Origin: Serpula lacrymans var. lacrymans S7.9
Lineage: Eukaryota; Basidiomycota; Agaricomycetes; Boletales; Serpulaceae
NCBI RefSeq assembly: GCF_000218685.1
Contig: NW_006763296.1
Span: forward strand, 1,322,907 to 1,386,906
Length of the DNA stretch: 64,000 nt
Direction of reading: 5' to 3'
Shown piece by piece: positions 1-64,000 of the stretch. The notes beneath the pieces were generated by a model, which searched no databases, had not been told where the DNA came from, and saw only the letters and a list, made by a program, of their open reading frames with translations. Position numbers and translations under genes: made by a program. Position 1 is the stretch's first letter. Each line of letters starts with the position of its first letter.

Positions 1-1
1 T

Positions 2-1149
2 GAAGAAGGCGTTTATACCTGCGAGTGGCACAATGCGAAAGGTTATTGGTTTGAACCTCCCACCATTTCCATTCGACAAGGGGAAGTGACGGTCAGCCTT
101 CCACCATCTATATCCTCATCGTCGGATTCATCCAATCACGCCATGCCATCACTCTCTTCGGTCTACGACGTTGAATCGCGGCTGCACACATCCTTAGCCA
201 CGGTTTACAGACGTCATATTGAATCCACACTGTCGAATCTTATGCACAAAGGCCAGCAGTTTGCCGCACTCGTATTAGAGCCATTAGTTATGGGAGCTGG
301 TGGCATGATCTTTATAGATCCTCTATTCCAGCGGGTCATGATCGACGTCGTACGAGATCCTAAACTCTTCCCAGCCAGAGACGGTCCACAAGATCTCTCA
401 CAGGGCCTTCCAGTCATCTACGACGAAGTATTTATTGGCCTTTACCGCCTTGGCTTTTTGAGTTCAACCTCTTTGCTTGGCGTATATCCCGATATCTCCG
501 TCAATGCAAAAATTCTGACGGGTGGACTCGTTCCGATGGCAGTAACCATGGCCTCAGAGTCTATATTCCAGGCTTTCTGGAGCAATCATAAAACAGATGC
601 GCTACTTCATGGTCACAGCTACACTGCTCATCCAATAGGATGTGAAGTAGCAAACAAGACTCTTGATTTACTGGAAAAAATGACCGATAGTGAACAATGG
701 AAGCAAGCGAAACAAAACTGGGTAGAGAAAAATCTAGAGGAGGGATCCAGCGAGATTTGGAGCTTCTGGGACCGGGATTTCATCCACTCGTTATCGCACT
801 TAGATGTTGTCAATGAGGTAATGGCACTGGGGACAGTACTTGCTATCAAGGTCAAGGATAAGCAAGCAGGTGAGTACCTCGGTCCTCCTTAGTGTCCGTA
901 ACTCAGACTGATTACCCGATACAAGGGTACGGATCGCACTCAGCTCAAAAGTTACTCCAGTCCATCAAGTTCAGTCCATCAGACGATCCCCTGCTAAGTT
1001 CAGCACCTGGCGGAGCTCCTTTTGGTATTCATTTCAGAACTCTAGGCGATGTCGCCTACTTCATGACAAGTCTAAACACACCACGTGCAACGATAGAGTC
1101 TATCGAGAATCGACTGTGGAATACACTGTCCAATGCTGGAAGTCCGTAA
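2..1149 (+). CDS. bioDA: BIO3-BIO1-type biotin synthesis protein, C-terminal DAPA aminotransferase part (5' end outside window)
   Basis: This is the C-terminal half of the fungal enzyme that makes biotin precursors. The aminotransferase half converts 7-keto-8-aminopelargonate to 7,8-diaminopelargonate using PLP, and in many fungi it is fused behind dethiobiotin synthetase. The frame is open from base 2. Family signatures are LEPLVMGAGGM, the PLP-region YDEVFIGLYRLG, the ILTGGLVP stretch holding the Schiff-base lysine (AKILTGG) and HGHSYTAHPIGC. One intron at 870-925 (GTGAGT...AG) joins KDKQAG to YGSHSAQ. The last exon ends with the typical APFGIHFRTLGD block and stops at 1147-1149. Whether the synthetase half is fused cannot be seen here. 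It converges with VPS34, 106 bp away. Confidence 0.9.
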
Positions 1150-1255
1150 ACGCATGATACTGGATATTCGAGTAGCATAGGATTCATTAGGAAGCATTAC
1201 ATAGATGTACTGAAACACATACAACAATAAAGCAACGATCAAACATTCCTATACT

Positions 1256-4200
1256 TCAACTTCTCCAGTACTGTGCTAAATCATGTATCCGATCGAGCAC
1301 AGCAGTAAAGTAAGACGTTTCGTTCAGCAGGGCTTCAAAATGCTTTATCGCTTCTTCTTCAGTAAGGTCAAGACGGAACTTCTCTTGGATTTGCTCATGA
1401 ACATCACGATGCTTAATATCCGGTATGTTGGCGTCCACCATCAATGCAACCAAGTTCAGAATAAGGTTAGCGCTCTTGCGAAGGATGGTGAAAGCTGTAA
1501 AGCAGAAGTTCTTGAAGCGGGCGTAGTGACTTGATTGCGCACCACCCATCCCGTCGACCATTTCTTTACAGACTTTGACAGGTGGGGGGAATGGCTTCGG
1601 ATCACGTCCCAGAATATAACCAAAATCAACTGGGATAGGATTGGGAGATCGATCAGTATCAATAATGGTTTACCACTGGGAATCAAGTTACGCACCATGG
1701 AAAAAGTGACCTATCAAATTGACGTGAGATAGGTACAGAGACTAAGATAAGAGTTGCTTACCATCAGGTGTCAGTAGCAGATTATCTAAATGACGATCGC
1801 CAACACCCAAAAGATATGTCACCACACAATAACCAGCTAACAGATATTTGAGCAAAGGACGGATGGCGTGGCAAAGAAAACACTGACCACAACTCCTTAC
1901 GAAAGTATCAACGACACTCGGTTCTACTCCGTAAGTTCCCATACTTCCTTCATCTGGGTTGTTGGCTCTGAGATAGTTTAGAAGCGTGCCATTCTCGCTA
2001 ACAATCGCGGCAATCGTCTTGCTGGGAAGGAACTGCGCCATGCCTTGCAAAGGTCCAGTGGCCAGTACGTCGTAAGGACTCAATTTGAGATCTAGGTTCT
2101 CCTTCCGCAATAGACGATCCATCAGAGTGAATAGCTGAATCACCAGCTGGTCTTGCCGCATGTCATCTCCATCTTTAAAGATAACAGGAAACTCTGAACC
2201 ATCTGAACATTGAAAGTAGAGTAGCATAGGGAAAAGATTTGATTTGAAGACAGATGATTTTTCCGGTATGATGCCTGTCACTTCGATGCGAGCATTTAGT
2301 GGAAGGGGTAGAGGAGCCATGGTGGATAGATTATTCTTGGAGTCTACAATAAAAGATCGTAGTTTTTCTATCTTCTTTGGCCGAGGATCTTTGGACATGC
2401 GTAGTTCCTTGGCGCGTTTCGCCAGCGTTTCGATAAGAAGCCCTTGCCTACGCATGAGCTCCCGACGGTCACTTCCGTTATCAGACTACAACAGCGGAAA
2501 GCCAGACATCATGGCAATCAATAAATGTCAGTCATCATCAAGTAACTGAACTCACCTCCAGTATTTTGTTCATAAACTTGAAAACTACTCTACCATACAT
2601 CTTTGCCATAACCCTGTCTTCGAGAGCTACTTCAACCATGAGGTACCAGTAAAGTCGATTGCCCATGACATGATTCTGAACACCACGAGCGATGAGAAAA
2701 TCCGTAAGACCACTATCATCGTATGATATGGCACTAGTCGTAGAACGTGTTGATCTTTGGTCACTCGCGGCACTCTCGAATTTAAGGGCTTGAACCAGCT
2801 GGAGCAGATATAGCAATAGTTCCTGAAGTATCCTTTAGTAACACTATTGCATGTTCAAAAAAGTTTGGAAAAACTTACATCATCATCTGCTCTACTGAGC
2901 TGCTTGACCGCAAATGCTCTCACACGGGAATCGACGGTCCCTGGCCCTAAAAGTTCCAGCGCATCATCTGTATCAATTTCCGTCCACATTGGCAACAGCT
3001 CTTCCACAGCTTGTTTTACTTCAGAAGGATCTCGCCATGTTACAGACTTGAGAAACTTGGTGAGGCCTCGTTTGTCCCTGGCAAGATAAAAACGAAATTT
3101 CCAGATAAGGTCTTTCTCCTCCGAATTAAGTGGTTGACTGGGAGCATAATTCAAGATTTCCTGTACCCCGACATCAGCTCGCGTAGTAAAAATGACAGAA
3201 AAAATATTACATACTCCTAGTTCATCTCTGATTTTCGCGTTTGGCTTCAGTTCCCTGTCATAGGGACTGCTACGGTGACTTCGGACCAATCGACGGTGTT
3301 TATCCTCGACTGGATTTTCTCGGGCAATTTCGGGATCGATGACAGCCCAAAGGTGAGTGTCCACTGCGAAGGAAGACGATATAGAAGGTGTCGGAGGGAT
3401 TTGAGCGCTGGCCAGTGCTAGGTTTGATGGCTGGGGAATGCTAGGCACCTCCTAATTGTTCATCAGAACACTCAAAAAAGGCTACAAAATTTAGCAAACC
3501 ACGGATCTGTCACTCACAGGTTCGCTGAATATTACTGGAAAGTCGAAACGGGGTAAATCAATATAAAGAAAGAGGTTTTCTGATTTCTCCGTCTCTGCCT
3601 GCGTACAACTGAGTTAGAAATTCAGCTCGATAGGTGGTCTTGTAACACGTACTGCATGTATTTCTTCCATTTTACGAAACGCCAGCTTGTCCAGCCAGTC
3701 TGATTTTGGAAGGTCCCCTCGCTCGTATTTCTTCACAAGCTGGTGATAAACGCCGCTCAGCATAGTTGACTCGCAATAACGCCTTGCTGCATACCTTCTC
3801 CAAACGCCCCATCTCGTCCCTTATCCCTAGCTTACTGGGTGTCGAAGAATCCATCGAGCCATCCGCTTCTTGATCTGTCCAGAGGAGTAAGCGATGTTTT
3901 CCTCTCCGAAGAGTCCTTATATGATTCGTCAGAAAACGATATTTGAGAAACGAGCCACGCGCATCTCACCACTTCTTCCCGAACAAACGAAAAGTAGAGC
4001 CGCCAACAGGTACAGCAGCTCTTGGACCCCCAATATCCCAAACCGTGAAGGTAACTTGTGAACTAAGTGGTAAGTCGCAGTACCTCACAGGAAGCGTGAT
4101 CCATTCGTTCCATCTGCAAGGAATGTTAGCTACACCCGAATGTATCCAGGTTTCCTAACAGTACACACATAAAGCTTGTTTTGAAAGCTTTGAAAGACGT

Positions 4201-4540
4201 TCGAAATGGAATAGTCAGCGGCTTGTTATCCGCTACGAGCTGACAGGTGACATAGAGATCCGAGAGTGACCTTTTTCCCATTCGTTAGCATTATCATATC
4301 TAGACCTGAAGTGATGTGATCGTACGATGACTGGACGCCGTGGAATCGTAGTTCGGGCTTCTCGAGAAGTTCTGAGATAGGCCGTGGACGTCTCGTACCT
4401 TCGAGCGATGAGCTTTGACAGGCGTGTCAGAATGGAATGAAACTAATCACACAAACGATTGCGTACATACGAAATGTAACCGGAAGCTTCAGATCAGAAA
4501 GCTTCGCAAAGGTGAAGTCATCTCTGTTGTCCTTATCCAT
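1256..4540 (-). CDS. VPS34: Phosphatidylinositol 3-kinase VPS34 (class III), many introns
   Basis: Class III PI3-kinase makes PI3P for autophagy and endosomal sorting in complex with Vps15 and Vps30. I chose the start at 4540 because it gives [18 protein letters not shown], the normal Vps34 N-terminus, before an intron. The order of domains is: a C2 domain at about 4500-3500 ([42 protein letters not shown]); a helical PIK domain at about 3450-2850 ([26 protein letters not shown]); and a kinase domain at about 2450-1256 ([50 protein letters not shown]). The protein ends DLAQYWRS. A 15-nt microexon at 1696-1710 joins the catalytic loop to the DFG segment. All catalytic motifs are present, so the gene looks functional. 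Exact splice sites in the C2 region were not all resolved. Confidence 0.92.
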
Positions 4541-4985
4541 GCAGAGTTGAAGTTGCAGGTCCCGTGCGTTCAACGGCGGTGATGCTGTCCAATGTCAAAG
4601 TACGAGAATTATTCACGACCGCAGAATTTTTCCAGGTCAGGGTGTTCCAGGAGAGTAAAGTCGATTAACAGAAAGTCAAGTCGCTGTAGTAGTTCAACTC
4701 AAGTAATAGCTTCCTCAGCCACTGATACCTATTTGGGCAAGCTCGAAGCGATCATTCACTCTCATTTGGATATCTCACGCAGGAAATTCATGCAATATTC
4801 GTGTTCAAATCATCGATGTAGCATTAAACAAGACGTATCCAACGTATATAAAGTACAGTGATGGGCGGGAAACGACGACAAAGACTCGACAACCTCATTA
4901 ATACATGAGGCACCCTGCTCAACACATTTTGCACCAAGTGCTTTTGCGGGATAGATGGGTATGAAAGATAGGCAACTCCACTGAT

Positions 4986-6552
4986 CTAATCAGCCTTGTA
5001 GTCGGGGCGCAATGAGCGGACAACCTTGCCTATATTATAGGCAAGGAAACAACGGTCATTACTGGTCCAACAAAGAAAAAGAAGGTTACATACCAGCTCT
5101 CCAGATTTCTTGGTCATCGATCTCCTTGAGCTCCTTAGCGAGGTCTACACGATACGTCGAACGACCATTGAATTCAAGAGATTTGCGGGTCTCCGTGCCA
5201 TTTCTTACGCTCTGGTAGAGCTGCTCGAATACTGGTGCGTTGGCCTTCTCGAAGATGGGTGCCCAGTCGAGAGCACCACGACGAGCGGTGGTCGAACATG
5301 CGTTGTACATGTAGTCCATACTAGAATGATAATACTGTTTGACCCAGGCGAAAGACGCTTCCAAGAACAACTTACCCTTTCTGTCCGATCAGAGGATAGA
5401 GGGATTGAGTGGCTTCCTCAACAGTCTCGTTGAAGGCTTCCGACGGGGTGTGGCCATTGGCACGGAGAACCTTGTACTGAGCAAGGAAAAGACCCTCTGT
5501 ATGCTGTTAGTTTTGCAGTGGAACAAACGGCGTTGACTTGAACTTACGGATGGCACCCATCAACTAGATAAATAAACAAAATGCACGCGTCAAAAAAACA
5601 CTAGCGAATTGGATACAATAACGCTTTTACGTACGACACCACGTTCACCGAACAAGTCCGAGTAAACTTCCTTCTCGAAGGTAGTCTCGTACATGTATCC
5701 GGAACCGACGGCAACACCGATGGCGATGGCCTTCTCTTTCGCCTTACCAGTAACGTCTTGGAAGACCGCGACACTGGAGTTGATGCCGCGACCCTCCTTG
5801 AAGAGGGTTCGGACGGTACGGCCAGAACCCTTGGGAGCAACAAGGATGACATCGACATCAGTGGGAGGGATGACATGGGTGTCCTCCTTGTACACAACAG
5901 AGAAACCGTGCGAGAAGTACAAGGTCTTGCCCTTGGTAATGAGAGGAGCAATGGTAGGCCACGTTTGTGATTGAGCCGCGTCGGATAGGAGGTTCATAAT
6001 GATGGTGCCGCGGTTGATGGCTTCTTCGATGGGGAAGAGGGTCTCTCCTGGCACCTAATAAGCGAATAAAAACGCGTCAGAATACACATTTTAAGGAAAT
6101 GGTATGTACTAACCCAGCCGTCTTCTATGGCCTGTCTCCAACTCTCGCCATCCTTGCGAACACCGACGATGACGTTGACCCCATTGTCACGAGCATTCAA
6201 TCCCTGACCGTGGCCCTGAGAACCATAACCGATGAGAGCGAGAGTGTCGTTCTTGAAATAGTCCTGGAGTTTAGCCAATGGCCAGTCGCTGCGCTCGTAG
6301 ACAACTTCCTTTGTGCCAGCGAAGTCGAGGGTTTTGATTCCACGAACAGTCTTGTAGAAAGGTCAGCTTCAGGTCCCAAAACATGACAAGAATACCCACC
6401 TGGAAAGCTGGCTGCCTTGAGCTGTTTGCAACCGCAGAGCGTGCAAGGAGGGAGTACGAAGCGGCTTGGACAGGCTTCGTCGCTACCTTGGAGGCAGCAC
6501 TGCGGGAAACAGCACGGAGAGCTTGGGCAGAACGAGATGCGATGGAGGCCAT
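4986..6552 (-). CDS. ILV5: Ketol-acid reductoisomerase, mitochondrial
   Basis: This is acetohydroxyacid isomeroreductase, the NADPH- and Mg2+-dependent second step of valine and isoleucine synthesis in the matrix. The start at 6552 gives an Arg/Ala/Ser-rich transit peptide ([20 protein letters not shown]). The mature part begins after the first intron with [15 protein letters not shown]. The Rossmann glycine motif is [11 protein letters not shown]. Later blocks are [49 protein letters not shown] (Mg2+-binding acidic residues), and LMGAIQGLFLAQY. The C-terminus [13 protein letters not shown] stops at 4986-4988. The layout is the normal short fungal (class I-like) type of about 400 residues with several small introns. 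Nothing suggests damage. Confidence 0.95.
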
Positions 6553-7485
6553 GGTAGTGGTTGAAGAGAAAAACGGAAAGGGCTGGCTTAAGAACCTTTG
6601 GCTTTTTTTTGGGGAGTGACCGAGTCACCCTCCGACAGTCGGCCGAATGCTGCCGTATAATTCCGAGCAGACCCTACCTTCTCGTTAAGACCCAAATCAT
6701 CATTTCTGTAATCCATACCAGTAGTAGGATCAAGTCCGTAATAACGCTATCCGCCCGAAAACTTACAGTGCATCAATGAGCTCAAAGCATAACCCGTTGA
6801 GGAAAACGCAGAACGGGCATACTGTTTGCATCCTTACCCTCTCATAATGCACTGAACTCCTCGAATATTATAGCGATGATCGAGATGATATATTTCAACT
6901 CTTCTTTATTTCATTTCCAGCACAAGACACCTATTTCGAGTTGCTTGGCCATAGCAAAACACTCCTTCATCTTATGGTTGTTTGACGCTTGAAGACCAAC
7001 CTCCCCTTAGTCTCAAAATAACTTGAACAGTATGTACTCTCTCATGGTCGGTAAGAAGACATAGCTACATGATCATGTTCTCACAGGTTTCGTTGTCTCT
7101 ATATCTAGTGATCAGTTTTCAATGATCATCTAATGCATCGAGTGGCTAACTCACTGGAGATTGGTAGGCACATGACCAATCTAATCAACCTGTGTTCAGT
7201 AGCGGTTCAAGCAACACCCTCTAAGACACCAAAATTCTTCTTTCGCGCTGATTTGCTTAACGGTGTATGCCATGATATATCTGCGGCGAAGTACAGCTAC
7301 TTATTGAAGATGGTCGTTAGGCATTGCCCCTATGCGTTTTCACACGTCGCTGCGTGTTTCTTTTCTTCATCAGTGTGGGTGGGCGGGGACCCCCCGTAGG
7401 TGATATAAACTAGGTGGAATCTGGACCCATAGTTCTTTACTCGGACTCGCCACAAGTGTCAAGCCTTTAAACGCCTGTGCTCATA
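6553..7485. other. Intergenic region, ILV5 / DUF6534 gene divergent promoters
   Basis: About 930 bp lie between two divergently transcribed genes. I see only short chance ORFs, no splice-supported coding sequence, no repeat and no clear RNA gene. It should contain both promoters. Confidence 0.6.
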
Positions 7486-9362
7486 ATGTCGGATATCAAC
7501 AATGAAGTGTCAGCCATTCCCCAGCCGTTTCCTAGTCTTAACAACTCGTTTGGTGCCTTGTACATCGGCCTTTTGTTCAGTGCTATGTGAGCGATAATAT
7601 CATGACTTTCCTGCTCAGCGTTTATGCATGTATGCAACTGCAGCCTTTATGGTATCACAAATATACAGCTCGTAACATACCTTCAAACACAGTGGGAAAA
7701 CGATCGGCTTGTTTATAGAATAATGGCATGTTCAATTCTTTGACCAGTACTGCAAGCTGACATAGACGGGCTTAAGGTTGTATGGCTTTGGTGGGGTTTC
7801 CTCCGAGTTGTGGAGTACTGAAATATTGCCGATGATGACGCCTTGTTTTACAGGTCGCTCGACACAATCCATATTGTTTGTGTCTCGCACATGTTATACT
7901 ACCACCTCATAACAAACTTTGCAAATCCTCTCGCACTCTCGATAATAGTTTGGAGCTTCAAGGTAAATTCACCGTATCACAAATTTCCCTTCTCTACCAT
8001 CCTCATTCATTTGATACAGATGCAATATATAATAACTGTTAGTAACATTTGTTTGTATTGTTCATATCCTCCTTACAACGCGACTGTATTACAGGTGGTT
8101 ATCATATTTTTTGTTCACTGGTGTGTCTTCATAGAATACTTGAACAAGGCAAGGCAAGCACTGAGGGACACTAGTCTATATGCTCATCGTCTCTGGATTT
8201 GTAAATTTTGATTCATCAAATGGATTCCTTATTTCTGACTGATTACATTTATCAATAATAGTGGGGAAGGGACGGAACCATATTCTTTTTTTGGTGCAAG
8301 TATGTGCATATGTCCGGCTACTCGGTCCAATCTCACATATCATCGTTATGATAGGTTGTCGTCATAGTTCTTGGCTCAGGTATTGCTCACAATTTATTAC
8401 TTCTACGGCACATGATTTGACACTGCTCTTGCTCTCTAGGATTGAGCACGTGTAAGTACATCTCAAGTAATCTCTATGACATTTTCCAGGCTAATAAGTG
8501 GTCGAAGTTCTATGTTATGTCATGTCAGTTCCTCACTTTTCTCCGAGTGAGGTTTCACCTCAGTAGTTTCTTCGTTGACCCAGATGTCAGTGTCGCCTGT
8601 ACTCTGATTTGTGGATGGTGAGAGTAAGTGTCTCCCACTATCGAACTTTTTATGCTTCTGCTTAATTGCAAATGTTCCACAAATGTCCACCGGTTGTCTA
8701 AACCACTGCTCGTAATATGCATGCATCAATTTGATCAGTGGGAGCCGATATCTGCGCTTGCTTTGCTTGCCACAAACGACGTCTTTGTTGCGGCATCGAT
8801 GTGGTATCTCCTAGTTTTATCGCGAACTGGATTTTTAAAGTAAGTTTATTATTTTCTTGCTCCATAATTTCTTACCCGATTAAACGCTCATACTGTGTTG
8901 GTTTAGAACGGACACAATAATAAAAAGATTAGTCATTTATGTGTGTGCTTCCGGGTCCTTGACAAGGTGAAACTCGTAGTTTCATAGTGATGTCCGTCAT
9001 AATGATCTGATGATTAATACCTGAATTCTCAATTCTCAGCATCTTCTCTTTGGCTTCGATTATTACAGTATGCATAATTGTCTCTCAGTTCAATCATATT
9101 TGGTTATAACATTTAGAGCAGTGTGCGGTAATGCCGGATAACAGTATTAACTTAGCAGTTGGCCTTTTGCTCTCCAAGCGTACGTCGTTTCTTGCAACGG
9201 TTGAGCCCACTACTTACTGATATGATGACCATAGTTTACGTGAACTCGTTTATTGCCCTCCTCAATTCGCGAAGTCATGCAAAATGTTTTGGAGATGCCA
9301 ATATGTCGACTCTTGGAGCTGTCCCACATCCAGTCAAGTGCCAAGACGATGAAGAGGATTAA
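7486..9362 (+). CDS. DUF6534-type multi-pass membrane protein (Agaricomycete family)
   Basis: This is a member of the large, functionally unassigned basidiomycete family of roughly 7-TM proteins annotated with DUF6534. It begins MSDINNEVSAIPQPFPSL and then SFGALYIGLLFSAM. Small introns separate family blocks: LYGITNIQLVTYLQTQ (7642 on), SLDTIHIVCVSHMLYYHLIT and NPLALSIIVWSFK (7854-7962), a six-residue exon MQYIIT (8020-8037), and VVIIFFVHW plus LYAHRLWI (8095-8205). These are followed by RLLGPISHIIVMIG, then ISALALLATNDVFVAASMWYL...SRTGFL (8748-8837), RTDTIIKRLVIYV, and a last exon with VYVNSFIALLNSR ending at 9362. The block order matches the family. Exact junctions in the 8210-8750 and 8950-9220 stretches were not resolved. 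Substrate and role are unknown. Confidence 0.75.
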
Positions 9363-10228
9363 ACCTATCTGGGAGTACAACTCAAGGAAGATAGTCCTCA
9401 CAAGCATTGTAAACTGATACATCGTGTCACAAAGACAATACTGGAAGCCTTATAAACTTGGATTCATCTGGGATTCCTACTGCAGCTTACAATGGCACTT
9501 TCCCTAACACGGGTATTGTCAGGCTCTAATCGCACATCTACCATTTTTTTTACTGCTGCTGCAGTACATTCCAATCTCTAGCTTTACATTGTTATGACTT
9601 CTCAACACTACAAATAGATACATTCCTTTCTTATTTCTTTCGCTCAAAAAACATAAGTAAATTATATTTATATGAAGGGCTTGGTTTCGTGATGTAAGGG
9701 ATACAAGGCTAGTAGAAGATCATCTACTATTGTTCTTGGTGTTGAATTGTGTCGCTCTACTAATTTGTCCCGTGGTAAACATGTAACCTTGTCACTGCAT
9801 GTATCACTCTCGAATATGCCTTTTGTTAGTTTCTTAATATCACATTCCAGAGCCTGAACTAACCGACGGAGAATATGAAGTGAAGCCTGAAGCCTCAGTG
9901 CTCAGCATCCACTTTTAACATTCAAATGAGGACCGTCTCCTCACCTAATGAATATGATTTAGAATTAGGAGCACGGCCAGCGTGTAGATGCCCAAACATC
10001 TGAAAACCTGGCGCCAACGACAGAAGTCATTGCGATCGGGTATCAAGTTGACTTCACTTTCAATAGGCCAATCAAGTTATTACTTTCACTCGACTGATTG
10101 ATTACAGTGAAGAGTGCTATGCTATCGAGTACGCAGACAAAGTGCGGTAGATGCGGATGTGGCCACTCTATAGCACTTGCCTAAAATGGTAGTGAGACGC
10201 GAAATGGTCCGTGCACCCACCCTCAGGG
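9363..10228. other. Intergenic region upstream of U2 snRNA gene
   Basis: This is AT-rich sequence without a supportable gene. ORFs are short and lack splice or family support. The distal part (about 10.0-10.2 kb) should hold upstream control elements for the snRNA gene, but I cannot name one. Confidence 0.5.
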
Positions 10229-10235
10229 TATATAA
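10229..10235 (+). promoter_or_regulatory. TATA box of the U2 snRNA gene
   Basis: A TATATAA-type element sits about 25 bp before the inferred first base of U2 RNA (10256), the spacing expected for a fungal snRNA promoter. The assignment rests on position and sequence only. Confidence 0.6.
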
Positions 10236-10255
10236 GCTGGGCGCGAACAAGATGA

Positions 10256-10446
10256 ATCCTTACCACTCTGGCCTTTTGGCTTAGATCAAGTGTAGTATCT
10301 GTTCTTAATAGTTTAACCACTATTATGGAGGCACCGCCTCCATTCTTTGGTTATCTAATTTTTGCCGCCCTTGTCCTCTTGTGCTCTGCTTGCAACACGA
10401 GGGGCGTGATGACCTTGCTACTGCACTTTCCGGCTTGCGTCGTCGG
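10256..10446 (+). ncRNA. U2: U2 spliceosomal snRNA
   Basis: The RNA pairs with the intron branch site. It begins ATCCTTACC, followed by the nearly invariant block CCTTTTGGCTTAGATCAAG and TGTAGTATCTGTTCTT. The branch-point recognition GTAGTA lies at 10292-10297. Stem IIa is AATAGT-TTAACC-ACTATT, and stem IIb is TGGAGGC-ACC-GCCTCCA. An Sm-type site AATTTTTG follows at about 10357-10364. Stem III (CCTCTTGTG...CACGAGG) and a terminal stem GATGAC/GTCGTC enclose a loop TACTGCACTTTCC, close to the U2B''-binding loop of known U2 RNAs. The length of about 190 nt is normal. The 3' end is inferred from stem IV and may be off by a few bases. Confidence 0.95.
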
Positions 10447-11094
10447 GGGATCTCTTTTTGACCCTTATTCTCTTTGTTCTGCTTTCTAATGCTTGTCATT
10501 TGACATGTCATGGGGTCGGACAAATAGTCTAAGAGTTGTTATCTTACTTAATAGTAGTTTAATAAAGAATATATTTGTTCTATATTCTTTTGGTTTGCTG
10601 AGATGAATTCAATTACTATTGTTTATTTTTCTGAATTGTTTTGACTGTGTGAGTGGTGTGTTGAGCAGTTGTGGTAACGTTAGCAGAGAGGTATGTAGTC
10701 TAATGTAAATCTATGGTGCTGACATGAATAGAAACACATCCTAGGATGCGTTAGGACAGCCCTCAACTTGCTATGATGGCAAGCAAAGAGATTTGTGTTC
10801 AGATACAAGCTTGCGGTTGACATATATACTGCGAATATGAATGGAGTAACAGCATGATGATAGAGCATCAGGCCAACACCAGGACACCAGAATTACCACT
10901 CACAGACTCGGAAGTCCACGGTTCCATGGAGACGGTGAGTGTATGAGCGATTGACAATTTGACAGGTGACATGGCGGTTTGATATAACTTTGCACCTCGC
11001 CAGAAAGCGGGCAGGTTCAGGGGAGTCGACAAAGTTGTAAAAGAGGAGCCGAATAGGGTCACAGTTGATGAAAATACTGATTGGACGCAGATGA
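10447..11094. other. Intergenic region between U2 and the duplicated P450 block
   Basis: There is no supported gene. Two short minus-strand ORFs (10680-10868 and 10868-11062) have no recognisable content and are treated as chance. Confidence 0.5.
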
Positions 11095-11518
11095 GTCCTT
11101 GGAAATCAAAGAATCACATTCATGACCAACTGTGTTTTCATGGAATGTCACGAATCACTCGCGCTACCACCACTTGGAGTTGCCGTCGCAAAGTCCAAAT
11201 TTTGGCGTGATGTCGCGGCTCATCTCGATGGTACTCATTGGCAGGCTCGCTTCGATGCTATAGCTGGCCAACGTGCTGGGCGAGAATAACAATAAGAATC
11301 TCCGAACTATGTCGCCGACCGCAGTGCGATACAACACTTACCCAACTTGAGTTTAGGTCTTTCGCGTTCAAGTACCGTGACAGTGATGGACCGGGCCCAT
11401 TTCTCCAAGGTGCATTCTCATAGGCTCAAATGACAAATGAGGCTTATCCAGTGCAAGACCGGTACGTCCTTGGCGAGATCTGTACAAGTGGATCCACGAC
11501 TTCGAAGCCGATATAGAA
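11095..11518. repeat. Left arm of segmental duplication, copy 1 (non-coding)
   Basis: This stretch is repeated at about 37026-37447 with many substitutions but clear collinearity. Shared landmarks are AGTCCTTGGAAATCA at the start, CCAAATTTTGGCGTGAT, CGATACAACACTTACCCAAC and ACGACTTCGAAGCCGATATAG versus ATGACTTCGAAGCCGATATAG at the end. No coding frame is conserved between the two copies. In copy 1 it is cut off from CYP-A by the transposon at 11525-18831. Confidence 0.85.
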
Positions 11519-11524
11519 AGATAT

Positions 11525-11777
11525 TACGGTGGATGATTGGTTACGGTTCAACTTTCGAGCCCGGCCAATGTCCGGCATAATATTTTTCAAAATCCGATGT
11601 ACCTTCAGCTATTATATTTGTATTTAGCAAAATTCGAGCAAGGCCTTTGATGGGCGATCAACGAAGATACATTTTAATTAATTTCTTTGATCCAGCGAGT
11701 GTGATTTGGGCAAAAGCCAGTGTGATGAGAGATCGAGCGAGCGTGCAATTCAATATGTCAACATAGGATTTCAAGCG
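11525..11777 (+). repeat. Left terminal inverted repeat of the transposon
   Basis: The 253-bp repeat is the inverse of 18579-18831. I found three mismatches by eye: GGTTCAAC versus GGCTCAAC, GAAGAT versus GAAAAT and CAATAT versus CAACAT. Similarity stops at GGATTTCAAGCG. The outer 16 bp are perfect. Confidence 0.95.
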
Positions 11778-11831
11778 TCCAAATACATCAAGAAATTACA
11801 AGTATTACACATATACTGACAACCCCTCTCC

Positions 11832-12645
11832 TCAAGGTAAGATCTCCACCTCACCCGCTTCGATTGTGTTCTGCATGGCTGTGATACCGGCGGAAATAGA
11901 AGGACAGCGAGTAAAAACGGCGCGGCTGACAGCGATAACGAGAGGAGAGGTAGACTGCCTGAGAAAATAGAGATGAGACAGTTTCGAAGTCGACGAGTCA
12001 AAGGTCACTTACCACGCAGCAAAGATACCAATTCTACGTCCTCTGGTGACCAAATAGAAGGGACCAGCTGTCCCAGCATCAGGAACCTCATAAACCTGGC
12101 CGAGGTATGTGCGAGTGATAGCCTGTGAGGCATTTGGCACATTACCTCCAGGTGGAGCGGCAGGGGTAGCGAGCGAGCCAAGTGCTGTGGTGAAAAGAGG
12201 AGAGCTGGTGGTGATCGGAGAAACTGTCGCATAAGCACTGGCACCCAAAGCAGGAGTAAGCGGAGAAGAGGCGGCACCCAAAGCAGGAGTGCGTGAAGAA
12301 GCAGCAGCTGAAGGACCAGATACCACAGTAGAGCTGGCGGCAAGCGACCCTTGAACTATTGAGGAAGATGGGGAAGAGCTGGTGTATATGGGACTTGATG
12401 GAGTTGAAGGGCGGGCACTGCCAAGAACAGCGGACATCATGAGCATAGCGTTGCTCCTACTCAAGGTTACGGATGAGAGGAGAGAAAGGAGGATGTCTGG
12501 AGGTACACGTAAGTTAGTGCAATAATCAGAAACATGAGAAGGCCTTACTCATAGTTTCTTCCTCGTCGCTGAGGCAATCTTCACTCACGGAGCGTTCAGG
12601 CTGCTTGGAAGAGTTTGAACGACCAGGGGGAGGAGATTGAGTCAT
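11832..12645 (-). CDS. Transposon-borne protein with RNase H1 N-terminal (viroplasmin-like) domain
   Basis: The start at 12645 gives MTQSPPPGRSNSSKQPE, an acidic stretch SEDCLSDEEE and then a long Ser/Ala/Pro/Thr-rich linker. The C-terminal ~60 residues read GPFYLVTRGRRIGIFAAWQS and then VIAVSRAVFTRCPSISAG and MQNTIEAGEVEILP. This matches the pattern of the RNase H1 hybrid-binding / Cauli_VI fold (YxVxxGRxxGIFxxW...V.G...A.F). The intron at about 11938-12012 splits the Trp codon (GCGTG|G). A second intron lies near 12480-12550. The stop is at 11832-11834. There is no catalytic RNase H domain. The role may be binding RNA/DNA hybrids or nucleic acid for the transposon, which is inference. The domain call is from motif recognition only. 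Confidence 0.7.
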
Positions 12646-13359
12646 TGCAATTTGGAAGGAGGAGGTAAGTATGTCTGGATGATAATTGTGAACTCACCCG
12701 TACCTTTTATAGCTGTTTGCTTGAGGCAGCATAGACTTACAGCCCATAGTTGACAATTATTGAGATCTACAAACACGGCAGTCTGACAGAGTTGCAGAAT
12801 TTTCATGCGTGAGAACAATAGCTAAGGTCCAACAAATCAACATCACGTGTGTACTTCACGATCTCGGAATAATCAGCTGTTCAGACAGCACTGTAAATCT
12901 TTTCATGCAATTCTGGCGACACATTCTTGAAGAGCTTCGCGTCAACCACATGCTCACGCCAATACAGTAATGCACAGTCAGTTCCAGCTCTTTCTTGTGG
13001 TCATATGTCTCATATTAGCCCGCACTAACCAAATGATTCAACGCAAAGCCAAAACAATGGTCTCCGCCGACGCACAATGGAATCCCATTGTACTCACATG
13101 CTTGGAGGATCAAGGAGATCTCAAAGAGACTGGAAGGTACAATTCCCATATTAAATTACAAATAAACTCGGTGTGAGTTGCTCCTTACAGCATCTGCACA
13201 GTTGTGCATTCCAGAACTCAAGTTCTCGGGCCCAAAGCATGATTCCATAGAAACATTCATTGTTGTATTTAGCTATTCTATGTACAATACAATGATTTGA
13301 TATCCAAAGTGCATTTCAAGAAAACAAGAAAGACCAGAACACATACTAAAAGGCCTAAG

Positions 13360-15255
13360 CTAATCCGAGTCGTCTGTCCACTCATACTCAAAATCTGTAT
13401 CAGCTTCGTCAGATGAGTAGCCCCCGGTGTTCTGTGGTGCATCTCCTACAACGCGCCTCCGTTGCCGGTGGGGTGGAAGCTCCATGACTGGCATGAATTC
13501 GGACTCATCCTCCTCATTAGAGTTCACTGAAAGGGCCATCACAGTACGCAACTCCATGTTGTTTGGCTGATCTCGGAACTGCTGGAGTAAGTGTAAATAG
13601 ATGTCCCATATGTTTTCTCGGCCAACTTGAGGGTAGTTGGCAGCATCCCAGAATGTGCGTGCCTGTAACGAAAAGGCCGGCGGGACCAGATGAAAAACAG
13701 GGTGATCGGGTGGTGCATACTTGTCTCGCACTTCTGTTAGATACGGCGGATGCACCTTAACCTGTAGATGTATGTATTATAAGTATATGACAAAGTGGAA
13801 ATGATACTATGAACTTACAGCAAAATTGCGTGACTCAAAAAGCTCCGGGTTCTTGAAGATATCTACAGGGCGTCCATGAGGTAGTAACTTGTGTGAGTTT
13901 CGTCGGGGCTTTGAACCGTTGAACCTCTCAATGAAGCAGTTGAGTTCTTGCTGTATCCAGGGGATAAATACATAGTGGAAGACTAGTCTACAGGTTTGTG
14001 TCAGTTGTGGCCGCTTTGCTTAGGTAAATGGATATACGCAACCGTTGAAGAGCATCGTCAGCATCATAAAGGCCCTCGTTGACCCCCCAGTCAAGGAGAG
14101 CCTCAAATCCCGGCGCCCAACGTCTTCGAAATTGGCCCCAAAAGATCTCAGGCTTAATGTTCCGGTGAGATCCTTTGAACGTATGTTGCAGGGTCTTGTC
14201 TAAAGCCGGGTCTTGCATATGACGAAGTAATGTATGGCCGTTTGCGATACCATTGTTTTCAGTGCCGGGGTCACTTTGTGTGATTAGAGGCATCCCTAGT
14301 ATAAGTCAGCAATTGGCAGCCAAGCAGTTGAAACACCGGAGAAAGAGACTCACCACCCAATCTCTCCACGACATCACAATACCATCCACATATCAGACGC
14401 GGATTATGGTTAGTCCACCAGACTTTGAGCCAGAGTACATAGCCGGAGAAGGGCTCGAGTCCAACGTGAAAAAAAAGCTGAAAGCGTCTCCACTTATCAT
14501 GCTGGTCAAAACACCACAGTTCATTGACACCTGCTGTCCAGAAATAACTACGCTTCAGCCGGCGTTTTCGACGTCCTTTTACTTCGTCTGGATGGTGTAG
14601 ATTCATGTAGTCTAGTATTACCTGCCTAGTATACTAACGTCCTTGTGACTGCCACTGTGTGAAAAGTGAAACAACTTACCGAGGCACCATCACCCTTTCC
14701 TCTTGTCGCAAAGTCACTCTCATATCGTGTGACCCCTGGTGAGGGAACCGCTCACGAACACGTTCAATGGTAGGCCCCACACTATCAACTGAGTGTGCCT
14801 GGCCCCGAGCACTCTTCAAGCCCCAAACCATCCGTTTTTTCTTCAGTAAAGCGAGACTATAGTTAATCAAATGTGTCAGTGTATTGTAGTATTACAGCTA
14901 GAAGGCTTACGAAAATGAGTAGCGGTCCGTGTCATAGTAGTCCTTGAGTTTAGTGACAATTTCTGGATTTGTGTATCCATCTGCGACGAATTGTTCCACC
15001 AATGGTCGGATTAAAATGTCTGGAGCTGTGAGAAAAGGACAGAAAGTGAGCATTACACCCTTGGAGTGTCGTTTATGCAAGCCTACCAGGGGATACCTTA
15101 TACCCATTGGTACCTTGAGGGTTAGGCATGGCCTGCAGGGCGTTGACAGTCCTGGATAGCGTTAGCACTTGGCTGATGCACGTGGGGCACTGCAATTTGA
15201 ACACTCACCTATAGGATGCACAGTCCAATAGTACACTTCCTATTTGATCCACAGC
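13360..15255 (-). CDS. DDE integrase-type (rve-like) transposase, 5' end unresolved
   Basis: This is the likely transposase of the element. Exons joined by short introns give AVDQIGSVLLDCASYR (first supported exon, up to 15255), APDILIRPLVEQFVADGYT, a block with KKKRMVWGLKSARG, and the catalytic core. Core acids are visible: D in ELWCFDQHDKW, D in ITQSDPGTENNGIANG and E in NIKPEIFWGQFRRRW, with the spacing of a DDE integrase fold. Downstream are FHYVFIPWIQQELN and KLLPHGRPVDIF. This architecture is that of basidiomycete 'integrase core domain' proteins. The C-terminus is acidic (EYEWTDDSD, stop 13360). No HHCC zinc knuckle or LTR is present. The start codon, probably between 15255 and 15700, could not be fixed. 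Confidence 0.85.
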
Positions 15256-15713
15256 CTGTTCAGTGTAAGCAGTGGAGTCAGTTCTTCAAGTGATCCTATG
15301 GGCAGAAAGGATATGGAAGATCCGCTCAATAGACACTTGGATACGCACTTCAGACAAAACCGTAAGGCTAATCAGATCGTGTTTGCACGCAATTCATTTA
15401 ACCGGTGCCTGCCTCTTCCTCATTTGTTTTCACTGACATTATCTCCGCAAAGATCTCCCATCTCCTCATGTCAATTTGCAATCACCAGCTTTGACATATC
15501 CATATTGATCCTTGTCCGCGTGTTGTTCGAGGATGGCCCATTGGTGAGTCGCCAGCCACTCAGATTGGCAAAGTCCTCATTGTTATCTTTGTGCCGAGGA
15601 GTTCTCAAATTTGACTCGACTCGACCCAAATCCATTCGGACTACAACTCATCTTCAAGGATCCATATAAACTACACCAGGAATGGGGGGAGAACAGTAAG
15701 TAAATTAGCCGCC

Positions 15714-18541
15714 ATGGACTTCACACCCACTATCGAAGGCCCACCAACTAAAAGTTGTCATCGTTGTCGTACAGAATTTGATAAGTCTGTCCGGTTCTTG
15801 TATATCAAGGGTAGGGATGGGACCGGTCGCCACTGCTGTTCAGATTGCGTCGAGCATTATCAGCGCAAGCGTGCGGAAACTGGAGAACGTCATGGTCATA
15901 GTACCAGTGCAATATCTGGTGAAATTGTCGGTATGTCTGATTGTCTTCTGTAATTCAATGTATATGTTAAGGATCAAATCTAGATTTCACGAAAGTGGCT
16001 TCCCGGGCACATGGTGTTGATGCCGACTCGCGCCAGGCTCTTGTCAAGGCTTCTTCGGCCGCACAACGTGGCGGTGAGTAAAATTTCCAGCTCACCTGTG
16101 CGTGTTCAAGTTACTTACCAAACACACATTATGAAATCCCAGAACAGTCATTCCCTAGGCAGCATATTGGGGTGGGACATGCTACATCTAGCGTTATGCC
16201 TCCCCCTCTTATCCCCTCGTCTGCTAGTGTCAGTGCTGATAGCGTCTCCCAAGCCATAGGATATACTCAGAACCATGCATTCCACGCCCACCACCGCACG
16301 AAAATGCTAGCATCAACAGTAGCTCCTCAACGTCAAGTCACAATCCGGATAGCTCTCCATCATGTGAAGGACGAAGGAAAATCTGGAACAGAGCTGGTTG
16401 GGGTGAGTCTTTGGGTACTTCAATATTTCAAGGATACTCACATGTACTATTATTTGAGAATATTGAACGAGACATTACAGTACCGCTCTCTATTAAATGT
16501 GGCCAACTACGCAACATAGTGATTGAACACCTGAAGCGTTTGTGGGTGGTCTGGTCTTGTGACCATCAGCTGGCACTCGAGTCTTTACAGATGCTGAAGG
16601 CTCCATTACTCCTCATTTACGACCCCGAAGAGCCTCATCAATACTCTGAGCGGCTGGTCCTTCACGATTTTTTCTTCCGCACATCAGCAAAGGACAACAT
16701 GCCCAAGTTTTCACCAAACGTGAAAGTTCCCATCATTCTCTTGATGTCAAAGGAGGAATTTGAAGATGTCTTGCTATGGAAGGAAGAAGATAGGCATGCC
16801 AAAGCACGCTCACGCAATGAAGAGGTTCAGAGCCCCGGAATATCGTCAGACGATGATGATATTGGTGGTCCGATGGACAAGGTTATACATTTTACTTACT
16901 TTTACTGCGCTATACTTACAGCAACTGGCCTTACTAGATATTCCTTGCAGCAACACGTGGTGGGAAACGAGCTAGAAAGACTCGTGTGCGAAAGGCGCCA
17001 GGCCAATCTTCCATCCCCGCACGTGAGTCGGTATCTGTGCGTTCAAAAGCACCAGTGTCAGAGGAGGTATGCCAATGGCCCTCACATTATTGGAGACGAT
17101 ACTTACCACATGTAGGGTGAATATGACAGTCGTAGTAACAATACACGCAGCACAGCATCAATGTCAAGCCTATTCCACAGCAAACACTCCATCAAGACGT
17201 CTGAACTACGCCCCCTCACTCCCTCAAGCTCTAGCAGCCAATCACTGCCCTCAAGACTTTTCTCCAAGGCTGCTACTAATCCCAATATCCCGCCATTCAG
17301 CATGCCTGACAAGGCAGTTCTTGAGCGTGTCATGAAGGCACAAGGAGATGTTCGACGCCTAGCAAAGCCGATATGTAAGTCAACCTATATTTCTATCTAA
17401 AACATCTATTAACGTGCTAGTGAAGTAAATACGGACATAGGAATCTATGTCCTGTTCCTCGTCCCTTCGATCCCATTCACTGAGCTTCTAAAGAAGCGGG
17501 TCCCTTTCGATGTCATGAGCAAGGTCAATCGCCCTCTAGTCACTTTAACAGTTGACTGCAGCTCAAAAGCAATGCTGGGGCCAGCCGGTAGCTTCAAGAC
17601 ATGCCACCCAGCGTCATATGATCTAACTGAAGCTCTGCCAGCAGAGGAAAATATTCTACAGGTAGAGGCTATAGTAGCAAAACGTTGCTTTTACAGAGAA
17701 ACAGTACAGGGAGCCGAAAAGAGTGGTACACCATCAAGTCCTTCAGGCGGGCGCAAACGACTGGCCATCAAGGATGAGCTAATGAAGATGCTCGACGAGG
17801 CTAACTGCCTTTACTGGGCAACAAGCCTGTTGGCTTTAGTTTATAACTTCGTCGACGACAAGCTTATTCGAAGGCCCCTTGACTGTCCTCCCCCGGCAAT
17901 CCCCCGACTTCGAGTCGTCCACGCCGCTTTGGCCATCCCCCAAGACAGCAGAGAGTTGCGTAATGCCGTTTATCTTCTCGAGGAGAAGATAAACGGTAAC
18001 TTCGTGAAGTATATCAATAACAATAGTGCAGCTCCTCGGCACAAACTTGCTCCGCCTGAACTGGAGATTGCAACCTTCCTATGCTTCGCACAACACACTC
18101 AATATCATTTCTCGCAAGGCCTTGTGTTCATCTCAGATTTTCAAGGTAAGTTAATATAAGCTAGTCTCTTTTGCTTTCCTTTTCGTACTTACATTTGACT
18201 TGTCAGGGTCCGGTGGAATATTGACTGACTGCCAGGTTATCACTACCAAGTAAGGCTCTATTACCTCCATGTGGTTGGTTCTCATCCTTTCCCAGAGACT
18301 TTGCCGATAATTTTGGCGAAGGAAACTGGACGGCGACGTTAGACAACTTCCCCTTGTTGCACAAATGCAACCAGTATTGTGTATATTTCGGACTCCCTTC
18401 CTTGCAGACAGCAGTATGTTTTCTTTTTCTGATGGATCCTTTCTACTACATCTCATGTCACCTCTTTTTTCACAGAGTTCGGCTACAAAGATGAGAACAT
18501 CACAAGAGATTGACATCATGTCCAGTCGTGTTCGTGGCTGA
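15714..18541 (+). CDS. Alpha-type (atypical) protein kinase encoded inside the transposon
   Basis: The N-terminus MDFTPTIEGPPTKSCHRC carries a possible zinc-binding CxxC...CxxC pair (CHRC and CCSDC). Ser/Pro-rich linkers follow, then a C-terminal alpha-kinase domain from about 17450. Family blocks seen are IYVLFLVPSIPF, GPAGSFKTCHPASYDL (nucleotide-binding strand), CLYWATSLLALVYNFVDDKL, IPRLRVVHAALAIPQ, GLVFISDFQGSGGILTDCQV, FADNFGEGNW, and the zinc-binding HKCNQYCVYFGL. The last exon ends SSRVRG* at 18541. Introns are small GT-AG. One predicted junction (17374/17441) would create TGA, so either my splice choice there is wrong or the gene is broken. Phosphorylation of the transposase or host proteins is speculation. 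Confidence 0.8.
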
Positions 18542-18578
18542 GAGGGATTTTTTTTTACATGACATGTACTTACTGTAT

Positions 18579-18831
18579 CGCTTGAAATCCTATGTTGACA
18601 TGTTGAATTGCACGCTCGCTCGATCTCTCATCACACTGGCTTTTGCCCAAATCACACTCGCTGGATCAAAGAAATTAATTAAAATGTATTTTCGTTGATC
18701 GCCCATCAAAGGCCTTGCTCGAATTTTGCTAAATACAAATATAATAGCTGAAGGTACATCGGATTTTGAAAAATATTATGCCGGACATTGGCCGGGCTCG
18801 AAAGTTGAGCCGTAACCAATCATCCACCGTA
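18579..18831 (-). repeat. Right terminal inverted repeat of the transposon
   Basis: This is the inverse partner of 11525-11777, of the same length (253 bp). It ends 123 bp before the CYP-A start codon, so its outer edge lies in the CYP-A promoter. Confidence 0.95.
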
Positions 18832-18954
18832 AGATATACCCCTTCCTTGATATTGACGCTACCGAGATGATGTACCTTCAGCGCATATAATAGCAGCATC
18901 CTTTTGTTCGGTGGTTAACTCAGACGCAATATTTTGTCCTCCCCTCCCCCTTGA

Positions 18955-21173
18955 ATGGCAGCCATTATCTATCTCACCGTTTACTTCCTTCTCTCTATCT
19001 CCGCACTAGAGTTTATCAGGCGTTTGGCAAAAAAATCATTCCACAGTCACAAGCCACTACTGCCGCCCGGTCCTTCGCCTCTCCATATAGTGGGAAATGT
19101 GCTTCAGATCGACACTCAAGAGCCCTGGATCACTTACACGAACTGGGGAAAGACATATGGTATTTCTTGCCCCTCTTCGTACCTATGCATGCCTAAAGTA
19201 TCTTCTTCGATGATGGCTGAAAGGTGATATCGTCTACTCCCGTTTTCTCAACCAGGACGTTATTATTATCAATTCAGAGAGAGTGGCCAAAGATCTTTTG
19301 GACCTTCGCTCGAAGAATTACTCTGACAAGCCGGTCGTGGCTTCTCTTGAGATGTGAGTGCACCATACGTCTAAAGCTCCTACAATATTCCATCGTAGCG
19401 ATATTTGACAGATTTGGATGGTCGTGGAACACGATTGCACTCAACTATGGCGACACTTGGCGACAGCATAGGCGGGTGTACCACCAGGCTTTTCGAGCAG
19501 AAGCAGCGTCCAAGTACCGTCCTCTTCAAATGCGCAAAGTGCACCAGTTATTGATCAACTTGCTCGAGGCACCCGATGCATTTGCCACTCACTTCAGCAC
19601 GTATGTCTCCTGGATGAAATACCTCGTCAAGGCTCCCCGTGCATACTTACTTCCACAGACTGTCTGCATCGATTATCATGGCCGTCACGTACGGCTACCA
19701 TCCATTGCCCCGTAACGACCCTCTTGTGACACTTTGCGATACCGCAGTCGCACTAGGTAACGAGATACTGACACCCGAGAAGAGCATCATACTTGGCGCT
19801 TTTCCATTCTGTAAGGGTTTTTTTCACCCAAGCATCATAGCTATCCATCGCTGTCGTTTATACACTTATATCCCATACAGTGCAGCGTATTCCTGCATGG
19901 TTTCCTGGGAGCATCAAGCCAAGGATCCTAAGGTGCCGCAGGCTGACTTCAAAGATGGTCGAAACGACATTCCAGTACGCCAAAAACAACATAGTAAGTT
20001 TAATCATGATCCTTCTTGACGGTTTCTCGGTATTGAGTCTAGCATAGGCCTCTAACACAGCAGTTAAATGCATGGTCTCTGATGTACTCGGCCGCGGAAA
20101 AGGCGACGATCCTCAGCTCGAGCAGGTTCTTAAAAATGCTTCCGCCACTGCATACGGAGGTGAGGCGCCAAATGAACGATCATCCTTTAGTGCTGTTTTA
20201 ATTGATATATGCCAATATCCCTCACCTCGTACAGCTGGATCAGACACTGTAAGATATGCAGTCTTCGACTGTGGCATCTCGATTGAGATTATCGCCTAGA
20301 CCTCATCATCGTTGCTCATATTCGTACTTGCTATGGTACTTTACCCGCACGTTCAGGAGCGAGCTCAAGCAGAGATTGACGCTGTCGTAGGCCGCGATAG
20401 GCTTCCTCGATTTGATGATAGGCCTTCATTGCCATACATTGAAGCAATCCTTCGCGAGACCCTTAGATGGCACCCTGTCACACCATTGGGTAAGTGCCCC
20501 CTTCACCGACGTGGCCAGAGTCCTTGCTACTAGCGTAACATCTATTCAACAAGGTGCTGCACATGCTGCCACAAATGCCGATGTGTATGAAGGATATCAC
20601 ATCCCCAAAGGTTCGTGCAGATCAAAACACGTAAGTTATGCAGTATTTCATCTTATCCATCGTTCTGCAGGTGCAACGGTGATCCCAAACGTATGGTCAG
20701 CCGTCTTTCACTCCATGCACCATCATCAGGTAAGCTAACGTAGTTTTGCGCCATAGGGCAATGTCGCAGAACGAAGAGAAGTACCCAAATGCATCGGAAT
20801 TCAAGCCGGAAAGATTTATCACCCCAGATGGCAAATTCGTAGAGGACAGTGTTAGTTATGCATTTGGCTTTGGAAGGCGCATCTGTGTAGGCCGTCACGT
20901 CGCCGACGCATCAATCTGGGCAGGAATGGTGTCCATGTTGTCCATATTTAGGTTTAAGAACCTCAAAGATGAAGACGGAAAAGATATAAAAGTGAACCCA
21001 CAATGGGTCACTGGGTTGACCGCGTGAGTGTTGTGCAGCTTCGCTGGCTATCCTTTTTTTTACTATCATGCGGTAGTCACCCAGTGTTCAAGTGCTCTGT
21101 TGAGCCACGCTTTCCAGAACTGAGTTCGGCCAGTCTCGAGCAGATGATAACGAGTCATGAAATTTACGCCTAA
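18955..21173 (+). CDS. Cytochrome P450 'CYP-A', OrdA/CYP64-like
   Basis: This is a heme monooxygenase of the microsomal type. The start at 18955 gives MAAIIYLTVYFLLSISALEF, a membrane anchor, then the hinge LLPPGPSPLHIVGN. Helix C has YGDTWRQHRRVYHQAF (WxxxR present). A 14-nt microexon at 20235-20248 encodes AGSDT of helix I. ExxR is ETLRW, PERF is FKPERF, and the heme loop is FGFGRRICVG (Cys ligand). The last exon ends at 21173 (MITSHEIYA). All P450 hallmarks are intact across roughly ten GT-AG introns. It is clearly more distant from CYP-B, -C, -D and -E than they are from each other. The substrate is unknown. The upstream promoter is truncated by the transposon at 18831. Confidence 0.88.
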
Positions 21174-21382
21174 TAACTGACGAGGCTGTATAAAAGATGT
21201 CGACAAAATAAATGTTTGTGCAAAATCAGCATCGTACGAATACATGAATATGAATGAACTTTAGCATCAGTCTTACAACTAGAATATTACGTGCCTCTAT
21301 CAGCAAGCTAGCGTTTAATAGATAGAACACCACAGTACCAAAACTAGAAGACCTCACTGGAGAACTTTGAATCAACGTCAGG

Positions 21383-23545
21383 TTAATGTGCAGGTATTTC
21401 ATGAATTAGAGCTTCAGCCTCTGGAGAACGAGGTGTGATTGAGCATTTGAACGGAGCTGGGTGCCTGTAAATGAAACGAAAGCCGGTTATTATTATTAGT
21501 CGTTAGAGCAGGACAAATGACTTTGCCACTCACGATATGGCGCCTGCAAGGCCTTCAAGGGTGGGGACGATCTCTACTCCGTTCTCAACCGATTTCGTGA
21601 CGTTGAAAACTGCAAGAGTCGTTACACACGTGATAAAGATCGATGCATCTGCGAGGTGCATGCCTGCCACAAATTGTGTAGCAACAGTTACAAATCACGA
21701 AAAATTGCACATACCTGGACAGATCCTGTAGTATGGCTTCGTAAGATGGTCAGCGTAATGTAAAGATGAATAAGTGCAAACCGTCTGCCATATCCAAAGG
21801 CAACAGTCCGAGGATCAAGCTCAGGGTGATCCCCCAAGAACCTCTCTGGTTTGAAGAGATCAGGTTCACTGTAGTTTTGTTTATTGTGAAGTATTCCCCT
21901 AAAACATACACGGTAATGAGAAGTAATGTTGTGTCAAGATGAAAGACCTAATCATTACCAAATGTTGACAAGGACGTAAGACCCTTTTGGAATGAGATAC
22001 CCATTATGAATGTCGTCCTTCGTAGACGCGTGAGGGATGGCTAGACAGATATGGAAGTTTCTAGGTCAGGATGTAACCTTGCAGCAAGTAAATTAGCAAA
22101 TATACATAGAGGTGCCACAGTGTGCCAACGCATGACTTCCTTCGACAAGGCTTCGACATATGGAAGAGCAGCGCGATCAGCCAAAGTGGGTAACCTATCA
22201 CTGCCGATAACAGCATCGATTTCGGCTTGAGCCGCCTTTTGAGTTTCAGGGTGTAGCGTCATAGCGAGGAAGAATGAGTATAGCGCGGAGACAGTCTAAA
22301 AACGTAGCTATTTTCACGTCTGCCAGATTAAACAAATAAGCAACCAACCGTTTCTGCGCCAGCTGAACAAGTTTATACTTAGTTGCGGAAACCTTACTTC
22401 TAATTAGAGTACATACCGCTATACATCGCAGCGGCAGACCACTTAATAGCGTGCTCGTCATTACCAGACAAATTTGCTTCTCCAAGTAAACTAGAAACGA
22501 ATGAGAAGGGAGCAATGCCGGCAGCCTAACTCAAAAGGATTTTTGAAGAAGCAAGTTGTCAGTCTCAAGTTAGTATATTGAAGCTCCTTGACATTTCACT
22601 TGCCATCTGGTCCTTCACAAACTGATGAAGTCCGTCGACGGCTTGATACAACGTTGCTTTGTACTCTTTGGCGGTCTTCTGGAAGCTGGCGCCTGGAACC
22701 CATTCCGGGACATGTTTCACTGGAAGCAAAAAAATCTAGAACTGCCTGCACATATAATAAAGAGGACCAACAGAACGGTAAGAAGTCAACTAGATAGGCA
22801 CCAGCGACGGTCATTTCCGAGAATTGAGAGAGTAGATTGTCGGCCATTTTAACCCAGGGGTCATGGTCACCCTGCACGTCATAACCGTATGATATGCTTA
22901 AAATTATTGAATCTGCTGTCCTTTGTGCGATTTTATGAGTTTTTTTTGAGGGAGATCATTGACTGAAACAACAACTTACTTGCGAATGTGCGTGCTCAGA
23001 TCGTTGGGATTCTTCAAAATATCTTGTAAGAAGCGATATGTCAGACGCTCCTCCACGGGATGGAAATTTTGCATTAGCGCACGACTTCCGATTAGGCGAT
23101 GAAAATATCGTCTATATTTGCGCAAGGTTTCACCATATCCTAGTAAAATGAGTGTATCCTTCCATCCAGCAAGGTCGCCAGCCATGGTGAGTCGAGGTCT
23201 GTCAGAGTATATAGCACCCTTCTTGTCCAAAATATCGATCGCTAATTCTGCAGAGTTGATGACAATGAACCTGCGTCCTAAGATGTGGAAGGACAAAAGG
23301 TCTCCTAGACGAATGTGAGTAGAGTACAACACAAACACCAATGAAATGATGAACATGCCATATTTCTTTTGCCAATCTGAAAATGCAAACCACGATTTAT
23401 CAATAGGCACGTTGAAGATGTTCCCTACGATGGGGAGTGGTCTAGGGCCTGGCGGTAGTGGCTTAGAAGGCTTCAGGCTGAATAGTTGCTTGATGAGAAA
23501 GACTGCGAGGGCAGCCAAACACCAGTCCAAAAGCTTGAGATACAT
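21383..23545 (-). CDS. Cytochrome P450 'CYP-B', OrdA/CYP64-like
   Basis: The start at 23545 ([20 protein letters not shown]) gives the anchor also used by the paralogue CYP-C. The hinge is [16 protein letters not shown]. The first intron, 23305-23358, has a GC donor (GCATGT) and is in frame, so an uninterrupted ORF of 22976-23641 is misleading. Other motifs are [14 protein letters not shown] (helix C without Trp), EVMRW (ExxR), FKPERF, and heme FGYGRRICPG split by an intron after CPG. The 14-nt helix I microexon (22349-22362) encodes AGAET, with Glu in place of the usual Asp. The C-terminus is [20 protein letters not shown], ending at 21383. The gene is convergent with CYP-A and separated by about 210 bp. 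Confidence 0.88.
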
Positions 23546-23918
23546 TAAATTTATCTGGAGATAACAGACCAGGAGTTCAAAAGGAGGTTTGCTACTCAGT
23601 GGTGTAGGAAAGTATATTTTGGCGAGGTTTATTAGGAACAAACGATTTCAAGCCTACTTATGTGCAAAAATACAAACGCATCCAACTAGTATTGCTCAAT
23701 TGTAAGACACCACGGGCAGGACCGGGCAACAGACAAGCTGGATGGAGCACGAGGGGCAGGCGACGAATGACTGGCCGTTTAAACTCACACGGTCTTGCAC
23801 TAAGTGTCGTAAGCAACCCAAGCCGAGGATAAATTTACCGCCGGCCGTAAAGTCATCAAATACAATCAAGCTACCATATCCAACTTCATTGATAACGGTT
23901 CTGACCAACAATATGTGT
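23546..23918. other. CYP-B promoter and right end of duplication copy 1
   Basis: Similarity to the second copy continues to about 23690 (shared TAGGAAAGTA, GGCGAGGTTTAT and CAAGCCTACTTAT). Beyond that I see no gene. A GC-rich minus ORF (23696-23923) has no recognisable content. Confidence 0.5.
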
Positions 23919-24720
23919 ACCATATGATATCTGTATGGTGCTAGTCAGCCTTATGAGTAACCCATATATCGACAGCAGTAGTACATAATATTTGTATGGT
24001 TCTGGCCAGCCATATGAACAAACCACATATCAGAAAGCAGAACCATATGTTACCATATAATATTTGTATGGATCTGGTCCACCATATGGTTTTTTATGGT
24101 TCTCACTGGCCATATAAGCAACATTTCAGTTGACAGTACCATATGATATCTGTAGAGATGTGGTGCACCATATGAGTGACCTGCGTATCATATGTCAGCA
24201 CCATATGGTTTTGTATGGTTCTCACCAGCCATATAAGCAATTGACATATCAGTCAACAGTACCATATGATATCTATATGGTTCTCACTGACCATACAGGC
24301 AAATCACATATTGGATAGTAGAACCATATGAGCGACCTGCGTATCATATGTCAGCACCATATGGTGTTGTAGGGTTCTAGCCAGCCATATCAGCACTTGA
24401 CATATCAGTCAGCAGTACCATATGATATCTGTATGGTTCTCACTGACATATGAGCAACTCACATATTGGATAGTAGCACCATATAATATTTGTATGGATC
24501 CCGTGTACCATATGATATCTGTATGGTTCTCACTGACCATACAGGCAACCCACATATTGGATAGTAGCACCATGTATGGTTATAACTGACAATATGGGTA
24601 GCCTCTATATTGCATAGCAGCACCATATGGACATTGTACGGTTCTGGTGAGCCATATGAACAACCCATATATTGGACAGCAATACCATATAATATCTATA
24701 TAGTTTTAGCTATGTATATC
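23919..24720. repeat. Tandem satellite, ~62-bp unit, rich in CATATG palindromes
   Basis: About a dozen degenerate copies of a unit with the plan ACCATATGATATCTGTATGG - TTCTCACTGACCATATGAGCA - ACCCACATATTGGATAGCAG. Each unit holds several CATATG or near-CATATG sites, so the array is dense in short dyads. Some units carry an inserted or duplicated half (for example around 24050 and 24190). No coding function is apparent. Confidence 0.9.
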
Positions 24721-24898
24721 CCCAACCCGCGTATGAGACAATAATCCTGTGTTCAATCCCTGCCTACTGCATGCCAGTTTTTTGGTATGGGCCGAGACTC
24801 TGGCGCTGTAGGCAGTCGTTCGACTCCCGCGGTTTCCAAACATTTTTTTTCTTGGTAGTCAATGTGTCACTCCACTTCATCATTCAATCTTGATCAAG

Positions 24899-25551
24899 TG
24901 TAACAACCTAGAGTTTGTATACTCTGGTGCACAACTAGAACTAACTATAAAGGTAGTGAGGGGAGTGGTTACCCTTAGGATAGGACCGAGTTAGTTGTGG
25001 GTAAACAACAGGAGGACTCGCTGAGGAGTCTCTAGGATCTATTGCAGTATATATACTACTACAGATTGTTTAAGGCAGTGGCTGATGATGTCAGAGGGTG
25101 CAGCCCATGTGACCAGCTCCACTGCGTGAAAGACTTGCGTTACGATCTCTATTGGACATTTAAGGACTACTCATTTCTTTTTACTCATTGGTTATACCAC
25201 CGGACCGATGACTCATTTCCTTCACATACACTTCCGTTCCTCTCGCATTCACAGTACCTATTATAGTACTTAGTCCTCAACAGACGGGCCTGCCCTAGAT
25301 AGGACCTAACTCCTATCACCGATTCCTTTCCATTATAAATACCATGTAACAGCAGTAGTATTCTCTAATACGATTCTACGCAGTTTACGCTTACAAAGCT
25401 AGACTCCTAAGATCAGACTTCTATTCAGAAGAAGACCAACTCCCATTGGAAAACCTCCACTCAGAACTACGTTCTCGAACTTGTCTTCGGATAAGTCTCT
25501 TTACAAACCTCGACGAACCCTCAGACTTTGTTAAGCACTTCGTGCGTAACA
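24899..25551 (+). repeat. LTR-like retrotransposon remnant (solo LTR?)
   Basis: The segment starts TGTAACAACC and ends CGTAACA, fitting TG...CA LTR ends. Its first ~240 bp recur inverted at 31525-31782 (shared GGAGGACTCGCTGAGGAGTC, GTGGCTGATGATGTCAGAGG and ACCAGCTCCACTGCGTGA). I see no matching 5-bp target duplication and no coding internal region next to it. The 3' boundary is a guess from the terminal dinucleotide. Confidence 0.55.
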
Positions 25552-25653
25552 AAAGAATCATATTCTAACCAGTCTTGAATCTGGGTGCGTCCTAATTTCT
25601 CTTTTTCTGTGAGTGAACTTTGCTATTAGCTAGCCATCAATAACTTCAACATA

Positions 25654-27140
25654 TCATATTCTTCTTACCTTGTAGAGGGCAATTTTTTCTGTAACTTCCA
25701 CTACCCACATCTGTCTTTGATTTCTTATTATTTCTTCCATCAGATTCATCGTTGTTGTTGTCGTCATGACATATCTGTCGTTTCTTAGCCCGCTCCATTT
25801 TTTTTTTTTTAACTCTGCAGGCTCGGCCATAGTCTTTGCCAGCTGGTCCTCGAGTATAGTGCATTCCCCTGCTTTGATCTCACCCTGGCACCTGCTAATA
25901 TCTTTTGTCACTTTTTGCGGTTGGATATGGCTTGTTGCTCCTTCAGGTTGTGGCGTTTTCTCTGTCAATTTATCGGCTGGCAGCGTGTTGCTATCCACTT
26001 GGTCATCAATGCTAACGGCCTCGCCTGTCATATGAGACCTGTTGGCATTTTTTGTCTGTTCTGTGCTGGCCTTTGAGGCAGCAGAGTTGTCTATCGCTGG
26101 AGTCTTTGTAAGTCTTTCATCTCTTATTGTAGCCAGGCTCACATACCTTTCGCAATCCCACTGTCTTCTTGATCTCGCCCTTCTCCAGCTGAAGCTAGGC
26201 CTTCCCTCGACTCTTGGTCATCAACGCTCATAGCTTCATCTTCTATAGAATGCCCATAGTCCTAGCTCGCCATTTGGTTGTCAAAATTTGTGCCCTCGCC
26301 TCCTGTAGGAGGCCCATTGGTCGTGGTCAAGCCCCCCTGTGCCATGGCTTTAGAGGCTGAGATGTTGTTGATGGCTGGTCAATTGGTAAGTTTCTCATGT
26401 TTGCTCATTGTCAAAGAGTTGAATACCTTTGATGTGTTCAATCTTTGCCTTCAGCATGAACATGGTCCTCTTCAAATCCTTAACCTGCCCTTCCGTCATT
26501 TCCTGTGATTCTAAAACAAAAATCAGTTACATTGCTGTCATTGACAAAATCGCAACTACGTACGTTTGCCTCCTCCTTTCTTTTTGAGTCCAGCTTTCAA
26601 ATTTATTTCAGCAAGTTTGGCCTCCTTTTTTTTAATGTCGCTCACTACTTTGACCAGCTCTTGCTCCAAATGTTGCAGGTTAGAGTCTAGTTTTGCACCT
26701 CGTGGCTTAGATATCGTCTAATATCAATCATTCAGTGTTACCTACCTGTGTTGTCATTGTCATCAAGCATCATTGCCATTTTGAAATGGCAGCAATAGCA
26801 GTAGGAAAGACAAAAAAGCGGGGGAAGCTACACCATCGCACCACCACATCAAACATTAAATATTTATTGTACATCATTTGGTTTTTCCCTCTAATACTCA
26901 ACTATGGTTGGAACTAATGATATTTTCAGATTGCCGTTAATGCCTGCGAGTGAAACACGATTGTCAGCACTCACCATACCTTGTAAATTTACGGGCGTCG
27001 GCACAAACTTCCAAAATAATATGGCCAAGAAGCTCTAGCCAGGCCCGCGCACCATCCATGTGCTTCCCAAACTCAGCAGCAGGAAGAAATACGAGTTTGA
27101 ATAAAAGATTCCATGTGGTCCGTCCCACTTGCCATCACAT
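25654..27140 (-). pseudogene. Unidentified coiled-coil gene or remnant
   Basis: Minus-strand exon-like blocks have good splice borders but no recognised family. They include KLVFLPAAEFGKHMDGARAW and then LELLGHIILEVCADARKFTR (about 27110-26977). A charged coiled-coil segment LDSNLQHLEQELVKVVSDIK (about 26690-26563) is spliced to QSQEMTEGQVKDLKRTMFML (26510-26427). A 162-residue polar ORF (26142-25654) follows. I could not find one continuous reading through all blocks or a convincing start codon, so I call it a probable gene fragment in the repeat island. It could instead be a low-expressed hypothetical gene. Confidence 0.35.
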
Positions 27141-28696
27141 GTCCTCTTGCGCATACAAATGAATCATTAGAACATGGAAGCTGGGGGCTGGGGCGAGAGA
27201 CATTGATGGCAGGATGTTCTAGTACAGCTTTACGATTATCAGAACAAATACACTATAGCAAAGAAGATCAAACTTTATATCATCAGAGGCTTGGACATAT
27301 TACCTGGAGAATTTGAATGTCACGATCCTCAACTCCGCAACCTACAGTTTCATCCTATCTATCAAACTCTGAAGTAGAAACACTCATATCGCCATATCTA
27401 ATTATGTAACAATATTTATCTTATCTTGTCACGTGACTCTAAAGTCATATGACCACTTACTCATCTACTTACTCATCAGCCATGCACAATCCTCATGTTT
27501 CTCAGTCAGCACCTCAAGGCTGACATATTCCTCTACATATATAAGTAGCTAGTTTCCCTTGTACATACCTCAGCTTTCGATTTCATCTAAATATACCAAG
27601 TTCAACTACCTGCTAGTAGATTGACGTTATCACTCTGTTGGTTCAGAATAGTGAGAACATTATATTGAAGGTATGTACAATATTTCACGAGCATGACGAG
27701 ATCATTAATGATCTACCAGGATCTACCCAGCCCATGCAACTTTGCACTTGAAGTGACTGCACACGCTTTGGATGTAACTGATTGATTAGGGAAGACTATC
27801 ACGCCAATCTCATCCATAGTGACCGTGCACAGCTGTGCACACTTTCACAGCTGATCGATTGGGGAAGACTATGACACATCTTGTCCGATCATCAGATAGC
27901 TGTACTACTGTACTACTGAATGCTTTTGCCCGTGCAACCAAAATTTGGATATAGACTCATCCAATTGGGATATCGCTACGGCACCATCATGTTATCCCAT
28001 ATCGTAGTAGAGCTGGAAATGACTACAGCGGCAGGACTTAACAAGGTAGCGGGTAAGGTTTACCATCCAAGACTTTTGAACAGGCCATAAATATTGATTA
28101 TCCAACAACTACAACAGTTACATCCACTACAATCACTGAAAATAATGACAACAGAACCACAACAACAACCATGACAATAACCATGACAACAACCACGATA
28201 ATAACCACCACGACAACCATGATACCAACCATGACACCAACCAAGACACCAACCAAGACACCAACCACTATACCAACCACAACACCAATGTCACCTCTTA
28301 CTAATGTTAGCCAGCACAACATGTGAGTTGAAATTATCACTAAATAACCCTTTCATTTTACCATCTTGGAACTAACCTTACATATCAGTTCAGCTATGTT
28401 CGACTTCAAAGCTTTTAGGTCTGATACGGTTCATCGGACAATATCACTGATTTTTCCTTCTCAACCCTGGGTCCCTGATCACACAGAAATAGCGGCAGGA
28501 GCACATCCATGGTCACACCTATGTAAAAGTTAACTGGGCCTTGTGTGGATTGAGAAATGTTTGATCAACACCAAACACAACACCAACCACGTATTCTCAT
28601 TTGGTCAATGGTTTGTTCACGCATAGATACGGTGATCACATCACAGTTATATCAAAATCAATATATCAGAGTGTAATACAAATCACTATTTACAAA
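27141..28696. other. Repeat-island spacer with Thr-coding low-complexity tract
   Basis: There is no recognised gene. From about 28110 to 28300 there is an irregular ACA/ACC/ATG-rich microsatellite-like tract. Read on the plus strand it would encode Thr-rich peptide, and on the minus strand Val/Gly-rich peptide. TCACGTGA occurs near 27430. Confidence 0.5.
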
Positions 28697-30158
28697 CCGA
28701 GTCTAGCCTTGTACTCTGAAATCAATGCATCTTTTTGTGCCATCTCCAATTGGGTCTCCACTAGTTGATTTTCGGCCTGTGCTCGTGACTGATTCACTTC
28801 AGATAATTTTTGGGATAGCTCAATAGCATCCAGTCACCGTGCGTTGATGAGATTATTGATAGTATTTGAGAATATGTTAATAATATCCATGGTCTCGGAC
28901 TTGGCCTCACGTTGAAGTCGGGGGGAAGTATAATGGATGAAATGAGTGTTGGCTTGAGGATGCTGAGCTGCTACAAAGAGCCAGCAGTTGGTTTCATGGC
29001 ATACACATTCAGCATAAATTTTGTTGTTATTCCGAGCTTTAAATGTGAAAAAAAAACTTACCCGCGCAATAATGTCGAACATGAGACACAAGAAATGTGC
29101 AAAAGCTTGTCTTGAGCATGTTTGCAGAGGTCGCAAGTGTGCTGTGCAAAGTATGGCTTGATAACAATGTGAGTAAATTGTATTTACCCAGATAAATTGA
29201 CACTGACACCATTCATTTGCTCCCCTCTTAGCTCCTTCTACACAACCATAAAGTGGATTTCTGGTTGACACGCGCTGGCGTGAACGACAGGACCATGGTA
29301 ACTACTGCCGGTTAGGTCAGACAGCAATCCCGCCTCTGTTTCCTGCGAGAAATATGACCGGGGGGTTACTGGCTCCAGGATGTCAGAGACTGAAGATGTA
29401 TTGAAAGGGACGGGTGGACTTCCCAGCCTGTCAAGCGGGAAGAGATTGATGTCAACTTTGGCGCATCGGGGGGAGCAGGTAAGTCAGTCATGTGCAATTG
29501 TGGAGAGCGGCGTAGGGGTTGTGCTCTCTGCTTCGGTGTCACAGATTGAGGAGGTACGAACTAGGCTAGGATTGCTCTGATGGTCAAGTTGGAGGAGGGC
29601 TGGGTCGATGTTCAAGGTATCAGGAGGGGCGAGAGGGGGTGGTGGGCAAGGTATGGCCATCTGCGAGGCGAGTGTAGCTTGGCCATACAATGTGGCACAG
29701 TCCGAGTCCTCTTGCTGGTAGTCTACAGGTTGTGTAGAAGAAGCTGGTAGGGAAGGCCCAAGGAGATTGACAGAGGGGTGACTACCGGGACTGCTTGATG
29801 AGCTTAGTCCAGTATTCACGTCTGTCCGTCGCTATGCAAGTCTCTGAGATTGTGAGATAACATACAAGAACAGCAAAAACTCATGTGTTCAAGATACCTC
29901 CTCCCTGCCTTTGTATGCTGGCATAATGCCAAGGGTGGATTTCTGGCGCATCTGCGACATTGTTGGATTTGTTTGTCGCCACTGGAGGCTGCCATTGTTC
30001 AACAAAGAGCTGGAGGATGTGTTGCGTGGTTGAAAAACCATAAAATTGGATTGTTGGATTATATATTGCAGCTGATGAAAATTTTCAGGTGGTGGCGCTA
30101 AAAAGTGGTCAAGAATGATGTAGGACGACTTACTTGATGAATGGTGCGGTGAGGACAT
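28697..30158 (-). pseudogene. Unidentified multi-exon gene with C-terminal coiled coil (transposon-associated?)
   Basis: A possible start at 30158 (MSSPHHSSSK) lies 10 bp from the oppositely oriented ORF at 30168. Downstream minus-strand blocks are Gln/Ser-rich (QPRNTSSSSLLNNGS), a Pro/Ser-rich exon (29819-29484) and a Cys-containing exon IYAECVCHETNCWLFVAAQH. The final helical segment is LSQKLSEVNQSRAQAENQL, ending EYKARLGL* at 28697. The last two blocks are separated by an in-frame TGA near 28833, so the copy may be dead. I have seen similar C-terminal helices in basidiomycete transposon-like genes, but I cannot name the family. Confidence 0.35.
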
Positions 30159-30167
30159 ATGTAGAGT

Positions 30168-31377
30168 TTGCTTGCCGAAACCATTTGGAGGTTTGGCTAC
30201 ATTAGGAAAATGGAATGTAGCATAGCTTTAGACTCAGAGATAGAAGAACAGCAAAAAAAAAACTTATTGGGAATCAAGCCCAAACCCTTGAAGTTCAACT
30301 TGAACATGGCCAAAGCGAATAGACCACACAACCAGGTTACAGTATCAACACCTCCGCCATCTCCCTCACAATGTACAATACAGTTATCACCTAGTGTTAT
30401 CTCGAGCCCTGGTAAAAGTCTTCAAGACCGGACTTTGTTCACAGGTGTGCTAGGACAGGCCTTGATCTCAGCACCCTCCACTGACAGTACTAGCGACAAA
30501 GATGGAACATACCTTTTTGCGACGTCAACGCTCACACCTCAAAAATGCGTGCGTTTCTATCTCAAACTGAGGCTCATCAAGACTAGGACTCGGGGGCTCA
30601 AAACAAAGCACATAGGCGACAATGACCTGGACCAGCCAAACTTTGATCATGTTGATGACAACCACGAGCCATCATTTCCCAATTTGCCCATGTCCCAGTG
30701 ATCGGTCAACAATCATGGTATCGACCTCGGGGAATCTAGTTACAAAACTTTTGTCAATCTAGCATTGTCGGAATGTCTTCCCATCTATCAAATCACCCGT
30801 ACCATTTTTGTTGTCCAAGGATGGGATCCTAAAAGTACATGCACGGTAAGTAAATGTGACTTGATTATCACCATACTATGAGGAGACTAACCAATCCACA
30901 ATTTGGAACAGGGTGTGTTTTACCACCTTCAAATGAAGAAAATAGGCTCAGAATTGGTGGTTGTTTGCTTCTGCCCTAAAGCCAATGAATGCGTCCACAT
31001 TCAATTTTTCGAGGAGTGTGGGGAAGAGTTTTTCCCTGTAGATGAGGCTACATTCACTTATAACGGTATGTTATGTACAATTTTCTTGATGCTCTCATTG
31101 CTAAAATTTTCAAGACGAAGAATCCGCCATCTTGTTTTCTCGACAGCCTGTCAATGACAACACATCTACAAATATGTTCTCGGTGGTGCTGTTGAACCAG
31201 CCTTCTGCAAAAAACTGCACGTCCATTTTGCATACTGGTTTGGACAGAGGAGAAGGGCAGTGGAATTGTATTAAGGATAGGACTAGTAGCTGTCCCCATG
31301 TAGTACAAGCTTGTCACCAACTTCAGAAACTTCTTACTGGTGATCCTAATGTGAGGGACAGCTATGTGTTACAATAA
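30168..31377 (+). CDS. Unknown protein with SWIM-like Cys segment, in repeat island
   Basis: The exact start is unclear; a Met at 30306 (MAKANRPHNQ) is also possible. The first part is Ser/Pro-rich. After an ill-defined junction near 30700 the frame reads GIDLGESSYKTFVNLALSE and RTIFVVQGWDPKSTCT. A GT-AG intron (about 30847-30914) leads to GVFYHLQMKKIGSELVVVCF-CPKANECVH. A second intron (31066-31115) leads to a C-terminal exon with NCIKDRTSSCPHVVQACHQL, ending at 31377. The CxC...CxH arrangement near the end resembles the SWIM-type zinc segments found beside fungal transposases. It may belong to the same element as the transposase at 32417-36049. That link is inference. Confidence 0.4.
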
Positions 31378-31439
31378 CACAATTTTCGGACCTTTCCTTT
31401 AATTTTCATTTTCCGCTTTAACCTTTTACTATAGTTCAC

Positions 31440-31782
31440 ACTCCGTGCCATACAGCACTTTCCTTTTTCGTTCTAACTCCACCTTCTCGCGCAGCGCTGC
31501 CTTTATTCTTCTTTTAGACTCAAACTCTCTCACGCAGTGGAGCTGGTCACACAGGCTGCGCCCTCTGACATCATCAGCCACTGCTTTTATCAACTGTACA
31601 GTACATAGGTACAAACACTCTGTATTAGTATAAATACCCCAATAGATCAAGGAGACTCCTCAGCGAGTCCTCCTGTTGTATACCAACAAACTCTCTGCAG
31701 CTTAAGGGGTAACCACTCCCTCATCACTACCTTTATAGTGTGTTCTTGTGTGCACCAGAGTAACTAACTCTTGGTTGTTACA
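31440..31782 (-). repeat. Inverted LTR fragment, same family as 24899-25551
   Basis: Read on the minus strand it starts TGTAACAACC at 31782 and shares the landmark blocks listed for 24899-25551 through about 31525. Similarity fades in the remaining ~85 bp. The inverted arrangement 6.9 kb apart suggests two independent insertions or a rearranged element. Confidence 0.6.
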
Positions 31783-32416
31783 GCTACTCTCTACTAGTAG
31801 CCAAGCTAGAATGATACCTTGGTAGAGTAGCAAGACTTTAAAAAATTTGTGCAGCATTGTCGGCACTGTGTGACACAGTGATGAGGTGTTGCCACCACTG
31901 TGTCACACAATGTGGTGACAGGGAGGGAGGTGCAACTGCGCTGCAGCACAGTAGCGCTTTCCCACAGTTGACAAAACACTATAGAGAGGTTTGACCGCTT
32001 TTTGGGATATTTAAGCTCCGATTGAACACTTTCCCACGTGTTGAGCCAGCCACTTTGCTCACATATGTCTCAAAAAGCACTTCAAATTTTGGCTTCAAGG
32101 ATAAATTCACGCTGGCTAACTTAGCATGTACATACAAGATAGCCAGCAAAATTCTACACTAGATATATTTAGTAGTGTTGATTGATATAACTAGTATCCT
32201 CATTAATTATGACTCTAGGTAATAAATAATTAAATTTGGTATAGTGTCACTAAATGCTTTAATCCACTCTGATATGCTTTAGGTGGAACTAATTACTATA
32301 CGTGCCACAGCTGCCAAATTTATTCCAATATGATTCACTATAAACTGATATAGATCACTTTAGATGTACTTTTTGCCACAATCGCTATATTTGCATAATT
32401 ACCTATCCATATCCAA
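31783..32416. other. Spacer with two adjacent hairpins
   Basis: There is no gene. At 31864-31880 lies CACTGTG-TGA-CACAGTG. Just after it, at about 31890-31922, lies an imperfect dyad around CCACTGTGTCACACAATGTGG. The remainder is AT-rich. Confidence 0.6.
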
Positions 32417-35400
32417 CTATAGCAAAATCATGTTTTCCTGATGTAAGGCCAGTTGTTTAGGATGAGCTGTAGCTTTGACAGAAAGATCTAAGGACAATTG
32501 GCATTTTGATGAAGTCAGCATATCTGAGGGGGTGTGAGGAACAAAGAGCAAGGATGGATCAATGCCCATGTCCTGTACAAGGGCCAGCGGCTCGTTGAGA
32601 GCAAGCTTGCACAGGTCCTCTGCAGTAACTTCAGCCTCCAAGCCACATTCAGCATAATTGTAGTTTTGATCTTCTGTCTTTAGAAGACCTCCAAATGTCT
32701 TGGTATGTGCGGAGTGAACAAGGCCAAATGTCTCGCTACTGTTGGGAATATGGAGAATGGGCCTGGGCTGTAAATTACCTCCATAAAGAGGAGCGCTCTT
32801 CTCCTTCATGATCATGGTGTTCCAGAGCTGAGCTATGTGATCGACAAGACGGATGTGGTGGCAGCCATAACTGGACATGACAAGTGGAGGAAGAGTTGCA
32901 CTGCTGTGAGTAATATGCAAGTTCCTGCGAAGGACATGATCATGCGCTAGCACTGCAAAAACCTCTATACCACTTGTGAATGACCTCATCAAAGAGTTCC
33001 AACCCTTTTGAGAGCCTTCAATGCTACTTCCATCTGAATGGATGTCTTGACATGTGCGCTCTAAGCACCCCTTCCTAATGTGATTCAACTGATCAGCATG
33101 TACCTGTAGTGTCAATGAAAGATATAATTTGTAGACAGTAAGGTGACAGGTAATTAAAAGGACGTACCTTTGATGATGCAGCTGACCACACACCGCCTTT
33201 CTGAGACCATTTTTCAAACACCATCTGAAGACGAACCTCTTGGTCATCCTTAGCTCGATATAGTGCAAGGCCAGTCTTGTCATTGTGTTGAGCTGTTGTA
33301 ACTAGGATGGCATCTGTGATTTCTTGTGCAACCTGTGGGCGGTTTGGGTTATTTGTTCCATTGATGATTGTCACAAGATACCTGTCAATGGTTATTAGCT
33401 GAGTAATCTGATTTGCTTACTAACTACTGACCGCATTATCATATGAAACACGTCCAGAATAACATGGGTGGTGGGCATAGCTCAATGTACTGCACTTTGC
33501 ACATGGCAGCAATTGTCTGCCACCACCATTTCTGGTAACTGTGCACCAAGCTCCTCACAACAGCCCTTAAGGCCCATCAATAACTCCTCAATTTCAGCAT
33601 GTGTTTGGGAAAGGCAAAAATGCTAACATTGATCAGCAATACTGATATTTTAAGATACCATTTGTAAACTCACCCAGCTTAAAATCTTGTTTTTCTCATT
33701 GATGACAGTAAGTAACCCTCCTCTCAGTGTCTTGGTCTTGATCTGTTTTGAGTCTGTTATCAAAGCTTTTCCAGCAGCCTTGGACGTGTTATCAAGGGAC
33801 AAACAAATGCCTATCCAACCCAAATCAGCCAATGCCAATTATCACTCGCTAGCCAAAGGCTCACCTGTCAATGTCTTCAAATAATCCTCTGATTCCATCT
33901 GTCGAGTACATTTATTAGCCTCAAACAAGATATCAGTAATCAAGTCATTTGTTATAGGTTTATGATTATATGCGCCTGTATCTGTAGGCACTGAGAATTC
34001 TTGTAAAGGAGCGCGTGTCTTGAAGAAGGACATGGGGAGGTACCACTTTTGGTAAGTGTTCAAGTACTCCCACACACATTGGTGATACCGCAGTTGATGG
34101 AGTCCTTGACCAGAATCAACAACTGTCAGCAAACACACATAGCTCAATAGGTGAGTCAACATACATTTAATGTGTTCAGCAAGTCCTGATGATGTTATAC
34201 TTGGTTGCAGCTCAACTATTAAATTGAAAAGATCGCGAGTGACCTCACTTCTCTTAAAGAATATTGGGATATCAGCTAAGACAAAATAACAGGTGAGTAC
34301 CCCAGCCAATTATATATTCTTGCAAGGACAAATACTAACAAGGGAGTTTCCAAAATTCCCACTTCTCCCAAAACAGGTGACTAGTTGTTGCAAAACAATA
34401 GTCGCCACCGCTTTCATCATTTTTACAGACCTTGCACTGCAACTGGTACCCTAATGCCAGCTCCTCAACATCTATGACATACAACTCTCTGTGGCCTGTC
34501 GCATTCCAGCCATTCCAGAGGACATCTGTCGAGTTGCACTTTGGGCAGCTTGCTATGTTCAGATGATAAAATGGGTGTATAATGTGAAGCAGTTTCAGGT
34601 AAGCATGTTCTGGCTTGATATCAGGTCGGGTTTCACGCTTTCCTAGGTGGAAATATGTTGGTAGGGTGAAGTGAGGCCCATAAATAGGTATGTCACCTAG
34701 ACTTGGTGGTGTACCAGTGTTTTTTCACATTCCCATGCAGCTTGGTTGTTTTGTAGATGTAGTCAACATATTCGACAACACAGGCTTCCCATTAAAATTG
34801 AGCCTCCTGGGCCTCTGTGTATGCTCCGCAACCATCTTTCCATCCTTTGGCTTGCTTTTTGACCTAGAGCAAAGGTAAGTAAAATTATCTTCTTTGTATA
34901 ATATCTCATTTACATTTGTGTCCCACTTAGCTTTGAAAGGCTTTTGTTCAGTAGAAGGTAAGCTGTTTTTTACCAATCTTTTGACAATGTTAGGTTCAAA
35001 AACTGCCATTTGGAATAAGCACAAGGATAAAATATGGAGGGAAGATGAGTCTCCAAGTCAAGGTGTGGGGCCAACAAGTGCTGGATGCGAAGGTAAAGCA
35101 CTCCTATTTAATTTCAATTTCACATTGATTTACTCATTCACCGCTATTTTACACACTAACGGTAACTTGAAACTGACACACTAGGTAAATAAGCTAGAAA
35201 CCCACTTTCAGCGGCAGCAGAGAATACACACAAGAGGTGACAGACTACCTTTCCAACTTATGGCTTTATGTCGAGAGAAGATGCTAGGTAAATAAACTAG
35301 AAGCCCATTTTCAGTAGCAGCAGTGAGAATATGCATAAGAGGTGACAGATTACCTTTCCAACTTGGGGCTTTATGTCAAGAGATATAAGTTACCATTTTA

Positions 35401-36049
35401 TGATACAAATATTACAAGCTGATGCTACATTATTTAACTTGAATTGATAGGAAGTGAGCCCGTATGGACCGACACCCATTAAGGCCTGGTTCATTCCACA
35501 GGGCAAAGACCACTTTTACTGGCTTGAAAAATGGAACATCATCAAGTGAGTCTGGGGGACAGCACTTCCCATTTGAATCATAGATGGGTAATATAGAGGT
35601 GAGAGAAACCTAAAAAGAAAACTTTAACCGGTGTAATGAAAATATAAAATGTGGCATACACCATTATCTGAAGCAAATTGCCATGAAATTCGTAATAAGC
35701 TTCCCTGGTAGCTATAAAACCTTGCTACTAATTCACTAGCATGGGTCTCTGAGTGTGTGTTACACCAAGTAAGTTTTTCAATATGTGAAAGGACTGTTTG
35801 CCATTCATCGAAGCTAGGCCCTTCCTCTAAAACCGGCTCTAACCAGCACAAAGCAGTTGGGGCCTGGACAAATTCAGGGTCTTCATCAAATTTTCCCACA
35901 TCTCCATGTGTCATCAAAAAACACAATTTTGTTGCTATCACACATTCAACCTCCAGTGAAAGCTTGAAGTATACCGGAGGGACTTGAAAATCCTGTAGTG
36001 TACCTGTAGCAGAGCAATTGCTTGTTTCAGCCAGCTTCGATTTCAACAA
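32417..36049 (-). CDS. DDE transposase-like protein of a basidiomycete-specific family (DUF6729-like), many introns
   Basis: Collinear minus-strand exons are seen from MLKSKLAETSNCSATGTLQD (start 36049) to HQENMILL* (32417). A zinc-binding block CPKCNSTDVLWNGWNATGHR plus LQCKVCKND lies at about 34545-34425. Next come ADIPIFFKRSEVTRDLFNLI, YLNTYQKWYLPMSFFKTRAP, ICLSLDNTSKAAGKALITDS (candidate first Asp), PEMVVADNCCHVQS (candidate second Asp), LDVFHMIMRYLVTIINGTNN and [37 protein letters not shown] (candidate Glu). I recall this order from repeated Agaricomycete proteins with an N-terminal CxxC domain. The DDE assignment and the DUF number are from memory. Exons look mostly intact, but I could not prove every junction. 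It is unrelated to the 13360-15255 transposase. Confidence 0.55.
35183..35384. repeat. Tandem duplication of a ~103-bp intronic unit
   Basis: Two units begin AGGTAAATAAGCTAGAAACC (35183) and AGGTAAATAAACTAGAAGCC (35286) and share GAGGTGACAGA, TACCTTTCCAACTT and GGCTTTATGTC. The tandem lies in a non-coding stretch inside the transposase-like gene. Each unit starts with a splice-donor-like AG|GTAAAT. Confidence 0.85.
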
Positions 36050-36490
36050 ATTTATATGAGTCTATGTCTGCTGTATCTGCCAACTGAGCAGGTAGACATA
36101 TAAAGTACTCAGAAACATTCTCTCCTGTCGTGAATATGTCAAAGATCTGATTTTTACATGCTAACAAACATACTGTCTATTTCTGAGCTTAATTTTCTAA
36201 GCCAAGACCTAACCATTGTTTGAAAGTCTATTATTTCTTGAGTGATCGACATTGGGCTCTGATCCATCAGTGATTAGAACACTGACCGACAGTTTGGTAT
36301 GTGTAGCGAGGTCGGCTATGGTGATAGACGCTTGAGAAGTGAGAAGCTAGGTACAGGGGACCAGCTAGTCAGTGCTCTGGGCTGACCTCATGCTGCTCTC
36401 AGAGACTTCTCTGGCTACTTTTCCAGCCCGCCTTTGGCGGCATCTCTCTTGCTATTACCAATTTTTCCAAAAAAGTAGAGTAAAGTATAT

Positions 36491-37000
36491 GGTCACGTGA
36501 CTTAGAAAATGAAAAAGTAAAAGTACAGTAAAAGTGAAGTGTGCACTACGGTAGGTGCTGGAAGTGTCTATTATAACACCTTCTATAGTAATATTATCAG
36601 GTAATAATGCCCCATCTGTGACAACACCAACAAGATGCAATCTTGGGGCACTGGAGCACAATCTCAAAGGCTACAACTCAAAGGAATCACTAATGCTGTT
36701 ATACACTAGGAGAGGACTCACTGAGTCCTTCCCCATGTATTGCTCAGGTATATATACACTGCAATACATGAGGTACTGTATAGTTGTAAATGAAGTTTAG
36801 AGTCTGATGTCCAGCATGTGACCAGTCACATGGTGAGTCTAGACACTGGTCAGGTAATGCATCACATGATTGGTCATGTGCCAAGAAGTAAAGTAAATGG
36901 TCACGTGATCAGTCACGTGACTTGGAAAATGGAGAGTAAAAGTACAGAAAAGTAAAGCATAAGTAGGTGCTGGTATGTCGATTGTAACACCATCTAAGAC
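36491..37000. repeat. Pair of ~100-bp direct repeats with TCACGTGA motifs flanking ~300 bp
   Basis: Copy 1 (about 36480-36590) and copy 2 (about 36888-37000) share GGTCACGTGACTT, GAAAATG, GTAAAAGTACAG, GTAGGTGCTGG and TAACACC. Copy 2 has a duplicated TCACGTGA. The interior has no ORF of note. This could be the LTR pair of a small non-autonomous element (TRIM-like) or a simple local duplication. Confidence 0.6.
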
Positions 37001-37025
37001 AGACAATTATAACTATAAGGGCTGG

Positions 37026-37563
37026 CAGTCCTTGGAAATCACATTCATGCTCAACTGCGTTTTCATGGAATGTTATTGAATCAATTGCACTACCACCACC
37101 TGGAATTGCCATTGGAAAGTTCAAATTTTGGCGTGATCTCACAACTCATCTTGATGGTACTCATTGACAGCCTCACATTGATGCTATAGCTGGCTGGCTA
37201 ATGTGCTAGGCGAGAATGGCAATAAGGAACTCCGAACTATGTCGCTGACCTCAGTGCGATACAACACTTACCCAACTTGAGTTTAGGTCTTCCGTGTTCG
37301 AATACCGTGACGGTGATGGGCTGGCCTATGTCTTCCAAAGGTGCATCCTAATAGGCTCAAATGACAAATGAGGCTTATCTGGTGCAAGACCGGCACGCCC
37401 TTGACGTGATATGTAAGTGGGCCCATGACTTCGAAGCCGATATAGATAGATATACCCCTTCCTTGATATTGACACTACCGAGATGATGTACTTTCAGCAC
37501 ATATAATAGTATCCTTTTGTTTGGTAGTTAACTAAGACGCAAGATTTTGTCCTCCTCCCTCGA
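37026..37563. repeat. Left arm of segmental duplication, copy 2, with empty transposon site
   Basis: This is collinear with 11095-11518 plus 18838-18954 of copy 1, with nothing between them. At 37448-37453 the sequence GATAGATATACCCC holds one AGATAT, exactly where copy 1 carries AGATAT-[7,307 bp]-AGATAT. The following CCTTCCTTGATATTGAC and TTTTGTCCTCC match the CYP-A leader. Confidence 0.92.
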
Positions 37564-37665
37564 ATGGCAGCCAGTAGCTATTTCACCGTCTACTTCCTTC
37601 TCTCTGTCTCCGCACAGGAGTTTATCAGGCGTTTAACAAATAAATCATTTCACAGTCACAAGCCA
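37564..37665 (+). pseudogene. CYP-A first-exon remnant
   Basis: ATGGCAGCCAGTAGCTATTTC continues as in CYP-A (YFLLSVSAQEFIRR, HSHKP) and then jumps, at CACAAGCCACCA, to sequence matching the region just beyond the CYP-A stop (about 21338 on). Nearly all of the CYP-A gene, ~2.3 kb, is deleted in this copy. Confidence 0.88.
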
Positions 37666-37715
37666 CCAAAACTAAAAGACCTCATTGGAGAACTTTGAAT
37701 GTAATCAACGTCAGG

Positions 37716-39879
37716 TTAATGTGCAGGTATTTCATGGATTAAAGCTTCAGCCTCTGAGGAACGAGGCTTGATTGAACATTTGAACGGAGCTGGGTGCCTA
37801 TAAATAAAAGGAGAGCCTGTTATTAGTCGTTAGAGCAGGACAAATGACTTTGCCACTCACGAGACGGTGCCCGCAAGGCCGTCAAGAGTGGGGGTGATCT
37901 CTACTCCGTTTTCAACCCATTTTGTGATGTTGAGCACTGCAAGAGTTGTTGCACATGTGATAAAGATCGATGCATCTGCGAGGTGCATGCCTGCCACAAA
38001 TTGTGTAGCAACAGTTACAAGTCACGAAAAGTTGCACATACCTGGACAAATCCTGTAATATGGCTTCGTAAGATTGTCAGCGTAATTTAAAGATGAATAA
38101 GTGCAAACCGTCTGCCATATCCAAAGGCAACAGTCCGAGGATCAAGCTCAGGGTGATCCCCCAAGAACCTCTCTGGTTTGAAGAGATCAGGTTCGCGGTA
38201 GTTTCGTTTACTGTGAAGTATTCCCCTAAAACATACACGGTAATCAGAAGCGCTGTCGTGTCAAGATGAAAGGTTTGATCAATACCAAATATTGACTAGG
38301 ATGTAAGACCCTTTTGGAATGAGATACCCGTTATGAATGTCGTCCTCCGCCGATGCGTGAGGGACGGCTAGGCAGATATGGAGGTTTTGGGTGAGGAGTA
38401 ACCTTGCAAGCGAATTATCAAACATACATAGAGGTGCCACAGTGTGCCAACGCATGACTTCCTTCGACAAGGCTTCGACATATGGAAGAGCAGCGCGATC
38501 AGCCAAAGTGGGTAACCTGTCACTGCCGATAACAGCATCGATTTCGGCTTGAGCTGCCCTTTGAGCTTCAGGGTGTAGCGTCATAGCGAGGAAGAATGAG
38601 TATAGCGCGGAGACAGTCTGAAAAAGTGACTGTCTTTATGTCTGCCAGATTAAGCAAATAAGCAACCAACCGTATCTGCGCCAGCTGATCAAGGGATTAT
38701 ACTTAGCTGCGGAAATCTTATCTTACTTCTAATTAGAGTACATACCACCATACATCGCAGCAGCAGACCACTTGATAGCGTGCTCGTCATTCACAGACAA
38801 ATTCGCTTCTCCGAGTAAATTAGAAACGAATGAGAAGGGAGCAATGCCGGCAGCCTAACTCAAAAGAAATTTCAAAGAAGCAAGATGTGAGTCCCAAGTT
38901 AGTATATCGAAGCTCCTTGACATTTCACTTGCCATCTGGTCCTTCACAAACTGATGAAGTCCGTCGACGGCTTGATACAACGTTGCTTTGTACGCTTTGG
39001 CGGTCTTCTGGAAGCTGGCGCCTGGAACCCATTCCGGGACATGTTTCACTGGAAGAAAGAAACATCTAGAACTGCCTGCATATATAATAAAGAGGACCAA
39101 CAGAACGGTAAGAAGTCAACTAGATAGGCACCAACGACGGTCATTTCTGAGAATTGAGAGAGTATATCGTCGGCCACTTTAACCCATGGGTCATGGTCAC
39201 CCTGCACGTCATATCCGTACGATATGCTTAAAATTATTGAACCTGCTGTCCTTTGTGCGATTTTGTGAGATTTTCTTTTGAGGGAAATCGTTGTCTGAAA
39301 TAACAACTCACTTGCGAATATGCGTGATCAGATCGTCAGGGTTCTTCAAAATATCTTGTAAGAAGCGATATGTCAGACGCTCCTCTGTGGGATGGAAATT
39401 TTGCATTAGTGCACGACTTCCGATTAGGCGATGAAAATGTCGTCTATATTCGCGCAAGGTTTCACCATATCCTAGTAAAACGAGTGTATCGTTCCATCCA
39501 GCAAGGTCGCCCGCCATGATGAATCGAGGTCTATCAGAGTATATAGCACCCTTCTTGTCCAAAATATCGATCGCCAATTCTGCAGAGTTGATGACAATGA
39601 ACCTGCGTCCAAAGATGTGGAAAGACAAGAGGTCTCCTAAACACGGATGTGAGTAGAGTACAACACAAACATCAATGAAATGATGAACATGCCATATTTC
39701 TTTTGCCAATCTGAAAATGCAAACCACGATTTATCAATAGGCACGTTGAATATGTTTCCAACGATAGGGAGTGATCTAGGGCCTGGCGGTAGTGGCCTAG
39801 AAGGCTTCAGGCTGAATAGTTGCTTGATGAGAAAGACTGCGAGGGCAGCCAAACACCAGTCCAAAAGCTTGAGATACAT
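37716..39879 (-). CDS. Cytochrome P450 'CYP-C', recent duplicate of CYP-B
   Basis: It is collinear and nearly identical to CYP-B. The start at 39879 gives [20 protein letters not shown], and the stop is at 37716 after [12 protein letters not shown]. The first intron (39637-39692, GC donor GCATGT) is 56 bp, two bases longer than in CYP-B, so it cannot be read through. The helix I microexon (38671-38684) encodes AGADT, with the Asp that CYP-B lacks. ExxR (EVMRW), FKPERF and the heme loop are kept. Helix C reads YGETLREYRRHFHR. No stop or frameshift was found in the exons I checked, so both copies are probably active. Confidence 0.87.
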
Positions 39880-41113
39880 TAAAACTATCTGGAGATAGCA
39901 GGCCAGGAGCTCGGTGTGTAGGAAAGTACACTTTGGCGAGGTTTATCTTTGTCTTCTGGAAAGGTTGAACGTGAGAAGTATGGCGTGATAAAATAGCGAC
40001 CACGGGCCAAGCACGAGAAGTCTTTGATCTAGGAACAAAAGACTTTCAAGCCTACTTATCTGCAAACCTACAAACGCGTCCAATTTAGAAGCTTTGAAAA
40101 TTCTAGCGTGAAGTCAGATGATGATTGGGTCGGTTCGGACTGCTTTTGGATTCTTCGCCAGCATCAGGCAGCATTTCTCCAGGCCAGTCGCAGTCTTTCG
40201 GATGTGGTTCTTTTGCAGTAGGGAATTGGGAGACCCACGGTCATCTCACCTGCCAATCTAATGGACGTCTAAAAATATTTACGGTCTCTTGGCATGCATG
40301 CATCTGCAGGATTAGCTCCTCCTGGCCACGACCGTCTTCATCAGTTTAGGATCACGAGCGAGGAACGATGTGGTAGCTAGATAGGCTCTGCTTCACTTTA
40401 GAATTTTGCGTTTCGCATCCAGGGTATGGGTCTTTTGCGGGGTCGAGCCAGGGGCATACTTACGAAAGATTCATCCTTATCTTGCGTTTCCAGCGGACCA
40501 GCCCAGAATCAACATGAGAGTAAAAGGCTTACTTTGATAATTGCACCGTATAAGGGTTTGACAAACCGAAAAAAAAATTCCCATGCAACGCCCTGATTAC
40601 AGACGTGTCGGAGCGTTGATATAACGAGCAACTGTCCCACCTGGTATATCAACACATAATCATCGTATGGTAATCCTAAAGTAGAAGACAAGTCGAGTGT
40701 CATGATAAACATGGAATGATCCACAGCTATTGACCGCAAATATTTACCTTCCAAGCACTAGCTTAGACCATAGGTTATTTGCATCCAACATCCAGTGTTG
40801 ATAGACATTTAAATAGTACTGTGTTGAAAGAGCACCATGGTTTCTTCGGATGCCGCTCTGATTTGCAAATGTGCAGTCAAAATCATAGATATTTGTTCGG
40901 TATATTCCAAACGTTTCGAAGTGAACGACCAGAGCATTAGTGACAGTTGCAAAACACAATTGTACAAGTAATAACAGCACGTCCGGAAGGGCCCGTTATG
41001 TAAGCCACAGCTAAATACAAAGTTATGTTACCGTGACCTCTTAACCACCAGACCATCCCGAGTCGAGTCTGTGTGCTTAATATTTCTTGTATACTAGCTA
41101 TTTACATGAAGAA
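39880..41113. other. CYP-C promoter, end of duplication, and spacer
   Basis: Similarity to copy 1 ends near 40088. Two adjoining minus ORFs, 40744-40980 (begins MLLLLVQLCFATVTNALVV) and 40509-40754, have a somewhat protein-like look but no family, splice links or conserved motif that I recognise. Confidence 0.45.
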
Positions 41114-43130
41114 ATGTGGAGAGCCTGCATCAAAAACTCTCCTCTTCTGCGCTGCAAGGCTGCAAATCACACATTCGCTAAGGTGTTTGCTGGGACATCT
41201 CCAACTACTATCGCATCCTCGAAACTTGAGGTATGTCTTCGCAATTTATGATCTCTATCATAACTCATCAAGCGAATTCTTGATTCTGGTTTAGCTCCGC
41301 TGTGTCAGAAAAAATCAGCGGCCGTACTCCACACAATTCAAGCGGTCGGCCACTTCAGTCGCCGTTGCAAAGGAAACGGAAACCTTACCTTCAGACCAAC
41401 TTGGATTTGCTGTCAACAGTGTTCACAGTGACCTCCCAATTACGAGTGCTGATGATCGTAAGGTCTCCGTCTGCTGGAGCCCTCAAAAATGGTCACGGTT
41501 GTACGTATTCTTGATCTGTGTAGTGTTTTTCCATTCTCCTGATTTTGCACCTGAAGTCATAACATATGGCTACGAGATCACTGTAGATGTCCACAGTGCT
41601 TCCATTCCGTGACGAAACAACGTCTAGTCAACACTTTCGAGGCACGTTCAACCTGGATTCACTGTTTCTTGGTTCGCAAAGCTAATTTGAACTCAGATAC
41701 CTCCAGACATTAAACCTGTCCATGTTCATTCGACAGCGGAGGGTCTGGAGGTTATCTGTGAGTCATAACTCATGATTGTCTAGGTGTACTTCTAAAACTA
41801 GTAATAGGGCCTACCGCTGCCACTGAGCTGCATTCCTCTCTGTATCCTTGGTCTTGGTTAAGATCGAATTCCTACGACCCACCTATACACCCCATTTCAC
41901 AGAGTAGCGAGTACGTGCCTAATTTTCCATCCATATTTCAATAGATATCTGACTTGAATTCAGCAAAATCCTGTGGGGCTCCAAAATCGACAAATCACCT
42001 CCCACCATAGCCTATGAAGAAGCTATGGGAGAAGATGATCGAGGGCTATATAAATGGCTCTCTCTCATTGTGCGCTTAGAAATGCACGTACAGTATTTTT
42101 GTACTCATCTAATGTTATTGCTTAGGATAGTTTTGGATTTTGCTTTGTCACTGGTGTTCCGCCTACACCCGAAGCCACTGAAGGATTGTCCGAAAGGATT
42201 GGATTTATTCGCGAAACTCAATGTCGATGGTTTATCAATTCAAATAACACCGATAGCTCACGTCTTTTCTAGATGGCAAATTCTGGGAATTTACCTCTGA
42301 CCTGGCGAAAGGAGACACTGCATACACGACTATGGCTCTTGGAGCACATACCGACAACACATACTTCGTAAGCGGATTTGTAATGACCTTAGCATATTTC
42401 TTATATCCCCCATCAGACGGATCCATGCGGCCTGCAGCTTTTCCATCTACTCTCTCATACCGAAGGTTCTGGTGGTGCTACATTACTCGTTGATGGGTTT
42501 TACGTCGCTTCAATCATGAAAGAACTGCACCCAGAGCTGCACTCCCTCCTTTCAAGTGTTCCTATCCCTGCGCATGCTGCTGGTGAACCCACGGCACTAT
42601 ATCGGCCAAATCCATCATCGGGCTATCCAGTGCTAGGTCACGATGCACTGACGAAGGAGCTTATGCAAGTGCGTTGGAATAATGACGATCGAAGTGTAAT
42701 GAGCCATTTGGACCCATCGTCAGTTGAAGATTGGTATGACTTAACAATCTACACATACATATCATACTTGTTCTGATCTTCATCGAAGGTACAAAGCAAT
42801 CAGGACCTGGCACAAGCTTCTGACAAGTCATGACTCCGAGTACTGGATTCAGTTGACACCTGGTACCGTTCTCGGTGCGATTTCACTCGTGTTTAGGTTT
42901 TCATCTACTAAAACCCTGATTTAGCTGTTGATAACCATCGCGTACTTCACGGACGGTCCGCATTTGATGGAAAGCGCAGAGTGTGCGGTGCATATATTGG
43001 CGTTGATGAATATCGTTCAAAATTTTCTGTCCTGCGAGAGAAGTTCGAACATGGTCTTGTCTCTCAACCACAACAACATGGGTCCGATCGACACGCCGAA
43101 ACACGTAGCGTTTGGAACTCTGCCCTCTGA
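41114..43130 (+). CDS. TMLH: Trimethyllysine dioxygenase, mitochondrial (carnitine synthesis)
   Basis: This Fe(II)/2-oxoglutarate oxygenase hydroxylates N6-trimethyllysine, the first step of carnitine synthesis. The start at 41114 gives a basic leader MWRACIKNSPLLRCKAANHT. The N-terminal zinc-binding domain is FHNIWLRDHCRCPQCFHSV. The dioxygenase core has DFGFCFVTGVPPT, MALGAHTDNTYF (His and Asp iron ligands), CGLQLFHLL, GGATLLVDGF, VRWNNDDRSVM, YWIQLTPGTVL and VIDNHRVLHGRSAF (distal His and 2OG Arg). It ends with AYIGVDEYRSK and SVWNSAL*. The intron at 41642-41696 has a GC donor (GCACGT). Other introns are GT-AG. It converges with LYS4. Confidence 0.93.
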
Positions 43131-43400
43131 ATCGTAATTCCTTCTTACTGCAATTTATGGGGCGGTAAGCATCTCCTTGAACCTGACTACCAAAGCTTCA
43201 TGATGGGACCTTGAGCGAAATACGCAAGATGCCTCCTTTACTTGAGTTGACGAAATCATCTCACCGACCATGGTCATATATCTGTCGAAATACATCTAAA
43301 TGAATGAGACTCCATCAAATAAATATTCCTGACATGAACACTATGCTGATACCTGTATTGTTTACTCATTTACAACGGAACCCTGAATAATTCAGGCATT

Positions 43401-45645
43401 TTATGATTGCGTCTGTATTGACTTGAGGATGTAACCCTCCAAACCATCGCAAACCCAAAGCTCTTGAACACTGGCTCCAATGGGTCGGACAGCATAAACC
43501 TTTTTCTCGCTATCTGCACTTTGCACAACTACGCTCCCGTCCGTCATCCCTATGCGTATTTCATGCTCTTTATTCACGGTTAACTCGCCCTCCTTTCCTC
43601 CTGCGCCACGCTGTCCATTCTTTCCGTATGCTTCGGTAAGATCCCTGACAAGGTCCGGACACTCGAGGCACACTAGCCCATTGTTGATGGCATTGCGCTT
43701 GAATATGTCACCAAATGAACCAGCAATGACAACTGGCACGCCTGCCGCTTTGAGGGCAGTGGCAGCTTGTTCTCGTGAAGAACCAGTACCAAAGTTGTAG
43801 CCTGAGACAAGGATCACTCCTTGTTTCGTGATATCAGAAGCTGCAACGGGGCTCTGCTGCTTCATCAAATCAGCGACCAGTCCGGCGAACGAAGGATCAT
43901 AATTTTCCATGACCACTTGGGCTTGACGCTCGAGGGTAATATCGTCTTGATAGGTATACTTTCCAGGATAAAGCGCGTCTGTGTTCAGGTTGTCCTGCGG
44001 TGCAAATAACAAACGACCAGAGAACGCATCAGGAAATCCAGGAAAGAGCGGTTCCTGGGATGAGGACGTTGATGAGGAGGAAGTTGATTCACCATTTGCT
44101 ATAGAGAAGGTAGGTGTGCCGGCAATAGGCAGTTTGGATGAATCCAAAGAATCAGGTCCACAGATGTAACCTTTCACAGCACTTGCAGCAACGACCGCAG
44201 GACTACCGAGATAAGCCTGTGCCTTTGGATGACCCATCCTGCCCTTATAGTTCCTGTTAGTAGCACTGATACCAGTCTCGCCTTCCTCCAAGAGACCAGT
44301 TCCAAGACCGATACATGGGCCACAACCAGCAGGTAGCACTTTTGCACCAGACGCAATCAAAGTATCCCAATCCCCGAGTCTTTCGGACTCTTGCTGCACG
44401 ATAGAGCTGGCCGCAGCAATGTAAAACTCTACCCCAGGTGCAACCTTGTTCCCTTTCATTACTGCAGCGGCTGCAGCTATATCGGAAACACGCGAGTTGG
44501 TGCAGCTAACAAGATAGGCTTTCTGTATAGCGATACGAGCATCCTCAAGAACTGGAAGTGGTGTAGACACCTTGACGCTATTCGGACCGGACACATGTGG
44601 TACGAGAGTAGACAGGTCAAAGATAAGATGAGATGAGTATTCTGCGTCCACATCGGACCGTAAATTAGCCGTACGGATAGCATCAAGCCTGCGGCGGTTG
44701 ATGCGAGGGTGCTCTGGGGGAGGTGGTATCGACGAGGACGATGCCGAAGAGGCGAACGTACGCAGTTCAAGTTTTCGGAGTGCATTTTCGTACCAGTTGA
44801 AAAGTACGTCGTCAGCAGGGAAAACACCAACAAGAGCGCCCCACTCAGTCGTCATATTGGAGATTGTTAGTCGGTCGTCGATAGCCAAAGCAGGAATTCC
44901 GTCGCCAGTGAATTCGATAGCGGCGTTGAGGACTTCATCTTTGTTGAACAAGCCACACAACGCAACGATCACATCTTTACCCGTAACCCCAGGAGCCAGC
45001 TTCCCTCGTAACTCGACCTTGACCATTCGGGGAACTTGCCACCAAGTCTTTCCAGTTGCCCAAAGCGCGGCAGCGTCCGTTCTAACTATGGGTGTACCGA
45101 CACAACCCACACCTCCGTACATATTGCTATGACTGTCGCTAGCGACAGTCATAGTATGAGGGAAAGCGTAACCTTCTTCCACTAACACTTGGTGCCCAAT
45201 GCCTCGTCCAGCAGGGTAGAAATCAATACCATGTTTCCGTGCAAACTCCTCGATAGCCGCATATTTTGCAAGATTCTTGTCTGACTTGTTCTGAACGTCA
45301 TGGTCTAATGTGAAAACAGTCTGCCTAGGGTTGTCTATCTGAGTGGCTCCAATAGATTTAAACCTGAAGAAAGATCAGGATAATCGTCAAAATAAGAGGA
45401 GTGAATTAAGCACACTTGGAGATTACAGGCCCAGTATTGTCATGGGTCATAACATGCTCTGGCCGAATCATCACATAGTCTCCCGCCTTGACAGCCTTTC
45501 CATCAGGCAGACCAACAGCATATCGTTGAACTACTTTTTCGATGACAGTTTGTGGGGTTCGTGGTTTGTCTGCTATGGTCGCCAGTGACCTTGCGGTACC
45601 CAGCCTGGTCCAAACGGGTGCCAACGAAGAAGGCAGGCGCATCAT
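43401..45645 (-). CDS. LYS4: Homoaconitase, mitochondrial
   Basis: This 4Fe-4S hydro-lyase of the alpha-aminoadipate lysine pathway turns homoaconitate into homoisocitrate. The start at 45645 (MMRLPSSLAPVWTRLGTARS) is a transit peptide. Exon 1 covers 45416-45645, a 52-bp intron follows (45364-45415, GTGTGC...CAG), and exon 2 carries the rest. Motifs are HVMTHDNTGPV, FTLDHDVQNKS, FPHTMTVASDSHSNMYGGVG, SCTNSR (cluster Cys), LPAGCGPCIGLG (two cluster Cys), ATNRNYKGRMGHP and the swivel-domain VSGYNFGTGSSREQA. About 690 residues, complete and typical. Confidence 0.96.
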
Positions 45646-45931
45646 AGCGAGAAGAAAGGTAAGTAAAGGCCCCTCGTTGTCGTGAGTGACGGGGATCTAT
45701 GTGGACTAGCAACAAAGTTTTTAGCAAACCATTACTGTAGAAAAGCACACTGAGCCGAGTAAAGCCGACTCGCCAGATGTCATGCTAACTTAGTTGTGCC
45801 TTTCAGTGTGCCCTTTAGTGCGGTCTGCTTATTTACTGCAGAAACAATACATGAATATTGTACAAGAACAACACTACGCATACATAGGATAAATATTATG
45901 AATATGTACCAGGCCGTACATTTCCCAAGCC

Positions 45932-46887
45932 CTAAGCACTAGCTACCCCAACTGCAACCGATGCAGTCACAGCGATAGGGGCGGTTGCGCCAGATTCCAC
46001 AACATTATTCGTAACTGCAGTAAGGGTGGCAGTAGTTGCAGCTGATACAGCTTTCTCATCCTTAGTGCCTGATGCAGATTCCGGAGAACTGGAAGAGTGA
46101 TTTATCTTGGCCTTCTTCTTTTTCTTCAGCAATCCTACGAGGAAGCGATGTGAGTTTTTCTTTCTTTCTATCCCATGCAATGAATATACACCTACCTGCC
46201 ATTACAGCGGTCTTTACATTGTCCACCATTTCTCGACTTTGTTCCATATACTCTGAGTCGTCGAATCGATGTTTCTTACCGGCCAGTGGCTCTGGATCGG
46301 CTCTTTTGGAAGAACTACGCTCTGCTGCTGAAGGCGTTATACCCAGTTTCCTCTCCAGGGCCTCCAGTTTCGTTTTCTGCGCTTCTGCGGCAGCTCTCTT
46401 ACGAGCGGGTTCATTTTCGACGTACTCTGCAAGTCTATCAGAATAACGTAAAAGGTAAGATAGGTAAACGGCTTTTCTTCTCCAGATACGGACATACTCA
46501 CTTTTTAGCTTCTTTGATAGTGCTCAACCTACGTCCGCTCAAGTCTCTACAAGAATCATTATTGCTTGTTTTCTGACTGCTCATGCGACCCCCAGCCGCC
46601 CGTAGTTGAGAACCAAATCCACCTTTTCCACCCCTTAAACGCGGTATTAATCTTAAGGAAATAAAAGAAGACAGGTCCGCATCTGGAGCATGGAGGGCCG
46701 ACAAGGAAGTTTCTGGGCTTGGAATGAGACCAGAGTGAGGCGAGAATGCAAGCTCATCGAAGCAAGGAAGGTCTGGGTAGCGATCATGTAGAAGGCCATA
46801 CAGATCTCCGACTGGGGTGTCTTTTGGAACAGAAAGAGAAAGCGTCGGGAACGGAGGGAACGACGAGCAAAGGACTGTGATCGACAT
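45932..46887 (-). CDS. SDE2: SDE2-type splicing factor with cleavable ubiquitin-like N-domain
   Basis: The start at 46887 gives [20 protein letters not shown], a ubiquitin-like fold that ends LIPRLRGG. The family signature follows directly: [20 protein letters not shown] and [17 protein letters not shown]. In fission yeast Sde2 a ubiquitin protease cuts after the GG, and the released C-terminal part helps splice particular introns. After the first intron comes [20 protein letters not shown] and a coiled, charged region. After the second, a Lys-rich LLKKKKKAK and an Ala/Val/Thr-rich tail stop at 45932. The tail is low-complexity and differs from yeast Sde2. The gene is divergent with the one at 47090. 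Confidence 0.88.
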
Positions 46888-46948
46888 GGTGGATGGTGAA
46901 CAAGAGTGGCGGGACTGCCCGAATGAAATAATGCATTGGGTAACTACA

Positions 46949-46956
46949 TCACGTGA
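46949..46956. promoter_or_regulatory. TCACGTGA palindrome in the SDE2 / DUF1295 divergent promoter
   Basis: An 8-bp perfect E-box-type palindrome sits in the 202-bp space between two divergent start codons. It is a plausible bHLH site, and its use is untested. Confidence 0.4.
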
Positions 46957-47089
46957 CTCGTGATTCCCTTGCACTCGATCGCGCACCAAGGTGACCATCA
47001 TTCTCAAACCTCAATACTTCTTACCACCATCGACTACTACGCAAGCCAGCAATAAAGCGCAGGAATTGTAACCAAGACCTATAGAAATT

Positions 47090-48431
47090 ATGGATTATCT
47101 GCACGGTTTGAAGGAATGGACACCGGCATTTGTCTGGCCTGCTAAGTTTTGCGTCGCTACAACAGTTGCGAGCTACGTTTTATCCGTCGTGACAGGAAAT
47201 GTTTCGCAGGTCGACAGAGTTTGGACATTTTTGCCAACGATATATACAGCATATTATGCCCTTATGCCTTTATGGCCTCGCGCCTCCCCGACGCCATTGT
47301 TTCCCTATACTCCTCAGGAGGTCGATTCGTCGATCACGAGCGACTTCAGTCCCAGGGCATTACTGATGCTTGCTATGGTGGTACGTCCCTCATTGTTCCA
47401 GCTACCTTCATTCGAATGTTTATACGAATCATTTAGACTACGTGGATGTTCCGGTAAGGCTGCATGACGTAACAGTCGGACCTTGTGTTTGAACTTGCAT
47501 TTACAGGCTCAGCTACAACACTTGGCGGCGTGGTTTGTTCAATCTGTAAGTTATATGTGGTTGTAATCTTCAAACAAGTTTTAATGAATGGTTCTTCCTG
47601 ACTTCGCAGAAAAGATGAAGATTATCGATGGGAAATATTGCGTCAGAAAATACCCTGGTACCTTTTTCAAGTATTTAACCTAACGTTCATTGGTTTGAAT
47701 CATTTAATTTCAAATTCTGTCATTATGTCTGACAATTCATCTTAGCCATTGCTCAGAATATCATCCTCTTTCTTCTTGGCATACCAACGCAAGCTGCCGC
47801 CGCTCAACCGCACACACCTCTTGCTCCCTCGGATTACGTGCTTGGGACCCTTGGTTTTCTCGCCATTGCAATAGAATTCGTTGCTGATAATCAGCAATAC
47901 TCGTTCCAGACATGCAAACATTCGGGAAAGCTTGTGGCCAACGATTGGCCTGGTGCCCGAATTCGTTGGACTCCTGAGGATACCAAGAGGGGTTTCGCGA
48001 CAAGAGGATTATGGGCATGGTCTAGGCATCCTAACTTCTTGTGTGAGCAGTCGTTTTGGGTAAGTTGCAACTTCAGCTCGATTTACGATCCTACAATGGG
48101 CTAAACACGCATATGTCAGATAATCATCAATCTCCTCCCTTTATTATCCCCCTCATCTCCCAGTCTCACTTTTCCTCCCTCTTCATTGACGTCACTCGCC
48201 CCTCTTGCTCCCTGCCTAGTGTTGTGTACCCTGTTCTTCTCATCAACTCGGTTCTCAGAGGCTATCTCTTTATCAAAATACCCTGTGGCATATGCGGCAT
48301 ATCAACGGAGAGTTGGAATGTTTGTACCCCTAGCAACCCCCCTGTGGGGATTTCTGCTCCGTTTACAGGGAGAAAAGGACGAAGTGGATCGACTTATATT
48401 TGGCTCACACGATGCGAAGAAATCGGAGTAA
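47090..48431 (+). CDS. DUF1295 / steroid 5-alpha-reductase-like membrane protein
   Basis: This is a multi-pass ER-type membrane protein of the DUF1295 family, distantly related to sterol and steroid reductases. It begins MDYLHGLKEWTPAFVWPAKF. Exons joined by GT-AG introns give SQVDRVWTFLPTIYTAYYAL, TTWMFRLSYNTWRRGLF, EDYRWEILRQKIPWYLFQVF, and a C-terminal block WAWSRHPNFLCEQSFW (the SRHPNxxxE signature of the reductase fold, NADPH side). The tail ends HDAKKSE* at 48431. Fungal members are often left without a tested substrate. Reductase activity is inferred from the fold only. Confidence 0.85.
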
Positions 48432-48988
48432 ATGGTCTAATAATGCCTCTTGAAAAAAAAACCCCACATTTCCTTTGACGCCCTTAGTATTTTACCTTTC
48501 AAATTTTGGACCGGGTATGTGATAGTACGAGTTGTACGATATGTGTTTATCATCCGTTTTGCTAATCGAATGTCTGGTTTATTCGAAACGGAGCCCCTCA
48601 GCGAAAAACTCGGAATTTATGCATAGCTTCGTTCTTGACAGAAGATATGTTGCAGATCGCATAAAGTAAGGCGGTGCGTTCCATGTCACGGTGGTTGTCA
48701 GTCTCCTTCCGATAGTCTGCTTTTAGAAGACCAGTAGTCTCGTAAAAGCAGACCGTATTGGCGGGAAGACATTCGTTCCTGATCTACATCGTTGTACGGA
48801 ATCACAATTTCCCAAGTAAATATATCAAGCTCGCCACGTTGAGGTCATATGAGCGGCAGCACGTTGCTACACTTTCATCTTCGAAGCTTTCTTCTATCTC
48901 ATCTGTCTATATGAACCCTTCCAAAGGTATAGCTCCCATCTCGCCCTTTACAACTCTTACACTAACGCTTTATCTCTTGACAAACGCA
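48432..48988. other. Intergenic region upstream of CYP-E
   Basis: It contains the presumed 3' UTR of the DUF1295 gene and the CYP-E promoter. An in-frame-looking ORF from 48758 runs into CYP-E, but similarity with CYP-D supports the start at 48989. I see no repeat or RNA. Confidence 0.5.
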
Positions 48989-51148
48989 ATGGGTCTTACG
49001 CTCCTGGAGTGGGCTTTAGCTGCCCTAGGGGCATTCCTTATCAGGCATCTGCTCAGGTCAAAGCACTCGCCGCCGCCAGGTCCTAAACCACTTCCTTTCA
49101 TAGGAAATATCTTCGATGTGCCAACAGACAAACCGTGGCTTACGTTTGTAAACTGGAAAGCTAAATATGGTACATCCATCCCTCCACTAGGATTTAGTTT
49201 ATGACTCACCTTTTTTGAAGGAGACCTCATGTCCTTCACCATCTTTAGACGCAGAATGGTCATCATTAACTCTGCAGAATTAGCGGCAGATATTTTAGAC
49301 AAGAAGAGTGCGATCTACTCTGACAGACCGCGGCTTGTTATGGCTAGTGACCTTGTCGGATTCAGCGATTCGACTCCTCTCCTGCAATACGGTGAAACGT
49401 TACGTGAACATCGAAGCTTAATCGGAAGTCGTACACTTATGCACGAATTTCATCCAGTCCAGGAGAATATAATACATAACTTCTTACAAGATGTTTTGAA
49501 CAATCCTGACTGTGGTGATTTGAACACCCACATTCGCAAGTGAGTTTTTGTGTATAATGGTTAGATCCTAGAGGCCTCATATTATCCCCCGAAGAATGTC
49601 AGGTGCGATAATCTTGAAGATAGCCTACGGATACGATGTGCAGGATGGAAACGACCCCTTGATTACACTAGCGAACCACGCACTGGTCCAGTTCTCAGAA
49701 CTAGTCGGCTTTGGTGCTTTTCTGGTCGACATGCTACCGTTTTGTTTGTCTCTATCCACAAGTTCACAGGCTGTTTCTGACATGTCATTTCCTTCTTCGC
49801 AGTGAGATATGTTCCAGAATGGTTTCCGGGTGCAGGTTTTCAGAAGACTGCTAAAGCTTATAGAGAAACATTAAACGAGGCAACTGAAAGACCTTTCAAG
49901 TATGTCAAAGACCAAATGGCGAGTAAACTGCCAGGAATTTTGATTAACGTAATTTACTAAGGTCTCCTACTTTGGAACTAGGCAGCTGGTATTGCTCCTG
50001 TCTCGTTCATATCTAGCTGCCTTGATAGGGCCGACTTGACAGCCGAAGACGAGAGTATCATCAAGTGGACTGGTTTTTCACTTTATGTCGGTATGTCTTT
50101 ATGAAACTGCCAATGTATTGATTTACACTCATTCCGGTACAATCCAATCGAGGTGGTACGGATACGGTTTGTTGTTTGGCCCTCGCTTCACATCAGGCTT
50201 AAAGACAATCACAATTATAGACTGTCTGTGCGGTATATTCCTTTTTCCTTGCCATGACTTTATACCCCGAAGTCCAAAAGAAAGCACAAGCAGAGATTGA
50301 TGCCGTTGTTGGCAACAATAGATTACCCACTCTGGCCGATCGCGTTTCTCTTCCTTATGTTGAGGCATTATCGCAGGAAGTCGTACGTTGGCATGCAGTA
50401 GTAACATCTAGTGCGTCGATTTTACTCCAACTATCCTGCACTCGAGTTCTCTTTCTTAATATCTGAAATATTTATTTTCGTCTAGCCATTCATGTTGCAA
50501 TGGAGGACGATACTCATAATGGGTGTTTCATTCCAAAGGGGTCATACGTTTCTCCTAATATCTGGTATAGATTGTTGTATATCTCTTGGGTGCATGGAAT
50601 CTGAATATTTCGTTTTGTAAAGGGCAATACTTCACGATGAACGAACCTATAGCGAACCTGAACTATTCAAACCAGAGAGGTTCTTAGGAGACCGTCCCGA
50701 ACATGATCCCCGCACAGTTTCATTTGGATTCGGTAGACGGTCTGTCCCGGTTTATTCTGGTATTAAATTCGTTTTCTGATATACACATGTATTATAGCAT
50801 CTGCCCAGATATGTCTTTACAACAGCTACCTCTTGTACGCCTCGTGTTAAGTGTGCTGTATGGTTTCCGCTAGGCATTCACCTTGCAGACGCATCGATTT
50901 TTATCTCGTCTGCCATGACTTTAGCAGTCTTCAGCATTGAAAAGTACATCGAGAATGGAGTAGAAATTACGCCCAAAGTCGAGCCCCCTACATGCATAAT
51001 GGCGTGAGTGAAAAACTTTCATCTTTACTATGCTGCATCATTTGAATGACTTCTTGCAATAACTAGACACCTAACGCCCTTCAAATGCTCAATCAAGCCT
51101 CGTTCACTAGAGGCCGAAGCCTTAATCCATGAAACACCTAGTATGTAG
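48989..51148 (+). pseudogene. Cytochrome P450 'CYP-E', probably decaying
   Basis: The frame starts MGLTLLEWALAALGAFLIRH with hinge PPPGPKPLPFIGN, and exon order follows CYP-D. Three features are abnormal. First, helix C reads YGETLREHRSLIGSR, lacking four residues present in CYP-D ([14 protein letters not shown]). Second, the microexon 50153-50166 encodes GGTDT. Third, the intron in the heme loop (50809-50873, same 65-bp length as in CYP-D) starts with AT (CCAG|ATATGT), where its relatives have GT or GC. Without splicing there the heme loop FGFGRRICP would not join IHLADAS. ExxR (EVVRW) and FKPERF are intact, and the frame reaches a stop at 51148. It could still be expressed if the AT-AG intron is spliced. 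Confidence 0.75.
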
Positions 51149-51377
51149 TGCAGTGATATGGTCTTAATAAAGGTTTACGACAATTGTAAAGTACCATAAT
51201 AGTGCGATCCAGAAGTTACTAGTACATACTCGTCGCCTGGTCGAGATGAAAGTCGAAAGTGCTACTACGTTCGCACTACCATATTTGGAAATAACCAAAT
51301 AGCTACAACCCATGTGACCGCTTGACTCAACGCCGGGAAGGTACTTTGTCACTTGGCCACGCGATTGATCGCCGATG

Positions 51378-51412
51378 TTCTCGAATGTAATAGAAAATTC
51401 AACAGAAAATTC
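51378..51412 (+). promoter_or_regulatory. Heat-shock elements upstream of the HSP20 gene
   Basis: Inverted nTTCnnGAAn / GAAnnTTC units occur three times: TTCTCGAA at 51378-51385, GAAAATTC at 51393-51400 and GAAAATTC at 51405-51412. This is the pattern bound by Hsf1. They lie about 180-215 bp before the start codon and about 55-90 bp before the TATA box at 51466-51474. Confidence 0.75.
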
Positions 51413-51465
51413 TTTGCTCGACGGCCTGGAAGAGACTCGTAGCTTCAAGAGGGCTCACCCTTGGA

Positions 51466-51474
51466 TATAAAAAA
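51466..51474 (+). promoter_or_regulatory. TATA box of the HSP20 gene
   Basis: TATAAAAAA lies 120 bp before the ATG and just downstream of the heat-shock elements, typical of strongly inducible genes. Confidence 0.6.
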
Positions 51475-51593
51475 TGACCATGTGAAGTGCCTTCTCATCC
51501 CCAGAATTTACAAACTCACATACCCTCTGCATAGTCCGTGCAACACGCTCATCAGCGTCTCTACACATACGAATTACCACTCCTCGATCAAAC

Positions 51594-52166
51594 ATGTCCG
51601 TAACACATTTCTACTATGATCCATTCGTAACCTTCGACCGTCTCTTCGACGACGCGTTCTCTACACGATTTCAGCCATCGAGCTCGGACGGGTCCAGAAG
51701 GAGTTTGCAAGGCTTTAAGCCAAGGTAAATATATTATTTTCTTTGTGAGACACGACAATGCTCACCTTTTACCTGTTCTTTTAGAATGGACCTTCACGAA
51801 AACGCAGAATCCAATACTGTCACGGCGACCTTCGAGCTCCCAGGTCTGTCTAAAGAGAATGTTAACATCGAAACCCACAACGACCTTCTCACCATCTCCG
51901 GCGAGTCTGTTTTATCTGAGGAGCACAATGATGCTGGGTTCGCAGTCCGTGAACGGTCATTTGGCAAATTCTCTCGCACTTTGAGGCTTCCTCAGGGTAC
52001 TAAGGTGAGCTAATCATCGATGCTCACACATATAGCTTCGAGGGTATTGATGAAATGCGGTTTTTAGCCCGACGATATCAAGGCAAAGATGGAGAACGGT
52101 GTTTTGACCGTGACATTTCCCAAAGTAAACCCCGAGCAAGCTCCCAAGCGGATTGCACTACTGTAA
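51594..52166 (+). CDS. Small heat-shock protein (HSP20 / alpha-crystallin domain)
   Basis: This is an ATP-independent holdase chaperone. It starts MSVTHFYYDPFVTFDRLFDD, the normal N-terminus of fungal Hsp20. The alpha-crystallin domain carries MDLHENAESNTVTATFELPG, SKENVNIETHNDLLTISGES, SFGKFSRTLRLPQGTK and PDDIKAKMENGVLTVTFPK (family GVL motif). It ends PKRIALL*, containing the C-terminal IxI/L-type motif that docks dimers. Two introns (51726-51784 and 52007-52067 approximately) are GT-AG. It is about 157 residues, complete, and sits between two P450 genes with its own heat-shock promoter. Confidence 0.94.
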
Positions 52167-52846
52167 AATAATCCCAGCTTCAGGTTGTATGGTTTGGTTA
52201 AATTTCAGGTTCAAGTTCAGGGAGTGCCGAGACATTGTGTGGAGGTAATGGAAGCAATTGTATTTTGAATTGTATTGGCCTTGATAATAATACTTGTAAT
52301 GAATCATAATGACTGCAAGGACCACCTTGAAAGTAACTCTAAAGGATGAAAAACTCACACTTGGTCCGCAAAAGGTGAGCAGCAGTTTCAGCAATACCAA
52401 ACCCATTTCCACCGGCATTCAATAACCAGCGTTCGTGATGGCTATCATTGAGGTGACTGTATTTTGCGGTGCATCCTCGTGGAGGTCCATTCCGTTCGTG
52501 TATCATTGCAAATGGATCAAAGTGTATACATATTTCCTTTGGCCTCAGACTGGAGGTCAAGCTGTCTTGATTTGTTCTGACGTCTGTCATGCGCTTTTTC
52601 AAAACTGACAAAACGGGAGTTGGTGTCCAAAGCTCAGAAAGCCGACGCAAGCCTGATCATGAGCGGCCGTGGTACTTGATTTGGCTCCTAAAGGCAGTGA
52701 AAAACAAGGTTCTCTTCACAGACTCGAAATAACCCTGGTTACGGTATAAGTATCTATGACATTATTGATGGCACTCCCTTGATTATAGCTCCTAACTCTC
52801 TGGTTGGTGTATTTGGACAAGATAGACTGAGGAGCTCCGAGTCAAG
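52167..52846. other. Intergenic region, HSP20 3' end to CYP-D
   Basis: There is no supported gene. The ORFs present are short, in the opposite sense and without motifs. The last ~150 bp should be the CYP-D promoter. Confidence 0.5.
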
Positions 52847-55029
52847 ATGGGTCTCACGTTTTTGGACTGCTCCTTAGCTGCCCTTGGGATCTTTCTCATC
52901 AAACGACTGCTCAGCCCAAAGCCTTCTGTACCACTACCACCAGGTCCTAGGCCGCTCCCCATTGTAGGAAACATCCACAACGTCCCTCTTGAAAGATCAT
53001 GGGTCATGTTTGCAGATTGGAAAACAAAATATGGCACGTTCTCCGTTCCCTTGATACTTATTTGCCGCATTGTTCATATACACCTAGGGGATATTTTATC
53101 CTTCCATGTGCTCGGAACCAGACTTGTCATTGTCAACTCGGCAGAAATGGCAGTCGATATTTTAGACAAGAAGAGTGCAATATATTCTGACAGGCCATCA
53201 TTCACTATGGCTGGCGAACTTATTGGTTGGAAAAATACGTCCATTTTCCTGAGATATGGTGAAACCTTCCGTGAACATCGACGAAACTTTCACCGCCTGA
53301 TTGGAAGTCGTGCGCTGATGCAAAAATTTGATCCGGTCGTGGAGCAGTTCACACGTCGCTTCTTGCAAGATGTTTTGAAGAATCCTCATCATGATAAACT
53401 AAGACCATATATTCGCAAGTGAGTCTTTCTGCGTGTTTTGCTTAGTTCTCGAGAATCTCACATATCTCATAAAGAATGGCAGGTTCAATAATTCTGAAGA
53501 TATCCTATGGATACAATGTACAGGACGAAAATGACCCATTAGTTAAGCTGGCGGATCGGGCTGTCGCTCAGTTTTCAGAGCTGGTCGTCTTTGGTACATA
53601 CCTAGTGGACATACTGCCGTTTTGTTGGTCTACCTTCATACTAGCGCAAACTGTCCTTGACTTTTTTTTACTTTTTTATAGTGAAATATGTGCCAGAATG
53701 GTTTCCGGGTGCCAAGTTTCAAAAAACTGCTAAATCTTACAAAGTGACCTTGAATGAAATGGTAGAAACACCTTACAAATTTGTCAAGGACCAAATGGCA
53801 CGTACCATCCCAATGAACTGCTGTAGTATGCTAACATTAACCTTCTTTACTTTTGAGACAGGCGGCTGGTGTTGCACCCTCCTCTTTTGTGTCTAATTTG
53901 CTTGAAGAGTCAAATTTGACTGCTCACGAGGAACATGTCATCAAGTGGTCAGCTGCGTCCCTGTATTCTGGTATGTATCTTAATCAGAAGTATAATGGCT
54001 TATCAGCCTTCATCTGAACACAACTCAACCCAGGTGGTGCGGATACGGTGGGTTGGTCAGCAGTTAGTGAATTTGTAGGGCTGATAATAGTTGACCATGT
54101 TTTTAGACTGTTTCTGCAATATACTCGTTTTTCCTCGCCATGATATTATATCCCGAAGTGCAAAAGAAGGCTCAAGCAGAAATTGATGCCGTCGTTGGCA
54201 GTAATAGATTACCTACTCTGGCTGATCGCGCCTTCCTCCCATACGTCGAGGCCTTGGCAAAGGAAGTCGTGCGTTGGCACGTAGTGGCACCTTTGAGTGT
54301 GTTTATTTTTGTCTATTCTCTAAGTAAGCTTGGGAGCCCTTTTTCGATGTAGCCTTCCAACACGTTGCGATGGAGGACGGCATCCATAACGGATATCTCA
54401 TACCAAAAGGGTCCTGTGTTTTAGCCAATATCTGGTATTGGTTCACCTCATCTCAGAGGACAATGAATCTGATTACTGTATTTTCTCTAGGGGAATACTC
54501 CACGACAAAGAAACCTACAAGGAGCCTCATCTATTTAAACCAGAAAGATTCTTAGGGGATCATCCCGAGCTTGATCCACGAACTGTTTCATTTGGATATG
54601 GACGACGGTTTGTTCTTCTTATAGTCAACTCGCGCTGATGTTTTCATCTCAAAAACTTTTCTCAAACCATAATACAGGATCTGTCCAGGCACGTCTATGA
54701 CTTTGTCCGATTAACAATTCTCTCCCCTAAATTTGATCTATAACTTTCACCAGGTATTCAACTTGCGGACTCTTCGGTTTTTATCTCGTGTGCGATGTCT
54801 CTTGCGGTCTTCAACATGACAAAATGGGTTGAGAACGGAGTAGAAATCACTCCCAGTGCCGAGGACCTTCCTGGCACCATCTTGTGACTATCAAATTTTA
54901 TTGGCACTCCTCTCTGACTGACAGTATATTATTTTACAACTTTATAGGCACCCGGCGCTGTTCAAGTGCACAATCACGCTTCGTTCTCCAGAGGCTGAAG
55001 CTTTGGTTCTTGAAACGCCTGAATATTAA
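52847..55029 (+). CDS. Cytochrome P450 'CYP-D', OrdA/CYP64-like
   Basis: It starts [20 protein letters not shown] with hinge [16 protein letters not shown]. Intron 1 (53034-53087, GCACGT...TAG) is 54 bp with a GC donor, and without splicing the ORF stays open, which can mislead gene finders. Helix C is [17 protein letters not shown]. The 14-nt microexon 54034-54047 encodes GGADT. Then follow EVVRW (ExxR), FKPERF and FGYGRRICPG. The heme-loop intron 54689-54753 also has a GCACGT donor. The last exon ends [12 protein letters not shown] at 55029. All hallmarks are intact. It is the closest relative of CYP-E and probably reflects the undamaged form of that gene. Confidence 0.88.
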
Positions 55030-55271
55030 CATAACATGATCGATTTGGTATACATTTTCCCCTGGAGTCCTCTCATAATAACGATTAGTATCCGTTATAT
55101 ACACAGTGTTGTAGTTAAGGTCGTGTTATTTACATATTGTCTTTCTCGCTCTATAGTAGTACTCCAAGTTTGAGGTTAGGGTTTGTGACGATTGAGCCTA
55201 AGTCATACTGCAAATGTGCTTTTACCGCAACATCTCATAAACCATTGACATCTTTCCCGCTTTGGTTTGCA

Positions 55272-56279
55272 ATGGCACTCTCCAATTTATCAACGTACTT
55301 CGGTAGGACTTCGAGAATGCTGAAGGAGAGCAGTGTAAAAAGTGCATATGTTTTCCGTCCATCTCAGGACCAATTCTAATGCAATTTGTCCAGTTCTAAG
55401 GATGGAGGGTGCAGACGAACCTTCTCGTATTCCCAAAACACTCTTCACACTCAATTCAAGAGAAGACCTCCAACATTTTGCTATGGGCTGCGATGCGGAT
55501 ATTGGAGGCCTGTCATCTTGTCATCTCGACCTGGATGAATCAACCGACATCAATAAACGCATTCAGAAGAAGGCTACCGCACGTTTCTGGGGAGAGATGA
55601 ACTTGGGTGTTCGACCAGAGGTTCAAGGGAAAATAAGGGGAGGGTATGCAGGGTTTCGGTCAAAGGCACGTCCAGGCAGGCTTGCTTTTGCCAAAGACCT
55701 CTCCTGAACGCAGACCTTGTCCAGGTCCGACCAACCCTATTCGGTGAGATGACAGACGACGTCTCGAACCACCGGTATCTTGCTCTGCGACTGCGATTGG
55801 GTGGCCACGCTAGGACTCGCAACTCCTATTTCGTAAACATTCAAACGGATGGACCCATCACCACTGACCTCTGGCAACATAGATTATACTTCCAGAGAAA
55901 TGACGGCGACTGGGAAGATTTATTTGTATGTTATATATCTAAGCCCAGTTCGTCCTACTAGTTCACACATCTAAATACTAGATTCCATTCGAAAACTTCG
56001 TCCTTACCAACACTGGTGAACTAGTCCAACATCAGATCACAATGTTACGGGAACGCATCCGCACTGTCGGTATATCACTACTTGGTGGCAACAGTGGTGT
56101 TTCCGGATCATATGAGCTGGGAGTCGATTCCATTCGTGCTGTAAACAAGGAAGACGTGACAAAGCCACCACGTAAGTCCATCCTTTTCCACAACACAGTT
56201 AGTGATCGTTGCTCAAGAGTACTCAGTTACAGAAAAAGACTCGTCTCATGGTACACAATGGGAGCGAGGGCCTGTGTAG
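55272..56279 (+). CDS. CIA30: Complex I intermediate-associated protein 30 (CIA30 / NDUFAF1 family)
   Basis: This is an assembly factor of mitochondrial NADH dehydrogenase. The start at 55272 gives MALSNLSTYFGRTSRMLKES. An intron then joins to LRMEGADEPSRIPKTLFTLN. Family blocks follow: FAMGCDADIGGLSSCHLDLD, ARFWGEMNLGVRPEVQGKIR, GGYAGFRSK, RPTLFGEMTDDVSNHRYLAL, NSYFVNIQTDGPITTDLWQH, FENFVLTNTGELVQHQ and RIRTVGISLLGGNSG. The intron at 55666-55724 most likely uses a GC donor (AAG|GCACGT), giving SKVRPTLFG. A GT alternative would insert extra residues. It ends GTQWERGPV* at 56279. Confidence 0.92.
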
Positions 56280-56513
56280 TAATAAACATACATATATGCT
56301 GGTAATGCTTTACCACAAATTCCACTGTACACTCCACGCATCTCCAATGTCCAGCAGTGGTGACCAGCTCACATCGTCAGTCTTGAAAGGTCGGGGAATA
56401 AAAGGCGGTTATAATCGATACAAGAGAGGCAGCACCCTCGGGCTGTATAAGATGAGTGGGTTATGCTAGTGATTATTGCGCTGTCTATGGATGTCCGAGT
56501 GTGGCGGTGATGA

Positions 56514-57513
56514 TCAGGCAACTATACAGCCAGAACAGCATCCATCATGGTTGTCTTCGTTCAAACCATCACCTCTGTTACCATTACTGTAGGCTTCAGG
56601 TTTGCTGGCGGCAGAACCAGCCATGAGAGGTCGACCAGTTTGTTGTAACTGTGGAGAAAACTGGCATCAATACAGCCGATACTCAAAGTGATTGCACTTC
56701 ACCTTGTTAAATCTTCGAATCTCTCGAACAATGTTATTGAAAGCATCGTCAACATTGAGCCTGGTTTTTGCAGAAGTTTCGATGAATTTACAGCCAAAGT
56801 GTTTGGCGAGATCACGTCCCTCTGCGGTCCAGGATATTATCAAGACTGTTCTACCTGCCATGCAAAGCTACGAACCATTCATGCCCACTTGTCGCTCGTA
56901 TTCCAGGTCGCACTTGTTTCCAACTAGGATCACTGGGCAAGGACCATCTTTGACACGAAGGAGCTGTTGGTAATAAGTATTGATTTCTTCGAAGGAATCC
57001 CTCGATGTGATAGCGTAGACGAGGAGAAAGCCTTCACCAGTACGCATATAGTGCTCACGCATGGCGCTATATAAATCATCTTCAGCTTGCGTTGAGAGCG
57101 GAAAAATGAAAACGGATAAAATCGCAAAAAATATCTTACATATATTCGTCTTGGCCAGCTGTATCCAGGACATCGAGAAGAGCAACCTCATCGTCGATGA
57201 TGCACTGTTTGCGATACGAGTCTGGTATGTAAACATTAGATGGATGACGTACTTATCACACTGCAAATACATACCTTCAATAGTAGGGTCATATTCTCTT
57301 ACAAAATGGCTTTGAATGAACTGAATGGTGAGGGCCGATTTACCAACCCCTGCAGCATCACTATGTTCATAAACTCGACATGGCCGAGCTCGAAAACCTT
57401 CTTACCACCACCGCCCACGACGACAAGTTTATACTCTCGCAAGAATTGTGCCTAAGCAAAATGAATTACATGAACACCGTTCGAACTATCATGAAGTCAC
57501 ATACCCGAGACAT
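56514..57513 (-). CDS. ras: Ras small GTPase, paralogue 1 (CAAX = CIVA)
   Basis: This is a membrane-anchored GTP switch. It starts [19 protein letters not shown]. The P-loop [20 protein letters not shown] is split by an intron. Switch I is [14 protein letters not shown]. Switch II is [17 protein letters not shown], with the catalytic Gln. NKCD and ETSAK are present ([36 protein letters not shown]). The tail after the last intron is [10 protein letters not shown]...[10 protein letters not shown], with an upstream CC pair and a C-terminal CAAX for prenylation. Seven or so exons. It is the downstream member of a head-to-tail pair with the gene at 58812. Confidence 0.95.
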
Positions 57514-58811
57514 GACAAGGGCAAAGGTCGCCTATTGAAATTAAGTGCAAGGAAAGGAAAGGTTTACGCAACAGGAAGACGTGGGCAAGGACAGAGCAGG
57601 TGCAAACAAAAATGAGAAGTTGACCAGTATCGGCTTGAGAGGTGGATTTATAACAAGTTTTGACACACCAAACAACAGCAAGCTGTTTCGCCCGTTGCTT
57701 ACATCGAGTACGAGTATTGGGAATGTAAGCATCCAGATCAGATGAAGGATGGCTGTGACTTTGATGAACTGCGGCGTTTGTGGGAACGGACTGGTCTATA
57801 ATTCGCAATGCGAAAATTTCAGCGTTTGACAGTAATATAGAAAGCGGATTTTGCAAACTAGAGCCTATGCAATGCCAGAGCGGCTCACCTGACAGGCTGG
57901 CAGTGATATCCCCCGTCTCCGGAGTGGCGATAGGTGAGTGGATCATCGGACAAGTCCTGAAAAGTAATAAACCAGCCTGTTAAGGCGGACAAAGGGGAGA
58001 CAGCAGAGATGGAAGATCGATAATAGGATATACGGTCTGATGTATTTTTTTGCTCAACGGGCATGAACATGTTAAGCCTTATACAAATATCAGTACGACT
58101 AGCCACATTCGCATCCTCTGATGGAAGTAAAACTAAACCTGTTATCAATCTCTAGATAAGCGATAAGTAATCATGACACATACTGTAAGAAAACATTTCG
58201 CAGGTGCAGCACGCGCACTTATCGGTGAAAGGTAAAAGGCATATGAGTATCTAAGCATCACGTATCCATCACAAGTCCGAGTCATGCTCACGCTTTGCAT
58301 TCAATTCATCAAGTACCGTTGTGAGGTCCCAATACTGATATGCCCCTATCAGTCACACATGCCAAACGACAGTGCCTTTTGATAAATACACTCTGGTGCA
58401 TCTACTAAACTCTATATCCCTGTGTATCTACCAACATAAATGAAGCAAAAATCCACGCTTCATAGTAATTCATTTATTCAGTGTGCTCGTCCTCTGACGC
58501 TTCAATGCTCATGTATTCAGAGGAGTTGCAGTCAAAAATAGCAGATGAATGCACATCAGGTTATATATCACACGATATCACTAAGCAGGCTGCAGCCCAT
58601 AGCTTTCGTACTCCATCCCTATAAGCCAGGCACGGCGAACCTCTCTAGCTCGATTCAAAAATCGATTGAAAACATTGAATCATAAGCATGAATATATGTA
58701 CAGTTTATCCCTTCATAGTGTCAATAGAAAAAGAAAGGTGAAAGCGGCCATCGTACAATGCGAAGCATGAGGAGAAAACAAATGGAAAGATAAAGAAATA
58801 TAATCAGGGAC
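57514..58811. other. Promoter of Ras paralogue 1 and 3' region of paralogue 2
   Basis: No supported gene lies in 1.3 kb. A minus ORF (57497-57946, 149 aa) overlaps the first Ras exon and has no recognisable domain. I treat it as chance, perhaps 5' UTR. Confidence 0.5.
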
Positions 58812-59813
58812 TCAAACAACAACACACCCACAGCATCCACTGTGGTTATCGTCCCCCGCGTCTCCCTTGCCGTTGCCGTACACACCAGGTCCACCGCTAC
58901 CAGAATTTGCCATCACAGGTCGACCTGTTTGTTGTTCCTGATATATGCACATTAGTACTCAAGGTCAACCGTCGAAAGAGGCGGTGATAAAACATACCTT
59001 GTTGTATTTCCGGATTTCGCGGACCAGGTTGGTGAATGCCTCATCGACATTGATACGTTGCTTCGCTGAAGTCTCAATAAACTTGCAACCAAAGTGTTTT
59101 GCGACATCACGACCCTCTGGAAAAACAAATAAAATCATTATCTTTTATACCTCGAATGGGAAGTTTACCCACCGTTCATGCCAACTTGTCGTTCGTATTC
59201 GAGATCACATTTATTTGCCACAACGATGACGGGGAACGAGTCCTGGTCCTTTACTCGGAGGATCTGCTGGTGGAAGGTGCTGATTTCTTCGAAGGAGTCA
59301 CGAGAAGTGATAGAGTAAACCAGGAGGAAACCTTCGCCGGTCCGCATGTATTGTTCACGCATAGCACTATATGACGTTCGGAAATATGTACGCAGATCCT
59401 CCGGCCATGAAATGACTTACCCATATTCCTCCTGACCGGCCGTGTCGAGGACATCGAGAAGAGCAACTTCGTCATCAATTACGCACTGTTTCCTGTACGA
59501 GTCTGGTGCGTTGATGTCAGGACGCGACTCATCATCAAGACTGAACTCATTTCCTCACCCTCGATAGTTGGGTCGTACTCATCAACGAAGTGGCTTTGGA
59601 TGAATTGGATGGTCAGGGCCGATTTGCCAACACCTGCATAAGCCAATTCCATAAAACGATATGGCACCAAGTCTTATTCTTAGGCTTACCACCACCGCCG
59701 ACAACGACCAATTTGTACTCCCTCAAGAATTGTGCCTACAGAGATGCCAAATTAGTGCGCAATGATGAAGAACTGAACCTACAAACTGCCAAAACTCTAC
59801 GCACCTTTGACAT
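58812..59813 (-). CDS. ras: Ras small GTPase, paralogue 2 (CAAX = CVVV)
   Basis: It starts [19 protein letters not shown] with the intron in the same place as in paralogue 1. Motifs are [72 protein letters not shown] and [20 protein letters not shown]. The tail [17 protein letters not shown]...[11 protein letters not shown] has a CC pair plus a CAAX box ending in Val. Switch regions are canonical, closer to standard Ras than paralogue 1 (which has QDEYIAM). Same strand, gene order and intron positions show a tandem duplication. Confidence 0.95.
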
Positions 59814-60525
59814 GTTTTCTTCGATTTGAAGTGTAGGTTAAGAAATAATAGAAAAATGGAAGATATACTGTACGCAAAGAAGGCAAGTCTGAGGGAGGGG
59901 ATGGACAGGAACGGCGGAAGAAAAACCAGACGATGATGGACGACGCCTGAGAGTACCGACTTTATTACTTATTATAACGGTGATTGCCACGCGTGAGCCA
60001 AATAAGACCAAGCCACCCGGGGTCCTTCTGTCCCAATCAGATTGCCTTTGCACACATTGTATAGATGCAGTCCTATTGATGCCGCCATCCATTGCAATCT
60101 TTTTACTTGTACTTTCATGCTCATCACAAGTTATACGTTGCGCGCTGGGACTGAGGTATTCCCCAATGTGTCAATTTGATTTCAAGACAGCATCATGATC
60201 ATGTCTTGAAGCTGCTCTTTCAACAGGCTGTGATTCATCTATCTTGATCGATAATAACGTACAGCCCTTTTGACAAGAAAGGGAAATCACAATTCTGACG
60301 AAGTGTAAATATCCCATATTATACACTGGCAATACAGAGAGTAGTAGAGCGTGTTGAGATATCTGGTAGAACGTCCAGAGATTATACTGACTTGAAAATA
60401 AATAAACGACAGTCAGATTTACAGTAAGGGGGACCGGGGCGAATATTCCATATCAAAGAGCTTGTCCAAAGGAAACTCATCGCTAAAATCCATTCCTCCT
60501 TTTCCATCGCAAGAACTGGGCATAC
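59814..60525. other. Promoter of Ras paralogue 2 and 3' region of the GPCR-like gene
   Basis: Apart from short chance ORFs I see no gene, repeat or RNA. Confidence 0.5.
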
Positions 60526-63260
60526 TCATGGCCTACTCGAAACGGAAGGACCTTTCGGCAGTGACCGGCTGGCGTACGCATTGCTGTTCTTTCCGGCCAT
60601 AGGTGATGGCAAGATGGAGAATCCTGAGAGCAATGATCCACCCCTGGAAGAGCGCTTGGCAGCGTTAGCGCCGGTGAAGCGCACGGTGAAGTTAGACAAG
60701 GGCGTCCTCGGTCGCAAGGTCGCAGGCACTGGGACAGCTCCAAATGTACCATTGCGGGCTGGGGCATTCTCACGCACACGATTTTCCTGATTGATCGACG
60801 ACGTGCTGCTCGAACCAGCACTCGTTCGTTTCCCTTCCGAAAGCTCCGACCAGGAGATAGCAGCCTCGACGTCTACTGGATGACCGTGTGTCTCAGCGCT
60901 GTCTTGAGACCAAACAGATGTCATTGTCGTGCGGCGGCTTTGCATAGTATTACTGCGACTGGGTTCTTGCACTACCTTCTCAGCGCTCGCTTTTCGGGGT
61001 AAAACAGGAAGGGGTCTGATGCTACGCAATGAGCCGGAAGAGGAAATCCCTGTATCACTGGTGGAGTACGACGAACGTTGTGAAACGGAGAGGACGGGCA
61101 GCGGCGACTGTTCTGCTTCCGCGATGTGAGGTGCAGCAGGGATAACACGGAGTACTGGGGGTGGTGCTCGACGTTTACCAGAAGCACCAGAGAAGGCTGG
61201 TGGCCCAGATGTTGCTGTAGGTAACACTGGCAATGGACGGATTCCGAAGCTATCGCGAGGCAATCCAGTGCTTGAGGGAGTTGCACTCGCTTCAGATGTG
61301 GGCGTAATCGGTGGTGTGATAACTGTTTCCTCGCTGGTATCCAAAAGGTGTGCAGAGGGCTCGGGTGTTGGAACGACACGAGGAGCTGGAGTCAGACTAC
61401 GAGTGATACCTTGTGAATCGAGCAGAGCCGACAGTGCAGTACTCGAAGTAATAGTTGACAATCGAGACGGGACATCACGTGGCTCTGAAAGCTGGCGTTC
61501 AAGTTCAGCGAGAGGAGCGATGAGGTGTTGGAATGATTCCGTGGGAAGGGACTCTCTGAAACTGGCACGGTTGGCTGGTGGCTCCACGCTTATCTGACTA
61601 AAGCGGATTATCTCCCTCTCAGTGACCGACATGCGCGTCACCGAATACACGCTTTCCCTGGAAGCCTGCTCTGCAGGAAGAGCAGGCAAGGGTAACTCGG
61701 TTCGAGACGAAGTTTTCTCACTGCTGTCACTTTTTCTGTACAAGGGTAGTCCAGGTCCCGAAAATGTGACGGCAACGGGAGGGAGCGAGGGCCCTTTGTA
61801 GATTGACGATCGGGAAAAAGCTTTGTCGCCGTACAACTCCCCTTTGCAGCCGGCGCTAAATTCACCGTGGTAGACTGGGTTCAGGACGCGGAATATGTTG
61901 TAGAGAAGGACGACGTTGGCAAAACCTAGAAGACCAGTAAGCACAGCATCAGAAGCTGTAGGGGCGAAAGATCGAACCAAGCAAAAAGCAGCACACGTGT
62001 GCGAAGACATCAGCGCCGAAAGGAACGTTGTAACCCGATACGGCGGCCAAGGAAGCAATGGAATAGGGCAGAAGGAGTGTGATGAAAGCTGTAAATTAAT
62101 GAGTACTGGATGAACTAAACTATGGATTGTGACTAACCAAAGGGATACCTAAAAAGCGGTGCTTAGTAACTATGCATAGATCTGGATGGAATAATGTCTT
62201 ACCACAACAAGCTCCTTGCGATAGCGCCAATGAAGCGATCATACTCCTCGAAGTTGCTGACAGAGCTCCAACGCTCCTCAGGATTAAGGGTAAATTTGAT
62301 GCTACCCTTGATCTGTAGGGTGCCGCGAAGGACAAGAAAAATGAGAGAATATAACGTAACCGAAAACAGGGCGCCAAGAAGAATCTGCACCATGTCGTCA
62401 GTTAGCATTATTTATTTCGTAGGAATGCGCTTACTGGGAGAGCATCGAAGACAAAGACGAGAGCAGGATGAGAACTCGTGACGCCACATGAGATTCCTTG
62501 TGGGCCATAGATAGTACTTAAACCTTGTTTCTTTAAGGGAGCTAGGCCTATTCAAGTCCAAGGCAATGCCAACGTCAACGATTTTCTTCGATTTTCTCAA
62601 AACATCAGCCTCACCAAATGCAAAAGACGTTATCCATCCAATAGCAATCACAACGGGACTGAGCCACGAAGTCTGACGGATGCGGAGCACAAGGGAATTG
62701 CAGGTATGAATAGCCATAGCGACGGTAAAGTAAGCCGTCGAGACGTTCCCAATCTCCATCAATACAGCTGTCAATGTCTTTTAGTATGAAAAACAAGGGC
62801 TGAGAATTGACACAGTACCTTGTGCATCACAGAGCGAACCTTTGCACAGCAATGATATTCAGCGCTTGGTCACAGCATGACAAGGATGAAGAGACATACC
62901 TGTGGTAATGCCTGACTCAGCTACCCAGCGAAACTCTACGAGCCCTGATAAGCTGATGAAGACATTGCTGAACACAAGAGCAGCAGCATAGTGACCAAGC
63001 TGCGTGCGGAAGAACAGGTTTTCAGGTGCCCTACTAGCTTTTGCATTCCCCTGGAAGAAAGGAATAGCGACCAAAATCAAGGTTCTGAGAGCGATGAAAC
63101 ATAGAGCCAAAGTGGAGAAAAGGGCAAAGATTGGTGCAGCCTACGGTGACATCAGTTAGATGAGAATAGTACATGAGATTCGGTTGCAGAATACACTCAC
63201 AACGACCGATTTGGAGTAGCCAGCAGGGAATGGTGTGAAAGTGGAGGTAGACGAGTTCAT
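60526..63260 (-). CDS. GPCR-like seven-transmembrane receptor with long polar C-tail
   Basis: The start at 63260 gives MNSSTSTFTPFPAGYSKSVV. Hydrophobic segments follow through several introns: APIFALFSTLALCFIALRTL, YAAALVFSNVFISLSG, TAYFTVAMAIHTCNSLVLRI, LSPVVIAIGWITSFAF, ILLGALFSVTLYSLIFLVL, YPLAFITLLLPYSIASLAAV and VLTGLLGFANVVLLYNIFRV. The loop YGPQGISCGV holds a Cys. The ~420-residue tail from about 61850 is Ser/Pro-rich, with repeats of RPLPVLP and LPALP, and stops at 60526. This is the plan of basidiomycete cAMP-receptor-like/GPCR proteins. Ligand and G-protein coupling are unknown. Splicing in 62540-62640 is approximate. Confidence 0.75.
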
Positions 63261-63866
63261 ATCGTTAAAAAGGTCGTGTCTTGAAAGAATATGGTTGATT
63301 GGGCTACAGATTTATAAAAGCTGCTCGACAGCGAGGCTCTGTTCTGAGCAAGCAGAACTGGAGAAGAACGAAAGATTAGAACGGTCTAGCCGTAGTCGTA
63401 ATAGGCCTCCCAGAGGTAAAGAAAAGGGACCTGTAAAACAGAAAGAAAAATAAGGGAAACAGGTGAGAGTGGTACGAAACGAAGATGACCCGCCAGTGTT
63501 CGACACCGAGCAATCCACCCAAATCCGCTTCCAAGGTTGATTCGGCAAAGTTGGAATGATGGGACATTATATTCGTGCTAAAACGTCACCTGGCACCCAA
63601 ACTGGAGTATTACGGCCACGACAACGATCAAAGGTACCACAGTGTACTGCCTTCACTCACAGGAAAGCGCTTGTCTCGACCAACTCCATTGATCGATGCT
63701 GATGCGACATTGGTGGTTGCATTCTGTCTTGCGTTGGCGTAATCCAGTCAAACATCACATACCGTGACTGTGGTAATCTTCTCTCAGGCTCACTCTGATC
63801 ATGAAGTCCTACATGTTTGGCATCATGAATAATTTACTAATATACACTACTTAACACAAAGTAACC
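63261..63866. other. GPCR promoter and spacer
   Basis: No gene is supported. Two overlapping minus ORFs (63312-63567) are low-complexity and Ser/Phe/Leu-rich, with no motif. Confidence 0.5.
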
Positions 63867-64000
63867 TCACTTCTTTCTGAAAAATTTCGCTATTCCCTTT
63901 GGTTCCACCTGCTTTTTACGTCGCTTTGTGGCCCTCGACGGTGAAGACCCTTTTGAGCTCGATATATCAGCTCCAGATGACTTGGCTAAATCCTGTGCAA
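63867..64000 (-). CDS. C-terminus of an unidentified protein, basic tail with PIP-box-like end (5' part outside window)
   Basis: The minus frame is open from the window edge: AQDLAKSSGADISSSKGSSP, then SRATKRRKKQVEPKGIAKFF and RKK*. A Ser-rich stretch, a bipartite-NLS-like KRRKK and the final GIAKFFRKK resemble the C-terminal PCNA-binding tails of replication and repair proteins, with Lys in place of the usual Gln. Only 44 codons are visible, so the protein cannot be named. Confidence 0.5.
   Translation of the reverse strand, partial: AQDLAKSSGADISSSKGSSPSRATKRRKKQVEPKGIAKFFRKK

Follow-up and report, generated by a model that had tools for sequence, protein, structure and literature searches.

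A complete, recently mobile IS3EU-type DNA transposon of Serpula lacrymans that carries an alpha-kinase gene

Within a 64,000-nucleotide stretch of the Serpula lacrymans genome, here called the window, an alpha-kinase gene lies beside a transposase gene between two long TIRs. This raises the question of whether the kinase is captured cargo or a standing part of a transposon, both of which had been offered in the original prediction, made from the DNA sequence of the window. The element at window positions 11525-18831 is a complete DNA transposon of 7,307 bp with the termini TACGG..CCGTA (Table 1). Outer TIRs of 253 bp with about three mismatches and a duplication of AGATAT had been predicted; both were found, the mismatches being located at TIR positions 23, 142, and 230.

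The genome was searched with the TIR, which matched 21 ends with 99-100% identity, plus two that are diverged. These represent 11 copies of the window family, in addition to the two diverged ends. An exact 6-bp TSD was present in 9 of the 10 two-ended copies, and all TSDs differed from each other; the lone exception, C21:160256, has its left flank in common with copy C21:116403. Because of the 21 near-identical ends and the exact TSDs, the TIR structure is not a product of chance, and the predicted recent insertion is borne out by the near-identical dispersed copies. Solo TIRs or short non-autonomous copies were not detected in the genome beyond these copies and diverged ends at the sensitivity of the TIR search. 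Far from the TIRs never enclosing the kinase, all seven copies with a readable interior (of 11) carried it inside the TIRs, at different sites. The window element is thus confirmed as a complete, recently mobile DNA transposon with an alpha-kinase gene, and its near-identical copies make it a promising choice for establishing a working transposition assay.

Table 1. Features of the transposon and its flanks, in window coordinates.
Feature	Position	Strand	Basis
Left TSD, AGATAT	11519..11524	.	read in sequence
Left TIR, 253 bp, begins TACGGTGGATGATTGG	11525..11777	+	repeat comparison and genome search (23 places)
Third gene, 3 exons (12645-12549, 12496-12013, 11958-11832), 235 aa	11832..12645	-	gene model; weak PF01693
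DDE integrase-type transposase, 7 exons, 467 aa	13360..15129	-	gene model; PF24764; conservation; fold
Alpha-kinase gene, 10 exons, 774 aa	15714..18541	+	gene model; PF02816; domains from model of Boletus homologue
Right TIR, 253 bp	18579..18831	-	repeat comparison
Right TSD, AGATAT	18832..18837	.	read in sequence

The transposase matched the profile PF24764 ('integrase core domain') with an E-value of 2.7e-12 and 47.2 bits (cut-off 26); together with an integrase-type fold, this agrees with the DDE integrase-type enzyme that had been predicted. The database protein P0006 (476 aa) is 98% identical to the transposase model. Conservation across 18 proteins points to D152, D211, and E252 (P0006 numbering) as the probable catalytic triad. 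Up to and including the start of the core, P0006 has just one cysteine, C151; therefore, a CC pair and hence an HHCC motif is absent. Retroviral integrases and the transposases IstA and TnsB showed 8-15% sequence identity to the transposase among the matches listed. The enzyme of the element differs from them by another N-terminal helical domain and a conserved E-x-x-W past the second aspartate.

The kinase matched PF02816 with an E-value of 2.8e-17 and 63.8 bits (cut-off 21.3) and keeps the catalytic and zinc motifs VAK, DFQG..LTD, and H.CN..C, so that its prediction as an alpha-kinase was correct. Splice sites in the linker of the gene model are uncertain, with 5,632 open alternatives. A model of the Boletus homologue predicts an N-terminal zinc-finger-like region (CxxC..CCxxC), a ubiquitin-like domain, a disordered linker, and the alpha-kinase domain. 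Among the nearest solved folds are those of eEF2K, TRPM7, and MHCK-A, kinases with host-regulatory roles. These alpha-kinases possess channel, calmodulin-binding, or WD40 parts; in contrast, the kinase of the element is transposon-borne, and the predicted zinc-finger-like and ubiquitin-like region takes the place of those parts.

IS3EU/GingerRoot elements are described with TA..TA termini, usually 6-bp TSDs, and an integrase-like transposase without HHCC motif (PMC10045372); fungal IS3EU have termini TAYGG..CCRTA and TIRs longer than 30 bp (PMC10045372, PMC12730594). The window element possesses all these features, including the absence of HHCC upstream of the core, and is on this basis assigned to the IS3EU type. 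Ginger1 and Ginger2 with their 4- or 4/5-bp TSDs (PMC10045372) and KDZ (Zisupton) with 8-bp TSDs (PMC12730594) were rejected, since the TSDs found here comprise 6 bp. For TET+ IS3EU families, Kojima (2025, PMC12730594) states in passing that transposase and alpha-kinase genes are oppositely oriented, as they also are in the window element. Found in rusts and in the truffle Tuber indicum, the TET+ elements likewise have 6-bp TSDs, TIRs longer than 30 bp, and TAYGG..CCRTA termini, and their TET/JBP gene is proposed by the author to allow escape from methylation-based silencing (PMC12730594). In contrast, the Serpula element resides in a mushroom and has no TET/JBP gene between transposase and kinase, whose divergent start codons lie 584 bp apart; it is therefore IS3EU, but not the TET+ form.

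The original prediction named no described element with this set of genes. As Kojima (2025) states the opposite-orientation pair, the transposase/alpha-kinase combination is not undescribed; with regard to the third gene, the term 'RNase H' does not occur in the main text of that paper (PMC12730594). The word 'kinase' is likewise absent from the main text of the IS3EU/GingerRoot paper (PMC10045372). The third gene, predicted to encode an RNase H1 N-terminal-like protein, could be modeled, but the domain is a weak match to PF01693 (RNase H1 N-terminal, Cauli_VI) under the cut-off (E 0.004, 17.8 bits, cut-off 21). This gene was found again downstream of the transposase at 7 of 13 other IS3EU transposase loci.

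The association of kinase and transposase was analyzed across the Serpula lacrymans genome. Among 29 kinase-gene loci, a lower bound with 58 of 146 candidates scored, 21 have an IS3EU transposase locus no more than 25 kb away. All 21 pairs are arranged head-to-head, with a gap below 5 kb in 19. Another four kinase loci showed other transposon linkage. At C14:367k, a C-terminal transposase remnant (46 aa, 54%, E 3e-8) lies upstream; at C13:284k, the third gene lies head-to-head; C2:1711k is within its own TIR element with a different integrase; and C21:117k is a partly readable copy of the window family. No transposon partner was found in 6.9 kb upstream of C2:2798k, nor at C15:220k, C5:1982k, and C5:1821k (loci of about 3.2 kb plus a genome-wide search); the tie of these four to transposons is given by the tree only. 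In this kinase tree, all six partnerless loci included nest within the transposon-kinase clade. Tree and neighborhoods show transposon genes, not an ordinary chromosomal kinase hit by a chance insertion.

Conversely, 8 of 29 transposase loci are without a kinase locus within 25 kb, most of them short fragments and one a masked copy. Four PF24764 integrase loci (C3:1298k, C14:428k, C3:856k, C4:466k) also have no kinase locus within this distance; the kinase therefore does not accompany every integrase of the PF24764 type, a profile which as a genome probe was insensitive in the face of introns and missed the window's own transposase. Complete elements with TIRs and TSD enclose both genes in further families on C15 and C14 (both with exact TSD) and on C13 (TSD 5 of 6), and in a diverged second lineage the two genes stand tail-to-tail at two loci. 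Outside Serpula, 8 of 16 kinase homologues have organism and same-size contig in common with an IS3EU transposase.

Kinase and transposase distances are correlated (Mantel r 0.855, P 1e-4, 13 families). The dN/dS ratio of the kinase domain is 0.08-0.22 between lineages (finite dS) and 0.63-0.70 between young paralogues; for the transposase, it is 0.09-0.27 and 0.59-0.65, respectively, with deep dS values of 1.3-1.6 being near saturation. Linkage, correlation, selection, and tree favor the alpha-kinase as a standing part of the element over chance cargo.

We consider it highly probable that the element is an autonomous, recently active cut-and-paste transposon of the IS3EU type and that the kinase, of predicted activity, is its long-standing accessory enzyme; TIRs, TSDs, near-identical dispersed copies, and intact reading frames are the basis for autonomy and activity. 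The transposase with its integrase-type catalytic fold would attach to the TIRs and carry out insertion with a 6-bp stagger. Comparison shows that the kinase has accompanied the transposase for a long time, fixed head-to-head and selected while the element moves. It presumably serves the element, and the putative substrates that we favor are the element's own proteins: most likely, the kinase would phosphorylate the transposase, the third protein, or both, thereby controlling timing or amount of transpososome work. The zinc-finger-like and ubiquitin-like domains may aim it, and the common 584-bp divergent promoter region would co-express both genes.

Alternatively, the kinase may phosphorylate host factors such as chromatin, repair, or translation proteins, countering silencing as TET/JBP is thought to counter methylation. 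This is an appreciable possibility, clearly below an even chance: in TET+ IS3EU, an enzyme presumed to act against silencing is encoded between the transposase and kinase genes (PMC12730594), and the related folds mentioned above are host-regulatory, but no host target is known. Linkage, selection, and correlation fit it equally well and therefore do not separate it from a mechanism directed at the element. It is quite unlikely that a host kinase was captured once and then carried as a passenger, to the benefit of the host or of nobody. Fungal transposons do acquire cargo, and TET/JBP genes have switched superfamilies (PMC12730594); however, the uniform head-to-head arrangement, the correlated distances, the presence of both genes in the diverged lineage, and the nesting of the partnerless loci all speak against it. 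Furthermore, a dN/dS of 0.6-0.7 between young paralogues indicates that the host does not guard kinase copies once they have settled. The idea that, in the window alone, a transposon inserted by chance across an ordinary chromosomal kinase has practically no probability, as nothing was found in its support and the kinase inside the TIRs of all readable copies rules it out.

It is unusual for a cut-and-paste transposon to have a protein kinase among its constant genes, and this raises a testable question, the transposon's need for phosphorylation. The opposite orientation of transposase and alpha-kinase is already in print; added here is the kinase as a standing part, from linkage, correlation, and selection. 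The original prediction also named an expansion of alpha-kinases in Agaricomycetes, for which the analysis covered the Serpula genome. In print, rusts are described as having a highly expanded set of alpha-kinases and Microbotryomycetes as having none (PMC4469406), and PF02816 is among the enriched domains of wheat rusts (PMC5295586). With a somewhat less than even chance, fungal IS3EU in general may be a three-gene machine of transposase, alpha-kinase, and small RNase H1-N-like protein; its kinase would regulate transposition and predate the divergence of the elements of rusts, truffles, and mushrooms, and the 'expanded' alpha-kinases of rusts and mushrooms would mostly be transposon genes. 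Should these alpha-kinases indeed be transposon genes, masking them would have to precede any counting of kinase families or adaptation. If the accessory-enzyme explanation holds, the alpha-kinase expansion in Serpula would largely be a by-product of IS3EU multiplication. A recently active element with a kinase as regular equipment can explain the kinase numbers in Serpula, and perhaps in its relatives, and would provide a concrete cause for an expansion which genome papers report without one.

The element lies at the position given in the original prediction. The TIRs are 253 bp long with 3 mismatches, AGATAT is present on either side of the element, and three genes lie between the TIRs. The small gene and the transposase gene share one strand, and the kinase gene is oriented head-to-head with the transposase. 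To the left, at a distance of about 1.1 kb, is a U2 spliceosomal RNA gene (RF00004, 113.4 bits; window positions 10260-10452). On the right side, ORFs that begin about 120 bp beyond the element (window 18955-19715) resemble by eye the start of a cytochrome P450; the two pieces of them that were tried had no match in Pfam.

Genes of the window element, with window positions of their starts and Pfam matches
Gene	Start	Direction	Pfam match
Alpha-kinase	15714	rightward	PF02816, E 2.8e-17
Transposase	15129	leftward	PF24764, E 2.7e-12
Small (third) gene	12645	leftward	PF01693, E 0.004, below its cut-off

Searching the Serpula genome (29 contigs, named C1, C2 and so on, 42.6 Mb) with the TIR, as had been proposed, gave 23 matches and revealed further copies. 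The matches comprised 11 left-type, 10 right-type and two diverged ends, and both ends were present in 10 copies. Nine of these carry an exact 6-bp TSD, all nine being different (TGAGCG, CGCTTG, TCCCTT, TAATCT, AGATAT, GTTTGT, AATATT, TGATAA, AGAGCG). The tenth, C21:160256, is without TSD and has a left flank identical to that of C21:116403; on this small contig, copies have thus probably been duplicated or have recombined with each other. The copies on C11, C12, C13:824k and C21:160k showed zero differences from the window copy over 7,033 of 7,307 bases compared; two of the stretches compared in the C5:1949k copy contained 3 and 7 mismatches, and the C5:2322k copy had a few small gaps. The predicted kinase was present in all seven copies with a readable interior, the interiors of the other four of the 11 copies being partly N; the third gene was found in 11 of 11.

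The original prediction had considered that the alpha-kinase could be captured cargo or a standing part of the element; the results favour the latter. Kinase matches (58 of 146 candidates scored) were merged into at least 29 kinase-gene loci including all 23 PF02816 matches; C9:1021k and C1:3749k match the N-terminal kinase region only, not the catalytic domain, and one further locus, C13:536k, lies beyond the 29. Transposase matches (84 of 84 candidates scored) were merged into 29 loci. With a limit of 25 kb, chosen after the coordinates were known, a transposase locus accompanied 21 of the at least 29 kinase loci. All 21 pairs are head-to-head, 19 with a gap <5 kb. Upon removal of the seven window-family copies, 15 of 22 kinase loci were paired, again all head-to-head (15/15; binomial P ~2e-17, the 25-kb windows covering 3.5% of the genome); PF02816 matches alone gave 16 of 23. 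Four of the eight unpaired loci showed other transposon linkage, bringing the transposon-linked loci to 25 of 29, and the remaining four are tied to transposons by the tree alone. Eight of the 29 transposase loci had no kinase locus within 25 kb, as was also observed for the PF24764 integrase loci C3:1298k, C14:428k, C3:856k and C4:466k; therefore, the kinase is not an obligatory companion of the integrase, at least where remnants are concerned.

Kinase and transposase were also found between related TIRs in elements on C15 (1001192-1014788, exact TSD GGCCTG), C14 (602912-618293, exact TSD CAATCT) and C13 (~632576-639746, TSD matching at 5/6 positions). The C14 element seems nested in an outer pair of TACGG ends (C14:602304-618739, flank match 5/6). 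A more distant element, C2:1709669-1714155 (L080:2170-6655), has 100-bp TIRs that are 92% alike and also start with TACGG, and a 5-bp flank repeat, ATGTC. Its integrase (PF24764, E 0.0025, below cut-off) lies tail-to-tail with its alpha-kinase (PF02816, E 1.8e-4); the element is a diverged IS3EU-like one. Such a tail-to-tail pair recurs at C13:536-538k, and at C3:3137k the integrase stands alone.

Beyond the 11 copies, the third gene matched at 13 loci; at seven of them it is co-oriented with a transposase and lies directly downstream of it, with gaps of 0.8-11.6 kb (tested against the 16 transposase loci left after exclusion of identical copies and short fragments, P ~2e-9). Another of the matches, at C13:287k, forms a head-to-head pair with C13:284k, a kinase that lacks a transposase partner, and weak remnants are present inside the C13 and C14 elements. 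No mention of it was found in passages on IS3EU from openly licensed papers.

Outside Serpula, a transposase homologue from the same organism and a contig of equal length was found for 8 of at least 16 kinase homologues (Boletus edulis, five Suillus pairs, Grifola frondosa and Trametes maxima), the transposase side comprising 28 of 103 hits, including all from kinase-bearing species. Contig identity was inferred from the equal lengths and some contigs exceed 1 Mb, hence this evidence is weaker than that of the Serpula pairs; two pairs have close locus tags (A0H81_05042/05045, EDD22DRAFT_783730/783750). Among openly licensed main-text passages, a single relevant statement on an alpha-kinase in such transposons was found, by Kojima (2025) on TET+ families; these passages are silent on what the kinase does, on the third gene and on kinase expansion.

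Phylogenetic analysis placed 18 of 19 Serpula kinases in one clade (support 99/99), and all six of the partnerless loci in the tree fall within it. The remaining kinase, C18:475k, clusters with a Pleurotus pulmonarius protein (P0123) on long branches, yet a transposase lies head-to-head with it at a distance of 3.6 kb. P0123 is named 'Eukaryotic elongation factor 2 kinase' (eEF2 kinase) but may be a mis-annotated transposon kinase. Kinase and transposase distances were correlated (Mantel r 0.855, P 1e-4; 13 families, 77 of 78 pairs), helped by two close paralogue pairs. Between lineages with finite dS, dN/dS was 0.08-0.22 for the kinase domain and 0.09-0.27 for the transposase, the lowest ratios resting on dS of 1.3-1.6; dS of the other pairs was saturated. 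The young pairs C13/C14 and C3/C5 gave 0.63-0.70 for the kinase domain and 0.59-0.65 for the transposase, and the N-terminal part of the C13/C14 kinase 1.29. Any role of the kinase in the element is, from sequence data, a putative one. In our reading, selection would keep both genes in the moving element and ease in a settled copy, as for an element's own genes.
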